DNA of 64,000 nt from Alphaproteobacteria bacterium (GTDB taxonomy: Bacteria > Pseudomonadota > Alphaproteobacteria > Reyranellales > Reyranellaceae), in contig JAHBYP010000003.1 of NCBI GenBank assembly GCA_019635875.1, forward strand, positions 310,001-374,000, in the 5' to 3' direction. Both the position numbers and the translations under genes were made by a program. Positions within the stretch are counted from its first letter, which is position 1. The number at the start of each line of letters is the position of its first letter. A model generated the notes under the pieces. It did no database searches, had not been told where the DNA came from, and was given only the letters and a program-made list of their open reading frames with translations. Below are positions 1 through 64,000 of the stretch, in pieces.

Positions 1-44
1 CCTTCAACGTCGGCCTGCGTACCCGGCTGCTGCGCCTCTTCTGA
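1..44 (+). CDS. 3' end of an upstream gene (partial)
   Basis: An open frame enters from the left edge (TTC AAC GTC ...) and stops at TGA 42-44, giving the tail FNVGLRTRLLRLF. It ends 20 bases before the next start codon and has the same orientation, so the two genes may be co-transcribed. Thirteen residues are too few to name a family. Confidence 0.35.
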   Translation, partial: FNVGLRTRLLRLF

Positions 45-64
45 TACTGAGAGACCCCCGCTCG

Positions 65-1567
65 ATGACCGCCCGCAAGCCCTCGACCATCTGCATCGGC
101 GCCGGCCCGGCCGGCCTCACCGCCGCCTACCACCTGTCCAAGGCGGGCGCGCCGGTGACCGTGCTGGAGCGCGACCCCGTCAACGTCGGCGGCATCTCGC
201 GGACCGAGAGCTACAAGGGCTTTCGCTTCGACATTGGCGGCCACCGCTTCTTCTCGAAGTCGCGCGAGGTCGAGGCGCTGTGGGACGAGATTCTCGGCGA
301 CCAGTTCGTCGACCGTCCGCGCAAGTCGCGCATCTTCTATCAGCGCAAGCTGTTCGATTATCCCCTGAAGGCGTTCGACGCACTGATGAAGCTAGGCATC
401 GTCGAGTCGATGCTGTGCATGGTCTCCTACGGCAAGGCCAGGCTGACGCCGATCGCGCAACCCAAGAGCTTCCAGGACTGGGTCACCAACCAGTTCGGCC
501 GGCGCCTGTTCGGCATCTTCTTCAAGACCTACACCGAGAAGGTGTGGGGCATGAAGTGCACGGAGATCTCCGCCGACTGGGCGGCGCAGCGCATCAAGGG
601 CCTGTCGCTGGGCACCGCGGTGATGAACGCGCTGTTCCCCAGGAAGCCGAAATCGAAGGAGGCCACGATCAAGACGCTGATCGACAGCTTCCGCTATCCC
701 CGCCTCGGGCCGGGCCAGATGTGGGAGGCGGCCGCCGCCCATGTCGAGCGCCGCGGCAACCATGTGCATCGCGGCCACGACGTGGTCGGCCTGTCACGCG
801 ATGCGGCCACCGGCCGCTGGACGGTGACGACGCAGGATGCGTCGGGTGCCCGCCATCGCTATGACGCCGACAACGTCGTGTCGAGCGCCGCCATCGCCGA
901 TCTCGCCGGGTACCTGCAGCCGGCGCCGCCGGCCGAGGTGCTGACGGCCGCGCGCGCCCTGCGCTATCGCGACTTCATCACGGTGGCACTGGTCGTCAAG
1001 GACAAGGGCCGCTTCGACGACAACTGGATCTACATCCACGAGCCCGGCGTGAAGGTCGGCCGCATCCAGAACTTCAAGTCGTGGTCGCCCGACCTGGTGC
1101 CCGACCCGACGCTCAACTGCTACGGCCTCGAGTATTTCTGCTTCGAGGGCGATGATCTGTGGGTGGCGAAGGACGAGGACCTCGTCGCGCTGGCGCGCCG
1201 GGAACTGGTGCAGCTGGGCCTGGCGGCCAACGAGGACATGGTCGACGGCCACGTCATCCGCCAGCCCAAGGCCTACCCGGTCTACGACGACCACTACCAG
1301 GACAACGTCCAGACCGTTCGCGCCTGGGTCGAGCGCGACATGCCCGGCCTGCATCTCGTCGGCCGCAACGGCATGCACAAGTACAACAACCAGGACCACG
1401 CCATGATGACGGCGCTGCTGGCGGCGGAGAACATCCTCGCCGGCCACCGCAAATGGGACGTCTGGCAGGTCAACCAGGACGCCGAGTACCACGAGGCAGG
1501 CGAGGACCGCTCGCTGGCGCTCGACTCCGGCCGCCTGGTGCCGACACGGATGGCGCCGGCGGAGTGA
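65..1567 (+). CDS. FAD-dependent oxidoreductase, UDP-galactopyranose mutase-like
   Basis: A 500-aa flavoprotein. The N-terminus has a Rossmann dinucleotide-binding motif (GAGPAGLTAAYHLSKAG, about residues 12-28) followed by an acidic strand end (VLERD) and the GGI(S)RT and GGHRFF signatures shared by protoporphyrinogen oxidase and UDP-galactopyranose mutase-like flavoproteins. The C-terminus keeps an FAD-contacting segment (GLHLVGRNGMHKYNNQDHA). Proteins of this type are common in cell-surface polysaccharide loci, where they act on or isomerise nucleotide sugars; that role is inferred here. It is not a typical short UGM (about 370-390 aa) and the substrate is unknown. It follows the partial upstream gene closely and converges on the membrane protein at 1613-3358. 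Confidence 0.75.
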   Translation: MTARKPSTICIGAGPAGLTAAYHLSKAGAPVTVLERDPVNVGGISRTESYKGFRFDIGGHRFFSKSREVEALWDEILGDQFVDRPRKSRIFYQRKLFDYPLKAFDALMKLGIVESMLCMVSYGKARLTPIAQPKSFQDWVTNQFGRRLFGIFFKTYTEKVWGMKCTEISADWAAQRIKGLSLGTAVMNALFPRKPKSKEATIKTLIDSFRYPRLGPGQMWEAAAAHVERRGNHVHRGHDVVGLSRDAATGRWTVTTQDASGARHRYDADNVVSSAAIADLAGYLQPAPPAEVLTAARALRYRDFITVALVVKDKGRFDDNWIYIHEPGVKVGRIQNFKSWSPDLVPDPTLNCYGLEYFCFEGDDLWVAKDEDLVALARRELVQLGLAANEDMVDGHVIRQPKAYPVYDDHYQDNVQTVRAWVERDMPGLHLVGRNGMHKYNNQDHAMMTALLAAENILAGHRKWDVWQVNQDAEYHEAGEDRSLALDSGRLVPTRMAPAE

Positions 1568-1577
1568 CTTGGTGTTC

Positions 1578-1607
1578 AGTCCGCGCGGCTCCTGCGGCGC
1601 GGACCAA
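1578..1607. terminator. GC-rich hairpin between convergent genes
   Basis: An inverted repeat (GTCCGCGC ... GCGCGGAC with a short interrupted loop) lies in the 45-bp gap between the convergent genes ending at 1567 and 1613. It could end transcription from both sides. There is no long T-run, so the call rests on position and symmetry. Confidence 0.4.
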
Positions 1608-1612
1608 CAACG

Positions 1613-3358
1613 TCAGCGCACCACGTAGAGCCGATACCCCGATTTGGGATCCAGTGGCCGTTCGATCAGCCAGTCGGGCGGCCGTCCTTCCTTGAGGGCC
1701 GCCCAGAGCGTGCCTTCCTTGGCCCGATTCTTCGTGCAAACCAGTACCGCCCTGGCCTTGGTCGCGGCGAAGCTGGCCGGCACCGACGTGCCCGCGAAAC
1801 GTGTCTCGTCGAAGGCGTCCATGCTTCGCATGATCAACCGCTCGGCGCGGTGATAGGGTCCCGCGACCATGATCGCGCGCGTGAAATAGAGGATCTCCGG
1901 CGCGTCGCTGAACGGCGTCAGCACGATTTCGCCGGTCAGCGGCTCGAGTTCCTGGCTCAGCGGCCGCGGATCGCAGGAGCCGGCTCGACGCTCCGTGCTA
2001 TTGTCGGCGGGAAACGCCGACGACAGGACATAGGGTCCGACCAGCAGCCCGAGCCACGCGGCGACCAGGGCCAGGCGCGAGGCCCGCGACTCTTCGCGGC
2101 GCGTGAGGATCTCGATCGTCACGCCCAGGGCCACGACCGACGCCAGCTGCGGGTACATGGCGAAGCGCACGTGCTTGAAGCCGATATAGAGCAGGAAGGC
2201 AGCGAAGGCGGTCAGCAGCAGCGCCATCGGCGTGCGCGTGCGCCACAGCAGCGTGCCCGTCGACGCCGCCAGCACCAGCGCCGGCAGCGCGATCATCAGC
2301 GCGAGATTCTCCAGTGAGCTGATCGGCCGCATCTCGGCGACGTATTGCCAGACGCGCTCGATCGCCTCGGCCGAGAAGATGCCGCCCGCGCCCTTCAGGA
2401 CCCCGGGGTAGTGCACGACCCAGGCGATGAGCGGCACCGCGAGGATCGCGCCCGCGATGATGGACGCCAGCCAGGGCGAGGCGACGGTCGGCACGAAGCT
2501 GCGCAGGATCAGCGGGATGACGAGCATTCCCGCGCCCAGCTCGACATAGGGCAGCGAGAGCCGATCGACCTCCAGCGCCAGGCGGCCATTCGCCGGCGGG
2601 TCGACCAGCAGCGCCAGCAGCAGGACGGCAAGATGCCCGGCCGCCAGCGCCAACGCCCGCGGCCCGACGCGTCGCTCGGCCTCGACGTCGCGCAGCGCTG
2701 CAATACCCCAGGCGAACAGCAGGAAGGGCAGCGCCTCGGGGCTCATCCATTCGCCCAGGCCGCCCAGCGCACCGGCGGCGATCGCCGGCATCATGCCACG
2801 CCCTCCGATGCCGGCAGCATAGGCCAGCGCCGGCATGATCACCGCGATGGCCGACAGCATGACGTGGTGATCGGCGCGGCCGAACGCGCCATAGGCGACG
2901 ATGCCGGGCGCCATCGCGGCCAGCACCGCCGCAGTGATCGCGTGCCGTCCGCTGCCCGCCGCCAGCCGCACCGCCTGGAAGGTGGCCAGCGCGACCAGCA
3001 CGGTGCTCACCGGCCCGACCGCCGCGCCGGCTAGGCGCAGAGATTCGCCCAGCGGCAAGAACAGACGCAGCGGCAACGACAGCAGCAGGATCAGGCCGTC
3101 GAGCAGATGCGTCCAGTGCAGCCCGATGTTCAGCCCGCTGTTGTCGCGCGGCGTGTGGTGCAGCGCGCGGCCGGCCTCCACCATGGCCTCGATGCGGCTC
3201 ACCCGGGCGTAGGAGTCGGTGTCGATCAGCTTGCCGTCGAACACGCCCTGCAGGTTGCCGGCCACGAGCGAAGTGGCGGCGCAGGCAAGGACGATGGTTA
3301 CCACCAGCAGGGTGGAAGGTCGCGGCGGGATCGTGGGGCGGATCTGGTCAGCGGACAC
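1613..3358 (-). CDS. polytopic GT-C/STT3-like membrane protein
   Basis: About 581 aa with 11-13 predicted hydrophobic segments and a soluble C-terminal stretch of roughly 100 residues. An acidic motif (IDTDSYAR) follows the first membrane segment. A second motif in an early loop (GRADHHVML) resembles the first- and second-loop acidic/His motifs of oligosaccharyltransferase STT3/PglB/AglB-like GT-C enzymes that use lipid-linked sugars. From the family, transfer of a lipid-linked sugar outside the membrane is possible but not shown. The open frame extends upstream to 3448, but the extra N-terminus is not hydrophobic; I prefer GTG at 3358, just before VSADQIRPT. A surface-sugar role would fit the flavoprotein that converges on it. 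Confidence 0.6.
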   Translation of the reverse strand: MSADQIRPTIPPRPSTLLVVTIVLACAATSLVAGNLQGVFDGKLIDTDSYARVSRIEAMVEAGRALHHTPRDNSGLNIGLHWTHLLDGLILLLSLPLRLFLPLGESLRLAGAAVGPVSTVLVALATFQAVRLAAGSGRHAITAAVLAAMAPGIVAYGAFGRADHHVMLSAIAVIMPALAYAAGIGGRGMMPAIAAGALGGLGEWMSPEALPFLLFAWGIAALRDVEAERRVGPRALALAAGHLAVLLLALLVDPPANGRLALEVDRLSLPYVELGAGMLVIPLILRSFVPTVASPWLASIIAGAILAVPLIAWVVHYPGVLKGAGGIFSAEAIERVWQYVAEMRPISSLENLALMIALPALVLAASTGTLLWRTRTPMALLLTAFAAFLLYIGFKHVRFAMYPQLASVVALGVTIEILTRREESRASRLALVAAWLGLLVGPYVLSSAFPADNSTERRAGSCDPRPLSQELEPLTGEIVLTPFSDAPEILYFTRAIMVAGPYHRAERLIMRSMDAFDETRFAGTSVPASFAATKARAVLVCTKNRAKEGTLWAALKEGRPPDWLIERPLDPKSGYRLYVVR

Positions 3359-3480
3359 AAGCCCTAGTATGCCGAGAAGCCCGCGGCCTCCGCATCTGGA
3401 TTCTCGGATCGAGGGCTTGCCATTTTGAACGATGTTCAATATAATCATTGCCAGCGTCGTTTCCGACGCGGGAGATGATC

Positions 3481-4287
3481 ATGCGGTGGCTTCGGGCGAT
3501 CGCCTTCAATGCCTACTACTGGTCGCTGACGATCGGCGCGGCGCTGGCCTGCACCATGCTGCTGGTCTTGCCGGCGCGCGACCCGCTGCGCTTCATCATG
3601 CTGCATTGGGCGCGGGCGGTGGTCTGGGGCATGCGCGTGTTCGGCGGCATGAAGATCGACGTGCGCGGCCGCGAGCATCTGCCGGCCAAGGGACCGGCCC
3701 TGATCGCCAGCAAGCACCAGAGCGAGTGCGACGGCATTCTGCTCGCCGCGCTGGTGAAGGACATCGCCTTCGTGGCGATGAAGGAGCTGTTCTCCTGGCC
3801 GCTGATCGGGCCGATCCTCTATCGCCTGCAGATGGTGCGCGTCGACACCTGCGGCGGCGAGCGCGAACGGCGCAACCTCGCGCATTTCTGCCGGCGCGCC
3901 TTCGAGAACGGCCGCGTGATCGCGATCTATCCCGAAGGCCATCTGATGCCGATCGGCCAGAAGGAGCGCTATCGTACCGGCATCTACTACCTGTCGCGAG
4001 ACCTCGACCTGCCGGTGACGCCGGTGGCGCTGAGCGTCGGCCTGCTGTGGAGCCGCTGGCAGTTCTGGAAGCGCCCCGGCCGCGCCGCGATCCAGTTCCT
4101 GCCGCCAATCCCGCCCGGGCCCGACAAGGACGCGTTCATGGCCAGGCTCGAGGCCGAGATCGAGCGCGCCACGGCAGCGCTCGTGGCCGAGGCCACCGGA
4201 CAGCCAGTGGAACTGGCCCGCTATGTGCCGCGTTCACCTCCGCGGCCACCCAGGCAAGTCAGTGCGGCCCCCTTTACAACGCCTTGA
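3481..4287 (+). CDS. plsC: 1-acyl-sn-glycerol-3-phosphate acyltransferase family protein
   Basis: A 268-aa PlsC-type acyltransferase with an N-terminal hydrophobic anchor. It has the catalytic HX4D motif (HQSECD, near residue 80) and the acceptor-binding segment (IYPEGHLMPIG, near residue 150). Family members acylate lysophosphatidic acid to phosphatidic acid at the inner membrane. Two ATGs are available at 3475 and 3481; GGAG at 3471-3474 lies six bases before the second, which decides the start. The next gene, 76 bp downstream, is cyclopropane fatty acid synthase, so the pair probably works on membrane phospholipids. Confidence 0.78.
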   Translation: MRWLRAIAFNAYYWSLTIGAALACTMLLVLPARDPLRFIMLHWARAVVWGMRVFGGMKIDVRGREHLPAKGPALIASKHQSECDGILLAALVKDIAFVAMKELFSWPLIGPILYRLQMVRVDTCGGERERRNLAHFCRRAFENGRVIAIYPEGHLMPIGQKERYRTGIYYLSRDLDLPVTPVALSVGLLWSRWQFWKRPGRAAIQFLPPIPPGPDKDAFMARLEAEIERATAALVAEATGQPVELARYVPRSPPRPPRQVSAAPFTTP

Positions 4288-4363
4288 ACTGGTTCGTAGA
4301 TTCCCTGCGGCTATATCGCGGGCCCGATCGAAGGAGAGTTCGGGCCGCAGAGCGAGGGTGGAC

Positions 4364-5593
4364 ATGCTCCTGGCCAAGGGTTTGCGGCGGCTGATCCGTG
4401 CCGGCTCGATGACGCTGATCGATGCCAGGGGCGTGACCCATCGCATCAGCGGCACCGCGCCGGGACCCGACGTGACGGTCCGGCTGCATGATCGCGCGCT
4501 TCACCGCAAGCTGGCGCTCAATCCGCGCCTGTGCGTCGGCGAGGCATACATGGACGGCACGCTGACCATCGACGACGGCCGTCTCTACGACTTCCTCGAT
4601 CTCCTCGGCATCAACATGGCCGATCTCGAGGCTCACCCGCTGGTGTCGGTGAAGAAGGCGTGCGAGTACGTCGTGCGCCTGCTCGGTCAGTACAACCCGA
4701 TCGGCCGCGCCCAACGCAACGTCGCGCATCACTACGACCTCAACGGTGCGCTCTACGACACATTCCTCGACGCCGATCGCCAGTATTCCTGCGCCTATTT
4801 CCGCACGCCCCAGGACACGCTCGAGCAGGCGCAGGCGGCGAAGAAGGCGCACATCCTCGCCAAGCTGCTGGTCGCGCCCGAGCACAAGGTGCTCGATATC
4901 GGCTCCGGCTGGGGCGGGCTCGGCCTGCAGATCGCGCGCGATTCCGGCGCCGACGTCACCGGCGTGACGCTGTCGGTCGAGCAGCACGCCAGCTCGAGCC
5001 GCCGCGCGCTGGAATCGGGCCTCGCCGACCGCGTGCGCTTCAAGCTGCTCGACTACCGGCAGGAGACCGGCGTCTACGACCGCATCGTCTCGGTCGGCAT
5101 GTTCGAGCATGTCGGCGCGCCGCATTACCGTGAGTTCTTCACCAAGGTGAAGTCGCTGCTCGCCGAGGACGGCGTGATGCTGCTGCACTCGATCGGCACC
5201 ATGGGTCCGCCGGGCACGCAGAACCCGTGGATCCGCAAGTACATCTTCCCCGGCGGCTACACACCATCCCTGTCGGAGGTGCTGCGCGCCATCGAGCATG
5301 TCGGGCTCTACGTCACCGACATCGAGGTATTGCGCCTGCACTACGCCGAGACGCTGCGGCACTGGCGCGAGCGCTTCATGGCCAACCGCGACCGGGTGAA
5401 GGCGATGGCCGGCTATGACGACCGCTTCTGCCGCATGTGGGAGTTCTATCTCGCCGCCGCCGAGATGAGCTTCCGGCGCATGAGCCAGATGGTCTTCCAG
5501 CTCCAGCTCGCCAGGAAGCCGGACGCCGTGCCGCTGACGCGCGACTACATGCACGACGGCGAGCGCGGGCGGATGTCGGTGGCGGCGGAGTAG
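4364..5593 (+). CDS. cfa: cyclopropane-fatty-acyl-phospholipid synthase
   Basis: A 409-aa class I SAM methyltransferase of the CFA synthase family. It adds a methylene bridge across cis double bonds of phospholipid acyl chains. Visible features are the N-terminal CFA-specific region (residues 1-130), the conserved YD segment before the catalytic domain (NVAHHYDLNGALYDTFLD), SAM motif I (VLDIGSGWGGLGLQIA, near residue 180), the GMFEHVG segment and the FPGGYTPSL motif. The open frame begins at 4223, but that extension overlaps plsC and lacks CFA similarity. ATG 4364 is preceded by GAGGGTGG; GTG 4358 is a less likely alternative. Confidence 0.92.
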   Translation: MLLAKGLRRLIRAGSMTLIDARGVTHRISGTAPGPDVTVRLHDRALHRKLALNPRLCVGEAYMDGTLTIDDGRLYDFLDLLGINMADLEAHPLVSVKKACEYVVRLLGQYNPIGRAQRNVAHHYDLNGALYDTFLDADRQYSCAYFRTPQDTLEQAQAAKKAHILAKLLVAPEHKVLDIGSGWGGLGLQIARDSGADVTGVTLSVEQHASSSRRALESGLADRVRFKLLDYRQETGVYDRIVSVGMFEHVGAPHYREFFTKVKSLLAEDGVMLLHSIGTMGPPGTQNPWIRKYIFPGGYTPSLSEVLRAIEHVGLYVTDIEVLRLHYAETLRHWRERFMANRDRVKAMAGYDDRFCRMWEFYLAAAEMSFRRMSQMVFQLQLARKPDAVPLTRDYMHDGERGRMSVAAE

Positions 5594-5706
5594 TCAACCC
5601 GGAACATTCCGCGGCCACGGTCAGTTATTCGCGTGTTGCACGGGATGATTCGCGGCGCGCGGATTTGCTCGATGCCAGCGCGGCGCGACATCGTTAGGGT
5701 CGGCTG

Positions 5707-7227
5707 ATGGCTGAGACCTCGAACGTCACCCCTCTTCCCGGCAGCGGCGACCAGCGATTCCGCGAGCCGCCGCACAACTTCGAGGCAGAGCAGGCGCTGC
5801 TCGGCGCCATGCTGGTGAACAACCTCGCCTACAACAGGGTCTCCGACTTCCTGCGTCCCGAGCACTTCGCCGATCCGCTGCACGGCCGCATCTTCGAGGC
5901 CGCCGCCCGCCTGATCGAGCGCAACCAGGTGGCCACGCCGGTTACGCTCAAGCCGTTCTTCGAGCGCGAGGAGGCACTGCAGCAGGCCGGCGGCACGGCC
6001 TACCTCGCTCGCCTCGCCGGGGCGGCCATCAGCATCATCGACGCCGCCGACTATGGCCGTCAGATTCACGATCTCTACCTGCGCCGTCAGCTGATCGATG
6101 TCGGCGAGACCATGGTCAACGGCGCCTTCGCGCCCGAGGTCGAGGAGCCGGCGACCAGCCAGATCGAGCAGGCCGAGAGGAAGCTCTACGACCTCGCCAC
6201 GGCCGGCCAGATCGAGGGCGGCTTCAAGCCCTTCGGCTCGGCGCTGTCCGAGGCCGTCGAGATGGCCGAGTCGGCCTACAAGCGCGACGGCGGGCTGACC
6301 GGCGTCGCCTCCGGGTTGGGCGCGCTCGACCAGCTGCTGGGCGGCCTGCACAAATCCGACCTGATCGTGCTCGCCGGCCGCCCGTCGATGGGCAAGACGG
6401 CGCTGGCCACCAACATCGCCTTCCACGCCGCCAAGCAGTATCGCGAGGAGTTCGACGAGGATGGCCGCGCCCAGGCGGTCGACGGCGCGGTGATCGGCTT
6501 CTTCTCGCTGGAAATGTCTGCCGAGCAGCTTGCCACCCGCATCCTCGCCGAGCAGGCGACGGTGAGCTCCGAGAAGATCCGTCGCGGCGAGCTCAACCAG
6601 CACGACTTCAACAGCGTGCTGGCGCGCAGCCGCGAGCTGCAGATGGTGCCGCTGTTCATCGACGACACCCCCGGCCTGACCGTGCAGGCGCTGCGTACCC
6701 GCGCGCGCCGCCTGAAGCGCCAGCACGGGCTGGGCATGATCGTCGTCGACTACCTGCAGCTGCTGCAGGGCGCCGGGCGCGGCCGCGACACCAACCGCGT
6801 GCAGGAGATCTCCGAGATCACCCGCGGCCTTAAGACCTTGGCCAAGGAGCTCGACGTGCCGGTCATCGCGCTGTCGCAGCTCAGCCGCGCCGTCGAGCAG
6901 CGCGAGGACAAGCGGCCGCAGCTCGCCGATCTGCGCGAATCCGGCTCGATCGAGCAGGACGCCGACGTGGTAATGTTCGTCTTCCGCGAAGAGTACTATC
7001 TGTCCCGCTCCGAGCCGACGCGCCGTGCGGATGAAAGCGACGAACGCTTCAACGACCGCCACGATGCCTGGAAGCAGCGCTGCGAGCACTCCTACGGCAA
7101 GGCCGAGGTGATCGTCGCCAAGCAGCGCCACGGACCCACCGGCGTCGTCCGTCTGAGCTTCGAGGGCGAATTCACCAAGTTCGGCAATCTCTCGGCGGAC
7201 GACAGCTACGGCAGCATGCCGGAATAG
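5707..7227 (+). CDS. dnaB: replicative DNA helicase DnaB
   Basis: The 506-aa hexameric helicase of the replication fork, near usual length. The N-terminal DnaB domain opens with PPHNFEAEQALLGAML. The RecA-like C-terminal ATPase has Walker A (GRPSMGKTALA, near residue 226), Walker B (MIVVDYLQLLQG) and the ALSQLSRAVEQR arginine-rich segment. There is no intein. The next gene starts 13 bp downstream, so dnaB leads a likely operon with the HD phosphohydrolase. Confidence 0.97.
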   Translation: MAETSNVTPLPGSGDQRFREPPHNFEAEQALLGAMLVNNLAYNRVSDFLRPEHFADPLHGRIFEAAARLIERNQVATPVTLKPFFEREEALQQAGGTAYLARLAGAAISIIDAADYGRQIHDLYLRRQLIDVGETMVNGAFAPEVEEPATSQIEQAERKLYDLATAGQIEGGFKPFGSALSEAVEMAESAYKRDGGLTGVASGLGALDQLLGGLHKSDLIVLAGRPSMGKTALATNIAFHAAKQYREEFDEDGRAQAVDGAVIGFFSLEMSAEQLATRILAEQATVSSEKIRRGELNQHDFNSVLARSRELQMVPLFIDDTPGLTVQALRTRARRLKRQHGLGMIVVDYLQLLQGAGRGRDTNRVQEISEITRGLKTLAKELDVPVIALSQLSRAVEQREDKRPQLADLRESGSIEQDADVVMFVFREEYYLSRSEPTRRADESDERFNDRHDAWKQRCEHSYGKAEVIVAKQRHGPTGVVRLSFEGEFTKFGNLSADDSYGSMPE

Positions 7228-7240
7228 GAGGAAGCGGCCG

Positions 7241-7792
7241 GTGGCAAGCGACGTGGAGAGGCTGGCGCGCGCCGCGGCGTTCGCCGCCGAGAAGCACACC
7301 GGCCAGCTGCGCAAGGGCGAGGCCGGCGAGCCCTACGTCAACCACGTCATCGAGGTCGCCGAGATGCTGGCGGTCGCCAGCGCCGGCCGCGACGTCGAGC
7401 TGGTGATCGGCGGCCTGCTGCACGACACGATCGAGGACACCGGCGCCACCCATCAGGAGGTCGCGGCGATCTTCGGGGTCGTCGTCGCCGATCTCGTGGC
7501 CGAGGTCACCGACGACAAGTCGCTGCCCAAGGCCGAGCGCAAGCGGCTGCAGGCGCTGCACGCGCCGCACAAATCGCCGCGCGCCAAGCAGCTCAAGCTC
7601 GCCGACAAGACCTCCAACCTGCGCGCCCTGGCGAGCAGCCCGCCGGCCGACTGGCCGCTGTCGCGCCAGCGCGAGTACGTCGCCTGGGCGCGCGCGGTGG
7701 CCGCCGGCCTGCGCGGCGCCAATGCCTGGCTCGAGCAACAGTTCGACGAGGCCGCCGCCGCGGCGGAACGGGCGATCGAGGGGCGGAAGTAA
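7241..7792 (+). CDS. HD-domain phosphohydrolase, MESH1/SpoT-hydrolase type
   Basis: A 183-aa protein consisting almost only of an HD domain. The metal-binding pattern H...HD...D is visible as HTGQLRKG, PYVNHVIEVAEML and LLHDTIEDT, in the arrangement of the (p)ppGpp hydrolase domain of SpoT and of stand-alone MESH1-like enzymes. There is no synthetase, TGS or ACT domain. Hydrolysis of a nucleotide pyrophosphate such as ppGpp or NADPH is the family expectation; the substrate here is inference. The GTG start at 7241 has a good AGGAGGAAG upstream, right after the dnaB stop. Confidence 0.8.
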   Translation: MASDVERLARAAAFAAEKHTGQLRKGEAGEPYVNHVIEVAEMLAVASAGRDVELVIGGLLHDTIEDTGATHQEVAAIFGVVVADLVAEVTDDKSLPKAERKRLQALHAPHKSPRAKQLKLADKTSNLRALASSPPADWPLSRQREYVAWARAVAAGLRGANAWLEQQFDEAAAAAERAIEGRK

Positions 7793-7796
7793 CGCT

Positions 7797-7922
7797 TACC
7801 TTCCCCCGGAGGGGGAAGGTGGCGCGGAGCGCCGGATGGGGTATGTCGAAGACGGACTCCTGCGTTCGTCTTCGACATCCCCCTTCCGCCCTTCGGGCAC
7901 CTTCCCCCTCCGGGGGAAGGTA
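7797..7922. repeat. palindromic repeat, family A (copy A1)
   Basis: A 126-bp element bounded by perfect inverted ends (TACCTTCCCCC ... GGGGGAAGGTA). Each end is itself a hairpin (CCTTCCCCCGGAGGGGGAAGG). The inner arms contain GCCGGATGGGG and CATCCCCCTTCCGCCCTTCGGGCACC. It fills most of the gap between the HD-protein gene and alr and could act as a strong RNA structure or terminator. Confidence 0.9.
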
Positions 7923-7966
7923 GAAGGATTGATCCCCGCCCCCTCTTCCCGCATACGTTCGCTCCG

Positions 7967-9094
7967 ATGATTCTGCCCCCCGAGTCCCGCCGCGCCGGGG
8001 CGATCCTGACCGTCGATCTCGACGCCGTCGCCGCCAACTGGCGGACGCTGCGCGACCTCGGGCGCGCCCACGGCAGGCCGGTCGAATGCGCCGCCGTGCT
8101 CAAGGCCGACGCCTATGGCCTGGGCGCCGTGCCGGTCGGCCGCCGGCTGTGGGCCGAGGGCTGCCGCTTCTTCTTCGTCGCCCATGTCGACGAGGGCATC
8201 GCGCTGCGCGCCGCCGTGCCCGAGGCCTGGATCTGCGTGCTCAACGGCCTGCTGCCCGGCGCCGACATCGACCTGGTCGAGCACCGCCTGGTGCCGGCGC
8301 TCAACGATCTGGGCCAGGTCTCGGCCTGGCGCTCCTGCGCCCAGCGCGTCGTGCAGCCGCTCGACGCGGTGATCCATCTCGACACCGGCATGAACCGGCT
8401 GGGGCTCAATCCCGACGAGGCGATGCTGCTGGCCAACGACCGCATGCGCCTGCGCGGCCTGCGCCTGGCGCTGCTGATGAGCCACCTCGTGTCGTCGGAG
8501 CGGCCGGCCGACACGACCAATCGCGCCCAGCTCGAGCGCTTCCGCCAGTTCGTCGCGCGCATGCCGGGCGCGCCGGCCTCGCTGGCCAATTCCTCCGGCA
8601 TCTTCCTCGGGCCCGACTATCATTTCGACCTGATGCGCCCGGGCGCGGCGCTCTACGGCATCAATCCGACGCCCGACACCGACAACCCGATGCGGCCGAC
8701 CGTGGCGCTGATGGCCCGCATCCTCCAGGTCCGGCAAATTGATGCCATGGCCGGCGTTGGTTATAACCACGACTGGCGGTCGGGGCGGCCCACGCGCATC
8801 GCCGTCGTGGCCGCGGGGTACGCCGACGGCTATATGCGCGCGTTGGGCAATCGTGGTGAAGTCGCGGTCGAAGGACACAAGGCGAAAGTCGTCGGACGGG
8901 TCTCGATGGATCTCCTGACAATCGATGTCACCGACCTGCCCGAGGGGCTCGCGGTTCCCGGCGCCTTCGTCGAGCTGGTCGGCCCCAACCTGCCGCCCGA
9001 CGAGGTGGCGGCGAGCGCCCGCACCAACGGCTACGAGATCCTCACCAATCTCGGCGACCGCTATCACCGCCTCTACAGCGGGGCCGCTTCGTGA
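7967..9094 (+). CDS. alr: alanine racemase
   Basis: A 375-aa fold-type III PLP enzyme converting L-alanine to D-alanine for peptidoglycan. The PLP lysine lies in AAVLKADAYGLGA (near residue 45). The opposite catalytic tyrosine is in MAGVGYNHDWRSGRP, followed by the AAGYADGY segment typical of alanine racemases. The length is normal. The stop codon overlaps the GTG start of mlaE (GTGA), which suggests translational coupling into the lipid-transport genes. Confidence 0.94.
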   Translation: MILPPESRRAGAILTVDLDAVAANWRTLRDLGRAHGRPVECAAVLKADAYGLGAVPVGRRLWAEGCRFFFVAHVDEGIALRAAVPEAWICVLNGLLPGADIDLVEHRLVPALNDLGQVSAWRSCAQRVVQPLDAVIHLDTGMNRLGLNPDEAMLLANDRMRLRGLRLALLMSHLVSSERPADTTNRAQLERFRQFVARMPGAPASLANSSGIFLGPDYHFDLMRPGAALYGINPTPDTDNPMRPTVALMARILQVRQIDAMAGVGYNHDWRSGRPTRIAVVAAGYADGYMRALGNRGEVAVEGHKAKVVGRVSMDLLTIDVTDLPEGLAVPGAFVELVGPNLPPDEVAASARTNGYEILTNLGDRYHRLYSGAAS

Positions 9095-9870
9095 ACGTGC
9101 CGCTGGTCACGGTCCTCGGGCGCATGACGCTCGCCTTCCTCGGCCTGACCGGGGCGGTGACGACCTTCGCCACGCGCAGCCTGCTGCACTGCTTCCAGCC
9201 GCCGGTCTACCGCCGGCAGATCCTGCGGCAGATGCTGGAGATCGGCTACTACTCGCTGCCGGTGGTCGGGCTTACCGCGATCTTCACCGGCATGGTGCTG
9301 GCGCTGCAGAGCTACACCGGCTTCGCCCGGTTCGCGGCCGAGAGCGCGATTCCCAACGTCGTCGTGGTGTCGCTCACCCGCGAGCTCGGACCGGTGCTGG
9401 CCGGCCTGATGGTCGCCGGCCGCGTCGGCGCGGCGATGGCCGCCGAGCTCGGCACCATGCGCGTCACCGAGCAGATCGACGCGCTCACGACGCTGTCGAC
9501 GGAGCCTTTCAAGTACCTGATCGCGCCGCGCATCATCGCCGCCGTCGTCACGCTGCCGCTGCTGGTGCTGGTGGCCGACGCCATCGGCATCCTCGGCGGC
9601 TATCTCGTGGGCGTCTACAAGCTCGACTTCAACGAGCAGAGCTACCTGCGCAACACCCTCGACTTCCTCCAGGTGATGGACGTCGTATCCGGCCTGGTGA
9701 AGGCCGCGGTGTTCGGCTTCCTGATCGCGCTGATGGGCTGCTACCATGGCTACCACTCGCGCGGCGGCGCGCAGGGCGTCGGCGCCGCCACCACCAACGC
9801 GGTGGTCTCGGCCTCGATCCTGATCCTGACCGCCAACTACCTCATCACCGAGCTGTTCTTCTCCCGCTGA
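9091..9870 (+). CDS. mlaE: MlaE-type ABC transporter permease
   Basis: A 259-aa inner-membrane permease of the MlaE/YrbE/TTG2B family, which moves phospholipids between membranes together with MlaF and an MlaD-type MCE protein. About five or six hydrophobic segments are visible. The family motifs near ELGPVLAGLMVAGRVGAAMA and AELGTMRVTEQIDAL form the coupling region to the ATPase. GTG at 9091 overlaps the alr stop. mlaF follows after two bases; mlaD is not in the window. Confidence 0.9.
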   Translation: MNVPLVTVLGRMTLAFLGLTGAVTTFATRSLLHCFQPPVYRRQILRQMLEIGYYSLPVVGLTAIFTGMVLALQSYTGFARFAAESAIPNVVVVSLTRELGPVLAGLMVAGRVGAAMAAELGTMRVTEQIDALTTLSTEPFKYLIAPRIIAAVVTLPLLVLVADAIGILGGYLVGVYKLDFNEQSYLRNTLDFLQVMDVVSGLVKAAVFGFLIALMGCYHGYHSRGGAQGVGAATTNAVVSASILILTANYLITELFFSR

Positions 9871-9872
9871 TC

Positions 9873-10646
9873 ATGGCCGTCCCCCGCATCGCCATCCGCG
9901 GATTGCGCAAATCCTTCGGACCCAAGAAAGTGCTGGACGGCATCGACGTCGAGGTCGGCGTCGGCGAGTCGCTGGTGGTGATCGGCGGCTCGGGCTCGGG
10001 CAAGTCGGTGCTGCTCAAATGCATCCTCGGCCTGATGCAGCCCGATGGCGGCTCGATCCGCATCGACGGCGAGGAGACGGTCGGGCTCTCGCGCGCCGAC
10101 CGCGCCCGCGTCATGCGCAAGTTCGGCATGCTGTTCCAGGGCGGCGCGCTGTTCGATTCGCTGAAGGTCTGGGAGAACGTCGCCTTCGGGCCGATCCAGA
10201 GCGACCACATCCCGGTCGAGGAGGCGCGGCAGATCGCGCTCGCCAAGCTGGGCGCCGTCGGGCTGACGCCCGACGTCGGCGAGCTCAAGCCGGCCGAGCT
10301 GTCGGGCGGCATGCAGAAGCGCGTGGCGCTGGCGCGCGCCATCGCCCGCGAGCCGCAGATCATCTTCTTCGACGAGCCGACCACCGGCCTCGATCCGATC
10401 ATGTCCGACGTGATCAACGACCTGATCGTCAGCTGCGCCAAGCAGCTCGGCGCCTCGACCATCTCGATCACCCACGACATGGCGAGCGCGCGCAAGATCG
10501 GCGACCGCGTCGCCATGATCTACGACGGCAAGCTGATCTGGCAGGGCCCGATGGCCGACATCGACAACTCCGGCAGCGCCCATGTCGACCAGTTCATCCA
10601 CGGCCGCGCCGAGGGCCCGATCCGGATGCAGGTGCGCAAAGGCTAA
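9873..10646 (+). CDS. mlaF: MlaF-type ABC transporter ATP-binding protein
   Basis: A 257-aa ATPase with Walker A (IGGSGSGKSVLLKC), the ABC signature (ELSGGMQKRVALARA), Walker B (IIFFDEPTTGLDP) and an H-loop (ITHDM). The FQGGALFDSL stretch after Walker A is typical of MlaF/Ttg2A phospholipid exporters rather than nutrient importers. It partners MlaE encoded directly upstream. The open frame extends back to 8925, but ATG 9873, two bases after the mlaE stop, gives the normal family N-terminus. Confidence 0.92.
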   Translation: MAVPRIAIRGLRKSFGPKKVLDGIDVEVGVGESLVVIGGSGSGKSVLLKCILGLMQPDGGSIRIDGEETVGLSRADRARVMRKFGMLFQGGALFDSLKVWENVAFGPIQSDHIPVEEARQIALAKLGAVGLTPDVGELKPAELSGGMQKRVALARAIAREPQIIFFDEPTTGLDPIMSDVINDLIVSCAKQLGASTISITHDMASARKIGDRVAMIYDGKLIWQGPMADIDNSGSAHVDQFIHGRAEGPIRMQVRKG

Positions 10647-10770
10647 CCCTTCCCCCGGAGGGGGAAGGTGCCGAAGGGCGGAAGGGGGATGTCGAAGACA
10701 AACACCGTGCGCGTTGAAGCATCCCCATCCGTCGCGCTGCGCGCGCCACCTTCCCCCTCCGGGGGAAGGG
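10647..10770. repeat. palindromic repeat, family A (copy A2)
   Basis: A 124-bp element with ends CCCTTCCCCCGG ... GGGGGAAGGG. Its inner modules are in the reverse order to copy A1 (the CCGAAGGGCGGAAGGGGGATG arm comes first). It starts on the base after the mlaF stop codon and fills the mlaF-radA gap. Confidence 0.9.
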
Positions 10771-10789
10771 AGAATTGATAGGCTGAACC

Positions 10790-12217
10790 ATGGCCAAGCC
10801 CGTCCGCTCCTTCACCTGCCAGTCCTGCGGCGCCGTCACGGCGAAGTGGGCGGGCAAGTGCGAGTCGTGCGGGGCGTGGAACTCGATCGTCGAGGAGGCG
10901 CCGTCGGGCGCCGCGGCCGGCTCGCCGCTGGCGCGCGCCGGCGGCAAGGGCCGGAAGATCGAGTTCGCCGCGCTCACCGGCTCCTCGCCGCAGCCGCCGC
11001 GGCACGTCACGGGCATCGGCGAGTTCGACCGGGTGTGCGGCGGCGGGCTGGTCGCCGGCTCGGCGCTGCTGATCGGCGGCGACCCGGGCATCGGCAAGTC
11101 GACCCTGCTGCTGCAGGCGGCGGCGGCGCTGGCCAGGAGCGGCGTGAGCTGCGCCTATTTCTCCGGCGAGGAGGCGATGGACCAGGTGCGGCTGCGCGCG
11201 GCGCGGCTGGGCCTGGCCGAGGCGCCGGTGCTGCTGGCGGCGGCAACCTCGGTGCGCGACATCGTCGCCACGCTGGAGGCGCGCGACGGCCCGCAGGTGG
11301 CGGTGATCGATTCGATCCAGACCATGCATCTCGACACCGTCGATTCCAGCCCCGGCACGGTGACCCAGGTGCGCTCCTCGGCCCAGGCGCTGATCGAGCT
11401 GGCCAAGCGGCGCGGCGTGTCGGTGCTGCTGGTCGGCCACGTCACCAAGGAAGGCGCCATCGCCGGCCCGCGCGTGCTCGAGCACATGGTCGACACCGTG
11501 CTGTATTTCGAGGGCGAGCGCGGCCATCAGTTCCGCATCCTGCGCGCGGTCAAGAACCGCTTCGGCCCGACCGACGAGATCGGCGTCTTCGAGATGTCCG
11601 ACCGCGGCCTGACCGACGTCGCCAATCCCTCCGCCCTGTTCCTCGCCGAGCGCCGCGGCGCGGTCAGCGGCGCCTGCGTCTTCGCCGGCGTCGAGGGCAC
11701 GCGTCCGCTGCTGGTCGAGATCCAGGCGCTGGTGGCGCCGTCGTCCTTCGCCACGCCGCGCCACGCCGTGGTCGGCTGGGATTCCGGCCGGCTGGCGATG
11801 GTGATCGCCGTGCTCGAGGCGCGCTGCGGCGTCTCGGTCGGGCCCAACGACGTCTACCTCAACGTCGCCGGTGGGCTGCGCATCAACGAGCCGGCCGCCG
11901 ACCTCGCCGTCGCCGCCGCGCTCCTGTCGTCGCTGGCCGACGAGCCGGTGCCGGCCGACATGGTGGTGTTCGGCGAGATCGGCCTGGGCGGCGAGGTGCG
12001 CGCCGTGGGCCAGCGCGAGGCCAGGCTCAAGGAGGCGGCCAAATTGGGCTTCCAGCGCGCCCTGCTGCCGCCCCAGGCGGGCACCGCCACGACATCAGGC
12101 CGCGCCTCGGGCGAGGCCATCCGCGTTGACGAAATCGGCCATCTGTCGGACCTTGTGGCAAGACTTCGTCCCGGCGGCCATCAGGCACGGCGGCACCTGC
12201 GTAGAACCGAGACCTGA
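10790..12217 (+). CDS. radA: DNA repair protein RadA
   Basis: The 475-aa RadA/Sms ATPase acting in recombination and branch migration. It has the N-terminal zinc finger (CQSCGAV ... CESCGAW), a RecA-like core with Walker A (GGDPGIGKSTLLLQ, near residue 95), the RadA-specific KNRFG motif (AVKNRFGPTDEIGVF, near residue 255) and a C-terminal Lon-protease-like domain without a catalytic role. Length and domain order are normal. cvpA begins six bases after the stop. Confidence 0.96.
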   Translation: MAKPVRSFTCQSCGAVTAKWAGKCESCGAWNSIVEEAPSGAAAGSPLARAGGKGRKIEFAALTGSSPQPPRHVTGIGEFDRVCGGGLVAGSALLIGGDPGIGKSTLLLQAAAALARSGVSCAYFSGEEAMDQVRLRAARLGLAEAPVLLAAATSVRDIVATLEARDGPQVAVIDSIQTMHLDTVDSSPGTVTQVRSSAQALIELAKRRGVSVLLVGHVTKEGAIAGPRVLEHMVDTVLYFEGERGHQFRILRAVKNRFGPTDEIGVFEMSDRGLTDVANPSALFLAERRGAVSGACVFAGVEGTRPLLVEIQALVAPSSFATPRHAVVGWDSGRLAMVIAVLEARCGVSVGPNDVYLNVAGGLRINEPAADLAVAAALLSSLADEPVPADMVVFGEIGLGGEVRAVGQREARLKEAAKLGFQRALLPPQAGTATTSGRASGEAIRVDEIGHLSDLVARLRPGGHQARRHLRRTET

Positions 12218-12223
12218 TCAGGC

Positions 12224-12847
12224 ATGGAATCGCTAGGAATCACCCCGGTGGATATCGGGGCACTGGGGCTTTTGATCTTCGCCGGCGCCATGGGGCTGTC
12301 GAGCGGCTTCATCCATTCCGTGCTGTTCATCGGCGCCTGGGTCCTGGCCGGCACCGGCGCCTGGCGCTTCACCCCCTCGCTGCAGCCGGAGGTGCAGAAA
12401 TACGTCGCCTCCGAGCAGATCGCCTATTTCACCACCCTGCTGGGCACCTTCGTCGTGCTGCTGATCGTGCTGACCCTGGTCGCCAGCACCATCGGCCGCT
12501 GGGTGCGCGCCAGCTCGATCCGGGTGCCCGACAAGATCATCGGCATGGCCTTCGGCGTGGTCTGCGGCCTGATCGTGCTGGCCACCGCCTTCCTGCTCTA
12601 CACCTACATCGTCAAGCCGGCGACGATGCCGCCGATCATCGCCCAAGCCCGGCTCTTCCCGCTGGTCAAGGAGGCGGCCGAGATCATCGAGCCGCAGCTG
12701 CCGGAATCCTTCAAGACCCGGGCCCAGCGCATCTCGCCCTCCAAGACGCCCGACCCGGCCGCACCGGCCGCGCCGGCCGCCCCGCCCGATCCTGCGACAA
12801 CGCCGCCCGACGCCCCGGTGAATCCCGGTGGCGCCCCGAGGCAATAG
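12224..12847 (+). CDS. cvpA: CvpA family membrane protein
   Basis: A 207-aa protein with four hydrophobic segments in the first 125 residues (for example IGALGLLIFAGAMGLSSGF and TLLGTFVVLLIVLTLVAS), then a proline/alanine-rich soluble tail. This is the CvpA/colicin V production fold. The position directly upstream of purF is the classical arrangement for cvpA. The molecular role of the family is poorly known. Confidence 0.88.
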   Translation: MESLGITPVDIGALGLLIFAGAMGLSSGFIHSVLFIGAWVLAGTGAWRFTPSLQPEVQKYVASEQIAYFTTLLGTFVVLLIVLTLVASTIGRWVRASSIRVPDKIIGMAFGVVCGLIVLATAFLLYTYIVKPATMPPIIAQARLFPLVKEAAEIIEPQLPESFKTRAQRISPSKTPDPAAPAAPAAPPDPATTPPDAPVNPGGAPRQ

Positions 12848-12910
12848 GAGTATAAGGACGCACCCTTCTTAACGCCGGCACAACGCCGGCGGCAGCGCGG
12901 AGAATCGATC

Positions 12911-14377
12911 GTGCCGGGTGGACCCCCCCGCAGTACGAACCCTTTCGACGACGACAAGCTGCGCGAGGAGTGCGCCCTTTTCGGGATCTACGGATCGAGC
13001 GACGCCTCGGCGCACACGGCGCTGGGCCTGCACGCCCTGCAGCATCGCGGCCAGGAAGCCACCGGCATCGTCTGCTACGACGGCCAGCACTTCCACCAGC
13101 ACCGCGATCTCGGCCTGGTCGGCGAGGTCTTCGACAAGCCCGAGGTGATGCGCAAGCTCAGGGGCTACGCCGCCATCGGCCACAACCGCTACTCGACCAC
13201 CGGCGACACGGTGCTGCGCAACGTCCAGCCGATCTTCGCCGATTTCGACTTCGGCGGCCTGGCGATCGCCCATAACGGCAACCTCACCAACGCCTGGCTG
13301 CTGCGCAAGGAGCTGGTGCGCCGCGGCTGCCTGTTCCAGTCGACCATGGACACCGAGGTCATCAACCACCTGATCTCGCGCTCCAACTACTCGACCGTGA
13401 TCGACCGGCTGATCGACGCGCTCAGCCAGGTCAAGGGCGCCTATTCCCTCGTCATGCTGACCAACGACGGGCTGATCGGCGTGCGCGATCCGCTGGGCGT
13501 GCGCCCGCTGGTGCTGGGCAAGCTCGACGACGCCTGGATCCTCAGCTCCGAGACCTGCGGCCTGGACATCATCGGCGCGCGCTTCGTGCGCGACGTCGAG
13601 CCGGGCGAGATCGTCTTCGCCGGCAAGGACGGCATCAAGTCGATCAAGCCCTTCGGCCGCGCCAAGCGCCGCTTCTGCATCTTCGAGCACATCTACTTCG
13701 CGCGCCCCGACAGCAGGGTCGAGGGCCTGGGCGTCTACGACGTGCGCAAGCGCATCGGCATGGAGCTGGCCAAGGAAAGCCCGGTGCCGGCCGACATCGT
13801 CGTGCCGGTGCCCGATTCCGGCGTGCCGGCGGCCATGGGCTACGCCCAGCAATCCGGCCTGCCCTTCGAGCTCGGCATCATCCGCAACCACTATGTCGGG
13901 CGCACCTTCATCGAGCCGGCCGACCACATCCGCCATCTCGGCGTGCGCCTGAAGCACAACGCCAACCGCGCCACCATCGAGGGCAAGCGCGTCATCCTGG
14001 TCGACGATTCGATCGTGCGCGGCACCACCTCGGTGAAGATCGTCGCCATGGTGCGCGCCGCCGGCGCCCGCGAGGTACATATGCGCATCGCCGCGCCGCC
14101 GACGACGGACTCCTGCTACTACGGCGTCGACACGCCCGAGCGCGACAAGCTGCTCGCCTCGCGGCTCGACGTGCCGGGCATGGCCAAGTTCATCGGCGTG
14201 GATTCGCTGGCCTTCGTCTCGATGAACGGCCTCTACCGCGCCGTCGGCGAGCCCGGCCGCGACGCCAACGATCCGCGCTTCTGCGACGCCTGCTTCACCG
14301 GCGACTACCCGATCTCGCTCGACGACCGCGACGGCCCGCAGGAACGCCAGCTCTCCCTGCTGACCGAATCGGCGTGA
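12911..14377 (+). CDS. purF: amidophosphoribosyltransferase PurF
   Basis: A 488-aa enzyme for the first committed step of purine synthesis (PRPP + Gln to phosphoribosylamine). The glutaminase nucleophile is Cys21 (REECALFGIYG), so the GTG start implies a 20-residue propeptide. The PRPP loop is VILVDDSIVRGTT. Cysteines in FCIFEHIYFARPDS, DSCYYGVD and FCDACFTGDYP match the [4Fe-4S] ligands of the Bacillus subtilis-type enzyme, so both propeptide and cluster are expected. The C-terminus is complete. Confidence 0.95.
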   Translation: MPGGPPRSTNPFDDDKLREECALFGIYGSSDASAHTALGLHALQHRGQEATGIVCYDGQHFHQHRDLGLVGEVFDKPEVMRKLRGYAAIGHNRYSTTGDTVLRNVQPIFADFDFGGLAIAHNGNLTNAWLLRKELVRRGCLFQSTMDTEVINHLISRSNYSTVIDRLIDALSQVKGAYSLVMLTNDGLIGVRDPLGVRPLVLGKLDDAWILSSETCGLDIIGARFVRDVEPGEIVFAGKDGIKSIKPFGRAKRRFCIFEHIYFARPDSRVEGLGVYDVRKRIGMELAKESPVPADIVVPVPDSGVPAAMGYAQQSGLPFELGIIRNHYVGRTFIEPADHIRHLGVRLKHNANRATIEGKRVILVDDSIVRGTTSVKIVAMVRAAGAREVHMRIAAPPTTDSCYYGVDTPERDKLLASRLDVPGMAKFIGVDSLAFVSMNGLYRAVGEPGRDANDPRFCDACFTGDYPISLDDRDGPQERQLSLLTESA

Positions 14378-14387
14378 ATACCTCATC

Positions 14388-14454
14388 TGTCATCCCGAGC
14401 GCAGCGAGGGATCTAGTCGGCCGCCCTGGATTCCTCGCTCCGCTCGGAATGACA
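14388..14454. repeat. inverted repeat, family D (copy D1)
   Basis: A 67-bp inverted repeat with arms TGTCATCCCGAGCGCAGCGAGG and CCTCGCTCCGCTCGGAATGACA. It lies just after purF and would form a long RNA stem. Three similar copies occur at 15337, 40637 and 47266. Confidence 0.85.
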
Positions 14455-14465
14455 GCGCTTTCTTC

Positions 14466-14587
14466 TACCTTCCCCCGGAGGGGGAAGGTGGCGCGCAGCG
14501 CCGGATGGGGGATGCCTCAACGCACTCGGTGTCCGTATTCGACATCCCCCTTCCGCCCTTCGGGCACCTTCCCCCTCCGGGGGAAGG
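14466..14587. repeat. palindromic repeat, family A (copy A3)
   Basis: A 122-bp family A element directly after D1. Its right arm (CCGGGGGAAGG) ends two bases before the ATG at 14589, so the repeat end also serves as the purine-rich ribosome-binding stretch of the SDR gene. Confidence 0.88.
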
Positions 14588-14588
14588 C

Positions 14589-15329
14589 ATGAGCAAACGC
14601 CTTGCCGGCAGGCTGGCGCTGGTCACCGGCGCCTCGCGCGGCATCGGGGCGGCGGTCGCCCGCGCCTTCGCCCGCGAGGGCGCGCATGTGGTCGCCGTCG
14701 CCCGCACCGTGGGCGGGCTCGAGGCGCTCGACGATGCGATCAAGGCCGAGGGCGGCGAGGCCACGCTGGTGCCGCTCGACCTCGCCGACGGCGCCGGCAT
14801 CGACCGCCTGGGCGAAGCCCTGCACGCCAAGTTCGGCCGCCTCGACATCCTGGTCGGCAACGCCGCGATGCTGGGCGTGCTCTCGCCGGTCGGCCACATC
14901 GACCCGCCGCTCTTCGAGCGCACCTTGGCGATCAACGTCACCGCCAATTACCGCCTGATCCGCTCGCTCGACCCGCTGCTGCGCCTGTCGCCCGCCGGCC
15001 GCGCGATCTTCGTGACATCAGGCGCGTCGAAGCACGCCATCCCCTACTGGAGCCTCTACTGCGCCACCAAGGCGGCGCTGGAGCAGCTGGTGCTGTGCTA
15101 CGCCGCCGAGGTCGCGAGCACGAAGGTGCGCGTCAACCTGATCAACCCCGGCCCGACCCGCACCAAGATGCGCGCCGAGGCGTTCCCCGGCGAGGATCCG
15201 CTGCAGCTGCCGACAGCCGACGCGATCGCCGAGGCGTTCGTGCCGCTGGCGGACGCGGGCTGCACGCTGCACGGCGCATGGGTCGCGGCGGACGAGTGGC
15301 TCAAGGCGAGCACGGCAGCGCGGCATTAG
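14589..15329 (+). CDS. SDR family NAD(P)-dependent oxidoreductase
   Basis: A 246-aa classical short-chain dehydrogenase/reductase. The cofactor loop TGASRGIGAAVA is near residue 13, the NNAG-like segment is VGNAAMLG, and the catalytic triad comprises FVTSG (Ser) and YCATK (Tyr, Lys). The substrate is unknown. The open frame could begin at 14505, but that part is translated repeat; ATG 14589 starts at the usual MSKRLAGRLALVTG. A short stretch similar to residues 116-130 recurs at 20930-20971. Confidence 0.88.
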   Translation: MSKRLAGRLALVTGASRGIGAAVARAFAREGAHVVAVARTVGGLEALDDAIKAEGGEATLVPLDLADGAGIDRLGEALHAKFGRLDILVGNAAMLGVLSPVGHIDPPLFERTLAINVTANYRLIRSLDPLLRLSPAGRAIFVTSGASKHAIPYWSLYCATKAALEQLVLCYAAEVASTKVRVNLINPGPTRTKMRAEAFPGEDPLQLPTADAIAEAFVPLADAGCTLHGAWVAADEWLKASTAARH

Positions 15330-15336
15330 GCACCCC

Positions 15337-15402
15337 TGTCATCCCGAGCGTAGCGAGGGATCTAGGCTGCGACTGGATCCCTCGCTACGCTCGGGATGAC
15401 AG
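15337..15402. repeat. inverted repeat, family D (copy D2)
   Basis: A near-perfect 66-bp inverted repeat: TGTCATCCCGAGCGTAGCGAGGGATC, a short loop, then its complement. It lies eight bases after the SDR stop and could act as a terminator-like structure. Confidence 0.88.
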
Positions 15403-15428
15403 CCATTGCAGGATGGGCGTGGCCACAC

Positions 15429-15449
15429 CGCAAGCGTGTCAGGCTTGCG
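15429..15449. terminator. short hairpin (CGCAAGC/GCTTGCG)
   Basis: CGCAAGC-GTGTCAG-GCTTGCG can fold into a seven-base-pair stem. It lies between the SDR gene (+) and the convergent small ORF (-). One arm with flank (AACGCAAGCCTGACA) recurs in inverse orientation at 20898-20912, inside the accessory island. Confidence 0.4.
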
Positions 15450-15479
15450 TTATTGCATTGTCTTCATCCACGGACCGTC

Positions 15480-15755
15480 TCAGGCCGGCGAGCCGCGCCT
15501 GGGACCGGGCTGGAGGATCAGTCGCCGATCCTCGAGGCGTTGACGACAACGCTCGACGAAATCGCGCGCCGAGCCGGGATCGTCCCGGTAGCGCGCGAAG
15601 GCCTCGGCGTCGATCTCGTAGTATTCCTCGTAGTCGACCAGCCCGTTGCTGACGGGGATCGCGACGTACAACCGGCCGGACGCTTCCTCGACGCCGATGG
15701 CGAAGCGCTCCTCCTTGCAGACCACGACGTCGCTGAACTTCGCCTTGCCCATCAT
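15480..15755 (-). CDS. small hypothetical protein
   Basis: About 91 aa, acidic and soluble, with a likely beta-rich N-terminal half (KFSDVVVCKEERFAIGVEE, LYVAIPVSNGLVDYEEYYEI) and a charged helical C-terminus. I do not recognise the family. Three nearby ATGs exist; AGGGG abuts the first (15761) but lies six bases before the second (15755), so I chose 15755. It is divergent from the next gene, with about 90 bp between them for promoters. Confidence 0.5.
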   Translation of the reverse strand: MMGKAKFSDVVVCKEERFAIGVEEASGRLYVAIPVSNGLVDYEEYYEIDAEAFARYRDDPGSARDFVERCRQRLEDRRLILQPGPRRGSPA

Positions 15756-15846
15756 CGGCATCCCCTGAGAATTCCGTATGCGACAGCCTGTTTGTGGCAA
15801 CATGGAGAATGCGCTGGCGCACGCGCAGGCATCAGGGGCCACCACC

Positions 15847-16323
15847 ATGGACCGGACGACCTACCTCAAGGAGATCGAGACCGCCTACCAGGCCGAGGTG
15901 CGGGGCGAAGCCACCTTCACGACCCTTGCGGGACTGGCGACCAAGCCCGACGAGATCGAGATCTGGCGGACGCTGGCGCGCCTGGAGGCGACGACGCGCG
16001 CGCGGCTGATCCCGCTGATGCAGCGGCACGGCATCGACACGACCCCGGACGAGGCGCAGCGGCAGCGCGGCCGCGAGCGCGGCGAGCAGCGCGCCGCCGC
16101 CGGCTTCGCCGCGACCGTGCAGTCGATGACCGAGACCCTGCTGCCCTACCTGGCGCTCTATGCGAGACTCGAAGCCGAAGGCCCGTTGGAGGACCAGCGG
16201 GAGCTCGCCTGCCTCAACGCCCACGAGATCGCGCTGCATCAATTCGCGACGCGCGCACACGCTGGCCGGGGCCGCCAGGCACTGGAGCCGGTGGAGGCCT
16301 TCCTCGACGACCGCACCGTGTGA
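15847..16323 (+). CDS. helical hypothetical protein, possible ferritin-like fold
   Basis: A 158-aa, almost entirely helical protein beginning MDRTTYLKEIETAYQAEVRG. Glu/His-containing helices (EVRGEATFTTLAGLA, HEIALHQFATRAHAG) suggest a rubrerythrin/ferritin-like bundle, but the canonical EX2H pairs are not clear, so this is a weak inference. It ends three bases before the UbiE-like gene and is probably co-transcribed with it. Confidence 0.6.
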   Translation: MDRTTYLKEIETAYQAEVRGEATFTTLAGLATKPDEIEIWRTLARLEATTRARLIPLMQRHGIDTTPDEAQRQRGRERGEQRAAAGFAATVQSMTETLLPYLALYARLEAEGPLEDQRELACLNAHEIALHQFATRAHAGRGRQALEPVEAFLDDRTV

Positions 16324-16326
16324 GGC

Positions 16327-17064
16327 ATGGACGCGCCCGCCCCAGCCGCCACGGACAACGCCGCCGCCTTCGCCAGCCAGCACGACGACGTCTTCGGGCG
16401 CATCGCCTCGCGCTACGACGTGCTGTGCGATCTGTTCAGCCTGGGCATCCATCGCCTGTGGAAGCGGCGCGTCGCGCGGCGTATCGCCGACGAGCCCTGG
16501 ACCATGCTGCTCGACGGCGCCACGGGGACCGGCCACATCATCCTGCAGCTCCTGTCGCATGAAACCACGCAGAACAGGCGCATCGTCGCCTCGGACATCA
16601 GCCAGAAGATGCTGGCGATCGCCCAGCGCCGGCTGGCCGGTCAGCATGATCGTGTCGAGCTGCGCGTGCTGGATGCCGAGAGCATGCCGGCGATCGCCGA
16701 CGCCAGCGTCGATGCCTACTCGATCTCGCTCGGGCTGAAGATCTGCAACCGGCACCGCGCGCTGGAAGAGGCCTTCCGCGTGCTGAAGCCCGGCGGGCGG
16801 CTGATCGCGCTGGAGGCGTCCAACATCCCCTGGGCGCCGCTGCATCGCGCCTACCTGGCCTACATGTCGCTGTGCATGCCGATGCTGGGCTGGCTGGCGA
16901 CCGGCGGCGACGCGTCGGCCTACAAGTACCTGCTCCAGGGCATTCGCGGGTTTCCGTCGGCGGAAGCGCTGGCCCAGGAGATCGGCGGCCACGGCTTCAC
17001 CGACGTGCGGTTCGAGCGCCTGTCTCTGGGTATCATGGCGATCCACACGGGCCGCAAGCCTTAG
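16327..17064 (+). CDS. UbiE/COQ5-like class I SAM methyltransferase
   Basis: A 245-aa methyltransferase. Motif I is a divergent LLDGATGTGHIILQLL, followed by IVASDISQKMLAIAQRR and the post-motif YSISLGLKICNRHRALEE. The C-terminal segment (YKYLLQGIRGFPSAEALAQ ... GIMAIHTGRKP) matches the FP motif and GI-x-A-x-H-x-G tail of UbiE quinone C-methyltransferases. The altered motif I and missing NF(G)IRN box make a paralogue more likely than the housekeeping enzyme, so no symbol is given. Confidence 0.75.
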   Translation: MDAPAPAATDNAAAFASQHDDVFGRIASRYDVLCDLFSLGIHRLWKRRVARRIADEPWTMLLDGATGTGHIILQLLSHETTQNRRIVASDISQKMLAIAQRRLAGQHDRVELRVLDAESMPAIADASVDAYSISLGLKICNRHRALEEAFRVLKPGGRLIALEASNIPWAPLHRAYLAYMSLCMPMLGWLATGGDASAYKYLLQGIRGFPSAEALAQEIGGHGFTDVRFERLSLGIMAIHTGRKP

Positions 17065-17092
17065 GGTATGGGCGAATAGCGCCCGTACATAC
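17065..17092. terminator. hairpin between convergent genes
   Basis: GTATGGGCG-AATAG-CGCCCGTACATAC forms a stem just after the methyltransferase stop. There is no T-run. It marks the left edge of the lower-G+C accessory island. Confidence 0.4.
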
Positions 17093-17183
17093 AGTCTCGC
17101 CCGCACTGATCCCCAGCGGCCATAGAAGTTCGCCTCCTGCTGGGGACCCGGCAGTGCGTATCGATCACCTCACCGACAAAGCC

Positions 17184-19448
17184 TTAGGTCAGCTTAGCCC
17201 CGCACTCGTCGGCAGCTGCTTGGACTATGTCCGCGACGTCGCGCAGGAATTGATTGCGCTCAAGCGACGGTGTGAGGTCTGGAATTGGAGCAGCAGGATC
17301 AAAGATCTCCGTTCCAATGATCTCCGCACGCTCAAAGGTCGATCCCTTGCCATGTTTGTTATAAGCAGCCTGCCACTCTTCAACTTTGTTCTTCCACACG
17401 CGGCGGTTTGCGAGAGCGAGCACCCGGCGTGCGATGTTGTCCGCCAGCGCATCCACAATCACTTGTTTCTGATCATCATCAGGCTCGTCTCCGCCCCACT
17501 CGTGAGGACTCTGAAGGAAGACGTACATGCGATCCTGCAACTCTTTCCGCAGGTCAGCCACGGGCTGGAGAGAATCGTAGTGATCCGCCATTCCGGTGGC
17601 GAGCCGCCGACTCAGCGCTTTCACGCGTGTCCAATGCTCCTTGCCAACACCCGGCTTGAATTCAAGACCGAGACGCGCGAACCACGCTGCATGAAAGCTT
17701 TCCGCTGCTGACTTGACGGCCAGCACAAGATTCATCCGGTCATACCGTGGCACCGCTGGCCCGCGCGGAATCGACTTTGTGACTTCCGCAAGGAGTTCAA
17801 ACAGCTTCTCAAGCTGATTGATAGTCCGGGTGCCTGCCTTTGTTGTCTTGGACAGCGGCTTGTCGATGCTCTCCAAGAAGACACGCGCGGCGTCTATGCG
17901 CTTCCGAAGAGCACGCTCTGCGAGAGGACCCAGGTCCTCGCCGATAGCCGAAAGCACATTCTCGGCCGATGCCATGACATGCTGCACCTTCGCACTTGGC
18001 GACGGCAAATTGTCACCCTTGACCTCATCGAAGTGCGTAAAGATCAGGATTTGCTTTGAGGCATTGCCGGAACTCACCAGCTCACGCATTGCTGCGACGG
18101 TCGCGGCCTGCATCGGCTGCATTGCATTGTCGACGACAAGCACTGCGTCAACCTCTTCGATGCGACGGCTAACCGCCGTTGAAACCGAGCCAGTTGTCTT
18201 GGGCGTATGACCGAGCCCCTCACCATCTAGCAGTGCTACCTTCGGCCTCGGCCCCCGCTCTCGCCAACTCGGCATAAACGGACCGGCAACTCGAACGCCA
18301 TTGACCAATGGCGTCAGCAACTGACCAAAGTACTTCGCATAGTTACTTGAGAATCGAGTTACCGCGCGTATGAACGCGGCGCGATCATTGGTCTCCCAAG
18401 ACCACGACAACGGCCACCCTTGCTTCGTGCGATTGACCAGATTGCGATCAAGCAGGTCGAAGCGCTTCTCAATTTCGTCGAAGAGGTCGTCTACGACCTC
18501 GTGGAACTGCTCGTCGTCGCGCGCTGCCTTGTCGAATACCTCTTCGAATAGCTCGTCAACGACGCGTTCGTCAGCTTCGGTTGTCGCGCCCAACTCTTGG
18601 CGCAACGCATCACCATGACGCTGAGCGATCTGCCTCAGCCGCGAAACTGAACTGGCCAGTATCTCATTCGTTTCGTGGAGATCGACAGCCTCGAACGCCT
18701 GTTCTGCGGTAAGCTCTAGCTCCTCGTCATCATCTTCCATCCCATCGAAGTCGGACTTAGTGGACGACGGCCCGTTACCAAGGACATAGCCGAATCGGTA
18801 ACGCTGGTTGACATGATTGAGCATGCGCCGAAGGACTTCTGCATCGGGCGCCTTCCCATATGCGGCGAGGGCAGCGGCCGACGCACATTCGGTAAGGTAT
18901 TCACGAGTTTCCTCGGCGGAAACAAAGGTGACAGCGGCCCTATATGGCCCATCGGCGACAATGATCTCCGTATCGTGGACGGTAGTCTTGGCAGTGGAGG
19001 TCGACGGAAAGCGCTCGGCTTCCGGATCGGTACCGATCAGCTGGCGCGCGAGCGTTGTCTTGCCGGCGCCAGTGGTCCCGAGGAGAAGCGCACGGATGTA
19101 CCCGTCATGCTCGGCGTCGGGAAGGCGGATGATCTTCTCGCGGATAAGGCGAAAGTCCGTCTCCTCCGGTATCAGCTTATAGAAGAAGATCTCGACGACG
19201 CGCTTATCGAACCGCCGCTCGGCCTCTGCACGGGCCGCGGCATTGTGATACGTCGATTCCGCAAGCAATTCGTTGAGGTCTGCCAGAAGGCGCCGTGCCT
19301 CTGATTCGTCTCGCGTTCCGAGGCCCTGTCTGACTCGAACGCCCGGCTTGCCGGTCGCATCATCCGTTCGAACCGGATGACGGAAGATCACCGAGAAACC
19401 GGACCGCCCCTGGCTCTTGCTCAGGCTCGCGGTATAGGCCTTTGCACT
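17184..19448 (-). CDS. large P-loop GTPase with integrase-arm-like N-terminus
   Basis: A 754-aa soluble protein. Residues 1-70 (SGFSVIFRHPVRTD, then RVRQGLGTRDESEARRLLAD) resemble the N-terminal arm/SAM-like DNA-binding region of tyrosine recombinases, but no catalytic recombinase domain follows. Near residue 125 starts a GTPase/ATPase core: P-loop LLLGTTGAGKTT, a possible G3 in LLDGEGLGH, and a G4-like FTHFDE. An acidic insert (GMEDDDEELELTAEQ) precedes long helical segments, and the C-terminal 300 residues look helical as in dynamin-like or AIG1-type proteins. The start is fixed by GGAGG five bases before GTG 19448. It is monocistronic, of visibly lower G+C than its flanks, and next to other accessory genes. 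A mobile-element or defence role is inference; the family was not recognised with certainty. Confidence 0.7.
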   Translation of the reverse strand, partial: SAKAYTASLSKSQGRSGFSVIFRHPVRTDDATGKPGVRVRQGLGTRDESEARRLLADLNELLAESTYHNAAARAEAERRFDKRVVEIFFYKLIPEETDFRLIREKIIRLPDAEHDGYIRALLLGTTGAGKTTLARQLIGTDPEAERFPSTSTAKTTVHDTEIIVADGPYRAAVTFVSAEETREYLTECASAAALAAYGKAPDAEVLRRMLNHVNQRYRFGYVLGNGPSSTKSDFDGMEDDDEELELTAEQAFEAVDLHETNEILASSVSRLRQIAQRHGDALRQELGATTEADERVVDELFEEVFDKAARDDEQFHEVVDDLFDEIEKRFDLLDRNLVNRTKQGWPLSWSWETNDRAAFIRAVTRFSSNYAKYFGQLLTPLVNGVRVAGPFMPSWRERGPRPKVALLDGEGLGHTPKTTGSVSTAVSRRIEEVDAVLVVDNAMQPMQAATVAAMRELVSSGNASKQILIFTHFDEVKGDNLPSPSAKVQHVMASAENVLSAIGEDLGPLAERALRKRIDAARVFLESIDKPLSKTTKAGTRTINQLEKLFELLAEVTKSIPRGPAVPRYDRMNLVLAVKSAAESFHAAWFARLGLEFKPGVGKEHWTRVKALSRRLATGMADHYDSLQPVADLRKELQDRMYVFLQSPHEWGGDEPDDDQKQVIVDALADNIARRVLALANRRVWKNKVEEWQAAYNKHGKGSTFERAEIIGTEIFDPAAPIPDLTPSLERNQFLRDVADIVQAAADECGAKLT

Positions 19449-19460
19449 CACGATTGCCTC

Positions 19461-19540
19461 CGTTGTTCCGTTGTTGTGCCGAAACTTACCTGACAATGCC
19501 GATGCCGGTCAAGTAGATTTGGAACAACATCGGAACAACG
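19461..19540. promoter_or_regulatory. GGAACAAC repeats at the GTPase promoter (putative operator)
   Basis: GGAACAAC occurs at 19521 and 19532, 11 bp apart on the same strand. An inverted copy CGTTGTTCCG (19461-19470) pairs exactly with CGGAACAACG (19531-19540). The cluster spans the leader upstream of GTG 19448. Spacing of one helical turn and symmetry suggest a protein-binding site, possibly for autoregulation by the gene's own DNA-binding-like N-terminus. Confidence 0.45.
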
Positions 19541-19761
19541 CTGCAGGCGAATCATAACCCATTGAAATTGATCACTATACGAACGCAGGGCCGCTGAAGG
19601 CGGCGAAGACGAGGACCAAATTAGACAGCGTGAGCCGGCTGTCGTTTCGAGTGACCGACGCCGCAAGCTTCCTAGGGCGGAGGGGATGGTCAGAACCCCC
19701 AGCACAAGGCCGTGAAGCCAGTCCGGGAGGTGGGACATGTTATTATGACCACACTGTCGTG

Positions 19762-19796
19762 CGCCCGGCCATAGCACCGGGCGTTCGGCTTTTTTT
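19762..19796 (+). terminator. Rho-independent terminator-like hairpin
   Basis: CGCCCGG (19762-19768), an eight-base loop and CCGGGCG (19777-19783) are followed by TTCGGC and a seven-base T-run. It has the form of an intrinsic terminator for plus-strand transcription, yet no gene is called immediately upstream on that strand. It may be left over from a lost gene or end a small RNA. Confidence 0.6.
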
Positions 19797-19947
19797 CGAT
19801 CGCGGCGCCGGGCGGACGACCCTCTTGCCCCCGTCATCGAACGCCCCAGCCAAATCGCACACCTCCACCGCCATGTCGATGAAGCGGGCGCGCCATTCAG
19901 CATCCATGAGCGGAGGCCGCTTTGGCCTGCTTCACCGGGCCGCCAAG

Positions 19948-20597
19948 TCACCCCTTCGCATACGGATTCCTCGGCTTCCGCATCACGATCCTAATCGGCG
20001 TCCCGGCAGATCGAAATCCTCGCGCAGCCGGTTCGCCAGATACCGCTCGTGCGATTCCGGCAGATCCGCCGGCCGGCTCACGAACAGCGCGAAGGTCGAC
20101 GGGCGTGACTTCACCTGCGAGCCGTAGCGCAGCTTGATGCGCCGTCCGTCGACCAGCGGCGGCGGGTTGCGCTCGATCGCCTCGCCGAGCCAGCGACTGA
20201 ACTGCAGCGTCGGTACGCGGCTGTTCCACGCCTTGTGCAGCTTCACCACCGCGGGCATCAGCTTGTCGACGCCGCGGCCGGTGCGCGCGGAGAAGCCGAC
20301 GATGGGGATGCCCCTGACCTGCGCCAACGAGGCCTGCAGGCGGTCGGTGAGCTTCTTCCACTGCTCGTTGCGCGCCTTGTCGGTGGCGCCCAGCAGGTCG
20401 GTCTTGTTGACCGCCAGCACCAGGCTGCGGCCCTCCTCGATGACGTGGCGCGCGATAGTGAGGTCCTGCTTCTCCATCATCTGCTGCGCGTCGAGCACCA
20501 GCACCACGATTTCGGCGTAGCGGATCGCCTCCTCGGTGCCGCGCGCCGACAGCGCCTCCAGCCGCTCGCTGACATTGGTACGACGGCGCAGGCCGGT
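19948..20597 (-). pseudogene. truncated, frameshifted 3' copy of der
   Basis: About 650 bp nearly parallel to the 3' half of the intact der at 22520-23168. The protein text runs from RRRTNVSERLEALSA through LVLDAQQMMEKQDL and NKTDLLGATDKARNEQWKKL. The copy lacks the 5' half, and homology stops abruptly at about 20597. One C is missing in GGCGTCCCGGCAG (intact copy GGCGTCCCCGGCAG), shifting the frame before the C-terminal RIVMRKP-NPYAK segment, which continues in another frame to a stop at 19948. Divergence of roughly a tenth of the bases suggests a fragment from a related strain rather than a fresh duplication. With intact der it forms direct repeats around the 1.9-kb cargo. Confidence 0.88.
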
Positions 20598-20657
20598 GGC
20601 AAGAACCTTGCGCTCCGCTCCTTTTCCCGGCAGGCGGAACGTTTGTATACTGGAGCC

Positions 20658-20879
20658 ATGAACGCCACTCTCCTGCGCGAGATCGGCAAGCTCAGCGTCG
20701 AGGAACGCCGGGCGCTGATCGACGATATCTGGGACAGCATCGAGGCCGAGCAGACCCTGCCGCCGCTCGACGCGGCCCAGGCCGCCCTGCTCGATGAGCG
20801 CCTGAAGGACTCGATCGAGCGACCGGACGAGCAGACCTACACGTCGCAGGAAATCGCCGCGCGCGCTCAGCGACCGTGA
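20658..20879 (+). CDS. addiction module antitoxin component (orphan)
   Basis: A 73-aa acidic protein, MNATLLREIGKLSVEERR, with IDDIWDSIEAEQTLPPL, matching the small 'putative addiction module component' family whose members are usually followed by a RelE/ParE-type toxin gene. No toxin-sized frame follows: 20880-21129 holds only a gene fragment and a promoter-like region. GGAG lies two bases before the ATG and a TATACT hexamer just upstream. It is probably the remaining half of a toxin-antitoxin pair in the der-flanked island. Confidence 0.65.
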   Translation: MNATLLREIGKLSVEERRALIDDIWDSIEAEQTLPPLDAAQAALLDERLKDSIERPDEQTYTSQEIAARAQRP

Positions 20880-20929
20880 GCGATGGCGTAACGCAGCAAC
20901 GCAAGCCTGACACTCAGCACACCCACTGG

Positions 20930-20971
20930 TGATCAACGTCACCACCAACTACCGCATACTTCGCTCGGTGA
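20930..20971 (+). pseudogene. 42-bp fragment of an SDR gene
   Basis: GATCAACGTCACCACCAACT and onward reads VINVTTNYRILRSV, matching AINVTANYRLIRSL of the SDR at 14589-15329 (bases 14934-14975) with a few substitutions. It is open on neither side. The element is a relic from another copy of that gene, brought in with the accessory DNA. Confidence 0.6.
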
Positions 20972-21073
20972 GATCGAGGTAACTCTTCCCCAGTTCACGG
21001 GATGATTGACCTGCTGTTCGGAGAGTTGCGCCAGATCGCTCCAACCCGCCGCCTAAGGGACACAGCATCTGGG

Positions 21074-21103
21074 TTGCATTCGCCCTTCGGTTCTCCCCAT
21101 ACT
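21074..21103 (+). promoter_or_regulatory. putative promoter of the two-gene HEPN unit
   Basis: TTGCAT (21074-21079), an 18-bp spacer and CATACT (21098-21103) resemble a sigma-70 promoter 27 bp before the GTG at 21130. A small inverted repeat (TCCCC-ATACTC-GGGGA) overlaps the -10 and could be an operator. Confidence 0.4.
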
Positions 21104-21129
21104 CGGGGAAACGAATAAACGGGGGCAAA

Positions 21130-21729
21130 GTGGCTACCGCGAAATTGCACATCAACCTCACTCAGGGGCTGATCGAGGCCGAAGGTGACGAAACTTTCGT
21201 CCGAGTGGTTTACGACGACTTTAAGGAGCGGCTCAGGGCCCAGCCAGCAAAGCAACAGACGCTGCACGCTGCGAATAAAGAAGGCGAGCAACCGAATGCT
21301 CAGGACACTGCGCGGCGGCCGAAGGCTCGGCGCAGGGCGGCCGCACCGAAGACTTCAACTCGTGGCGAGGCAGAACCCAAAGGCAGTGCCGGCGGCATGA
21401 CTAGTTATGAGCCGCGCCGCTTGCCTGATCTAGACCTTTCACATTTGGCCGACTTCGTTAAGTCGTTCACGTTCAAGGGCAACCCTGAGCGTTATGTGGT
21501 GTACACGCAGTTCCTTAAGGAAAAGCTCCAGATCGAACCGTGCACGATCGACCACCTCTACTCTTGCTTTGACGAAATGAAGGACACACTTCCCACAAAT
21601 ATGGGGCAAAACCTAGTCGACACTCGCTTACGCAATTCGTTCCTGAAGTTTACGACACCGCAAGACATCCAACTCACAGTCACCGGGATCAACCACTATA
21701 ACAAGATGCTTAGGGCAGCAAGTAAGTGA
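21130..21729 (+). CDS. unknown protein A of a two-gene accessory unit
   Basis: 199 aa, unrecognised. Residues 1-35 (KLHINLTQGLIEAEGDETFV, then RVVYDDFKERL) predict two strands and a helix. Residues 36-95 are a basic, low-complexity linker (ARRPKARRRAAAPKT). Residues 110-195 form a helical domain (FKGNPERYVVYTQFLKEKL ... DHLYSCFDEMKDTLP ... LTVTGINHYNKML) that parallels the N-terminal domain of the next protein. The GTG start has GGGGG upstream. The stop overlaps the next GTG (GTGA), so the two are translationally coupled. G+C is visibly below the neighbourhood and codon use is more relaxed. Confidence 0.7.
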   Translation: MATAKLHINLTQGLIEAEGDETFVRVVYDDFKERLRAQPAKQQTLHAANKEGEQPNAQDTARRPKARRRAAAPKTSTRGEAEPKGSAGGMTSYEPRRLPDLDLSHLADFVKSFTFKGNPERYVVYTQFLKEKLQIEPCTIDHLYSCFDEMKDTLPTNMGQNLVDTRLRNSFLKFTTPQDIQLTVTGINHYNKMLRAASK

Positions 21730-22472
21730 GCGCCGACCGCTTTTACGAGTCAATTCCCAAGAGCTATCACGGGCAGGATCGAGGCACCGTCACGTATTTC
21801 GTGTACTATCTCACGGAGGAGAAGGGGCAAAAGGCGGCCACGGCTAAGTCCTTGAAGCAGTGCTTCATGGACTGTCATCTCCCTGTGCCCGGACGGATTG
21901 CGCAGTACCTCTCAGAAGGGCTTACGAGCAACCCTGTCCTCTTCGTTAAGGTTCCAGAAGGGTATCGCCTGGAGCGAAACCGTAGGAGGATCATCGCATC
22001 ATCGCTGGGCGTCCGTAAGGAAGTCGTGCAGACGAGCAGCACGCTTCGCGCGCTTGAGAGCGACATTACCGATCCGCAGACCAAGGACTTCCTTAAGGAA
22101 GCAATCGACTGCTACGAGGCAGGCGCCAACAGAGCGGCTGTCATCATGACGTGGGTACTCGCGTTCGATCACTTCCTGAATTGGCTCTTCTCGAACAAGC
22201 TTACCGAGTTCAATCGGCAACTTGCGGCAAAGGCCGGGATGAGCAAGGCCAAGACCGTTGCTAAGATCGAGGATTTCGAAGAAATAAACGAGGACCACAT
22301 CATTACGACGTGTCGATCGGCAACTATCATCACGGCTGGGGTTCAGAAGACACTTAAGCAGAGCCTCGACATACGAAACTCCGCCGCCCATCCGTCTGAC
22401 GTGAAGATCGGACCAGCTAAGACGGTTGCGACGATTGAGGATCTCGTGGAGAACATCCTCAAAAAGTACTAA
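21726..22472 (+). CDS. unknown protein B with C-terminal HEPN-type domain
   Basis: 248 aa. Residues 1-95 (FYESIPKSYHGQDRGTVTYF, then VYYLTEEKGQ ... LKQCFMDCHLPVP ... VKVPEGYRL) share pattern with the C-terminal domain of the preceding protein. Residues 115-248 are helical (FLKEAIDCYEAGANRAAVIM, then TWVLAFDHFLNWLF) and end with DIRNSAAHPSD. Here R-NSAA-H fits the RX4-6H motif of HEPN ribonucleases or their inactive relatives. HEPN proteins are widespread in toxin-antitoxin and anti-phage systems; RNase activity here is inference. GTG at 21726 overlaps the upstream stop. Confidence 0.7.
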   Translation: MSADRFYESIPKSYHGQDRGTVTYFVYYLTEEKGQKAATAKSLKQCFMDCHLPVPGRIAQYLSEGLTSNPVLFVKVPEGYRLERNRRRIIASSLGVRKEVVQTSSTLRALESDITDPQTKDFLKEAIDCYEAGANRAAVIMTWVLAFDHFLNWLFSNKLTEFNRQLAAKAGMSKAKTVAKIEDFEEINEDHIITTCRSATIITAGVQKTLKQSLDIRNSAAHPSDVKIGPAKTVATIEDLVENILKKY

Positions 22473-22519
22473 CGTCAAGGGTGCCAACATGGCGCAAGCC
22501 TGCCGCCAAATCCGCGGGC

Positions 22520-23935
22520 CTAGCTCTTCGCGTACGGATTCTTCGGCTTGCGCATCACGATCCGGATCGGCGTCCCCGGCAGATCAAAATCCTCGCGCAG
22601 CCTGTTCACCAGATACCGCTCATACGACTCCGGCAGGTCCGCCGGCTTGCTCACGAACAGCGCAAACGTCGGCGGGCGCGACTTCACCTGCGAGCCGTAG
22701 CGCAGCTTGATGCGCCGGCCGTCGACCAGCGGCGGCGGGTTGCGCTCGACCATCTCGCCGAGCCAGCGGTTGAACAGCGGCGTCGGCACGCGGCTGTTCC
22801 ACGCCTTGTGCAGCTTCGCCACGGCGGGCATCAGCTTGTCGACGCCGCGGCCGGTGCGCGCCGAGAAGCCGACGATCGGCAGGCCCTTGACCTGCGCCAG
22901 CGAAGCCTGCAGGCGGTCGGTGAGCTTCTTCCACTGCTCGTTGCGCGCCTTGTCGGTGGCGCCCAGCAGGTCGGTCTTGTTGACCGCCAGCACCAGCCCG
23001 CGGCCCTCCTCGATGACGTGACGCGCGATGGTGAGGTCCTGCTTCTCCATCATCTGCTGCGCGTCGAGCACCAGGATCACGACCTCGGCGAAGCGGATCG
23101 CCTCCTCGGTGCTCTTCGCCGACAGCGCCTCGAGACGCTGGCTGACATTGGCGCGCCGGCGCAGGCCGGCGGTGTCGATCAGGCGGATCGGCCTGCCCTC
23201 GTGCATCCATTCGACCGCGATGGCGTCGCGCGTCGTGCCCGCCTCCGGCCCGGTCAGCACGCGCTCATCGCCCAGCAGGCGGTTCAGCAGGGTCGACTTG
23301 CCGACATTGGGCCGGCCGACGATGGCGAGCTGGATCGGGCGCGACGGGTCGGGGCCGCTGTCCTCGACGTCCTCCGCCGCGTCGTCGGGCGCCTCGTCCT
23401 CGAACGGCGCATCCTCCTCGGGCTGCGGTTCCGGCAGCTTGCCCAGCACGCGGTCGAGCGCATGGGCGATGTCGCCGATGCCGATGCCGTGCTCGGCCGA
23501 GACCGGCACCGGATCGCCCAGGCCCAGCGCATGGGCTTCCGCAATGCCGGGATCGGCGGCGGCGCTCTCGGCCTTGTTGGCGATGACGATGGTCTTGCGC
23601 GCGTGGCGGCGCAGCCACTGGGCGAAGGCGCGATCGAGCGGGGTCAGCCCGGCGCGCGCGTCGATCACGAGGAGCACGGCGTCGGCTTCGCTGACGGCGC
23701 GTTCGCTCTGCTTGCGCATGCCGGCCTCGAGCCGATCGCCCACCGCCTCCTCCCAGCCGGCGGTGTCGGTGAGGACGACCTCGCGGCGGCCGATGGTGGC
23801 GTTGGCTTCACGGCGGTCGCGCGTCGTGCCCGGCTCGTCGGCGACGATCGCCATGCGCCGCCCGGCCAGCCGGTTGAACAAGGTCGACTTGCCGACATTG
23901 GGCCGGCCGACCAGGGCGATGCGGGGGCGGGTCAT
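22520..23935 (-). CDS. der: ribosome biogenesis GTPase Der (EngA)
   Basis: A 471-aa essential double GTPase for 50S assembly. The first G domain has VGRPNVGKSTLFNRL near the N-terminus and DTAGWEE. The second, near residue 205, has GRPNVGKSTLLNRLL, with DTAGLRRRANVS and NKTDLL. The C-terminal KH-like domain ends RKPKNPYAKS. An acidic linker (EPQPEEDAPFEDEAPDD) separates the G domains. It is complete, and its 3' half is duplicated in decayed form at 19948-20597. bamB and the TPR gene lie upstream on the same strand. Confidence 0.96.
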   Translation of the reverse strand: MTRPRIALVGRPNVGKSTLFNRLAGRRMAIVADEPGTTRDRREANATIGRREVVLTDTAGWEEAVGDRLEAGMRKQSERAVSEADAVLLVIDARAGLTPLDRAFAQWLRRHARKTIVIANKAESAAADPGIAEAHALGLGDPVPVSAEHGIGIGDIAHALDRVLGKLPEPQPEEDAPFEDEAPDDAAEDVEDSGPDPSRPIQLAIVGRPNVGKSTLLNRLLGDERVLTGPEAGTTRDAIAVEWMHEGRPIRLIDTAGLRRRANVSQRLEALSAKSTEEAIRFAEVVILVLDAQQMMEKQDLTIARHVIEEGRGLVLAVNKTDLLGATDKARNEQWKKLTDRLQASLAQVKGLPIVGFSARTGRGVDKLMPAVAKLHKAWNSRVPTPLFNRWLGEMVERNPPPLVDGRRIKLRYGSQVKSRPPTFALFVSKPADLPESYERYLVNRLREDFDLPGTPIRIVMRKPKNPYAKS

Positions 23936-23949
23936 CGCATGGTGCCTTT

Positions 23950-24103
23950 CCTTCTCCCCGCGCAGGCGGGGAGAAGGTGCCGAGCGCCAGCGAGGCGGAT
24001 GAGGGGCTTCTCGCGCAACATCACTAACCTGTGTCGTGGCGGCACCGCGAAGCCCCTCATCCGCCCTTCGGGCACCTTCTCCCCGCCTGCGCGGGGAGAA
24101 GGA
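23950..24103. repeat. palindromic repeat, family B (copy B1)
   Basis: A 154-bp element with hairpin ends CTTCTCCCCGCGCAGGCGGGG... and its counterpart CCCCGCCTGCGCGGGGAGAAG. Inner modules are GAGGCGGATGAGGGGCTTC and its complement, plus CCGCCCTTCGGGCACCTTCT, a module shared with family A. It fills the der-bamB gap inside an operon. Confidence 0.88.
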
Positions 24104-24106
24104 GAA

Positions 24107-25423
24107 TCAGCGCAGCGCGATCAGGCGTCCCGAATCGGTCAGCACGTAGATCGTGCGGTCGGCGATCACCGGCGCCAGCAGCACCGGCGAGCCGACCGAG
24201 ACCTTGCCGATCGGCTGGCCGTCATAGGGGGAGATCGCCAGCAAATCGCCGGTGCCGCCGCCGATCAGCAGGCGGTCGCCGGCCAGCACCGGGCCGACCC
24301 AGATCGCGGTCTGCCGGCGCTTGGCGTCGCTGTAGAGCGTCAGCGGCGTGACCCAGCGCACCCTGCCGTCCTCGCGGTCGAGGCAGACGATCTCGTTGTT
24401 GCCGCTGATGACGAAGACGTAGCGGCCGGCGACCCACGGGGTGCCCGAGCCGGCGATCGGCTTGTCCCAGATGCGCGCGCCGGAATGCAGCTCGAAGGCG
24501 CCAACCTGGCCGGCCGAGCCGATCGCCAGCACCCGGCCGCGGTCGATCACCGGGCGGCCGCGGATGTCCGACAGCGCCGCCAGCGACTGCGCGCCGCCGC
24601 GGCGCTGGGCGATCAGGCTCTCGTTCCACAGCTGGCGGCCGCTGTCGAGGCGCAGCGCCACCAGCTCGCCCGAGCTGAAGGGGGCGATGACGTAATCCTG
24701 CGAGGCCGAGGGGCTGGGGCCGGAGAGGAAGCCGGCGTTCTCCTGCAGGCCGGCGAACTCCCACAGCTCCGCCCCGTCGATGGCGGCCAGCGCATGCAGC
24801 TTGTTGTCGACGCTGATGGCGAAGACGCGGTCGGCGAACACGGTGGGCGCGCCGCGCACCGGGGCGCTCACCGCGCGGCGCCAGATCTCGGCGCCGTCCT
24901 CGGGGTTCAGCGAGATCACCTCGGCGAAGCCCGTGGTGACGAACAGGCGGTTGCCGTAGAAGGCCAGGCCGCCGCCGAACTCGTCGTCGTCGCGGCCGCC
25001 CGTGCTCTTGAGCGTGACGCGCCACAGCTGCTTGCCGGTGGCGGCGTCGTAGGCGCTGACCGTGGCCTGCGCGTCCTTCACGAAGACGCGGCCATTGGCG
25101 ACCACCGGCGGGGTCAGCAGGTGGCGGTCCGAGCCCGAGCCGGCGCCGACATCGACGCTCCACGCCACCTGCGGCGCGTCGCCGATCTCGAGGTGGTGCA
25201 TGGCGAAATTGGCGAAGCCGCCGGATTGCGGCCAGGAATCGTTGACCGCCGGGCGCGGCAGGGTGATGTCGCCGGCGGCGTCGACCTTGACCTCGTCGTC
25301 GCCCTGCAGGACGGAGACGCGGTCGCCCGGCAGCGGCGGCTTGCTCTTGGCGAAGACGTCGCTGATCGTGTCGCAGGCCGACAGCGCCGGCAGCAGGGCG
25401 CAGAGCGCGAGGAGCTGTCTCAT
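24107..25423 (-). CDS. bamB: outer membrane assembly lipoprotein BamB (PQQ-like beta-propeller)
   Basis: 438 aa. A lipoprotein signal peptide (MRQLLALCALLPALSAC, lipobox LSAC) is followed by an eight-bladed propeller with repeated WRVTL, WEFAG, WNESL and WVTPL-type tryptophan-containing strands ending in the PQQ-repeat pattern (VYVLTDSGRLIAL). BamB is part of the beta-barrel assembly machine at the outer membrane. The open frame starts earlier, but ATG 25423 gives the signal peptide. It overlaps the upstream TPR gene by ATGA, and der follows, the standard order. Confidence 0.9.
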   Translation of the reverse strand: MRQLLALCALLPALSACDTISDVFAKSKPPLPGDRVSVLQGDDEVKVDAAGDITLPRPAVNDSWPQSGGFANFAMHHLEIGDAPQVAWSVDVGAGSGSDRHLLTPPVVANGRVFVKDAQATVSAYDAATGKQLWRVTLKSTGGRDDDEFGGGLAFYGNRLFVTTGFAEVISLNPEDGAEIWRRAVSAPVRGAPTVFADRVFAISVDNKLHALAAIDGAELWEFAGLQENAGFLSGPSPSASQDYVIAPFSSGELVALRLDSGRQLWNESLIAQRRGGAQSLAALSDIRGRPVIDRGRVLAIGSAGQVGAFELHSGARIWDKPIAGSGTPWVAGRYVFVISGNNEIVCLDREDGRVRWVTPLTLYSDAKRRQTAIWVGPVLAGDRLLIGGGTGDLLAISPYDGQPIGKVSVGSPVLLAPVIADRTIYVLTDSGRLIALR

Positions 25424-26073
25424 TTGCCGGCCGGCTCGGCGCCGAGCGCGCTCAACAGCTCGCCCGCCCGCTGGCGCAGGCCCTGGCTGGCGGCGGAGTC
25501 GTCGCGCAGCTCGGTCAGCAGGGCGCGGGCCTTGGACGGGTCGTCCTGCTTGAGCGCCACGGCGGCCAGCAGCTCCAGCGCGATCGGCCGCCACGGCCGG
25601 TCCTTGCCGAGAAGTGGCTGCAGTTCAGATGCAAGATCTTCCGGCCTGGCGCTGTCGAAGGCCTGCATGGCCTTGAGCAGGGTGGCGAGCTCGCGGCTGT
25701 CGGCGTCGTGGGCGGCCTGCACCGCCGCCTGGTAGGCGGCGGCCGCGCCCTCCCTGTCGCCGGCCTCGGCCTTCAGCCGGGCGATGCGCAGGCGGGCCAG
25801 CCCGTCATAGGGCGCCACGCCCCGGCCGGCGACCTGCTCCAGCGCCGCGATGGCGCCGGGCTTGTCGGTCTGGGCCTGGGCCAGCGCCGCGCCGAAGGCG
25901 TCGCCGGCCTGGGCGCGCTGGCTGGCCTGGTACCAGTTCCAGCCGTTCCACGCGGCCACGGCCACGATCAGCAGCACGCCGGCGGCGATCACCGCCGAGC
26001 CCCAGCGCCGCCACCATTCCTTGGCGCGGTCCTCGCGCAGGGCTTCGTCGACTTCCTGGAAGATATCCGACAC
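25420..26073 (-). CDS. YfgM-like TPR membrane protein
   Basis: A 217-aa single-pass inner-membrane protein. It has a cytosolic N-terminus (MSDIFQEVDEALREDRAKEW), one membrane helix (AVIAAGVLLIVAVAAWNGW, residues 30-48) and a periplasmic TPR-like domain with repeated alanine-rich helices. The topology and position before bamB match the YfgM/TPR_21 ancillary SecYEG subunit. It is translationally coupled to bamB. Confidence 0.82.
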   Translation of the reverse strand: MSDIFQEVDEALREDRAKEWWRRWGSAVIAAGVLLIVAVAAWNGWNWYQASQRAQAGDAFGAALAQAQTDKPGAIAALEQVAGRGVAPYDGLARLRIARLKAEAGDREGAAAAYQAAVQAAHDADSRELATLLKAMQAFDSARPEDLASELQPLLGKDRPWRPIALELLAAVALKQDDPSKARALLTELRDDSAASQGLRQRAGELLSALGAEPAGK

Positions 26074-26181
26074 GCCGTTACCCGCGTTCTGGATGGGATC
26101 GGGGCGGGCGTTCTAGCCGGCCGGCGCCCGCGCGGGAAGCCTTTACCACGGCCCGGCTTTTTGCGACATTTTTCCTGAACG

Positions 26182-26508
26182 ATGGACAATCTCCTGCGAT
26201 TGCCCGACAGCCGTGCCAAGCGGCGTGTCGTCACCTTCGACCGGCGCGAGCTGCGCCAGCTTCTCGGCCTGTACAGCGCCCGGGTGGTGACCGGCGAATG
26301 GCGCGACTACGCCATCGATTTCCGCCCCGGCATGGCGCTGTTCTCGATCTTCCGCCACACCGCCGAGCAGCCGCTGTTCGCCATCGCCAAGGTCGCCGGC
26401 CAGCCCTGGACGGTCTATGCCGGCCCGCGCCGGCTGGCCCAGGGCGAGGACCTCGGCGAGGTGCTGAGCGTCTTCGACCGCAAGCTCAGGGTGTTCATCG
26501 GCGGCTGA
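26182..26508 (+). CDS. DUF2794 family protein
   Basis: A 108-aa alphaproteobacterial conserved protein. The family pattern is seen in RRELRQLLGLYSARVVTGEW, DYAID and FSIFRHTAEQPLFAI, with the C-terminal VLSVFDRKLRVFIG. Its function is unknown. It diverges from the TPR gene with a 108-bp promoter gap, and its last 14 bases overlap the end of senB on the other strand. Confidence 0.85.
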   Translation: MDNLLRLPDSRAKRRVVTFDRRELRQLLGLYSARVVTGEWRDYAIDFRPGMALFSIFRHTAEQPLFAIAKVAGQPWTVYAGPRRLAQGEDLGEVLSVFDRKLRVFIGG

Positions 26509-27460
26509 GCGCCAGGCCGGCCAGCAGGCGGCGCCAGGCGGCGACCTCGCGCGCCGGGGCGAACAGCGCCGCGCGGCGCGCCAGCGCCCGCCCGAGCCGC
26601 GCCACGAACCTCGGCTCGCCCTCGACGCGCCGCAGCAGGCGGGCCAGCGCCGCCGTGTCGCCGACCGGGAAGTAGCCGGGATAGCCGGCGCCCAGCAGGC
26701 CGACATTGCCGTCCATGCGCGAGGCCAGGATCGGCACGCCGGCCACCGCCGCCTCGGAGATCACGTTGGCGCCGCCCTCGCTCAGCGAGGCGATCACCAT
26801 GGCGTGGCTGCGCGCCAGCAGCCGGCGCACGGCGGCGGCCGGCACGTCGCCGCGCCACAGGTAGCGCGGGTTGGCCGCCATCTCGGCGCGCGCCCGCCGG
26901 GCCCATTGCGGCGTATAGGCGGCGCCGACCTGCTCGATGCGCACCCGGCTGGCCGCCGGCAGCAGCCGCGCCGCCGCGGCCGCGCGCAGCGGATCCTTCA
27001 CATCGCGCAGATGGCCGATCACCGACACCACCACGGCACGCGGGCTGGGCCCGCGCGGCTGCGTAAGCGGCGTCGCCGACTGGTGGATGACGCTCAGCCG
27101 CGCCCGCAGCCGCGCCGGCACCACGCGCCAGGCGAGGTCGTTCAGCGCCACCAGGCGATCGGCCTGCTCCATCGCGCGCAGGGTGGTGGCCGGATCGGAC
27201 TCGAGATACTGGTAGATGTCGGTGCCGCTCAGCTGCAGCACCACCGGCCGCTCCGGCCAGGCCGCCTTGAAATGCGCGATCGAGCCGGCGCTGCGCCAGG
27301 CATGCACGGCGACCATGAGATCGGCCGGCCGGCCGTCATACTCCGCGGCCACGCACACACGGTGGCCGAGCCGGCGCAGGATGCGCGCCCAGCGCGTCGC
27401 GGCCACGCGGTTGCCGCTGCGTGAAGTCGGCGCCCGTGGTGTGATAAGGACGATCCTCAT
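26495..27460 (-). CDS. senB: selenosugar synthase SenB (TIGR04348-type glycosyltransferase)
   Basis: A 321-aa GT-B enzyme. The N-terminus MRIVLITPRAPTSRSGNRVA followed by RWARILRRLGH is the family hallmark. Later motifs are VLQLSGTDIYQYL, VIGHLRDVKDPLRAA and the nucleotide-sugar site SLSEGGANVISEAAVAGVPI. In the characterised selenoneine pathway SenB joins selenophosphate to a UDP-sugar to make a selenosugar; function here is inferred from family plus the adjacent senA. The start is certain because the first strand begins at this Met. The start codon overlaps that of senA on the other strand (CATG 27458-27461). No ribosome-binding motif is evident. Confidence 0.88.
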   Translation of the reverse strand: MRIVLITPRAPTSRSGNRVAATRWARILRRLGHRVCVAAEYDGRPADLMVAVHAWRSAGSIAHFKAAWPERPVVLQLSGTDIYQYLESDPATTLRAMEQADRLVALNDLAWRVVPARLRARLSVIHQSATPLTQPRGPSPRAVVVSVIGHLRDVKDPLRAAAAARLLPAASRVRIEQVGAAYTPQWARRARAEMAANPRYLWRGDVPAAAVRRLLARSHAMVIASLSEGGANVISEAAVAGVPILASRMDGNVGLLGAGYPGYFPVGDTAALARLLRRVEGEPRFVARLGRALARRAALFAPAREVAAWRRLLAGLALSRR

Positions 27461-28781
27461 GGACGACGCACCGATCGAGCGGCCGACCAGCGGCGCCGGC
27501 TCAGCCGAGCTGGTGGCCCAGCTGCGCGAGAGCCGCCGCCGCACGCGACTGCTGACCGAGGATCTGGCATCGGATGAATTGATGGGTCCGCGGCTGGACA
27601 TCGTCAATCCCGTGCTCTGGGAGATCGGCCACGTCGCCTGGTTCCACGAATACTGGACCCTGCGCCACGCCCATGGCCGCGCGCCGCTGATCGAGCGCGC
27701 CGACCGGCTGTGGGATTCGAGCAACGTGCCGCACGCCACGCGCTGGCAGCTCGACCTGCCCGACCGCGCCGGCACCTACGCCTATCTCGCCGATGTGCTC
27801 GCGCGCCAGGAGGACCTGCTCGGCGGCAACGTCGACGCCGCGCGGCGCTATTTCTACGAGCTCGCCATCCGCCACGAGGACATGCATGTCGAGGCGCTGA
27901 CCTACACGCGCCAGACGCTGGGCTTCGCGCCGCCGCAGGGACTGGGCGAAGCGACCCGCCCGTCAGCCGGCGCGCTGGAAGGCGACGTCGCTGTTCCCGG
28001 CGGCACCTGGCGCCTGGGCTCGAGCGCCGCCGACGGCTTCGTCTTCGACAACGAGAAATGGGCGCACGCGGTCACGCTGGCGCCCTTCCGCATCGCCCGC
28101 GCGCCGGTGACCAACGCCCAGTTCGCCGCCTTCGTCGAGGCCGGCGGCTATGGCGCGCGCGAATTCTGGAGCGAGGCCGGCTGGACCTGGCGCGAACGCC
28201 GCGACGTGCAGCGGCCGGTCTACTGGCAGGCCCGGCGCGACGGCGTCTGGAGCATGCGCCGCTATCGCGCGCTCGAAGAAATCGCGCCGCACGCGCCGGT
28301 CGTGTTCGTGAGCTACTTCGAGGCCGAGGCGTGGTGCCGCTGGGCCGGCCGCCGCCTGCCGAGCGAGGCCGAATGGGAGGCGGCCGCGATCGGCCTGCCC
28401 GCTTCCGACGGCGGCACGCTCAGCGACACGCGCCGCCGCTGGCCGTGGGGCGACGCGCCGCCATCGCCGGCGCGCGCCAATCTCGACTTCGCCTACGACG
28501 GGCCGGTCGACGTCGCGGCCTGCGCCGAAGGCGACAGCGCCTTCGGCTGCCGGCAGATGATCGGCAATGTCTGGCAGTGGACGGCGTCGGACTTCCTGCC
28601 CTTCGCCGGCTTCGCCGCCGATCCCTACAAGGACTACTCGCAGCCCTGGTTCGGCACGCGCAAGGTGCTGCGCGGCGGCTGCTGGGCGACCAGCGCGCGC
28701 ATCGCGCGCCCGGCCTACCGCAACTTCTTCACGCCCGATCGCACCGACGTCTTCGCCGGCTTCCGCACCTGCGCGTTGTGA
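27459..28781 (+). CDS. senA: selenoneine synthase SenA (EgtB-like)
   Basis: 440 aa. The N-terminal DinB-like four-helix domain carries iron-binding histidines (EIGHVAWFHEYW, and the HEDMHVEAL motif near residue 140). The C-terminal formylglycine-generating-enzyme/sulfatase-modifying domain spans residues 175-440 (APVTNAQFAAFVEAGGYG, RLPSEAEWEAAA, GNVWQWTASDF, VLRGGCWAT, YRNFF). This is the EgtB architecture; pairing with senB assigns it to SenA, which couples hercynine with the selenosugar. The third gene, senC (a SelD-like selenophosphate synthetase), is not in the window. AAGGA eight bases before ATG 27459 supports the start. Confidence 0.88.
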   Translation: MDDAPIERPTSGAGSAELVAQLRESRRRTRLLTEDLASDELMGPRLDIVNPVLWEIGHVAWFHEYWTLRHAHGRAPLIERADRLWDSSNVPHATRWQLDLPDRAGTYAYLADVLARQEDLLGGNVDAARRYFYELAIRHEDMHVEALTYTRQTLGFAPPQGLGEATRPSAGALEGDVAVPGGTWRLGSSAADGFVFDNEKWAHAVTLAPFRIARAPVTNAQFAAFVEAGGYGAREFWSEAGWTWRERRDVQRPVYWQARRDGVWSMRRYRALEEIAPHAPVVFVSYFEAEAWCRWAGRRLPSEAEWEAAAIGLPASDGGTLSDTRRRWPWGDAPPSPARANLDFAYDGPVDVAACAEGDSAFGCRQMIGNVWQWTASDFLPFAGFAADPYKDYSQPWFGTRKVLRGGCWATSARIARPAYRNFFTPDRTDVFAGFRTCAL

Positions 28782-28799
28782 CGGAGGCAGCATCTTTTG

Positions 28800-28860
28800 T
28801 ACCTTCCCCCGCTGGCGGGGGAAGGTGGCGCGCAGCGCCGGATGGGGGTGGCTGTCGAAG
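28800..28860. repeat. half palindromic repeat, family A with variant tip (A4)
   Basis: TACCTTCCCCC-GCTGGC-GGGGGAAGG with the inner module GCGCGCAGCGCCGGATGGGGG, but no matching right half. The tip differs from other A copies, and the right half is missing or eroded. It lies 18 bases after senA. Confidence 0.75.
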
Positions 28861-29028
28861 ACGAAGGGGACGTTTTCTGCAGATCGCAAATCGCGTCTGG
28901 CCCCACGAGCCTCCCCATTCCTCGCGCCACGCCCACCACCTTTCCCGTCAGTCCGGCCGGACAGCGCGTAGAAGTTGACTCGACGGGACGATCTCCTACC
29001 CTGTGGGGAACAATTGGGGGAGGTCAGG

Positions 29029-29892
29029 ATGCCTGTTGGCAAGAAGGCTATTGATCGGATCACGTCGCAGCTGCGGCGCTATCAGTCCGTCGTGAAGGCG
29101 GCCAAGGATCGCGACATCAGCGAGTCGGATACGGCCGTGATCATCGGCGACATCCTCGCGGACGTACTTGGGTACGAGAAGTACGTCGAGATCACTACCG
29201 AGTTCATGATCAGGGGCACCTACGTCGATCTCGCGGTGAAGGTTGGTCGCGATGTCCATTTCCTCGTCGAGGCAAAGGCGATCGGCGTCCCGTTGAAGGA
29301 CGCGCACGTCAAGCAGGCGATCGACTACGGCGCCAACCACGGAATCGAATGGGTCGTGCTTTCCAATGCGACGACCTGGAGGATCTACCGCATCGAGTTC
29401 AAGCAACCGATCGGCAAGACGCTCGTCGCCGAGATCGACCTGCTGACTGCCAACGCCAAGGATCCTCGCGTCATCGAGTGCTTCGCAAACCTCAGCAAGG
29501 AGGGCTTCGCAAAGGGCGGAATGGCTGACTTCTTCGATCAGCAGCAGGCCACCAGCAAGTACTCGATTGCCGCGGCATTGCTCGGTGAAAGGATGATCAA
29601 CCAGTTGCGCCTCGAGCTGCGGCGCTTGTTCCCTGGCGTGAAGGTCGACGAAGAGACTCTGGAGGGGTCGCTCCGCCTCGAGGTCATCAAGCGCGAGCTC
29701 GTCGAGGGTGAGGACGCGGAGGCTGCCGGCGCCCTCTTGAAGCGACTGACGCGCTCGCTCGCTCGGGAGAAGGAACGCTCGTCGAAGGACAGTTCAAAGT
29801 CCGGCGCCGACGCCTCACCGCCGCCGTCGGCGATTGCAGCGGCAGCCAAGGCCGACGGCGAGGTCGCCGCGGCGTCGCCCTCCCCCAAATAG
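29029..29892 (+). CDS. orphan HsdR_N-type (PD-(D/E)XK) protein
   Basis: A 287-aa protein resembling the N-terminal nuclease domain of type I restriction HsdR subunits. The core TYVDLAV ... HFLVEAKAIG gives the D-(X)-E-X-K catalytic pattern (near residues 63 and 77-79). A VLSNATTWRIYRIE segment, typical of these domains, follows. Residues 170-250 are helical and the tail is a low-complexity Ser/Ala/Pro stretch. There is no helicase, HsdM or HsdS nearby. ATG 29029 is preceded by GGGGGAGGTCAGG. Such stand-alone domains are common and may act in defence or DNA maintenance. Confidence 0.7.
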   Translation: MPVGKKAIDRITSQLRRYQSVVKAAKDRDISESDTAVIIGDILADVLGYEKYVEITTEFMIRGTYVDLAVKVGRDVHFLVEAKAIGVPLKDAHVKQAIDYGANHGIEWVVLSNATTWRIYRIEFKQPIGKTLVAEIDLLTANAKDPRVIECFANLSKEGFAKGGMADFFDQQQATSKYSIAAALLGERMINQLRLELRRLFPGVKVDEETLEGSLRLEVIKRELVEGEDAEAAGALLKRLTRSLAREKERSSKDSSKSGADASPPPSAIAAAAKADGEVAAASPSPK

Positions 29893-29927
29893 TCGTCGTA
29901 CTTTCCGAGGCGCGGCGGAAGATAACT

Positions 29928-30377
29928 TCAGCCGGTCTTGCCCGGCATCCGCGGCTCGCCGACGCCGAAGCCCTGGCCGAAGCGCGGCAGGTGGTCGTCG
30001 ATCGGCAGCCACGGCATCGCGCTGTCGCACCAGACATGCACCGTCGGCGCGAAGGCTCGGGGATCGTCGAAGGTCGCGAGCGCCAGGTCGAAGAACGCCG
30101 GCTCGCCCGGCCTGGCATCCGGCACGCAGGCGACGGGCGTGCCGCATTCCGTGCAGAAGCCGCGCTGCAGATGATCGCTGGAGCGATAGTACTTCAGCGA
30201 GCCGCTGGTGATGTCGACGGCGTCGGCCGGCACCGCGACCCAGGTCACGATCGCCGCGCCATGCGCCTTCTGGCACATGCGGCAATGACAGTGGCCGACC
30301 CAGCGCGGGTGCGTGCTGACGCGATAGCGGACGGCGCCGCACTGGCAGCCGCCTTCGATCGGTGCTGTGGCGCCCAT
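29928..30377 (-). CDS. GFA/CENP-V domain protein
   Basis: A 149-aa zinc-binding protein of the 'glutathione-dependent formaldehyde-activating' family. Cysteine motifs are GGCQCGAVRY, GHCHCRMCQKAHG and GFCTECGTPV, the two structural and catalytic zinc sets. Members rarely have a proven substrate. The frame is open further upstream, but ATG 30377 gives the usual short N-terminus. Confidence 0.85.
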   Translation of the reverse strand: MGATAPIEGGCQCGAVRYRVSTHPRWVGHCHCRMCQKAHGAAIVTWVAVPADAVDITSGSLKYYRSSDHLQRGFCTECGTPVACVPDARPGEPAFFDLALATFDDPRAFAPTVHVWCDSAMPWLPIDDHLPRFGQGFGVGEPRMPGKTG

Positions 30378-30457
30378 CGACTCACCCTCGGCAGGGGCAT
30401 TCGGGCAAGACCATCGCACATTCGCGCGTCCGGCGTGGCACTATTCGCCGTGGTTCC

Positions 30458-30973
30458 ATGGTCAGCTGCGCTGACGCGGTACAGGGGCTCATCGAGATGG
30501 AGTTGGACACAAGTTCGCGCGCGTTCGCCGATCGCCTGTTTCAGGCCTTTCCCGAGTGGCGCGCATTCGCGCGTGTCGATGGTGAGAACGGTGCGGCGAC
30601 GGGACATCTGGTTGTCGAGGTTCCTCCGACACCGCAGTCGCGCATGACGGAAGGGCTCTGTGTGTCGACCGCGGGCGAGGAAGTGACGGTGTTTGTCGAG
30701 GCTTACCATCAGCACTTTTGGTGGCCCACTGGCGACGCAGATGCAGACGACGATGATCCGATCGCCTTCATCCGCGAGGTGCTCGCCGAATCGCTGGTCG
30801 TCGTCTCGTGGTGGAACGAGGGTGAATGGCTGGCATCGACCGTTCAGCCGGCTTCCGAGGCTGTCGAACCATGGGAGGGGCGCGAGCGCGCTACTCACAT
30901 GCGTGTTCGGTCATGGAATGCGACGTTCGACAAGGACGTTGCCGCATTCCTGGATTGCTCGCCGCGCCCGTGA
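30458..30973 (+). CDS. hypothetical acidic protein
   Basis: 171 aa, soluble and rich in Glu/Asp/Trp (FVEAYHQHFWWPTGDADADDDDP), predicted alpha/beta. I do not recognise it. ATG 30458 is the best start; an internal ATG at 30497 is possible. The acidic surface and position in an accessory segment would fit an immunity- or antitoxin-like protein, but this is speculation. Confidence 0.55.
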   Translation: MVSCADAVQGLIEMELDTSSRAFADRLFQAFPEWRAFARVDGENGAATGHLVVEVPPTPQSRMTEGLCVSTAGEEVTVFVEAYHQHFWWPTGDADADDDDPIAFIREVLAESLVVVSWWNEGEWLASTVQPASEAVEPWEGRERATHMRVRSWNATFDKDVAAFLDCSPRP

Positions 30974-31005
30974 AGCCGGCAGGGCAACCAGAGACGGCTG
31001 GGTGC

Positions 31006-31062
31006 GCGCCGCTCCAGCGGCGTATCATGAGCGTCGCTGGAGCGACGCGGCCCGAACGCAGG
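31006..31062. repeat. double-hairpin repeat, family E (copy E1)
   Basis: GCGCCGCTCCAGCGGCG and GCGTCGCTGGAGCGACGC stand side by side, followed by GGCCCGAACG. The same two hairpins occur in the other order at 63930-63988. Confidence 0.75.
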
Positions 31063-31089
31063 GCACGAGGCAACTTAGCGACGAGAGTT

Positions 31090-31217
31090 CTTTTCCCCCG
31101 GAGGGGGGAAGGTGGTGCGCGCAGCGCGACGGAAGGGGGCTGTCTCAACGACGCCACTGTCCGTCTTCGACATCCCCCTTCCGCCCTTCGGGCACCTTCC
31201 CCCTCCGGGGGAAGGTA
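31090..31217. repeat. palindromic repeat, family A (copy A5)
   Basis: A 128-bp element with ends TTTTCCCCCGGAGGGGGGAAGG and CCTTCCCCCTCCGGGGGAAGG. The inner arms have diverged from those of other copies (GTGCGCGCAGCGCGACGGAAG). It lies 29 bp upstream of the LLM oxidoreductase. Confidence 0.85.
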
Positions 31218-31245
31218 GGATCGAGCAGATTGGGAGGACCCGTCC

Positions 31246-32226
31246 ATGAACCTGCCCCTCGACGCCCACCTCAAGATCGGCGTGCAGACCATCCATCGGC
31301 GCAGCGAGCCCGCCACCGGCCCGTGGCTGCCGCGGATCGACGAGCTGGTCGAGCTCGTCGAGTTGGTCGATCGCTGCGGCTACGATTCGCTGTGTGTCGG
31401 CGACCACATCTCCTTCGCCATCCCGATCCTCGATCCGCTGCTGCAGCTGGCGCAGGCGGCGGTGGCGAGCCGAAGGCTGCTGCTCGGCACCAACGTCTAT
31501 CTCCTGCCGCTGCGCCACGCCGGGCCGGTGGCCAAGCAGGTCGCGACGCTCGATCACCTCACCGAGGGACGGCTGATCTTCGGCGTCGGCGTCGGCGGCG
31601 AGTTCCCGCGCGAGTACCAGCTGGCCGGCGTGCCGATCGGCGAGCGCGGCGCGCGGCTGTCGGACGGCATCCGCGCGCTGCGCAAACTATGGTCGGGCGA
31701 GACCGTGTCGCATGACGGGCCGTTCTACCCCTTCCCCGAACTCAGCATGCAGCCGCCGGCGCGCCAGCCCGGTGGCCCGCCGATCTGGTGCGGCGGCCGC
31801 TCGCCCGGCGCCTTGAAGCGCACCGGCCGCCTGGCCGATGGCTGGATGTCCTATGTCGTGACGCCGGACATGTACCGCGACAGCCTGGCGGCGATCGCCG
31901 AGGCCGCCCAGGCCGCCAACCGCACGCCCACGCGCTTCGGCACCGGCCATCTGCTGTTCACCCGGCTCGACGACACGTATGAAAAGGCGCTCGACGCGGC
32001 GACCGAGACCCTGAGCGTGCGCTACGCGATGGATTTCCGACGCGCGACGGAGCGCTACGCCGCGCTCGGTCCGCCGGCGCAAATCGCCGAGCGCATCCGC
32101 GCGTTCCATGCCGCCGGCGTGCGGCACATCGTGCTCGACCTGGTCGGGCCGTACGAGCAGCGCGACGTGCAGCTCGAGCGCGTCGCGGGCGAGGTGCTGC
32201 CGCTGCTGAAGGATCTGACGGGATAG
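31246..32226 (+). CDS. LLM-class flavin-dependent oxidoreductase
   Basis: A 326-aa luciferase-like TIM-barrel monooxygenase/dehydrogenase using FMN or F420. Typical segments are LVDRCGYDSLCVGDHISFAI, LLGTNVYLLPLRHAGPVAKQ, EGRLIFGVGVGGEFPREY, PPIWCGGRSPGALKRTG and the C-terminal IVLDLVGPYEQ. The substrate is unknown. GGGAGGA before ATG 31246 is a good ribosome-binding site. A decayed copy of its last 22 codons lies at 32963-33029, beyond the glycine-zipper gene. Confidence 0.85.
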   Translation: MNLPLDAHLKIGVQTIHRRSEPATGPWLPRIDELVELVELVDRCGYDSLCVGDHISFAIPILDPLLQLAQAAVASRRLLLGTNVYLLPLRHAGPVAKQVATLDHLTEGRLIFGVGVGGEFPREYQLAGVPIGERGARLSDGIRALRKLWSGETVSHDGPFYPFPELSMQPPARQPGGPPIWCGGRSPGALKRTGRLADGWMSYVVTPDMYRDSLAAIAEAAQAANRTPTRFGTGHLLFTRLDDTYEKALDAATETLSVRYAMDFRRATERYAALGPPAQIAERIRAFHAAGVRHIVLDLVGPYEQRDVQLERVAGEVLPLLKDLTG

Positions 32227-32283
32227 TCCACCCCTCCTCGTCCCATGCGATGACGCGGGCGAGGGGATGCGTGTCTTCGATTG

Positions 32284-32742
32284 TCAGCGGAAGTAGCCGC
32301 CGCCGTAGACGGTGGGATAGCCACCGCCATAGCCGCCGGGATAGCCACCGCCGTAGCCGCCGGGATAGCCACCGCCGTAACCACCGGGATAGCCGCCGCC
32401 GTAGCCGCCAGGATAGCCACCGCCGTAGCCACCGGGTTGGCCGCCGCCGTAACCGCCGGGATAGCCGCCGCCATAGCCGCCCTGGCCGGCCGGATAGCCA
32501 CCGCCATAGCCGCCGGGATAGCCATACTGCGGCGTGGTCGCGGCACCGATCGCGGCGCCGCCCAGGCCACCCAGCACCAGGCCGGCGGCCGGGCCGATAC
32601 CCAGCGCCGAGCCGGCCAGCGCGCCGCCGGCGCCGCCGATCAGACCGCCCGACACCGCCCGCTGGCCGGCGGTCTCGCCGCAGGCCGACAGGCCCAGCAT
32701 GGCAGTCAGGCTGACGGCAACCAGCTTCGACATGGCGGTCAT
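32284..32742 (-). CDS. glycine-zipper lipoprotein with GGYP repeats
   Basis: 152 aa. The lipoprotein signal is LVAVSLTAMLGLSACGETAG (lipobox LSAC). A glycine-zipper segment of small residues (AVSGGLIGGAGGALAGSALG and LVLGGLGGAAIGAATTPQY) can cross or associate with membranes. The last 75 residues are tandem 8-aa GGYPGGYG units encoded by 24-bp repeats. It belongs to the same family as the proteins at 42928 and 43388, which lack the long repeat tail. An envelope location is probable and the role unknown. Confidence 0.75.
   Translation of the reverse strand: MTAMSKLVAVSLTAMLGLSACGETAGQRAVSGGLIGGAGGALAGSALGIGPAAGLVLGGLGGAAIGAATTPQYGYPGGYGGGYPAGQGGYGGGYPGGYGGGQPGGYGGGYPGGYGGGYPGGYGGGYPGGYGGGYPGGYGGGYPTVYGGGYFR
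32330..32525. repeat. 24-bp tandem repeat coding GGYPGGYG
   Basis: About eight copies of a 24-bp unit (CCACCGCCGTAGCCGCCGGGATAG and variants) lie within the lipoprotein gene. Units differ by synonymous changes, so the array is maintained at the protein level but prone to slippage. Confidence 0.85.
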
Positions 32743-33284
32743 GACGCGTTCCCCCTCATTCCTGTCCATGCCCGCACCCCGAGCGCGACCGGACAAGATC
32801 GGGATTAAGCGCAGCTGATGCGGCAGAAGGATGGCGGCCGCTGCCCGCCTGCCTTGGAGCAGGATCCTCGCGCCGGCAGCCAGCCTGGCATCGGCTGAGG
32901 GTACGGCTGCGACCAGTCGAGGCGGCGGCGCGCTGGGCTCGCCAGCGCGTTGGCCCGCAAGAGAAGCAGCGCGAAGTGCAGTTCGAGCGCGTCACCGGGG
33001 AGGTGTTGCTGCTGCTGAAGGATCTGACCAGACGCACCTCCGTAAAATCTTACGATAATCAGGGGAACTCCAACCCCACCCGCGCGTTCCCTGCGCTAGC
33101 CCGGCGTGTGTTCACAAGCGCCGGCAGCGTCGGAGGGGGCATGCAAGACGGGGGGGAGCATCCGTCGCAAGCGGCGATGGCAAGATCGCCGCCGCCCGCC
33201 TCAGCGCCATCACCTTCCATCCCTGACTGCGCGGCCGGCCTCGTCCCGGGGACCCCGGCGCGATTCGCCGTGCCCTGGTGAACC
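32743..33284. other. 542-bp gap before the poly-HAMP kinase
   Basis: No intact gene. It holds the promoter side of the glycine-zipper gene, the LLM 3' fragment (32963-33029) and about 250 bp upstream of the kinase start. I see no clear sigma-70 hexamers in that last stretch. Confidence 0.5.
32963..33029 (+). pseudogene. decayed 3' fragment of an LLM oxidoreductase gene
   Basis: GAAGCAGCGCGAAGTGCAGT and onward through GCTGCTGAAGGATCTGACC aligns with 32158-32219 at the end of the LLM gene (protein QREVQFERVTGEVLLLLKDL against QRDVQLERVAGEVLPLLKDL). It has the same orientation, lacks the rest of the gene and has no stop at the equivalent place. Confidence 0.75.
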
Positions 33285-39025
<5,741 letters not shown>

Positions 39026-39029
<4 letters not shown>

Positions 39030-40186
39030 GCAAGACCATCGACGAGATCATGGTTGGGGAGGGCCTCGGCGCGCGAACGCCGCCGGATAGTGGGCCGATC
39101 AACGTCCTGATCGTCGATGACGAGCCGAAGAACCTTTTCGTGCTCGAAAGCATCCTCAATCATCCCAACTACCGGCTGGTCCGCGCCGAGTCGGCCGAAC
39201 AGGCGCTGCTCGCGCTTCTCGTTGACGAGTTCGCCTTGCTGATCCTCGACATTCGCATGCCGGGCATGACCGGCATCGAGCTGGCGCGGATCATCAAGGA
39301 GCGCAAGAAGACGTCGCAGGTGCCGATCATCTTCCTCACCGCCTACTACAACGAGGATCAACAGGTGCTGGCGGGCTACGACGCCGGGGCGGTGGACTAC
39401 CTGCAGAAGCCGGTGAACCCCGACATCTTGCGCTCGAAGGTCGCGGTCTTCGCCGAGCTCCACCGCATGCAGCGCGAATTGGCCAGGACCAACGACGCGC
39501 TGCGCGCCGAAGTGGCGGAGCGGCGCCGCGCCCAGGATCAGCTCCACGAGTTGAATGACACGCTCGAGCGGCGTGTGGCCGAGCGCACGGAGCACATCCG
39601 CCTGCTGCTGGGCGAGGTCAACCATCGCTCGAAGAACATGCTGAGCGTTGTGTCGGCGATCGCCCACCAGATGACCGCCGAGAACCAGAATGAGTTCGTG
39701 CGACGTTTCTCGCTGCGCATCCAGGCCTTGGCGGCAAGCCATGACCTGCTCGCCAGGAGCCAGTGGAAGAGCGTGGCAATCGTCGATCTTGTGCGCGCGC
39801 AGCTCGGCCACTTCGAGGACTTGCTTGAAGGACGGATCACCCTGGACGGGCCTCCGCTGAAGCTATCGGTCGTGGCCGCCCAGTGCATCGGCATGGTCGT
39901 CAACGAGCTGGCGACCAACGCCGTGAAGCACGGCGCGTTGTCCGGCGAACATGGCCGCGTGGCAGTCGCCTGGCAGATCGATGGGGGTGACATCGACGGG
40001 CGATTCACGATGAGCTGGCTCGAACGCAGCGGTCCGCCTGTCGCCGCGCCCGAACGTCGCGGCTTCGGCTCGACCGTCATCAAGAGCATGGCCGAGCTCA
40101 GCCTCGACGCATCGGTCGAGCTCGATTTCGCATCGTCGGGACTGACGTGGCGGCTCGCCTGCCCCACCACCAGGGTTCTCACCTGA
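39026..40186 (+). CDS. response regulator-histidine kinase (HWE/HisKA_2 type)
   Basis: 386 aa. An N-terminal receiver domain ([19 protein letters not shown]; phospho-acceptor in [11 protein letters not shown]; Lys in YLQKPVNPD) is joined by a coiled coil ([20 protein letters not shown]) to a kinase with the H-box [20 protein letters not shown] and N-box [16 protein letters not shown] of the HWE/HisKA_2 family, common in alphaproteobacteria. It probably takes phosphate from, or is regulated by, the upstream hybrid kinase. The start overlaps the kinase stop (ATGA) and its stop overlaps the next start by one base. Confidence 0.9.
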
Positions 40187-40557
40187 TGACCCCTGAGTCG
40201 CGACCGAAGCGCGTCCTGGTGGTCGAGGATGATGCGCTGATCGCGCTCGATATTTCGCGACAGCTGTCGGATGCCGGATTTCAGGTCGTCGGTCCGGCGA
40301 TCTCGGTGGCGAGGGCCCTAAGCTTGATTGCCGATCAGGGCTGCGACATTGCCGTGCTCGACGTCAATCTCGGCGACAAGGAGACGTCCGAGCCCATCGC
40401 CCACGCCCTGCGCGCGCGCAGCACGCCCTTCCTCGTCCTGTCGGGCTACATGCACGAGCAGCACCCGCACGGCCTCCGCGGCGCACCCGTACTCATCAAA
40501 CCCGCCAGCCCACCCGAGCTTGTCGCCATGGTGCTGAGCTGCTTCGACGCAGCGTGA
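40186..40557 (+). CDS. single-domain response regulator
   Basis: A 123-aa stand-alone receiver: RVLVVEDDALIALDISRQL, phospho-acceptor in IAVLDVNLGDKE, Thr/Ser site in FLVLSGYMHEQ and Lys in VLIKPASPPEL. There is no output domain, so it likely acts by phosphotransfer or protein binding, as CheY-like and Sdr-type regulators paired with HWE kinases do. It ends the three-gene signalling operon. Confidence 0.88.
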   Translation: MTPESRPKRVLVVEDDALIALDISRQLSDAGFQVVGPAISVARALSLIADQGCDIAVLDVNLGDKETSEPIAHALRARSTPFLVLSGYMHEQHPHGLRGAPVLIKPASPPELVAMVLSCFDAA

Positions 40558-40636
40558 CGATATTCTATGGACGCCGCGCCATTCGATACAAAGTCGCGCT
40601 CTGCCACGCGGTGAAACGGGCTCAAATAGGGACATC

Positions 40637-40705
40637 TGTCATCCCAAGCGGCAGCGAGGGATCCAGGAAAACCGACTGGGTTCCTCGCTGCGCTTGGAAT
40701 GACAG
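40637..40705. repeat. inverted repeat, family D (copy D3)
   Basis: TGTCATCCCAAGCGGCAGCGAGGGATCC and its near complement around a short loop. It lies about 80 bp after the response regulator and just before the molybdopterin oxidoreductase start. Confidence 0.85.
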
Positions 40706-40746
40706 GTGAGTCGCATCGCGGGACAGGTACGTCCGGAGACCAAGCC

Positions 40747-42786
40747 ATGACCATCGTCGAACGCCCCAGCGTCTGCACGCTCGACTGTCCCGACACCTGC
40801 AGCCTGACGGTCAGCGTCGAGGATGGCCGCGTGGTGAAGGTGCGCGGCTCCGAGGCGCTGCCCTACACCGCGGGCGTGATCTGCAGCAAGGTCGCGCATG
40901 ACAGCGCCGAGTTCGTGCACGGCAAGCAGCGCCTGCGTCATCCGCTGCGCCGTGTCGGGCCCAAGGGCTCGGGCCGGTTCGAGCGCATCGGCTGGAGCGA
41001 AGCGCTCGATGCGATCCACGCCGGGGTCAGCGACGTCGTCGCGCGCTTCGGGCCGCAGGCGGTGATGCCGCTGAACTACGCCGGCCCGCACGGCTTCCTC
41101 GCCTATGACAGCATGTCCTCGCGCTTCTTCCACCGGCTGGGCGCGACGCAGCTTTATCGCCAGGCGCTGTGCGGCGGCGTGCGCAGCCAGGCCTGGGCCG
41201 GCACCTACGGCGCGGTGCCCGGCTGCCCGCCGGAATTCGTCGAGCACGCCGACCTCAACGTGGTCTGGGGCAACAACGCCACCGTCGCCAACCTGCACGT
41301 CGTGCGCGGCGCGGCGCGCGCCAGGCGCAACGGTGGAAAGCTGGTGGTGATCGACCCGCTGCGCACGAAGATCGCCGAGCAGGCCGACCTGCACCTGGCG
41401 CCGCTGCCCGGCACCGACGTGCTGCTGGCCTGGTCGCTGGCCTGCGAGCTCGAGCGCAAGGGCGCGCTCGACGAAGCGTTCATCGCGCGCCACGTGCTGG
41501 GCTTCGAGGAATTCATGGCGCGCGCCCGTCAATGGCCCGCGTCGCGCGCGGCGGAAGCCTGCGGCCTGCCGCAGGACCAGATCCTCACTCTGGCGCGCTG
41601 GCTCGCCGGGTCGAAGCGGCTGGTGATGGCGCCGGGCAACGGGCTGGAACGCGGCCGCAACGGCGGCAGCGGCATCCGCGCGGCGATCGCGCTGCCGGCG
41701 CTGCTCGGCAGGCTGGGCAAGGGCAGCGGCATCGTGCTGGGCGCCGGCAACGCCTTTCCCAAGACGCCGGCGAAGCTGCAGCGGCCCGATCTCGCGCCGC
41801 CGGGCACGCGCACGCTCAACATCAACGATGTCGGCCGCCATCTCGTGGAGGACACGCTCGATCCGCCGCTGCGCGCGCTCTTCATCTACAACCACAATCC
41901 GCTGGTCGTGCATCCCGACCAGAACCGCATGCGCCGCGGGCTGGCGCGCGAGGACATCTTCGCCGTCGGCATCGAGCTGACGATGAGCGAGAGCATGGCG
42001 TATTGCGACATCGTGCTGCCGGCGGCGAGCCACTTCGAGTACGACGACCTCTACGCCGCCTATGGCCATCACTGGCTGCAGCGCGCCGAGGCGGCGATCG
42101 CGCCGATCGGCGAGGCGCTGCCCAACACCGAGATCTTCCGCCGCCTGGCGGCGCGCTTCGGCTTCGACGAGCCGTGCTTGAAGGCGAGCGATGCCGAGCT
42201 GATGGACGACGCGGTCGACGGCGCCGACCGGCGGCTCATGGGCCTGCGGCCGAGCGCGATCCCGACCGACAGGGCGCTGCGCATGAGCGGGCCCGACGGC
42301 CAGCCGATGGTGATGTTCGACAACGTCTTCCCGGCGACGCCCTCGGGCCGTATCGAGCTTGTGTCCGAGACGCTGGCGCAGCGCTGGGGCGAGGCGGCGC
42401 TGCTCGCCGATTTCCGCCCGCGCGATGCCTCGCATCCGCTGATGCTGATCTCGCCGGCCTCGGACCGGCGCATCTCCTCGACCTTCGGCGATCTCGCCGC
42501 GTCGCGCGCGGCGCCGCCGCTGAAGATGAATCCGGCCGACGCGGCGCGGCGCGGCCTCGCGGACGGCGGCGAGGTGCGGGTGTGGAACCGGCTCGGCGAG
42601 GTGATCCTGCCGCTCGAGGTGACCGACGCCGTGCCGCCGGGCGTCGTCGCCAGCGAGAAAGGCGCCTGGCTGTCGACCAGCCGCACCGGCCAGACGATCT
42701 CGGCGCTGGTCTCGGCCGACCAGCGCGCCGACCTCGCCGAAGGCGCCTGCTTCAACGATACGGGAGTCGAGGTCGGGCCGGCGTGA
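40747..42786 (+). CDS. molybdopterin-dependent oxidoreductase (DMSO reductase family)
   Basis: A 679-aa catalytic subunit binding bis-MGD. The N-terminus has a [4Fe-4S] cysteine set (VCTLDCPDTCSLTV and VICSKV). The cofactor domains show VVWGNNATVANLHVVRGAAR and KLVVIDPLRTKIAEQADLHL, and the C-terminal MopB-CT domain includes LMLISPASDRRISSTFG. There is no Tat signal, so it is cytoplasmic. The substrate is unknown; partner electron-transfer subunits are not encoded nearby. ATG 40747 is chosen over the earlier in-frame start at 40699, which lies inside repeat D3. Confidence 0.85.
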   Translation: MTIVERPSVCTLDCPDTCSLTVSVEDGRVVKVRGSEALPYTAGVICSKVAHDSAEFVHGKQRLRHPLRRVGPKGSGRFERIGWSEALDAIHAGVSDVVARFGPQAVMPLNYAGPHGFLAYDSMSSRFFHRLGATQLYRQALCGGVRSQAWAGTYGAVPGCPPEFVEHADLNVVWGNNATVANLHVVRGAARARRNGGKLVVIDPLRTKIAEQADLHLAPLPGTDVLLAWSLACELERKGALDEAFIARHVLGFEEFMARARQWPASRAAEACGLPQDQILTLARWLAGSKRLVMAPGNGLERGRNGGSGIRAAIALPALLGRLGKGSGIVLGAGNAFPKTPAKLQRPDLAPPGTRTLNINDVGRHLVEDTLDPPLRALFIYNHNPLVVHPDQNRMRRGLAREDIFAVGIELTMSESMAYCDIVLPAASHFEYDDLYAAYGHHWLQRAEAAIAPIGEALPNTEIFRRLAARFGFDEPCLKASDAELMDDAVDGADRRLMGLRPSAIPTDRALRMSGPDGQPMVMFDNVFPATPSGRIELVSETLAQRWGEAALLADFRPRDASHPLMLISPASDRRISSTFGDLAASRAAPPLKMNPADAARRGLADGGEVRVWNRLGEVILPLEVTDAVPPGVVASEKGAWLSTSRTGQTISALVSADQRADLAEGACFNDTGVEVGPA

Positions 42787-42797
42787 ACTGCGCCTTC

Positions 42798-42921
42798 CTC
42801 CCTCTCCCCGCTGGCGGGGAGAGGGTCGGGGTGAGGGGTTGCTTCAGGTTGGGCGCAGCCGTAGTGCGCCACTTGCTGCAGCCCCTCACCCCAACCCTTT
42901 CCCGCTCGCGGGGAGAGGGAG
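42798..42921. repeat. palindromic repeat, family C (copy C1)
   Basis: Ends TCCCTCTCCCCGCTGGCGGGGAGAGGGT and CCCGCTCGCGGGGAGAGGGA flank inner arms GGGGTGAGGGGTTGC and GCAGCCCCTCACCCCAACCC. It lies between convergent genes and could serve as a bidirectional terminator. Confidence 0.85.
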
Positions 42922-42927
42922 CAGAGG

Positions 42928-43200
42928 TCAGCGGTAGTAGCCGCTGTTGTAGCCGTTGTAGTTGGGATACTGCGGCGCGGTCGCGGCGCCGATCGCGGCG
43001 CCGCCGAGGCCGCCGAGCACCAGGCCGGTCATCGGGTTGAAGCCGAAGGCCGGGCCGGCCAGCGCGCCGCCGGCGCCGCCGATCACGCCACCCGACACCG
43101 CGCGCTGGCCCATCGTGTCGCCGCAGGCGCTCAGGCCCAGCATCGCCAGCAGGGCGACGGCGACGAATTTCGACTTGGTGGTGTTCGACTGGGCGATCAT
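42928..43200 (-). CDS. glycine-zipper lipoprotein (short form)
   Basis: A 90-aa paralogue of the protein at 32284-32742: signal VALLAMLGLSACGDTMGQRA with lipobox, then a glycine zipper (SGGVIGGAGGALAGPAFG) and a Tyr/Asn-rich tail ending NGYNSGYYR. The frame is open upstream; ATG 43200 gives the lipoprotein signal. Envelope localisation is likely. Confidence 0.72.
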   Translation of the reverse strand: MIAQSNTTKSKFVAVALLAMLGLSACGDTMGQRAVSGGVIGGAGGALAGPAFGFNPMTGLVLGGLGGAAIGAATAPQYPNYNGYNSGYYR

Positions 43201-43387
43201 GACGCGCTCTCCTCTTCGTGTGTGGCCCCCCTGAGGAGCGGCCGACGCACAGGAAAGCGCGCCGCAGGGCCGGCACGAAGGCCACGCAAGGGCGAAGCTG
43301 TGGCCCAGCGTATCGTCCGATGACAAACGGTAACGGGCGGCCGAAGCCGCCCGTCTTGTACACAGACTCAACGCCTTACGCGCAGAA

Positions 43388-43609
43388 TTACTGCTTCTTC
43401 TCGGTCGTTGCAGCGCCGACAACGGCACCGCCGACGCCGCCGATCAGCGCCCCGCCCCACCAGGAAACGCCGGGCAGCAGCAGGCCAGCGACCGTGCCGG
43501 CGGCGAGACCGATGCCGCCGCCCGTGGCTGCACGCTCGCCCATGCTCTCACCGCACGCCGACAACACCAACGCCGCCGGCAACAGCAGCGCCATCAGCCG
43601 CTTCGCCAT
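43388..43609 (-). CDS. glycine-zipper lipoprotein (minimal form)
   Basis: 73 aa: signal and lipobox MALLLPAALVLSACGESMGE, then glycine-zipper residues (ATGGGIGLAAGTVAGLLLPG and GGVGGAVVGAATTEKKQ). It is the third member of the family in this window and lacks the tyrosine-rich tail. It has the same orientation as the gene at 42928, with 187 bp between them, so separate promoters are possible. Confidence 0.7.
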   Translation of the reverse strand: MAKRLMALLLPAALVLSACGESMGERAATGGGIGLAAGTVAGLLLPGVSWWGGALIGGVGGAVVGAATTEKKQ

Positions 43610-43848
43610 CGCCCTACTCTCCAAACGCCCGAAAGACTGAAAATCGATAAAAGGGCGGCAAAACCGCGCCGCCTAATCAGGGGATAACCGGCCCGGAAGT
43701 TGCCGGCATTTTATTGTGCTGCGCGTCGATCACGTGGGGGAGGGGATCGCGCGCAATTGTGAGATTAAGATAGGGGCATAGAATCCTGATTTCAATAGTT
43801 TTCTTTTGGAGCCACTAAGCCCTTCACCGGACTCGCTTTTTGCCCCGC

Positions 43849-45012
43849 TCAGCAGCCCGGCGGCCCCGCGCGGCGGGTCTTGCGCAGCAGCATTGGGCCA
43901 TAGACCGCGGCGAAGCCGGCGAAGGCCGCGGCCCAAGCGATGGCGGCAAGCTGCATCAGCGCGGCGTCGAGCGCCGAGGGGAAGGACGCGGCGATGCGCG
44001 CCAGCGCCGCCAGCAGCGCCAGGCCGTAGACCATTACCGTGGCGCGCGACGCCACCAGCGCGCGCCCGGTATGGCCCAGGGTGGCGCGGGTCATCACGGC
44101 GAGCGTCATCAGGCCGATGCCGCCCACGCCCCAGGCATGCGCCGCCGCGCCGGTCAGCGGCTGCGGCGCCAGCGCCGAGGCGCCGGCGAGCAGGAAGCCG
44201 ATCGGGATGAAGGCGTAGGCGAGGTGCAGCACCAGCACCAGCCCGTCGCCGCGCGCGCGATCGCCCGCCCAGCGCGCCAGCCGCACCAGCTGCAGCACGC
44301 CGGCGGCGAGGCAAAGCGCACCGGCGAGCCAGAGTTCCGGCGCCGCCACCCACGCCGCCAGCGCGCCGACCGAGAGCGCGATGCAGGCGATGTCGAGGCG
44401 GTTGAACGGCGCCGGCAGGCGGCCCGGTCCCAGGCGCATCAGCGCGTTGCGCGTGAAGTTGGGCACGATGCGCCCGCCGATCAGCACGATCAGCCCGACC
44501 ACGACCGCGAGGCCCAGGCGCAGCCCGACATCGGCCACGCCTTCGCGCAGCACCTCGACATGGAAGTGGACATTGGCGGCGACCAGCAGGCCGAGGATGA
44601 CGAGGATCTTGAAGTTGCGCCGGTTGCCCGAGGCGACGATCTCGCGGCCGGCGACGAGGGCCACCATGGGCAGGAACAGCAGGTCGAGCGCCATCGCCGC
44701 CGCCAGGCCGATCAGGTCGGAGATCGCCATGCCGACGCGGCCGGCGAGCCAGGCGGCGGCGAGCAGCATCAGCGGCCGGCCGGCGACCGGTGGCCGGCCG
44801 GTCCAGTTGGGGATCGCGGTGAGCAGGAAGCCGGCGATCGCCGCGGCGGCGTAGCCGAAGACCATCTCATGCGCATGCCAGTCGCGCGGCGACATCGCCA
44901 GCGGCAGCGCGACATGGCCGAGGAAGACCGGCAACCACAGCAGGATGGCCACAGCAGCGAAGCCGCCGGCGGCGAGGAAGAAGGTGCGAAAGCCGTAACT
45001 GAACAGGGTCAT
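43849..45012 (-). CDS. nnrS: NnrS family protein
   Basis: A 387-aa polytopic heme/copper membrane protein with about 12 hydrophobic segments. The family signature is WHAHEMVFGYAAAAIAGFLL, then TAIPNWTGRPP. NnrS proteins protect against nitrosative stress in denitrifiers and nitrate respirers. It is the last gene of the minus-strand nar cluster, separated from the 101-aa gene by repeat B2. Confidence 0.9.
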   Translation of the reverse strand: MTLFSYGFRTFFLAAGGFAAVAILLWLPVFLGHVALPLAMSPRDWHAHEMVFGYAAAAIAGFLLTAIPNWTGRPPVAGRPLMLLAAAWLAGRVGMAISDLIGLAAAMALDLLFLPMVALVAGREIVASGNRRNFKILVILGLLVAANVHFHVEVLREGVADVGLRLGLAVVVGLIVLIGGRIVPNFTRNALMRLGPGRLPAPFNRLDIACIALSVGALAAWVAAPELWLAGALCLAAGVLQLVRLARWAGDRARGDGLVLVLHLAYAFIPIGFLLAGASALAPQPLTGAAAHAWGVGGIGLMTLAVMTRATLGHTGRALVASRATVMVYGLALLAALARIAASFPSALDAALMQLAAIAWAAAFAGFAAVYGPMLLRKTRRAGPPGC

Positions 45013-45030
45013 GGGACTGCTTCTCTCACT

Positions 45031-45185
45031 TCCTTCTCCCCGCGCAGGCGGGGAGAAGGTGCCCGAAGGGCGGATGAGGGGCTTCGCGGAGTCTCTACGG
45101 CGACGCTGCTTGTCGTTGCGCGAGGAAGCCCCTCATCCGCCTCGCTTCCGCTCGGCACCTTCTCCCCGCCTTCGCGGGAAGAAGG
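45031..45185. repeat. palindromic repeat, family B (copy B2)
   Basis: A 155-bp element with hairpin ends CTTCTCCCCGCGCAGGCGGGG... and GCACCTTCTCCCCGCCTTCG..., and inner modules GGATGAGGGGCTTC and GAAGCCCCTCATCCGCCTC. It lies upstream of nnrS within the nar cluster. Confidence 0.87.
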
Positions 45186-45190
45186 AAAAT

Positions 45191-45496
45191 TCAACCGCCG
45201 TGGCAGCCGCACGGTTGCGCGTCGTGGCGCAGCGACCAGCGCAGCATCTGCTTCAGGCACGCCGCGCCGGGATCATCGGCGCGTTCCATCGCCGTCATCA
45301 GCGCCAGCCAGTCGTCGTCCGACGCGTGGCCGGCGAAGCGCCGCGCGGCGAAGGCGGCGTAGATCGCCGGCGTCTCGTCGACGTCGCGCGCCGCCTGGTC
45401 GACCTCGGCGAGCAGCGCGAGATCGTCCAGCGCGAGCATCGCCTCGGTGGCGAACGCCTCGTCGCCCAATCGCTCGAGCACCTGACCCAGCATCAT
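45191..45496 (-). CDS. small hypothetical protein of the nar cluster
   Basis: 101 aa, helical and acidic, starting MMLGQVLERLGDEAFATEAM and ending in a Cys/His cluster (DAQPCGCHGG) that could bind a metal. I do not recognise the family. Position between the parvulin gene and nnrS suggests a role in nitrate reductase maturation or nitrosative-stress response. Confidence 0.6.
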   Translation of the reverse strand: MMLGQVLERLGDEAFATEAMLALDDLALLAEVDQAARDVDETPAIYAAFAARRFAGHASDDDWLALMTAMERADDPGAACLKQMLRWSLRHDAQPCGCHGG

Positions 45497-45512
45497 GTCG
45501 AGACTCCCTGTT

Positions 45513-45634
45513 CCCTTCCCCCGGAGGGGGAAGGTGCCCGAAGGGCGGAAGGGGGATGTCGAAGACGGACAGCGGATTCGTTGAGACATCCCCCATCCGG
45601 CGCTGCGCGCCACCTTCCCCCTCCGGGGGAAGGC
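45513..45634. repeat. palindromic repeat, family A (copy A6)
   Basis: A 122-bp element with ends CCCTTCCCCCGGAGGGGGAAGG and CCTTCCCCCTCCGGGGGAAGG. Inner modules are oriented as in A2. It is inside the nar cluster, between the parvulin gene and the 101-aa gene. Confidence 0.9.
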
Positions 45635-45665
45635 AGGAGCGATCGTCCCGTCATGGCCGCGCCTC

Positions 45666-46511
45666 CTACTGCAGCAGCGGGCCGGCGGCGGGCGCGAGGT
45701 CGACGCCGGTGACGACGGCGCGGCCGGCGAGCACCGAGACGTATTGCTGCAGCGCGCGCCGCCGCACGCTCTCGTCGAGGTACTCGGCGATGCGCGCGCG
45801 CACCATCTCGAACGGCAGCTCGCGTCCCTCGATGCGGCGGTCGAGCCGCACGACATGGAAGCCGTAGCGGCTCTCGACGGGCTCGGCGTGGATCGTGCCG
45901 GGCAACATGGTGCGCAGCGCGGCGTCGAACTCCGGCGCGGTCTGGCCGGGCGAGAGCTGGCCGAGATTACCGCCCTGCCCCGCCGACGGGCAGGCCGAGT
46001 GCTGTGCGGCCATGACGGCGAAGTCCTGCGGCCGCGCGCACAGCGCCTCGATCAGCCTGCGCGCCGTCTCGCGCGCCTGCGCGCGCGCCGCCGCGTCGCC
46101 GGGCGCGGCCGGCAGCAGGATATGCGCGGCCTCGCTGAGATCGGGCGTGCGGAAGCGCGCGATGTTGCGCGCGTAGTAGCGCCGGCAGGTCTGCTCGTCG
46201 GCCGAGGGCACGACCACCTCGCGCTCGATCAGTTGCCGGTAGCGCGCTTCCTGCCCGGTCTCGGCGCGCCCCTCCTCGTCCTCGATCGGCTCGGCGACGA
46301 TGCCCAGGCGATCGGCCTCCTGCGACAGCAGCTCGCGGATCGCCAGGGCGCGGCTCGCCATCTCCCACGCCTGGTCGGGATCGGACGACGGGTGATGCTG
46401 GGTCTCGCGCACGATATCGGCGCTCGCGATGGCCACGCCGTTGACGCTGACCGGGACCGGCCGCGCGAAGCGCCGGCGCGGCCGGACGTTGGCGGTGGTG
46501 GCGACGCTCAT
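45666..46511 (-). CDS. parvulin-type peptidyl-prolyl isomerase (NifM-like)
   Basis: 281 aa. The N-terminal helical region (VPVSVNGVAIASADIVRETQ) is followed by a PpiC rotamase domain (EAAHILLPAA, CPSAGQGGNLGQLSPGQTAP, RYGFHVVRLDR). There is no signal peptide, so a cytoplasmic chaperone is likely, as seen for NifM-like isomerases in nar operons that assist NarG maturation. ATG 46511 overlaps the narI stop (ATGA), giving strong coupling. Confidence 0.85.
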   Translation of the reverse strand: MSVATTANVRPRRRFARPVPVSVNGVAIASADIVRETQHHPSSDPDQAWEMASRALAIRELLSQEADRLGIVAEPIEDEEGRAETGQEARYRQLIEREVVVPSADEQTCRRYYARNIARFRTPDLSEAAHILLPAAPGDAAARAQARETARRLIEALCARPQDFAVMAAQHSACPSAGQGGNLGQLSPGQTAPEFDAALRTMLPGTIHAEPVESRYGFHVVRLDRRIEGRELPFEMVRARIAEYLDESVRRRALQQYVSVLAGRAVVTGVDLAPAAGPLLQ

Positions 46512-47215
46512 GACCGCCCCCGTGCCGGCAGTGGGCCACGGCTGCGCACGACCTGGTAGCCGCGCCTTCCGAGATACCAGACCGGCGCCGACCAGATGTG
46601 GACCAGGCGGCTGAACGGGAAGACGAGGAACAGGGTCATGCCCAGCACCAGATGCGTCAGGTACGGCCAGTCGAGTCCCTGCAGCGTTTTCGCGTCGACC
46701 GGATGCAGGGTGACGATACCCTGCGCCCAGTGCGAGAGGATCAGCATCACCGAGCCGTCGCGATGACCGATCGAGAACGGCAGGGTGATCAGGCCGAGCA
46801 CGAGCTGGATCCACAGCAGCGCCAGGATGGCGATGTCCATCGCCGAGCTGGTGCGCCGGATGCGCTCGTCGAACAGCCGGCGATGCAGAAGCAAGGTGAG
46901 CCCGACGAAGCAGATCACGCCGGCGATGCCGCCGGCGGCGACGGCCACCAGCTGCTTGACCTCGACGCTCATCACCAGGGTGTAGAGCGAGGTCGGCGTC
47001 AGCAGGCCGACCGCGTGGCCCAGCAGCAGGAACAGGATGCCGACATGGAACAGGTTCGAGCCCCAGCGCAGCTGGCGCTTGCGCAGGATCTGGCTCGAGC
47101 TCGCCTTCCAGGTGTAGGGCTCGCGATCGAAGCGGATCAGGCTGCCGAGCAGGAACACCGTCAGGCAGATATACGGGTACCAGACGAACAGCAGATGGAA
47201 GATGTAGTCCTTCAT
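46508..47215 (-). CDS. narI: respiratory nitrate reductase gamma subunit NarI
   Basis: A 235-aa diheme cytochrome b membrane subunit taking electrons from quinol. Five hydrophobic segments with paired histidines are visible (SNLFHVGILFLLLGHAVGLL, and the C-terminal LSHWAQGIVTLHPVDA with YLTHLVLGMTLFLVFPFSRL), as expected for heme ligation. The upstream frame extension to 47347 is translated repeat D4; ATG 47215 is the normal start. Confidence 0.95.
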   Translation of the reverse strand: MKDYIFHLLFVWYPYICLTVFLLGSLIRFDREPYTWKASSSQILRKRQLRWGSNLFHVGILFLLLGHAVGLLTPTSLYTLVMSVEVKQLVAVAAGGIAGVICFVGLTLLLHRRLFDERIRRTSSAMDIAILALLWIQLVLGLITLPFSIGHRDGSVMLILSHWAQGIVTLHPVDAKTLQGLDWPYLTHLVLGMTLFLVFPFSRLVHIWSAPVWYLGRRGYQVVRSRGPLPARGRS

Positions 47216-47265
47216 GACGCCACTCCGTGGTGGAATTCGATTTCCGCGCGAGTGTGAGCCCACCC

Positions 47266-47333
47266 TGTCATCCCGAGCGCAGCGAGGAATCCACGCGGCT
47301 CCCCTGGATCCCTCGCTGCGCTCGGGATGACAG
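47266..47333. repeat. inverted repeat, family D (copy D4) inside the nar operon
   Basis: TGTCATCCCGAGCGCAGCGAGGAATCCA ... CTGGATCCCTCGCTGCGCTCGGGATGACA. It sits in the narJ-narI gap, where nar operons usually overlap or nearly so, which suggests a late insertion. Confidence 0.88.
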
Positions 47334-47359
47334 ATGGTGCCGTCCACTCGGACACAGCC

Positions 47360-48040
47360 CTACTCCGCCATCGCCGCGCGCAGGCGGGTGGCCATGCGGT
47401 CGACCGGGCAGGCGGCGGCCGCCGTGCCGGGACCGAAGGTCACCTCCTGGTCGACCCAGGCCGCGTCGAGCGCCTCGAGATCGTCGGGCTCCGGATCGGG
47501 CTCGGCGCGCAAGGCTGCGAGCGTGGCCTCGTCGAGCTTCGCGCGCGACAACGCCAGCAGCGCAGCCATCACCGATTCGTACGAGGACGCGCGCTTGGCC
47601 AGGCGTTCGCGCAAGGCGGCCACGACATGGGCCGGCTGGCCGATCAGCTCGAGCGCCGCCTTCGGCTCGCGCGTCGAGGCGTATTCGAGGAACAGCGGCA
47701 GGAAATCGGGCAGCTCGCTGGCGACCGGCGAGTAGCCGGTCTCCTCGTAGAGCTTGAGCAGGTCGACCATCGCCTGGCCGCGATCGCGGCTCTCTCCGTG
47801 CACATGCTCGAAGAGATGCAGCGACAGCGAGCGCGTGCGGTCGAACAGCAGGCCGTAGCGCTCCTGCAGGTCGTAGAGATCGCCGGCTTCGAGCTCGCCG
47901 ATCAGGCGATCGAGCGCGGCGCGCTCGGCTGAAGGCAGCAGCGCCTCGCGATCGAGCGCGGCGCGGATCTCGCCCGAGGCGGCGAGCAGGTCCTGCGTCG
48001 GATAGCTCAGCAGGGCGGCGAGCGCGCGCAGGGTCTTCAT
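47360..48040 (-). CDS. narJ: nitrate reductase molybdenum cofactor assembly chaperone NarJ
   Basis: A 226-aa helical chaperone for NarGH folding. Family features are the N-terminal LRALAALLSYPTQDLLAA, the central YDLQERYGLLFDRTRSLSLH and HVHGESRDRGQAMVDLLKLY, and the PDFLPLFLEYAS segment. The start overlaps the narH stop (ATGA). Confidence 0.94.
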   Translation of the reverse strand: MKTLRALAALLSYPTQDLLAASGEIRAALDREALLPSAERAALDRLIGELEAGDLYDLQERYGLLFDRTRSLSLHLFEHVHGESRDRGQAMVDLLKLYEETGYSPVASELPDFLPLFLEYASTREPKAALELIGQPAHVVAALRERLAKRASSYESVMAALLALSRAKLDEATLAALRAEPDPEPDDLEALDAAWVDQEVTFGPGTAAAACPVDRMATRLRAAMAE

Positions 48041-49563
48041 CACGCCACCTCCATCGGGTTCTTGCGCTTGAGCTTGCCGCCGGCGAAGAGGTTGCCGGTG
48101 CCGTCGTCGGGCGAGCAGCCATTGCCGAAGCTGAAGCCGCAGGCGCCGCGCAGCGCATAGGCGTCCTCCGACGTCTCGCGATGCGCCGTCGGGATGACGA
48201 AGCGGTCCTCGTAGTTGGCGATCGCCATCACGTGGTACATCGCCTCGATCTGCTGGGCGCTTAAGCCCACGCGCCTGGCGATGGCGTGGTCGACGACGCC
48301 GTCGACCGTTTTGGCGCGCATGAAGGCGCGCATCGCCAACATGCGCTCCAGGCCCCTGGCCACCGGCTCCTCGTCGCCCGCGGTCAGCATGTTGGCGAGG
48401 TAGCGCAGCGGGATGCGCAGCGAGCGCACGTCGGGCATGGCGCCGTCGACGCCCATCTTGCCGGCCTCGGCCGCCGACTGGATCGGCGACAGCGGCGGCA
48501 CGTACCAGACCATCGGCAGGGTGCGGTACTCGGGATGCAGCGGGAAGGCGACCTTCCACTCCATCGCCATCTTCCACACCGGCGAGCGCCTGGCCGCCTC
48601 GAGCCAGGCATCGGGCACGCCGTCGCGGCGCGCCTGGGCGATCACGTGCTCGCTGTTGGGATCGAGGAAGACGCCCATCTGCGCGTCGTAGAGCTGCTTC
48701 TCGTCGGGCACCGAGGCAGCCTCCTCGATGCGGTCGGCGTCGTAGAGCATCACGCCGAGATAGCGGATGCGCCCGACGCAGGTCTCCGAGCACACGGTCG
48801 GCTGTCCTGCCTCGATGCGCGGATAGCAGAAGATGCACTTCTCCGACTTGCCCGACGACCAGTTGAAGTAGACCTTCTTGTACGGGCAGGCCGACACGCA
48901 CATGCGCCAGCCGCGGCACTTGTCCTGGTCGATCAGGACGATGCCGTCCTCCTCGCGCTTGTAGATCGCGCCCGAGGGGCAGGCCGCGACGCAGGCCGGG
49001 TTGAGGCAATGCTCGCACAGCCTGGGCAGGTACATCATGAAGGTGTTCTCGAACTGCCCGTAGATCTCCTTCTGCACGCCCTCGAAATTGACGTCGGCCG
49101 AGCGCTTGGCGAACTCGCCGCCGAGGATCTCCTCCCAGTTCGGGCCCCACTCGATCTTCTCCATGCGCTGGCCGGTGATCAGCGAGCGCGGCCGCGCCGT
49201 CGGGAAGGCCTCGAGCTCGGGCGCCTTCTGCAGGTGCTCGTAGTCGAAGGTGAAGGGCTCGTAGTAGTCGTCGATCTCCGGCAAATCGGGGTTGGCGAAG
49301 ATGTTGGCGAGAATGCGCCACTTCGAGCCGATGCGCGGCTGGATCTTGCCGCTCTTCTTGCGCACCCAGCCGCCGTTCCAGCGCTTCTGGTTCTCCCAGT
49401 CCTTGGGATAGCCGATGCCGGGCTTGGTCTCGACGTTGTTGAACCAGGCGTATTCCATGCCTTCGCGGTTGGTCCACACGTTCTTGCACGTCACCGAGCA
49501 GGTGTGGCAGCCGATGCACTTGTCGAGGTTCAGCACCATCGCGATCTGTGCGCGTACTCTCAT
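48040..49563 (-). CDS. narH: respiratory nitrate reductase beta subunit NarH
   Basis: A 507-aa iron-sulfur electron-transfer subunit. Cys clusters are CIGCHTCSVTCKNVW, CEHCLNPACVAACPSG, CRGWRMCVSACPYKK and CIFCYPRIEAGQPTVCSETC. The Trp in CRGWRMC replaces a cluster cysteine, as in other NarH proteins that hold one [3Fe-4S] and three [4Fe-4S] centres. The start overlaps the narG stop. Confidence 0.96.
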   Translation of the reverse strand: MRVRAQIAMVLNLDKCIGCHTCSVTCKNVWTNREGMEYAWFNNVETKPGIGYPKDWENQKRWNGGWVRKKSGKIQPRIGSKWRILANIFANPDLPEIDDYYEPFTFDYEHLQKAPELEAFPTARPRSLITGQRMEKIEWGPNWEEILGGEFAKRSADVNFEGVQKEIYGQFENTFMMYLPRLCEHCLNPACVAACPSGAIYKREEDGIVLIDQDKCRGWRMCVSACPYKKVYFNWSSGKSEKCIFCYPRIEAGQPTVCSETCVGRIRYLGVMLYDADRIEEAASVPDEKQLYDAQMGVFLDPNSEHVIAQARRDGVPDAWLEAARRSPVWKMAMEWKVAFPLHPEYRTLPMVWYVPPLSPIQSAAEAGKMGVDGAMPDVRSLRIPLRYLANMLTAGDEEPVARGLERMLAMRAFMRAKTVDGVVDHAIARRVGLSAQQIEAMYHVMAIANYEDRFVIPTAHRETSEDAYALRGACGFSFGNGCSPDDGTGNLFAGGKLKRKNPMEVA

Positions 49564-52500
49564 GACACATCTCCTGCCTTGCCCTTACCTTCCCCCGGAG
49601 GGGGAAGGTGGCGCGCCGCGTCTTGCGCGGCGTGACGGATGGGGGATGCCTCAACACCTCCGGTGTCCGTCTTCGACATCCCCCTTCCGCCCTCCGGGCA
49701 CCTTCCCCCTCCGGGGGAAGGTAGAGGTTCACGATTTGCGTCGGGATGCGGTCGTTCGAGCCAGTCGACCTTCACCAGCTTGCGCACGATGACGAACTCG
49801 TCGCGGTTGGTGCCGATCGTGCCGTAGTAGTTGAAGCCCCAGGCCTGCTGGGCGTAGCCGCCGATCATGTGCGTCGGCTTGAGCACGGCGCGGGTCACCG
49901 AGTTGTGGATGCCGCCGCGCTTGCCGGTGGTCTCCGCGCCCGGCACGTTCACGATCTTCTCCTGCGCGTGGTACATGAAGATCGTGCCTTCCTTCATGCG
50001 CTGCGAGACCACGGCGCGGGCGACCAGGGCGCCGTTGACGTTGAAGGCCTCGACCCAGTCGTTGTCGACGATGCCGGCCTTCGCCGCGTCGACCTCGCTC
50101 AGCCAGACGATCGGCCCGCCGCGCGAGAGCGTCAGCATCATCAGATTGTCGGTGTAGGTGGAATGGATGCCCCACTTCTGGTGCGGCGTGATGAAGTTCA
50201 GCACGATCTCCTTCTCGCCGTTGGGCCGGGCGCCCAGCATCGGCTTGGTGGTCCGAAGATCGACAGGCGGGCGATAGACACAGAGCCCCTCGCCGAACGC
50301 CAGCATCCAGCGATGGTCCTGGTAGAGCTGCTGGCGGCCGGTCAGCGTGCGCCAGGGGATCAGCTCGTGGACGTTGGTGTAGCCGGCGTTGTAGCAGACC
50401 TTCTCGCTCTCCAGCCCCGACCAGGTCGGCGCCGAGATGATCTTGCGCGGCTGCGAGACGACGTCGCGGAAACGGATCTTCTCGTCCTCCTTGGGCAGCG
50501 CCAGATGCGCGTGCGCGCGGCCGGTCGCCTTCGACAGCGCCTCCCACGACTTCACCGCGACCTCGCCGTTGGTCTCGGGCGCCAGCATCAGCAGCACCTC
50601 GGCGGCGTCGATGTCGCTCTCGATGCGTGCCAGCCCCTTGGTCGGCCCGTCCTCGACGACGCCGTTGAGGTGCTTGAGGTGCTCGACCTCGTGCGCGGTC
50701 TGCCAGGCGATGCCCTTGATGCCGTTGCCGACCTTCTCCATCAGCGGCCCGAGCGCGGTGAAGCGCTGGTAGGTATTGGGATAGTCGCGCTCGACCACCG
50801 CGACGTTGGGCATGGTCCGGCCGGGAATCGGCTCGACCTCGCCCTTCTTCCATTCGCGCACTTCGAGCGCCTGGGCGATCTCGCCCGGGCTGTCGTGCAT
50901 GATCGGGGTGAGCACGATGTCCTTCTCGACGCCCAGCACCTCCGGCGCCACGCGCGAGAAGGCCTTGGCGATCGACTTGTAGATCTCCCAGTCGCTGCGG
51001 GCTTCCCACACCGGATCCACCGCCGAGGTCAGCGGATGGATGAAGGGATGCATGTCCGAGGTGTTGAGGTCGTTCTTCTCGTACCAGGTGGCTGTGGGCA
51101 GCACGATGTCGGAGTAGACGCAGGTCGTCGACATGCGGAAGTCGAGCGTCACCAGCAGGTCGAGCTTGCCCTGCGGCGCCTCATCGCGCCACGTCACCTC
51201 GGTCGGCCTGGCCCTGCCCTCCTCGCCGAGGTCCTTGCCCATCACGCCGTGCGTCGTGCCCAAGAGGTGCTTGAGGAAATACTCGTGGCCCTTGCCCGAG
51301 GAGCCCAGCAGATTGGAGCGCCACACGAACATGTTGCGCGGCCAGTTTCTCGGGTTGTCGGGATCCTCGCACGACATGCGCAGGTCACCGCTCTTGAGCT
51401 TCTGCGCGACGTAGTCCTTGGGCTCCATGCCGGCAGCGGCGGCGGCGCGGGCGATGGTGAGCGGGTTGTCCTGCAGCTGCGGCGCCGAGGGTAGCCAGCC
51501 CATGCGCTCGGCGCGCACGTTGTAGTCGATGATCGAGCCGTCCCACGAACCTTCCGGCGCGGTCGGCGAGACGATGTCGCCGACATTGATGGTCTCGTAG
51601 CGCCACTGGTCGGTGTGGGCGTAGAAAGCCGAGGTCGAGTTCTGCTGGCGCGGCGGGCGGCCCCAGTCGAGCGCGAAAGCGAGCGGCGCCCAGCCGGCCT
51701 GCGGCCGGAGCTTCTCCTGGCCGACGTAATGCGCCCAGCCGCCGCCCGACTGGCCGACGCAGCCGCACATCGCCAGCATGTTGATCACGCCGCGATAGTT
51801 CATGTCGGCGTGGTACCAGTGGTTCATCGCCGCGCCGATGATCACCATCGAGCGGCCCCGGGTCTTCTCGGCGTTGGTCGCGAACTCGCGCGCCACCTGG
51901 ATGATCTTGTCGCGCGGCACGCCGGTGATCTTCTCGGCCCAGGCCGGCGTGTAGGGCACGTCGTCGTCAAGCGACTTCGCGACGTTGGGTCCGCCCAGCC
52001 CGCCGTCGACGCCGTAATTGGCGACGAACAGGTCGCGCACGGTGGCGACCAGCGTCTCGCCGTCGGCCAGCTTGAGCTTCTTCACCGCGACCAGGCGGTT
52101 GAGCACGCTATCATGGCTGGTCGAGACGAAGTGATCGTGCTCGATGCCGCCGAAATACGGAAAGCCGACATCGACCACGTCGTCGGCGACGTCGTTGAGC
52201 GACAGCCGCAAGGTGGTGTCGTTGCCCGCCGTGTCCTTCTCCTCGAGATTCCACTTGCCGGACTCGCCCCAGCGGAAGCCGACCGAGCCGCGCGGCACGA
52301 CGATGCCGCCGGTCTTCTCGTCGAAGGCCACCGTCTTCCACTCGGGATTGTTTGCCTCACCCAGGGAGGCGTCGAAGTCGGAGGCGCGCACGAAGCGGTC
52401 GGGCACATAACGGCCGTCGCGCTTCACCAGCCGCACCAGCATCGGCATGTCGGTGTACTGGCGCACGTAGTCGCGGAAGTACTCGACCTGACGGCCGACG

Positions 52501-53453
52501 TGACACTCCTTGAGGATCACGTGGCCCATCGCCATGGCCAGCGCCGAGTCGGTGCCCTGCTTCACCGACAGCCAGATGTCGCCGAACTTGGAGGCCTCGG
52601 AGTAGTCCGGGCAGATTACCGCGCTCTTCATGCCGCGATAGCGCGCCTCCGTGTAGAAGTGCGCGTCGGGCGTGCGCGTCTGCGGGACGTTGGAGCCCCA
52701 CAGGATGACGAAGCCGGCGTTGTACCAGTCGGCCGACTCCGGCACGTCGGTCTGCTCGCCCCAGGTCTGCGGCGAGGCCGGCGGCAGGTCGCAGTACCAG
52801 TCGTAGAACGACATGCTGACGCCGCCGATCAGCGACAGGTAGCGCGAGCCGGCGGCGTAGGAGACCATCGACATCGCCGGGATCGGCGAGAAGCCCAGGA
52901 TGCGATCGGGGCCATACGTCTTCGCCGTGTAGGCGTTGGCCGCGGCGACGATCTCGGTCACCTCGTCCCAGCCGACGCGCACGAAGCCGCCATGGCCGCG
53001 CTTGCTGGTGTAGGCGGCGCGCTTCTTCGGATCCTCGACGATCGAGGCCCAGGCGGCCACCGGCGAGAGCGTGGCGCGCGCCTGGCGCCACAGGCGCAGC
53101 AGGCGCGAGCGCGCCAGCGGATATTTCACGCGATTGCCTGAGTATAGGTACCAGCTGTAGCTGGCGCCGCGCGAGCAGCCGCGCGGCTCGTGGTTGGGCA
53201 GCTCGGGCCGGGTGCGCGGATAGTCGGTCTGCTGCGTCTCCCAGGTGACGATGCCGCCCTTGACGTAGATCTTCCACGAGCACGAGCCGGTGCAGTTGGC
53301 GCCGTGCGTCGAGCGCACGATCTTGTCGTGCTGCCAGCGCTTGCGATAGGCGTCCTCCCAGCCGCGGCCCTCGGTCGTGGTGATGCCGTGGCCGTCGGCG
53401 AAGGGTTCGCGGGTCTTGGTGAAGAAGGTCAGCCGGTCGAGGAAATGCGACAC
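49560..53453 (-). CDS. narG: respiratory nitrate reductase alpha subunit NarG, with repeat-encoded C-terminal tail
   Basis: A 1297-aa catalytic subunit with bis-MGD and the FS0 cluster (HGANCTGSCSWKIYVKGG, His ligand then Cys, with EPRGCSRGASYSWY). The substrate-channel region with FVILWGSNVPQTRTPDAHF and the C-terminal domain (WLSEVDAAKAGIVDNDWVEA) are intact. The native C-terminus appears to end about DWLERPHPDANRE (residue 1242). The final 55 residues (PLPSPGGGRCPEGGRGMSKT onward) are encoded by palindromic repeat A7 inserted in frame. The start is GTG 53453 (SHFLDRLTFFTK); the upstream extension is translated repeat A8. Confidence 0.95.
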   Translation of the reverse strand: MSHFLDRLTFFTKTREPFADGHGITTTEGRGWEDAYRKRWQHDKIVRSTHGANCTGSCSWKIYVKGGIVTWETQQTDYPRTRPELPNHEPRGCSRGASYSWYLYSGNRVKYPLARSRLLRLWRQARATLSPVAAWASIVEDPKKRAAYTSKRGHGGFVRVGWDEVTEIVAAANAYTAKTYGPDRILGFSPIPAMSMVSYAAGSRYLSLIGGVSMSFYDWYCDLPPASPQTWGEQTDVPESADWYNAGFVILWGSNVPQTRTPDAHFYTEARYRGMKSAVICPDYSEASKFGDIWLSVKQGTDSALAMAMGHVILKECHVGRQVEYFRDYVRQYTDMPMLVRLVKRDGRYVPDRFVRASDFDASLGEANNPEWKTVAFDEKTGGIVVPRGSVGFRWGESGKWNLEEKDTAGNDTTLRLSLNDVADDVVDVGFPYFGGIEHDHFVSTSHDSVLNRLVAVKKLKLADGETLVATVRDLFVANYGVDGGLGGPNVAKSLDDDVPYTPAWAEKITGVPRDKIIQVAREFATNAEKTRGRSMVIIGAAMNHWYHADMNYRGVINMLAMCGCVGQSGGGWAHYVGQEKLRPQAGWAPLAFALDWGRPPRQQNSTSAFYAHTDQWRYETINVGDIVSPTAPEGSWDGSIIDYNVRAERMGWLPSAPQLQDNPLTIARAAAAAGMEPKDYVAQKLKSGDLRMSCEDPDNPRNWPRNMFVWRSNLLGSSGKGHEYFLKHLLGTTHGVMGKDLGEEGRARPTEVTWRDEAPQGKLDLLVTLDFRMSTTCVYSDIVLPTATWYEKNDLNTSDMHPFIHPLTSAVDPVWEARSDWEIYKSIAKAFSRVAPEVLGVEKDIVLTPIMHDSPGEIAQALEVREWKKGEVEPIPGRTMPNVAVVERDYPNTYQRFTALGPLMEKVGNGIKGIAWQTAHEVEHLKHLNGVVEDGPTKGLARIESDIDAAEVLLMLAPETNGEVAVKSWEALSKATGRAHAHLALPKEDEKIRFRDVVSQPRKIISAPTWSGLESEKVCYNAGYTNVHELIPWRTLTGRQQLYQDHRWMLAFGEGLCVYRPPVDLRTTKPMLGARPNGEKEIVLNFITPHQKWGIHSTYTDNLMMLTLSRGGPIVWLSEVDAAKAGIVDNDWVEAFNVNGALVARAVVSQRMKEGTIFMYHAQEKIVNVPGAETTGKRGGIHNSVTRAVLKPTHMIGGYAQQAWGFNYYGTIGTNRDEFVIVRKLVKVDWLERPHPDANREPLPSPGGGRCPEGGRGMSKTDTGGVEASPIRHAAQDAARHLPPPGEGKGKAGDVS
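49586..49722. repeat. palindromic repeat, family A (copy A7), inside narG
   Basis: A 137-bp element with perfect ends TACCTTCCCCCGG ... CCGGGGGAAGGTA. It carries an extra inner hairpin (GCGCCGCGTCTTGCGCGGCG). It lies within the narG reading frame just before the narG stop/narH start. Confidence 0.92.
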
Positions 53454-53473
53454 GATCGGTCTCCGTAGAGGTT

Positions 53474-53598
53474 TACCTTCCCCAGGAGGGGGAAGGTGGC
53501 GCGGAGCGCCGGATGGGGGATGTCGAAGTCGAACGCGGGAGTCCGTCTTCGACATCCCCCTTCCGCCCTTCGGGCACCTTCCCCCTCCGGGGGAAGGC
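53474..53598. repeat. palindromic repeat, family A (copy A8)
   Basis: A 125-bp element in the narK-narG gap with ends TACCTTCCCCAGGAGGGGGAAGG and CCTTCCCCCTCCGGGGGAAGG. It may affect mRNA processing or stability between narK and narG. Confidence 0.88.
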
Positions 53599-53624
53599 AT
53601 GAGTGGTCGACCGCATGAGCGTCC

Positions 53625-56372
53625 TCACTGCGCCGGCACGGCGGCGGTGGCCGCGGCCGGCGCCTTGCGTTCGACGTCGAACAGCAGGCCGCCCCTGCGG
53701 GTGTAGAAGAACCAAGTCACGGCGATGCAGCTGACGTAGAAGGCGATGAAGCCATACAGCGCCAGCATCGGCGTGCCGGTGGCCGCGATCGAGGAGCCAA
53801 AGCTCTTGGGGATGAAGAAGGCGCCATAGGCCGCGATCGCCGAGGTGAAGCCGATGATTGCCGCCGACTCCTTCTCGCCCTGCACGCGCCGCGTCTCGAG
53901 CGCCGCCTGCGGCATCAGCCGGTCCATGTCCTTGCGCATGATCGCGGGGATCATCTGGAAGGTCGACGCGTTGCCCACGCCGGTGGCGCAGAACAGCAGC
54001 AGGAAGCAGGCGAAGAAGCCGGCGAAGTTCCTCTCGCCGATGAACCAGACGACGCCCGCCGCGCCCAGGGTCATGACGATGAACACCCAGAAGGTGACGC
54101 GCCCGCCGCCCCACCTGTCGGACACCCAGCCGGTCATCGAGCGCGCGACGGCGCCGACCAGCGGGCCGAGGAAGGCGTACTTCAACGCGTTGACGTCGGG
54201 GAACGTCACCTTGGCGAGCAGCGGGAAGCCCGCCGAGTAGCCGATGAACGAGCCGAAGGTGCCGGTGTAGAGCCAGCACATGATCCAGTTGTGCTTGCGC
54301 TGGAAGATCACCGATTGCTCGGCGAACGAGGCCTTGGCCGAGGCGATGTCATTCATGCCGAACCAGGCGGCGAAGGCCGAGGCGGCGATGAACGGCACCC
54401 AGATGAAGCCGGCGTTCTGCAGCCACATCAGGCTCTCGCCCGAGGCCTCGCGCGCGACCTGCGGCTCGCCGCCGAGGAAGCCGAAGACGCCGGCGGTGAT
54501 GATCACCGGCACGATGAACTGCACGACGCTGACGCCGAGATTGCCCAGCCCGGCGTTGAGCGCCAGCGCGTTGCCCTTCTCCGCCTTGGGGAAGAAGAAG
54601 GAGATGTTCGACATCGAGGAGGCGAAATTGCCGCCGCCGAAGCCGCAGAGCAGCGCCAGCACGAGGAAGATCCAGTACGGCGTCGCCGGGTTCTGCACGG
54701 CATAGCCGATGCCGGCGGCGGGCAGGATCAACGACCAGGTGGCGACCGTCGTCCACAGCCTGCCGCCGAAGATCGGCACGGTGAAGGAGTAGAAGATGCG
54801 CAAGGTCGCGCCGGATACGCCGGGCAGCGCCGCCAGCCAGAAGAGCTGGTCGGTGGTGTACGTGAAGCCGATCGACGGCAGCTTGGCGACCACCACCGAC
54901 CACACCATCCAAACCGCGAATGACAGCAGCAGGGCCGGGATCGAGATCGCGAGGTTGCGCCGCGCGATGCGCCGGCCCTTCTCCTCCCAGAAGTTGCGGT
55001 CCTCGGGCCGCCAGTCCTCGAGCGTCTTGCCCGACAGCTTGCCGACATGCTCGGGCCCGTGGATCGGCTGCATCTCGGGCAGCTCGGGCAGCTTGTCCAG
55101 CGCCTCGCCGATCTTCTCGCGCTCCATGGCGCGGATCGACACGTGCATCCACACCAGCGACACGGCGACGACGAGGAAGAGCAGCATGAAGCAGCTCGTC
55201 CAGATGCCTGTCAGGTCGTTGAGCAGGCCGAAGGCGATCGGCAGCACGAAGCCGCCCAGGCCGCCGACCAGGCCGACGACGCCGCCCACGGCGCCGACAT
55301 GCTTGGGGTAGTACACCGGGATGTGCTTGTAGACGGCCGCCTTGCCCAGGCTCATGAAGAAGCCCAGCACGAAGGTCATCACGGTGAACGGCACCAGGCC
55401 CATCTCGAGCGTGAAGACGATCGGACCGGTGATGCCCTTGACGATGTACTGCGTCGGCGGATAGGCGAGCACGAAGCAGGCCGCGACCGAGACGCCGAAG
55501 GTCCAGTACATCACGCGCCGCGCGCCGAACTTGTCGGACAGCACGCCGCCATAGATGCGGAACAGGCTGGCGGGGATCGAGTAGGCCGCGCCGATCATGC
55601 CGGCGGTGACGATGTCCAGACCGTAGACGCCGATCAGGTAGCGCGGCAGCCACAGGGCCAGCGCCACGAAGGCGCCGAAGACGAAGAAGTAGTAGAGCGA
55701 GAAGCGCCAGACCTGGACGTTGCGCAGCGGCTCGAGCATGGCCGAGATCGGCTCGGGCTTGATGCCCGCCTTGCGCCGCGCGGCGAGCTGCGGATCGTCC
55801 TTCGTGGTGAACCAGAAAATGACGGCCGTCGCCGCCAGCGCGATTGCCCAGATCTCGGCAACGCTCTGCCAGCCCCAGGCGACCATGACGAAGGGCGCCA
55901 CGAACTTGGTGACCGCGGCGCCGACATTGCCGGCGCCGAAGATGCCCAGCGCCGTGCCCTGCTTGCCCTGCTCGTACCAGCGCGAGACATAAGCGATGCC
56001 GACGGCGAAGGAGCCGCCGGCGATGCCCACGCCCAGCGCGGCGAGCAGGAAGGTCGGGTAGTCGTGGGCGAAGGTCAGCAACCAGGTCGCCACCGCGGCG
56101 GCGATCATCACGCCGGTATAGACGACGCGGCCGCCATACTGGTCGGCCCAGATGCCGAGGATCAGGCGGATCAGCGAGCCGACCAGGATCGGCGTGCCGA
56201 CCAGCAGGCCGAACTGCGTGTCGCTCAGCCCGAGGTCCTTCTTGATCTGCACTCCGATGATCGAGAAGATCGTCCACACCGCGAAGCACACGGTGAAGGC
56301 CAGGGTGCTCATGCCCAGCGCCGTGGTCCTGCCATTGCCGGCGGCAGCCGCCGTCTCGTTCCGCATCACCAT
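53625..56372 (-). CDS. narK: fused nitrate/nitrite transporter NarK1-NarK2
   Basis: A 915-aa protein with two complete MFS units of about 12 hydrophobic segments each (residues 15-410 and 470-910). They are joined by a charged linker (EREKIGEALDKLPELPEM ... DWRPEDRNFWEEKGRRIARR). Both halves show NarK signatures (GGSFAVGIAYVSRWY, GFGGGNFASSMSNISFFFPK). Fusions of a proton-linked NarK1 with a nitrate/nitrite-exchanging NarK2 are known from Paracoccus. GGGAG eight bases before ATG 56372 fixes the start. The upstream ATG at 56399 would lie only 26 bp from the FNR-type box. Confidence 0.93.
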   Translation of the reverse strand: MVMRNETAAAAGNGRTTALGMSTLAFTVCFAVWTIFSIIGVQIKKDLGLSDTQFGLLVGTPILVGSLIRLILGIWADQYGGRVVYTGVMIAAAVATWLLTFAHDYPTFLLAALGVGIAGGSFAVGIAYVSRWYEQGKQGTALGIFGAGNVGAAVTKFVAPFVMVAWGWQSVAEIWAIALAATAVIFWFTTKDDPQLAARRKAGIKPEPISAMLEPLRNVQVWRFSLYYFFVFGAFVALALWLPRYLIGVYGLDIVTAGMIGAAYSIPASLFRIYGGVLSDKFGARRVMYWTFGVSVAACFVLAYPPTQYIVKGITGPIVFTLEMGLVPFTVMTFVLGFFMSLGKAAVYKHIPVYYPKHVGAVGGVVGLVGGLGGFVLPIAFGLLNDLTGIWTSCFMLLFLVVAVSLVWMHVSIRAMEREKIGEALDKLPELPEMQPIHGPEHVGKLSGKTLEDWRPEDRNFWEEKGRRIARRNLAISIPALLLSFAVWMVWSVVVAKLPSIGFTYTTDQLFWLAALPGVSGATLRIFYSFTVPIFGGRLWTTVATWSLILPAAGIGYAVQNPATPYWIFLVLALLCGFGGGNFASSMSNISFFFPKAEKGNALALNAGLGNLGVSVVQFIVPVIITAGVFGFLGGEPQVAREASGESLMWLQNAGFIWVPFIAASAFAAWFGMNDIASAKASFAEQSVIFQRKHNWIMCWLYTGTFGSFIGYSAGFPLLAKVTFPDVNALKYAFLGPLVGAVARSMTGWVSDRWGGGRVTFWVFIVMTLGAAGVVWFIGERNFAGFFACFLLLFCATGVGNASTFQMIPAIMRKDMDRLMPQAALETRRVQGEKESAAIIGFTSAIAAYGAFFIPKSFGSSIAATGTPMLALYGFIAFYVSCIAVTWFFYTRRGGLLFDVERKAPAAATAAVPAQ

Positions 56373-56424
56373 CCACAGCACTCCCGTCTGTGCCGGCAAG
56401 GTGGAGGAGCGGTCGCGATTCCGA

Positions 56425-56440
56425 CTTGACGTACGTCAAG
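56425..56440. promoter_or_regulatory. FNR/Dnr-type binding site
   Basis: CTTGACGTACGTCAAG is a perfect 16-bp palindrome. Its core TTGAC-N4-GTCAA matches the FNR/Dnr/NnrR half-site pattern (consensus TTGAT-N4-ATCAA). The centre lies about 60 bp upstream of the narK start, allowing a class II promoter with transcription starting near 56391. It also lies about 143 bp before the divergent Crp/Fnr gene. Confidence 0.8.
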
Positions 56441-56575
56441 CGGCAGCCGGGAAACCGGGTTTAATTTGGACGCGTTGTCTTATGGTAATGATGGCTCTTC
56501 ACATTTGTTAACGGATACACCCCTCCGGCTTGCGGGGAGCGGGAGCGGAAGGCCAACCCATAGAACGGACCGAGC

Positions 56576-57262
56576 ATGATTCCTTCGGACATCCCCCTGC
56601 TTCGGCGCTCACGGCTTATGGCGGAGGTTTCCGAAAAGGACTTGGGCGCGCTCCTGGCGCCGTGCTTCGTCCAGACCCTGCCCAAGGGCACTTCACTTTG
56701 CGTGCAGGGGGAAACGCCGCAATTCCTGCACGTCGTGCTGTCTGGTGCCGTCGGCCTGTTCGGCGAGGGTCAGCGCGAGGAAATGCTGGTCGAGTTCTTC
56801 GGGCCCGGCGACAGCTTCATCCTGGCCGCCGCCCTGCTCGACGCGCCCTATCTGCTCACTGCGCGACTGCTGGAGCAGGGCCGCATCCTGCTGTGGCCGG
56901 CCGCTGCCTTCCGCGCGCAGGTGCGTGCCAATGGCGCGCTCGCCTACGGCGCGGCGCTGCAATCGTCGACCTACTGGCGAACCCTGATCGGCCAGATCAA
57001 GGACCTCAAGCTGCTGTCGGCGATCGAAAGGCTCTCGGCCATGCTGCTGGCGCTGGCGCCGGCGCGCACCGGCAGCGCCACCGTCACACTGCCGGGCGGC
57101 CGGCGCCTGATCGCCGGCCGGCTGGGCATCACGCCGCAGAGCCTGTCGCGCGCCTTCGCCGCCCTGCGGCAGGCCGGCGTCAGCGGCGATGGCCGCGAGG
57201 TCTTCATCGCCGACCTCGAACGCCTGCGCGACCTGGTGCCGCCGGCCCAGCCGGGCTCCTGA
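56576..57262 (+). CDS. Crp/Fnr family regulator (Dnr/NnrR-like)
   Basis: 228 aa: an N-terminal cyclic-nucleotide-binding-like beta-roll (TSLCVQGETPQFLHVVLSGA, FFGPGDSFILAAAL), a dimerisation helix and a C-terminal winged helix with recognition helix ITPQSLSRAFAALR. The N-terminal cysteine cluster of oxygen-sensing FNR is absent, so an NO-responsive or redox-independent role as in Dnr/NnrR is likelier. FNR Glu209 is replaced by Gln, while Ser and Arg are kept. It is divergent from the nar operon and is the probable regulator acting at the palindrome. Confidence 0.85.
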   Translation: MIPSDIPLLRRSRLMAEVSEKDLGALLAPCFVQTLPKGTSLCVQGETPQFLHVVLSGAVGLFGEGQREEMLVEFFGPGDSFILAAALLDAPYLLTARLLEQGRILLWPAAAFRAQVRANGALAYGAALQSSTYWRTLIGQIKDLKLLSAIERLSAMLLALAPARTGSATVTLPGGRRLIAGRLGITPQSLSRAFAALRQAGVSGDGREVFIADLERLRDLVPPAQPGS

Positions 57263-57616
57263 TCAGGTCCGCTGGCCAACACTTCGGGCGTATTCGTCGG
57301 GCTTGAAGCCGACCAGCAGCCGATCGCCGATCTCGAGCACCGGCCGCTTGATCATCGCCGGCTGCGCCAGCATCAGCGCGATCGCCCGGCCCTCGTCGAG
57401 CCCCTCGCGTTCCCTGTCCGGTAGCTTGCGGAAGGTCGTGCCGGCACGGTTCAGCAGCCGCTCCCAGCCGACCTGCTGCGCCCAGCCCTGCAGCCGCGCG
57501 CGCTCGATGCCCGACGCCTTGTAGTCGTGGAAGGCATAGGCGACGCCCCGGCCGTCCAGCCAGGCGCGCGCCTTCTTCATCGTGTCGCAGTTCCTGATAC
57601 CGAAGATGGTGATCAC
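57263..57616 (-). CDS. ArsC/Spx/YffB family thioredoxin-fold protein
   Basis: 117 aa. The fold begins VITIFGIRNCDTMKKARAWL with the single family cysteine (NCDT), then VAYAFHDYKASG and a C-terminal IKRPVLEIGDRLLVGFKPDE. It is close to the YffB-like branch (about 118 aa) rather than arsenate reductase proper. The GTG start at 57616 has GGGGAG upstream. It converges on the Crp/Fnr gene with no gap. Confidence 0.82.
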   Translation of the reverse strand: MITIFGIRNCDTMKKARAWLDGRGVAYAFHDYKASGIERARLQGWAQQVGWERLLNRAGTTFRKLPDREREGLDEGRAIALMLAQPAMIKRPVLEIGDRLLVGFKPDEYARSVGQRT

Positions 57617-57691
57617 GCACGGCTCCCCGAACTCGCGCCGCGCAGTATGCGCGTCGGCGCCCGGCGCCTCCACCTCCCGATGGAGTACTGC

Positions 57692-57940
57692 CTAGCGCGG
57701 CAGGAGCGGCTGCTTGGCTGCGCCCAAAGTGCCGAGGAACAGCAGGATGCGTCGCCTGTCCTCGCCGAGGCAGCCTTCCAGCCAGGGGCCGCAGTCGGCC
57801 ACCTGGGGCGGGCGTGCCGGGACGCGATCTCCATCGCGCACCGTCGGCGGCGTCGCGGTATTTGCAGTGGGCGTGGGCTGGGCGGTGGCCTGGTACGTCA
57901 TCGCGATCAGCAGCGGCGGCAGGATGCGAAGAGCACGCAT
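57692..57940 (-). CDS. small secreted hypothetical protein
   Basis: 82 aa. The signal peptide (MRALRILPPLLIAMTYQATA, cleavage near ATAQ) is followed by a Thr/Pro-rich stretch and DCGPWLEGCLGEDRRR with two cysteines that could pair. GGAGG lies six bases before the ATG. The family was not recognised. Confidence 0.6.
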   Translation of the reverse strand: MRALRILPPLLIAMTYQATAQPTPTANTATPPTVRDGDRVPARPPQVADCGPWLEGCLGEDRRRILLFLGTLGAAKQPLLPR

Positions 57941-58000
57941 GGAACCCTCCGAGTACCGCCGGCGCAACGCCGCGCACAGCTAGCGGTTCCAAAGATTATT

Positions 58001-58102
58001 GATGGGCATTGCATCGGATGCCTGTTTTCGACACCGCTAGAGTTTTGAGAAGCATCGATGGGCACTGCATCGGATGCCTCTCTTCGACACCGCTAGGGGT
58101 TT
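58001..58102. repeat. 56-bp direct repeat, two units
   Basis: GATGGGCATTGCATCGGATG followed by CCTGTTTTCGACACCGCTAG (58001) recurs at 58057 as GATGGGCACTGCATCGGATG, then CCTCTCTTCGACACCGCTAG. Each holds the small palindrome GCATCGGATGC. The pair lies just before the terminase genes, 40 bp from the terS start, and may be regulatory or part of an old attachment or packaging region. Confidence 0.8.
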
Positions 58103-58141
58103 AATTCGGCGGATTGGCGGGCGGGCGGTACCGTTGCACGC

Positions 58142-58765
58142 ATGACCGACGATTTCGAAGACACCACCTCCCCTGCCACCGTGCCGACGATGACGCCGCG
58201 CCAGCGGCGCTTCGTCGAGGAGTACCTGATCGACCTCAATGCCTCGCAGGCCTTCGTCCGTGCCGGCTACTCGCCGACCCATACGCGGCGCTCGGCCTGG
58301 CGGCTGATGCAGAATCCGGCGGTGCGCGCCGCGATCGAGGCCGGCCGGCACCGGCTCGCCGCCGCCTGCAAGGTCAGCGCCGAGCGGGTGATTGCAGAGT
58401 ACGTGCGAGTCGCCTTCGCCTCGGTGCACGACTACCTCGACATCAGCGAGGACGGCAGCGTGCGGCTCGACCTGACCAAGATGCCGCCCGAGCACCTCGC
58501 GGCGATCGCCGATTTCCGCCTCGAGGAAGAAGAGCCGAAGTCGCCAGACGGCCGGCGCGTGCGGCGCCTGCGCATCAAGCTGGCCTCGAAGCTGCACGCC
58601 CTCGATTCGCTGTCGCGCCATCTCGCCCTGTTCGCCGGGCGCCCGGCCAGCCGCGTGCACCCCAAGGACGCGGAAACGGAGGCAGGCCGCGACCTGGCGG
58701 CCGAACTGCGCGAGGCGCAGGAGCGCGTCGCCAATTGGCACAGCCGCTTCCCAGGGGAGTCCTGA
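58142..58765 (+). CDS. terS: phage terminase small subunit
   Basis: 207 aa. The N-terminal helix-turn-helix DNA-recognition region (TPRQRRFVEEYLIDLNASQA, FVRAGYSPTHTRRSAWRLMQ) is typical of Terminase_2 family small subunits, which bind phage DNA and load the large subunit. It ends one base before the large-subunit start. No portal, protease or capsid gene is present. Confidence 0.85.
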   Translation: MTDDFEDTTSPATVPTMTPRQRRFVEEYLIDLNASQAFVRAGYSPTHTRRSAWRLMQNPAVRAAIEAGRHRLAAACKVSAERVIAEYVRVAFASVHDYLDISEDGSVRLDLTKMPPEHLAAIADFRLEEEEPKSPDGRRVRRLRIKLASKLHALDSLSRHLALFAGRPASRVHPKDAETEAGRDLAAELREAQERVANWHSRFPGES

Positions 58766-58766
58766 C

Positions 58767-60293
58767 ATGGCGCCGCCCGTTCCCGCGACCTCCGAGCCGG
58801 AGCGCCAGTTGCGCGACGCGATCCGGAGCTATGCGCACGACCCGCTGGGCTTCGTGCGCTTCGCCTTTCCCTGGGGCAGGAAGGGCTCGGCGCTGTCCTG
58901 GGGCACCGGCCCGCGCGCCTGGCAGGAGGCGGTGCTGGTGGAGATCGGCCAGCGCCTGCAGGCCAACACCGCGATGGGCGACAGCGAGCCGGTGCGCATC
59001 GCCGTCGCCTCCGGCCACGGCATCGGCAAGTCGGCGCTGATGGCCTGGATCAAGCTGTGGGCGCTGGCGACCTTCGAGGATTCGGTGAGCATGATCACCG
59101 CCAACACCGACCAGCAGCTCCGGACCAAGACCTGGCCGCAGGTAGTGAAGTGGTTCAACCTGATGAACTGCCGGCACTGGTTCAGCCTGACCGAGACGGC
59201 AATCGTCAGCCGCCTGCCGGGCCACGCCAGGATCTGGCGCGGCGATCGCGTTACCTGGAACGCGCACAATACCGAGGCCTTCGCCGGTCTGCACAACCTG
59301 CGCAAGCGCATCGTGCTGCTGTTCGACGAGGCCAGCACCATCGCCGACCCGATCTGGGACGTGGCCGAGGGCGCCCTGACCGACGAAGGCACGGAGATCG
59401 TCTGGATCGTCTTCGGCAATCCGACGCAGGCCGACGGCCGCTTCCGCGCGTGCTTCGGCAAGTACCGCGAGCGCTGGAGCGGGCGGCAGATCGACAGCCG
59501 CTCGGTACCCGGCATCAATCAGGCGCAGATCGCGCGCTGGGTGCAGGAACACGGCGAGGACAGCGACTTCGTGCGCGTGCGCGTACGGGGCGAGTTCCCG
59601 CAGGTGGGCTCCCAGCAGTTCATCGCCCCCGGCGTGGTCGAGGCGGCGCGCAGGCGCGCGGTGATCGTCCAGCCGCACGAGCCCCTGGTGATGGGCGTCG
59701 ACGTCGCACGCCATGGCGACGACCGCACCGCGATCGTCTTCCGCCGCGGCCGCGACGCGCGCACCATCGCGCCGATCCGCATGCGGGTGGCCGACCTGAT
59801 GCAGGTGGCGGGGCGCGTCGCCTTCGAGGCGCGCACGCACCAGGTCGACGCGATCTTCGTCGACATGGGCATGGGCGCCGGCGTGGTCGACCGGCTGGGC
59901 CAGATGGGTGTGCCGGACGTCTTCGGCATCGAGTTCGGTGCCGCCGCCGACGGCGCCCGCGGCGTCGACAATTTCACCGGCAGCCACGCCAACAGGCGCG
60001 CCCAGATGTGGGACAATCTGCGCACCTGGCTGGCCGACGCAGCGATCCCCGACGACGCCGAACTGGCCGACGACCTGGTCGGCCCGCAATACGGCTTCAA
60101 CGGCCGCGACCAGATCCAGCTCGAGCGCAAGCAGGACATGAAGAAGCGCGGCCTCGCCTCGCCCGACCTTGCCGACGCGCTGGCCCTGACCTTCGCCTGG
60201 AAGGTGCTGCCGCGCGCCGTGGCGGAGCGCCGGGCCACCAGCCCCGGCGCCGGCCGCGTCGCCGTCGAGTACGACCCGTTTGTCGGGATCTAG
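58767..60293 (+). CDS. terL: phage terminase large subunit
   Basis: A 508-aa DNA-packaging motor. The ATPase has Walker A (IAVASGHGIGKSALMAW, near residue 75) and Walker B (IVLLFDEAST). The RNase H-like nuclease shows VMGVDVARHGDDRTAIVF, then AIFVDMGMGAG, and ends with ASPDLADALALTFAWK, giving the expected acidic triad. Both catalytic centres look intact. With terS it is the only phage structural or packaging gene pair in the window. Confidence 0.9.
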   Translation: MAPPVPATSEPERQLRDAIRSYAHDPLGFVRFAFPWGRKGSALSWGTGPRAWQEAVLVEIGQRLQANTAMGDSEPVRIAVASGHGIGKSALMAWIKLWALATFEDSVSMITANTDQQLRTKTWPQVVKWFNLMNCRHWFSLTETAIVSRLPGHARIWRGDRVTWNAHNTEAFAGLHNLRKRIVLLFDEASTIADPIWDVAEGALTDEGTEIVWIVFGNPTQADGRFRACFGKYRERWSGRQIDSRSVPGINQAQIARWVQEHGEDSDFVRVRVRGEFPQVGSQQFIAPGVVEAARRRAVIVQPHEPLVMGVDVARHGDDRTAIVFRRGRDARTIAPIRMRVADLMQVAGRVAFEARTHQVDAIFVDMGMGAGVVDRLGQMGVPDVFGIEFGAAADGARGVDNFTGSHANRRAQMWDNLRTWLADAAIPDDAELADDLVGPQYGFNGRDQIQLERKQDMKKRGLASPDLADALALTFAWKVLPRAVAERRATSPGAGRVAVEYDPFVGI

Positions 60294-60356
60294 GGTGGAC
60301 CTTGCCAAGCGGCGGCGCAGGCGGCACGGTCGCAAGGCGTTGCGGGGGGAAAGGCC

Positions 60357-60932
60357 ATGCGCATCCTGGCTTCACTCGTCATGGCGGCCCTGGTTGCCGG
60401 GCCGGCGAGCGCGCAGATCGAGAAGTGGCGACATGTCGGCGGCTGGGACGTCAACGTCGACCGCAGCCTGAAGAACGGCTGCTTCATCTTCTTCAAGGGC
60501 GCGCGCGGCACGGTGATCCGCATCGGCTTCACCGAGGCCCGCGAGATGCACTGGTTCCTGGCGCATGACGACTGGAAGTCGCTCGAGGACGGCAAGGCCT
60601 ACGAGACCAGCACCTACTTCGACAACGGCGCGCCCTACACCGGCAACATGAAGGGCAAGTCGATGGGCGGTGGCACGGTGGCGCTGACCGCCACCTTCAA
60701 GGACGAGACCGTGTGGCGGCGCTTCCTCGGCGAGTTTATGCGCGGCAACCGCATGCGCGTCACCTATGGCGGCCGGCAGATCGCGCTGATCAACCTGCAG
60801 AACAGCCACGCCGCCGGCGAGGCGCTGCTCGCCTGCCAGGCCTCCTTCGACAACGCTGGCGCACCCGGCGGCGATCCCTTCGCGCCGCGCGGCAGCCAGC
60901 CGAAGGATCAGAAGGACCCATTCCGGCGGTAG
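60357..60932 (+). CDS. secreted hypothetical protein
   Basis: 191 aa. The signal peptide (MRILASLVMAALVAGPASAQ) is followed by a beta-rich domain (VGGWDVNVDRSLKNGCFIFF, RVTYGGRQIALINLQNSHAA) with two cysteines, and an Asp/Pro-rich tail. The pattern fits small periplasmic 'invasion-associated locus B'-like folds, but similarity is weak. Periplasmic location is likely. Confidence 0.7.
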   Translation: MRILASLVMAALVAGPASAQIEKWRHVGGWDVNVDRSLKNGCFIFFKGARGTVIRIGFTEAREMHWFLAHDDWKSLEDGKAYETSTYFDNGAPYTGNMKGKSMGGGTVALTATFKDETVWRRFLGEFMRGNRMRVTYGGRQIALINLQNSHAAGEALLACQASFDNAGAPGGDPFAPRGSQPKDQKDPFRR

Positions 60933-60975
60933 CGGGCCTGTCGGACCATCGGATTTTCCGCGGCAAGGCCGCCGT

Positions 60976-61503
60976 TCACCCGGCCGGTCGCAGGGAACCG
61001 GACATGCCGCTCGCGCCGGCCCGGCGGTAGCGCCGGGCGGCGATCACCGTCAGGACAACAAACACCGCCAGCACGACCAGCTGCACGACGCCGAACAGCG
61101 CGCCGCCGGGCGCGCCGGGCACCGGGGCGGTGCGCATCAGGGCGGGCACCTTGGTGAACAGCTGCGTCACCAGCACGAAGGCGTCGAAGTAGAACGACAG
61201 CATCAGGCCGATGGCCCACACCCAGCGCCAGGCGCCGGCCAGCCCGAAGCGATAGCGCGCCGCCAGCATGGCGAGGATCACCACGGTCGAGAGGATCCCC
61301 AGCCCGAGCGCCGGCGTGAAGCCGGGTGCCGGCAGGATGAAGCCGCTGGCGGTGGTGAGGATGACCGCGATGAGGAAGATGTCGGTCCACCAGCCCGAAT
61401 CGCGCCCGGCCAGCAGGCCGCTTGTCACCGGCACGCCGGCGGCCAGCGGCACCAGGCTGATGATCACGTGCAGCCAGACCAGGAACGGAAAATCGAGCGT
61501 CAT
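60976..61503 (-). CDS. four-helix membrane protein
   Basis: 175 aa, with four or five hydrophobic segments (FLVWLHVIISLVPLAAGVPV, FLIAVILTTASGFILPAPGF, LGILSTVVILAMLAARYRF, AIGLMLSFYFDAFVLVTQLF). H12 in the first segment could ligate heme. No family was identified with confidence. It diverges from the gene at 61584. Confidence 0.68.
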   Translation of the reverse strand: MTLDFPFLVWLHVIISLVPLAAGVPVTSGLLAGRDSGWWTDIFLIAVILTTASGFILPAPGFTPALGLGILSTVVILAMLAARYRFGLAGAWRWVWAIGLMLSFYFDAFVLVTQLFTKVPALMRTAPVPGAPGGALFGVVQLVVLAVFVVLTVIAARRYRRAGASGMSGSLRPAG

Positions 61504-61583
61504 GGCGTCCTCCTCGGCAACCGGCCGTCGACCCGCAATTGCCGTACCACCATCCCCGGCGATGGGATCTTGCGGGGGAAGGC

Positions 61584-62006
61584 ATGGAGACCGTCGACTG
61601 GATCAAGGCTGGCATCGCCGGACTGGCGGTGCTCGCCGTCTATCTCGTGTCGATCGTCGGCAAGCCGCGCGGGGGACCGCCGCCGCGCGGCTTCGCCGCG
61701 AAGGTGCTGATCGCCGTCATGGTGGTCCACGTGCTGGCGAGCGCCATCCTGCCGACGCGGCCCGACCTGTCGGCGCAAATGAGCCTGGTCGAGGGCAATC
61801 TGGATCGCGTCGACCTGGCGCGCGACGGCGTGAACGCGATGCTGGGCGAGGCGCGTCGATCGGGCGCCGACACGTCGCTGCCCGACGCGACGCTTGTCCT
61901 GAAGACCCTGAAGTCCCAGGAAGCGGCGCTGAAGAGGCTGGGTCGCGAGCTGGCGGCCCGCTCCAGCCGCGTCCTGGCGGCGCATCGCGACATGTTCCGG
62001 GAGTGA
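61584..62006 (+). CDS. small membrane protein with C-terminal coiled coil
   Basis: 140 aa: two hydrophobic segments (AGIAGLAVLAVYLVSIVG and VLIAVMVVHVLASAILP), then a helical soluble domain (SQEAALKRLGRELAARSSRV). GGGGGAAGGC lies directly before ATG 61584, which decides the start over the upstream one at 61539. The function is unknown. Confidence 0.65.
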   Translation: METVDWIKAGIAGLAVLAVYLVSIVGKPRGGPPPRGFAAKVLIAVMVVHVLASAILPTRPDLSAQMSLVEGNLDRVDLARDGVNAMLGEARRSGADTSLPDATLVLKTLKSQEAALKRLGRELAARSSRVLAAHRDMFRE

Positions 62007-62033
62007 CTCCGGGCGGCCGGGCCGCGCCGGTTG

Positions 62034-62062
62034 TTGACTCCCCGCTGTCCGCACGCGCTAAT
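62034..62062 (+). promoter_or_regulatory. putative sigma-70 promoter for the substrate-binding protein
   Basis: TTGACT (62034-62039), a 17-bp spacer and GCTAAT (62057-62062) lie 59 bp upstream of the ATG at 62121. The -35 and spacing are good and the -10 is moderate. Confidence 0.45.
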
Positions 62063-62120
62063 CGGCGCAGGCGCCCGCCGGGGTGGGGCGGGCTGATCGC
62101 ATGACAGACGGAGGCCTAGG

Positions 62121-63701
62121 ATGAAACTGGGACGCATCATCGCGGCGACGGCGATTGCCCTGTCGCTGGCGATGCCGCTGGCGCAGGCCAAGACCCTGCG
62201 CTGGGCCAGCGTCGGCGACGCGCTGACGCTCGATCCGCACTCGCAGAACGAGGGCCCGACCTCGGCGATGGCGCAGCACATCTACGATCCGCTGATCCAG
62301 CGCGACCCGGCGCTGAAGAAGCAGCCCAACCTGGCGCTGTCGTGGAAGCCGCTGGAGGGCGACGCCTGGGAGTTCAAGCTGCGCCCCGGCGTGAAGTTCA
62401 GCGACGGCTCGGACTTCACCTCGGCCGACGTGGTCTTCAGCCTGCAGCGCGCCATGGCGCCGACCTCGGACTTCAAGACCTATCTCGCCTCGGTCAAGGA
62501 GGTGAAGGCGCCCGACGCGATGACCGTGGTGATCTACACCAAGGGGCCCAACCCGATCCTGCCCGACCAGCTGACCAACATCTACATGATGTCCAAGGCC
62601 TGGGCGGAGAAGCACAACGTCGTCAAGCCGACCAGCTACAAGGACAAGGAAGAGACCTACGCGGTGCGCAACGCCATGGGCACCGGCCCGTTCATGGTCA
62701 AGCAGCGCGATCCCGACGTGAAGACCGTGCTGGTCAAGAACCCGGGCTACTGGGGCAAGGCGCAGTTCCCCAACTACCCGGACGAGGTCGTCTACACGCC
62801 GATCAAGGAGCCGGCGACGCGCGTCGCGGCGCTGATCTCCGGCCAGATCGACTTCCTGCTCGACGCGCCGCTGCAGGACATCGGCCGCATCAAGGCGACC
62901 GCCGGGCTCAAGACGCTGGAGACGGCGCAGGTGCGCTCGATCTTCTTCGGCATCGACGTCGGCTCGGCCGAGCTGAAGTACAGCGACGTCAAGGGCAAGA
63001 ACCCGTTCGCCGATGCCAAGGTGCGCGAGGCGATGAGCAAGGCGATCGACATCAACGCGATCAAGGCCAAGGTCATGCGCGGCTTCGCGGCGCCGGCCGG
63101 CATCATCACGCCCTCGGCGGTGCATGGCTGGACCAAGGAGCTCGACCAGCGCGCCGCCTTCGACCTCGCCGGCGCCAAGAAGCTGATGGCCGACGCCGGC
63201 TACGCCAAGGGCTTCAAGGTGACGCTCGACTGCCCCAACGACCGTTACAACAACGACGAGGCGATCTGCCAGGCGGTCGTCGGCATGCTGTCGCAGATCG
63301 GCATCACCGTCGACCTGCAGGCGCGCTCGAAGACCCTGCACTTCCCCAAGCTGCAGAAGAAGGACAGCAGCTTCTACCTGCTGGGCTGGGGCGTGCCGAC
63401 GCTCGACTCGCACTACGTCTTCTCGTTCCTCTACCAGACCAACGACGGCAAGTCGGGCGGCACCTGGAACTTCACAGGCCTGTCGAACAAGGCGCTCGAC
63501 GACCTCGTGGTGGCGATGTCGCAGGAGACCGACCTCGCCAAGCGTGACAAGATGATCGCCGACGCCTGGAAGCTGGCCAAGGGCTCCAACGCCTACCTGC
63601 CGCTGCACCACCAGGTGATCGTCTGGTCGATGAGCGACAAGGTGACGACGCCGATCTTCGCCACCGACTCGCCGAACTTCAAGTACGCCACAATGAAATA
63701 G
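62121..63701 (+). CDS. peptide-type ABC transporter substrate-binding protein (SBP_bac_5)
   Basis: A 526-aa periplasmic binding protein. The signal peptide (IIAATAIALSLAMPLAQAKT) is followed by family 5 motifs (LRWASVGDALTLDPHSQNEG, HIYDPLIQRDP, WEFKLRPGVKFSDGSDFTSA, AMGTGPFMVKQRDPD, and the C-terminal LPLHHQVIVW). Members bind oligopeptides, nickel, glutathione or other small solutes; the ligand cannot be read from the sequence. The permease genes are not in the window, and a terminator follows at once, so they may be elsewhere. Confidence 0.9.
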   Translation: MKLGRIIAATAIALSLAMPLAQAKTLRWASVGDALTLDPHSQNEGPTSAMAQHIYDPLIQRDPALKKQPNLALSWKPLEGDAWEFKLRPGVKFSDGSDFTSADVVFSLQRAMAPTSDFKTYLASVKEVKAPDAMTVVIYTKGPNPILPDQLTNIYMMSKAWAEKHNVVKPTSYKDKEETYAVRNAMGTGPFMVKQRDPDVKTVLVKNPGYWGKAQFPNYPDEVVYTPIKEPATRVAALISGQIDFLLDAPLQDIGRIKATAGLKTLETAQVRSIFFGIDVGSAELKYSDVKGKNPFADAKVREAMSKAIDINAIKAKVMRGFAAPAGIITPSAVHGWTKELDQRAAFDLAGAKKLMADAGYAKGFKVTLDCPNDRYNNDEAICQAVVGMLSQIGITVDLQARSKTLHFPKLQKKDSSFYLLGWGVPTLDSHYVFSFLYQTNDGKSGGTWNFTGLSNKALDDLVVAMSQETDLAKRDKMIADAWKLAKGSNAYLPLHHQVIVWSMSDKVTTPIFATDSPNFKYATMK

Positions 63702-63723
63702 TCACGGCGTCCTCGGCTGGAGA

Positions 63724-63756
63724 GCGCCCGCCCCTCTGCGGCGGGCGCTTTTCTTT
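63724..63756 (+). terminator. Rho-independent terminator after the substrate-binding protein
   Basis: GCGCCCGCC (63724-63732), a seven-base loop and GGCGGGCGC (63740-63748) are followed by TTTTCTTT. A nine-base-pair perfect stem plus T-run lies 22 bp after the stop codon. Confidence 0.88.
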
Positions 63757-63929
63757 GAGAGCGCTGGCGTGCCGCCGGCCAACAAGAAACACGTCCAAGA
63801 CCAGGCTGCGCTGGCTTGATCCTGCTTCGCCGGCGGCAACTCATGGCCGCCCCTCTTGCGGGCAGGGCGATCGCATATGGCCCCCAAGAGGTTGGGGCGC
63901 GCCCCGACCAGGCAGCGTCGTTCAAGCCG

Positions 63930-63988
63930 TTCGGGCCGCGTCGCTCCAGCGACGCATCCGGAGCGCCGCTGGAGCGGTGCGGCCCGAA
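63930..63988. repeat. double-hairpin repeat, family E (copy E2)
   Basis: TTCGGGCCGCGTCGCTCCAG ... CTGGAGCGGTGCGGCCCGAA is a long inverted repeat containing two CTCCAGCG/CGCTGGAG mini-hairpins. It is the fuller version of copy E1. Confidence 0.8.
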
Positions 63989-64000
63989 GACAGACACCAG

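Follow-up and report, generated by a model that had tools for sequence, protein, structure and literature searches.

Bacterial dynamin-like proteins have been studied mostly as membrane machines, and some of them act against phages. For instance, DynA of Bacillus subtilis is presented in PMC8844932 as a dynamin-like membrane fusion protein that delays phage-induced lysis, the Eleos defence is called dynamin-like in PMC11811056, and LeoA, B and C are termed bacterial dynamins in PMC4159319. Searches of open-licence PMC papers listed no dynamin or GTPase carrying an integrase-type or other DNA-binding module that would correspond to the protein described here. Here we report an arm-GTPase of this kind from a window of 64,000 nucleotides, the whole stretch of DNA that was analysed. 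The gene, its motifs and predicted folds, the operator with its link to the arm, and the defence and prophage context are shown computationally. Taken jointly, they may describe a stand-alone, mobile, dynamin-like anti-phage GTPase with its own transcriptional control through an arm placed at its operator, a reading for which we consider belief and doubt evenly balanced. A defence-type GTPase that also controls its own gene is suggested because nearly all arm-bearing relatives have the same repeated sites at the promoter.

The arm-GTPase gene occupies positions 17184..19451 of the minus strand and encodes 755 amino acids, with a GTG start codon at 19451-19449 and a stop codon at 17186-17184, as read from the open reading frame, its start and the homologue alignment. 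The initial annotation had listed a protein of 754 residues at 17184-19448; its reading frame is genuine and lies on the minus strand, but the start codon had been omitted. A Shine-Dalgarno sequence, GGAGG, is found in the upstream sequence at 19457..19461 (minus strand). An alternative upstream TTG start at 19496 was rejected as unlikely because translation from it would run through the downstream operator pair.

The G1 motif or P-loop, GTTGAGKT (residues 125-132; 19056..19079, minus strand), is invariant in 16/16 rows of the relative alignment, as are the threonines T156-T157 (18981..18986, minus strand), which probably represent G2 or switch I. Between G2 and G3, a mostly helical stretch is predicted at residues 200-345 (18417..18854, minus strand); in textbook dynamins, the segment from G2 to G3 is much shorter than this stretch of about 145 residues. 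The G3 motif, of the form D-G-E/Q-G, reads DGEGLGH at residues 409-415 (18207..18227, minus strand), with D409, G410, G412, G414 and H415 invariant. A G4-like THFD follows at residues 472-475 (18027..18038, minus strand); it is invariant, including T472 and D475 of the 16-row alignment, and its assignment to G4 is the probable one. The remaining residues 480-755 (17187..18014, minus strand) form a predicted helical, stalk-like region, over which structural alignments extend to residue 752 with large rmsd. GTTGAGKT, TT, DGxG and THFD are accordingly readable as G1-G4, the names G2-G4 being putative. The P-loop, GTPase-like switch and G4 motifs quoted in the initial annotation were all recovered, and they are invariant across the 16 rows. 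A Pfam AAA_22 match spans the P-loop (E 4.8e-5, under the Pfam cut-off). An AAA-type ATPase was set aside, as this match to the P-loop is below the cut-off and the structural ranking favours dynamins. Additionally, no hydrophobic membrane-anchor segment was found in the protein (highest 19-residue Kyte-Doolittle mean 1.0), and a search of solved structures with its sequence returned nothing below E 0.9.

A full-length AlphaFold2 model, built from the window protein and 14 relatives, reached a mean pLDDT of 74.7 and a pTM of 0.56. Foldseek comparison of this model with the PDB gave no match at E <= 0.001, a bacterial dynamin being ranked first. The top VIA-align match is mitofusin 2 (Z 12.2, rmsd 3.9, 234 residues), followed by chains of other mitofusins, the bacterial dynamin pair, SynDLP, IniA, BDLP, EHD and dynamins. 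Ranks 1-13 are all of dynamin type or EHD (Z 12.2-8.8); EF-Tu comes next at Z 8.6, in a tie with rank 13, and LeoA is also in the list (Z 8.4, rmsd 23.7, 331 residues). Helices are predicted for the stalk, but the comparison there is weak, the whole-chain dynamin alignments having an rmsd of 12-42 A. The core is predicted as a divergent dynamin-superfamily G domain with a putative helical stalk. The earlier proposal of a dynamin-type GTPase agrees with the invariant G1-G4-like motifs and with mitofusin, BDLP, SynDLP, IniA and LeoA as the best structural matches (Z 12.2-8.4), at a level where Foldseek lists nothing with E <= 0.001.

Ahead of this core stands an arm-like, putative DNA-binding domain (residues 1-64; 19260..19451, minus strand), delimited by the model and a profile match, with strands at residues 8-12, 19-29 and 36-43 and a helix at 49-64. 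When residues 1-95 were modelled alone, a beta-beta-beta-alpha fold followed by two more helices was obtained (pLDDT 83). The motif FRHPxR is invariant in 14/14 aligned arms, and the whole arm is missing from four Rhodococcus relatives in the homologue alignment. Pfam DUF6538 matches are weak (3/14 members, best E 0.0086). A profile of 22 GTPase arms was therefore compared by hhalign with 13 arms of DUF6538 proteins from related genomes, which we take to be integrases. The match has a probability of 50 and a pairwise P of 1.6e-4, and in it the W-V-F-HP and LGT-D-EA parts fall at corresponding positions. Its score of 26.7 was not reached by any of 200 column permutations, and reversing the profile lowered it to 11.0. 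The arm model had no Foldseek match in the PDB at E <= 0.001, and PDB fold searches yielded no integrase arm among the matches listed, an absence that is uninformative; the AP2 domain of WRINKLED1 on DNA appeared as a weak match (Z 3.8, rmsd 4.2, 75 residues). Among the 50 viral fold matches listed, four are named integrases, all weak. Furthermore, a profile scan found Arm-DNA-bind_3 in the integrases that adjoin relatives at loci L002 and L013. Descent of the N-terminal arm from an integrase arm is likely, not proved. The integrase-arm-like N-terminus suggested by the initial annotation is moderately supported by the strand-strand-strand-helix model, the profile probability of 50 and the 0/200 permutations, but not by any PDB integrase arm among the matches listed. 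Its remark that no recombinase core follows holds for the NCBIfam, Pfam and PHROGs matches of the window protein, none of which is a core profile; a recombinase with a lost core was rejected on this ground.

The upstream DNA was compared among relatives, and a common layout emerged, consisting of two GTTGTTC half-sites, a TTGAC (-35) and two GAACAAC half-sites just 5' of the start codon. In the window, all on the minus strand, the upstream pair GTTGTTC-CGAT-GTTGTTC with 11 bp spacing is located at 19522..19539, the -35 box TTGACC at 19507..19512 with a poor -10, GGTAAG, at 19490-19485, and the downstream pair GCACAAC-AACG-GAACAAC, in opposite orientation, at 19462..19479. Four such 7-bp half-sites surround a sigma-70-like promoter at 22/23 arm-bearing loci. 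The operator was scored as the best four-half-site match over 28 positions, with identical spacing demanded in both pairs, against 200 dinucleotide-shuffled versions of the upstream DNA in question. Twenty-two of the 23 arm-bearing loci matched at 21-28 of the 28 positions, above all 200 shuffles, and none of the four armless Rhodococcus loci rose above its shuffles (Fisher p 2.8e-4 for the association of arm and operator, a value that ignores the relatedness of the loci). The exception is L014, which has paired sites with the upstream pair reversed, and the weakest pass is L007, with degenerate sites (21/28). TTGAC is likewise present at 22/23 arm-bearing loci. The half-sites of a pair are spaced at 11 bp in the clade of the window (the window, L001, L002, L004, L023 and L024) and at 10 bp in the remaining 16 loci. 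The operator count omits the near-copies L012, L031, L034, L035 and L038, the plasmid match H5, L036 (which begins within the gene), the fragments L016, L017 and L018, the distant L020/L021, and H11 (at a record end); the near-copies L028/L029 and L030/L032 were retained. The start was shifted to the ATG at 374 for L001, and for L010 to its upstream gene. At this Azospirillum locus, the operator, which has one additional half-site (a third) on its downstream side, precedes a DUF4258 gene that is itself 5' of the GTPase in a two-gene unit, and no sites occur within 160 bp of the GTPase's own start. The operator there sits at the first gene of the unit and not at the GTPase frame, indicating that it follows the promoter.

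Across the 2.9 million contigs of IMG/VR, the strict operator pattern hit 12 contigs, all of which (12/12) encode the GTPase, and a looser pattern with 11-bp spacing hit four, two of them with the GTPase. The DNA pattern alone hence recovered 14/16 GTPase contigs, missing L036, which ends before the promoter, and L027, which has an altered half-site. In the two viral contigs without a GTPase near the looser-pattern site, L053 (10306-10384) and L055 (545-625), GTTGTTC repeats lie between a VirE-like helicase gene and the small nuclease-like gene that follows it, the gene order being the same in both contigs; these sites are read as chance or as phage repeats beside the helicase gene. In its own 6.2-Mb genome, the exact upstream pair occurs once, at the arm-GTPase gene, a backwards control pattern also occurring once. 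Over the 424,296 bases of 29 loci, exact pairs are confined to arm-GTPase promoters, and an exact-pair search of the own genome and of these loci revealed no further operator-controlled gene. DNA tethering of the arm-GTPase is indirectly but strongly supported by this operator, which tracks the arm. The 23 arm-bearing loci are mutually related, and the tree places the armless Rhodococcus proteins beside the window's clade (the L021 row being unreliable); as the armless loci come from one genus, the tie between arm and operator rests on about one evolutionary change. Two small genes lie 5' of the armless Rhodococcus GTPases (L008 6503-7902, L011 4513-5762), the pair in L008 having no match in Pfam or PADLOC profiles. 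They might replace the role of the arm.

Relatives of the arm-GTPase are rare, being found in 2/75 genomes of the family, 6/385 of the class and 4/398 of the phylum, where each count includes the own genome and a few of the hits are short or degenerate. Relatives of full length, sharing 37-73% identity, are present in Alphaproteobacteria, on a betaproteobacterial plasmid (Caballeronia) and on IMG/VR contigs, and armless ones in Rhodococcus. Eleven plasmid records carry a relative, five of them from Rhodococcus, as do 16 IMG/VR loci, which were found by an alignment-based scan after a single-protein scan of viral contigs had matched none. No relative was matched in the phage-record collection. 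In the window, the gene is flanked on one side by a ubiE-like methyltransferase gene (16327-17064; Ubie_methyltran E 1.1e-50) and on the other by a 644-bp remnant of the GTPase gene der, 91% identical to the intact der on its right. This duplicate of the 3' part of der (19954-20596 and 22526-23169) has small accessory genes between its copies and resembles the outcome of an element's insertion at the 3' end of der. The ubiE-der interval measures about 5.5 kb in the window and about 1.2 kb and 4.1 kb in two congeners, with other genes; its contents differ between congeners and it is therefore a variable slot, consistent with the accessory setting noted at the outset. Some further genes of the window were also noted. 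Two overlapping plus-strand genes (21130-21729 and 21726-22472), the second with weak HEPN/DUF4145 and PD-T7-3-like matches (PADLOC E 3.6e-6), might be a small gene pair of the defence or toxin-antitoxin type. An addiction-module antitoxin-like frame lies at 20607-20879 (Unstab_antitox, E 7.3e-9), with a similar frame in the same slot of the congener L095, and a stand-alone 305-residue protein with a type I restriction HSDR_N-like domain is encoded at 28975-29892.

At several other loci, the gene has defence genes as neighbours. A complete type I RM system is present in L001, an HKD+Snf2 helicase with a tyrosine integrase in L002, a type I REase in L024, a CBASS cyclase with a phospholipase in L005, DISARM DrmD in L098, and a Thoeris ThsB TIR protein with an REase in L101; by annotation, BrxL (BREX) occurs in L009 and a type I RM system in L011. 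In the L028 prophage, the GTPase gene is inserted on the opposite strand between the tail terminator gene and those for tail assembly, minor tail and tape-measure proteins, and head or packaging genes lie nearby in L025, L033 and L037. Some neighbourhoods are not defence-like, such as those with Bradyrhizobium oxidases or Rhizobium regulators, so that a defence-island or prophage accessory position is seen at several loci, not all. Clustering of reading frames over the 29 loci revealed no neighbour common to all; clusters that span many loci consist of prophage genes or of frames located within the GTPase gene. With no gene besides the GTPase shared by the 29 loci, the homologues do not belong to one described multi-gene system, a finding that the initial annotation had named as one that would refute its reading had it been otherwise.

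A working mechanism may be outlined. The arm, of the type that tyrosine recombinases use on tandem arm-type sites, would bind the two half-site pairs that bracket the promoter and would repress it, keeping expression of the arm-GTPase low. The G domain with its helical stalk would be the effector, powered by nucleotide and probably oligomerising. During infection, this effector would be started by an altered nucleotide state or by assembly on a phage trigger, and the same event, if coupled to the GTP cycle, would pull the arm off the operator and release a burst of synthesis. The effector would then protect against the phage. In its fullest form, a dynamin-family GTPase that has captured an arm would serve as a DNA-anchored sensor-effector, resting on its own operator until infection-triggered, nucleotide-driven assembly releases it; a single polypeptide would then combine the roles of repressor, sensor and effector. 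Arm and operator are absent together. We hold this form of the proposal tentatively, doubt slightly outweighing belief.

Several other explanations should be weighed against these proposals. The arm may solely autoregulate, with the effector acting at the membrane, as DynA does, or elsewhere, and DNA taking no part in sensing or action. The armless Rhodococcus relatives speak for this, as they retain the whole GTPase without the operator; the core seems functional without DNA tethering, the effector would work without the arm, and autoregulation may be the arm's whole role. DynA, which according to PMC8844932 delays lysis at the membrane, is a further precedent. A membrane effector is harder to reconcile with the lack of a hydrophobic segment (highest 19-residue Kyte-Doolittle mean 1.0) or of any sign of a membrane-binding tip. 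On balance, an arm confined to autoregulation is possible, and we rather doubt it. A different question, concerning origin and not function, is whether the likeness to integrase arms is a coincidence and the arm a small basic beta-sheet domain from another DNA-binding family, e.g. of plant-type AP2. WRINKLED1 is among the weak matches and the integrase-arm profile probability is just 50, but the profile match has the same motifs in register and beats 200/200 permuted profiles, which leaves such an origin unlikely.

The operator itself could be owned by a host regulator, with the N-terminal domain serving otherwise, e.g. in protein-protein contact. The weak fold matches of the arm would fit this, whereas the operator is found at the GTPase gene across distant hosts, prophages and plasmids, nowhere else in the own genome or the fetched loci, and not where the arm is absent, so that ownership by the host appears very unlikely. 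The GTPase might also be a plasmid or prophage maintenance factor, with tandem sites that act as a centromere or for silencing and a nucleotide switch that drives partition or lysogeny control. Partition loci have clustered sites flanking a promoter, which the present sites resemble, and relatives are carried by 11 plasmid records and many viral contigs. Against this, relatives are also chromosomal, including that in the small accessory slot of the window, they occur in defence islands and within a prophage tail module, and each locus has one operator and no second partner gene. We regard a maintenance role as the most improbable of these explanations.

A mobile defence gene needs self-limitation on entering a new host. 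If the proposed autoregulated anti-phage GTPase is real, it would show how a recombinase-type arm with an operator of its own can make an immune GTPase self-limiting with neither antitoxin nor separate regulator; should the GTP cycle also be coupled to DNA release, bacterial immunity would gain a one-protein switch. As the half-sites are predicted together with their spacing and positions, these ideas are readily and cheaply testable, and the armless relatives provide natural controls.

Compared with tyrosine recombinase arms (DUF6538, Arm-DNA-bind_3), the arm-GTPase shares the strand-strand-strand-helix order, the LGT-D-EA motif and direct-repeat sites; it differs in having no recombinase core downstream of the arm and in that its sites flank a promoter instead of an attachment site. 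With mitofusin 2, BDLP, SynDLP, IniA and LeoA it has in common a predicted G domain that aligns over 217-276 residues in the G-domain matches (Z 9.4-12.2, rmsd 3.9-5.1), and its C-terminal half is predicted to be helical, as in the dynamin superfamily. Unlike that superfamily, it carries about 145 mostly helical residues from G2 to G3, its G4 is a TxxD that reads THFD, it bears a DNA-binding-type arm, and it is without a hydrophobic membrane segment. The weak match to MADS mad8 in PADLOC (residues 120-300, E 1.6e-4) may rest on the P-loop alone, and the other three window proteins scanned have no MADS match. In the distant, armless L021 (286-3210), from a genome of the phylum, one chain joins the GTPase with an AAA_21 ATPase of AriA/PtuA-like type, which the window protein lacks. 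Like the Eleos system, for which PMC11811056 uses the term dynamin-like, and LeoA-LeoBC, it is a dynamin-like GTPase of defence islands with LeoA in its structural list. It is a single gene and not a LeoA/LeoBC pair, its own LeoBC profile match having an E of 0.012 and the 29 loci sharing no partner. DynA too is a bacterial dynamin-like protein and acts against phages, but it fuses membranes, as described in PMC8844932, whereas the arm-GTPase has a DNA-binding-type arm and an operator.

Follow-up and report, generated by a model that had tools for sequence, protein, structure and literature searches.

Two short, adjacent genes of low G+C content lie between repeats of der in a 64,000-nucleotide stretch of an alphaproteobacterial genome (the window), and they raise the question of whether their products form an immune module, a toxin–antitoxin pair, or a regulator. 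The reading favored here, with a probability of roughly 0.6, is that of a mobile two-protein module in which protein A would hold or trigger a putative HEPN RNase, protein B, that acts in abortive infection. The two proteins amount to ~450 residues together. In agreement with the original prediction, the coordinates of the open reading frames show a GTGA overlap of the two genes (Table 1), and across 13 intact loci A and B overlap by up to 14 nt or are separated by up to 9 nt. The low G+C content that had been described is likewise observed, with ~52–56% over the A–B unit versus 70–74% in der and beyond. A promoter-like sequence belonging to the unit, which had also been claimed, was not recovered: a scan with the sigma-70 consensus found 0 sites versus 0.7 expected by chance, a result that is weak evidence either way.

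Table 1 Features of the A–B unit and its flanks (positions are those of the window).
Feature	Position	Strand	Description	Basis
Partial der copy (3' part)	19954..20599	-	Left flank of inserted segment	91% identity to intact der
Gene A	21130..21729	+	199 aa; beta-beta-alpha start, disordered basic linker, C-terminal winged helix	ORF, AF2 model
A residues 5-36	21142..21237	+	Beta-beta-alpha module, KLHINL..IEAEGDETFV..	Alignment, AF2
A residues 38-90	21241..21399	+	Basic linker, predicted disordered	pLDDT ~40-55
A residues 103-198	21436..21723	+	Winged helix, homologous to B N-terminal domain	AF2, hhalign
Start/stop overlap of A and B	21726..21729	+	GTGA	Sequence
Gene B	21726..22472	+	248 aa; N-terminal winged helix, C-terminal HEPN domain	ORF, AF2, VIA-align
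B residues 11-95	21756..22010	+	Winged helix (DtxR/MntR-type, Z ~8)	AF2, hhalign, VIA-align
B residues 99-248	22020..22469	+	HEPN domain	AF2, VIA-align, PADLOC, PDB profile match
RNSAAH	22374..22391	+	HEPN Rx4H active-site motif (R217, H222)	Sequence, alignment
Intact der (GTPase)	22523..23935	-	Right flank of inserted segment	ORF, repeat comparison

The AF2 model of B, which was built from 14 relatives, has a mean pLDDT of 89 and consists of a winged helix (residues ~11–95) followed by a helical domain. With VIA-align, this second domain superimposes on the HEPN structure 2hsb with a Z of 11.2 (rmsd of 2.5 for 108 aligned residues) and on other HEPN structures with slightly lower values (2q00, Z 10.0; Csm6, 8.6; MtlR, 8.5; HepT, 8.3). 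Raw Foldseek searches with the models of A and B returned zero matches at E <= 0.001 (best E of 0.18, for B), and the HEPN and winged-helix assignments rest on VIA-align, the motif, and profile matches. The defining motif of HEPN domains is Rx4-6H, located where helix 3 ends, with a polar N, D, or H following the Arg (PMC3710099). In B, R217-N-S-A-A-H222 is found at the end of a helix that spans residues 204–221, with Asn following the Arg, and the predicted domain has the four-helix HEPN fold. The RNxxxH motif is present in 13/13 intact loci compared. The HEPN-like C-terminus proposed for B is thus found with confidence, both as a motif and as a predicted fold. Sequence matches of this domain to named families are modest, and those to HepT, DUF4145, and RiboL-PSP all fall under their cut-offs.

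The motif also bears on a reading of the pair as a regulator of RNA or transcription outside defence, in which two winged-helix proteins would control an operon and the HEPN domain would bind RNA, as proposed for MtlR. The HEPN domain of MtlR is itself a structural match of B, and HEPN domains that lack the motif are thought to be non-catalytic (PMC3710099); the motif is, however, invariant in the intact A–B loci, and the patchy distribution and mobile settings of the pair are ill-suited to a housekeeping regulator. Neither protein could be assigned to a housekeeping pathway with Pfam, NCBIfam, PADLOC, or PHROGs, and a regulatory role of this kind is considered improbable.

Protein A has zero family matches in these four collections. 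In its AF2 model, the C-terminal winged helix has pLDDT values of mostly 86–97 and matches winged-helix structures with Z ~8. The short beta-beta-alpha start that had been proposed for A appears in the model at low confidence (strands 6–10 and 13–17, helix 21–36; low pLDDT), and the pattern of residues 5–36 is conserved among A relatives. The basic linker is present as described and is predicted to be disordered. Alignment of the C-terminal profile of A with the N-terminal profile of B by hhalign gave a probability of 97.4% (E 1e-11), compared with a best value of 1.3% for 30 column shuffles. Judged by these profiles, the domain that A was said to share with B is the same, homologous winged helix in both proteins.

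The two genes also occur together. In an even sample of the class Alphaproteobacteria, strong matches to A were found in 7/385 genomes, and these are exactly the 7 that encode a winged-helix B; no two-domain B homologue without A was found. Three more matches to A in this sample are weak and cover the winged helix only; L053, one of the three, resembles an A-type gene that stands alone. At a further locus (L011), a B-type gene is accompanied by a different, divergent small partner in place of A. The distances among A proteins correlate with those among B proteins (Mantel r=0.87, a value that 0/10,000 permutations reach). An A relative lies directly before a winged-helix B in Prolixibacteraceae (L002), on an Ochrobactrum plasmid (L005), at five additional loci (L010, L018, L019, L021, and L022), on two viral contigs (L015 and L016), in two genomes recovered by searching the phylum of Kocuria (L068 and L069), and in one recovered by searching the phylum of Prolixibacteraceae (L073). 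The same order and coupling are seen in three phyla, including Bacteroidota and Actinomycetota, and on a plasmid and two viral contigs, and A–B is a real unit whose members travel together. At the level of the order, the pair is confined, among 76 genomes, to that of the window and to a single degraded copy. Single-protein queries yielded no close viral homologues of the window A and B, and no B homologues were found in phage records; the two viral loci were recovered only with an alignment query. Similarly, tblastn of A on plasmids gave no match because A diverges faster than B, and the plasmid copy was recovered through B. No paper on the two-gene unit was found in the literature.

Some of these loci carry additional proteins. 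On both viral contigs, a zinc-ribbon protein that by eye is DUF4145-like is encoded some kilobases from A–B (L015, 875–1624, minus strand; L016, 433–1221, minus strand). An extra small protein upstream of the unit (L021, 371–889, plus strand) and a divergent one beside the unit at L011 (671–1204, minus strand) each have an 'LxPLDxxxxxR' start and a winged-helix-like tail.

In the window, the pair sits between repeats of der, as had been reported; these are 647 bp long and 91% identical, and the copy within intact der spans 22526–23172. A duplication of the 3' part of der with the same breakpoint (der position ~764–766) is observed in two genomes of the genus, that of the window and L065. The der gene may repeatedly attract insertion or recombination; no integrase that targets der was identified for the island. 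A same-genus genome (G005) has der, a short der fragment, and a PF09720 antitoxin gene, and contains ~350 bp of unrelated sequence in place of A–B. Since A–B is absent at the same site, the cassette is not shared with that relative and the site is variable. The PF09720 'Unstab_antitox' gene of the window (20658–20879, plus strand, E 4e-9) is an orphan that occupies the same place in G005; no toxin gene was found after it, and the window locus is a lone A–B insertion beside an orphan antitoxin gene. A second accessory gene of low G+C content beside the der repeat (17184–19496, minus strand) encodes a 770-aa P-loop protein. Its N-terminus resembles, by eye, an integrase arm domain, and its PADLOC matches are only weak (mad8, E 1.7e-4; LeoBC).

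Elsewhere, the unit has defence neighbours at some loci only: AbiEi/AbiEii (L003), a DUF4238 Abi-type gene (L005), a C5 cytosine methylase with a nearby nicking-endonuclease match (L071), and a CAP12-type TIR (L002). A small set of neighbourhood controls gave generic ATPase-type matches only, plus three single weaker matches; several loci rich in defence genes were included manually, and the comparison is an anecdote rather than a measured enrichment. Many, and probably most, chromosomal copies of A–B sit among housekeeping genes. This placement, together with a neighbour test that is not a clean enrichment, counts against the favored reading.

Decayed copies are informative for a plain toxin–antitoxin interpretation, in which a labile antitoxin A would neutralize a HEPN toxin B and repress the operon through its winged helix, and the pair would stabilize an island, plasmid, or prophage instead of serving in defence. 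The layout, in which a small gene precedes and overlaps the HEPN gene, is like that of such systems, the pair is present on plasmid and phage contigs, and two decayed loci keep A and have a broken B. At one of these (L004), B is truncated after ~40 residues; at the other (L023), a stop lies within B. Locus L020 displays the reverse: the A relative is broken by two TAA stops (2269–2815, minus strand) and B is intact, which speaks mildly against A as an indispensable antitoxin. The same locus fits poorly with killing by the RNase when A is missing. In addition, A bears a B-type winged helix and not a typical antitoxin tail, its front module varies widely, and the distribution of the pair is sparse. 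A toxin–antitoxin role without defence is consequently viewed as unlikely, though not negligible. At L004, the truncated B (1462–1677, minus strand) is followed by an HNH endonuclease gene, which may reflect the exchange of one effector for another.

Comparison of the loci further reveals variation at both ends of the unit. The front end of A is of a KLHINL type, a KIRFIM type, or a zinc ribbon (L002, L077, and L078). At L077 and L078, the zinc-ribbon A and the winged helix of B are kept and B has a different helical C-terminus, which at L077 matches PD-Lambda-5_A (E 4e-5). At HEPN-only variant loci, the protein in the position of A matches the PADLOC candidate PDC-M34A (L070, E 1e-41; L071, E 3e-51; weakly at L024 and L074), and its HEPN partner is without a winged helix. 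The partners at these loci are 235–262 aa long and the HEPN proteins 172–188 aa, and the HEPN-only proteins tested have zero PADLOC model matches. Effector and partner modules are thus swapped between loci. A resemblance of the beta-beta-alpha start of A to a similar-looking C-terminal stretch of the PDC-M34A-like partner was also considered, and homology was rejected, as 12/200 shuffles score equally high. At L075 (1489–2829, minus strand), a HEPN domain of the B type is fused to the C-terminus of a protein that looks tyrosine-recombinase-like.

In the favored reading of an abortive-infection module, B would be a HEPN endoribonuclease, probably dimeric, that acts through R217 and H222 and has an added winged helix, and A, its dedicated partner, would combine the homologous winged helix with the basic linker and the small beta-beta-alpha module. 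In the uninfected cell, A and B would be co-translated and would associate, either winged helix to winged helix or through a nucleic acid that both bind, and the HEPN active site would be silent in this complex. On infection, A may bind a component of the phage or a nucleic acid that infection produces, or such a ligand may compete for the winged-helix site, and B would be released or activated. The freed enzyme would cut RNA and halt growth before phage release. tRNA is a common target of HEPN proteins. Several observations are consistent with this scheme: the predicted HEPN fold and its canonical motif; the relation of the HEPN domain of B to the experimentally found anti-phage PD-T7-3 and to 'Dandelion-HEPN'; the correlated distances and the occurrence in the same 7/385 genomes; the shared order and coupling in three phyla, on a plasmid, and on two viral contigs; the exchange of the effector behind a similar partner (L077 and L078); and the defence neighbours at L003, L071, L005, and L002. 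The closest working precedent for such gating is retron-Kva2 (PMC13405049). The original prediction of a HEPN unit and candidate defence system is therefore supported, with RNase activity and defence as its putative components.

In bacterial immunity, HEPN RNases count among the most frequent killing domains, but how they are silenced and woken is known for few. The A–B unit represents a minimal two-protein case in which no RNA guide, reverse transcriptase, or ATPase was found, and it predicts gating of a HEPN RNase by a pair of winged helices. Material for a test exists in the divergent copies from several phyla and in copies that are naturally broken (A without B, and B without A). A broader proposal is tentative and rather doubtful at present: exchangeable HEPN-type RNases, mostly with a matching winged helix, might be controlled by winged-helix partners whose front modules (beta-beta-alpha, zinc ribbon, or PDC-M34A-like) are exchangeable too, as a widespread, modular family of stand-alone immunity from which retron-type systems of winged helix and HEPN could derive.

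Among known systems, type IX retrons are similar in that a winged-helix protein and a HEPN RNase, of 27 kDa and 19 kDa, are encoded together (PMC13405049). In retron-Kva2, reverse transcriptase, msDNA, and the winged-helix protein form a complex in which a HEPN dimer is sequestered; tRNA is cleaved by HEPN once D5, a protein of phage T5, acts as the trigger (PMC13405049). The A–B unit could be imagined as a relative of these retrons that lacks the reverse transcriptase and whose sensor scaffold is some other structured nucleic acid (DNA or RNA), which might be supplied in trans. The sizes of the two retron proteins are close to those of the PDC-M34A-like pairs, and the winged helices of A and B align weakly with the retron-Eco1 (Ec86) effector. 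The likeness in size, however, proves nothing, and the comparison is one of architecture only. Furthermore, the window contig has no reverse transcriptase (the sole RVT_1 match of the genome is on contig C5), and no known RNA families were found at the locus. The type IX HEPN protein also lacks the canonical Rx4H and uses H64/R122 instead (PMC13405049), whereas B has RNSAAH and its own winged helix. A–B resembles a type IX retron in outline yet is not a member, and such a relationship is considered very unlikely. The pair nevertheless suggests that the winged-helix and HEPN core of these retrons may have counterparts free of reverse transcriptase.

The type VII toxin–antitoxin system HepT–MntA shares the HEPN fold (Z 8.3) and the arrangement of two small adjacent genes. 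It differs in that B scores 12.7 bits against a HepT cut-off of 60 and in that A, which has no Pfam match and is modelled as a winged helix, is not a nucleotidyltransferase. The candidate PDC-M34A, on which no paper was found, corresponds to the A-position protein at the HEPN-only loci (L070 and L071), whereas the window A itself matches zero PADLOC families. The closest sequence likeness of B is to PD-T7-3 (E 3.6e-6 for residues 107–223, over profile positions 6–121 of 432), a match given by 13/14 relatives too, and, with a profile, to the PDB chains Dandelion-HEPN (E 2.7e-7) and Dandelion (E 2.1e-6) of entries 9wx2 and 9wxf, for which no describing paper was found. PD-T7-3 was obtained by functional selection for anti-phage activity, and 6/21 systems found there have HEPN similarity (PMC9519451), and length and common matches suggest that it forms one family with Dandelion. 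The homologous HEPN domain of these proteins is N-terminal in chains of 432–460 aa with a long C-terminal region; B, in contrast, carries a winged helix at its N-terminus, ends with the HEPN domain, and has A as its constant partner. It is not of the long single-protein kind that is represented by L012 and L014, which match PD-T7-3 at near full length. The statement that neither gene belongs to a named system thus holds for A and for the two-gene unit, which has no counterpart among the systems of Pfam, NCBIfam, PHROGs, or PADLOC, and does not hold for the HEPN domain of B. This domain is not new, being of the PD-T7-3/Dandelion anti-phage kind; the novelty is its two-gene arrangement with winged helices.
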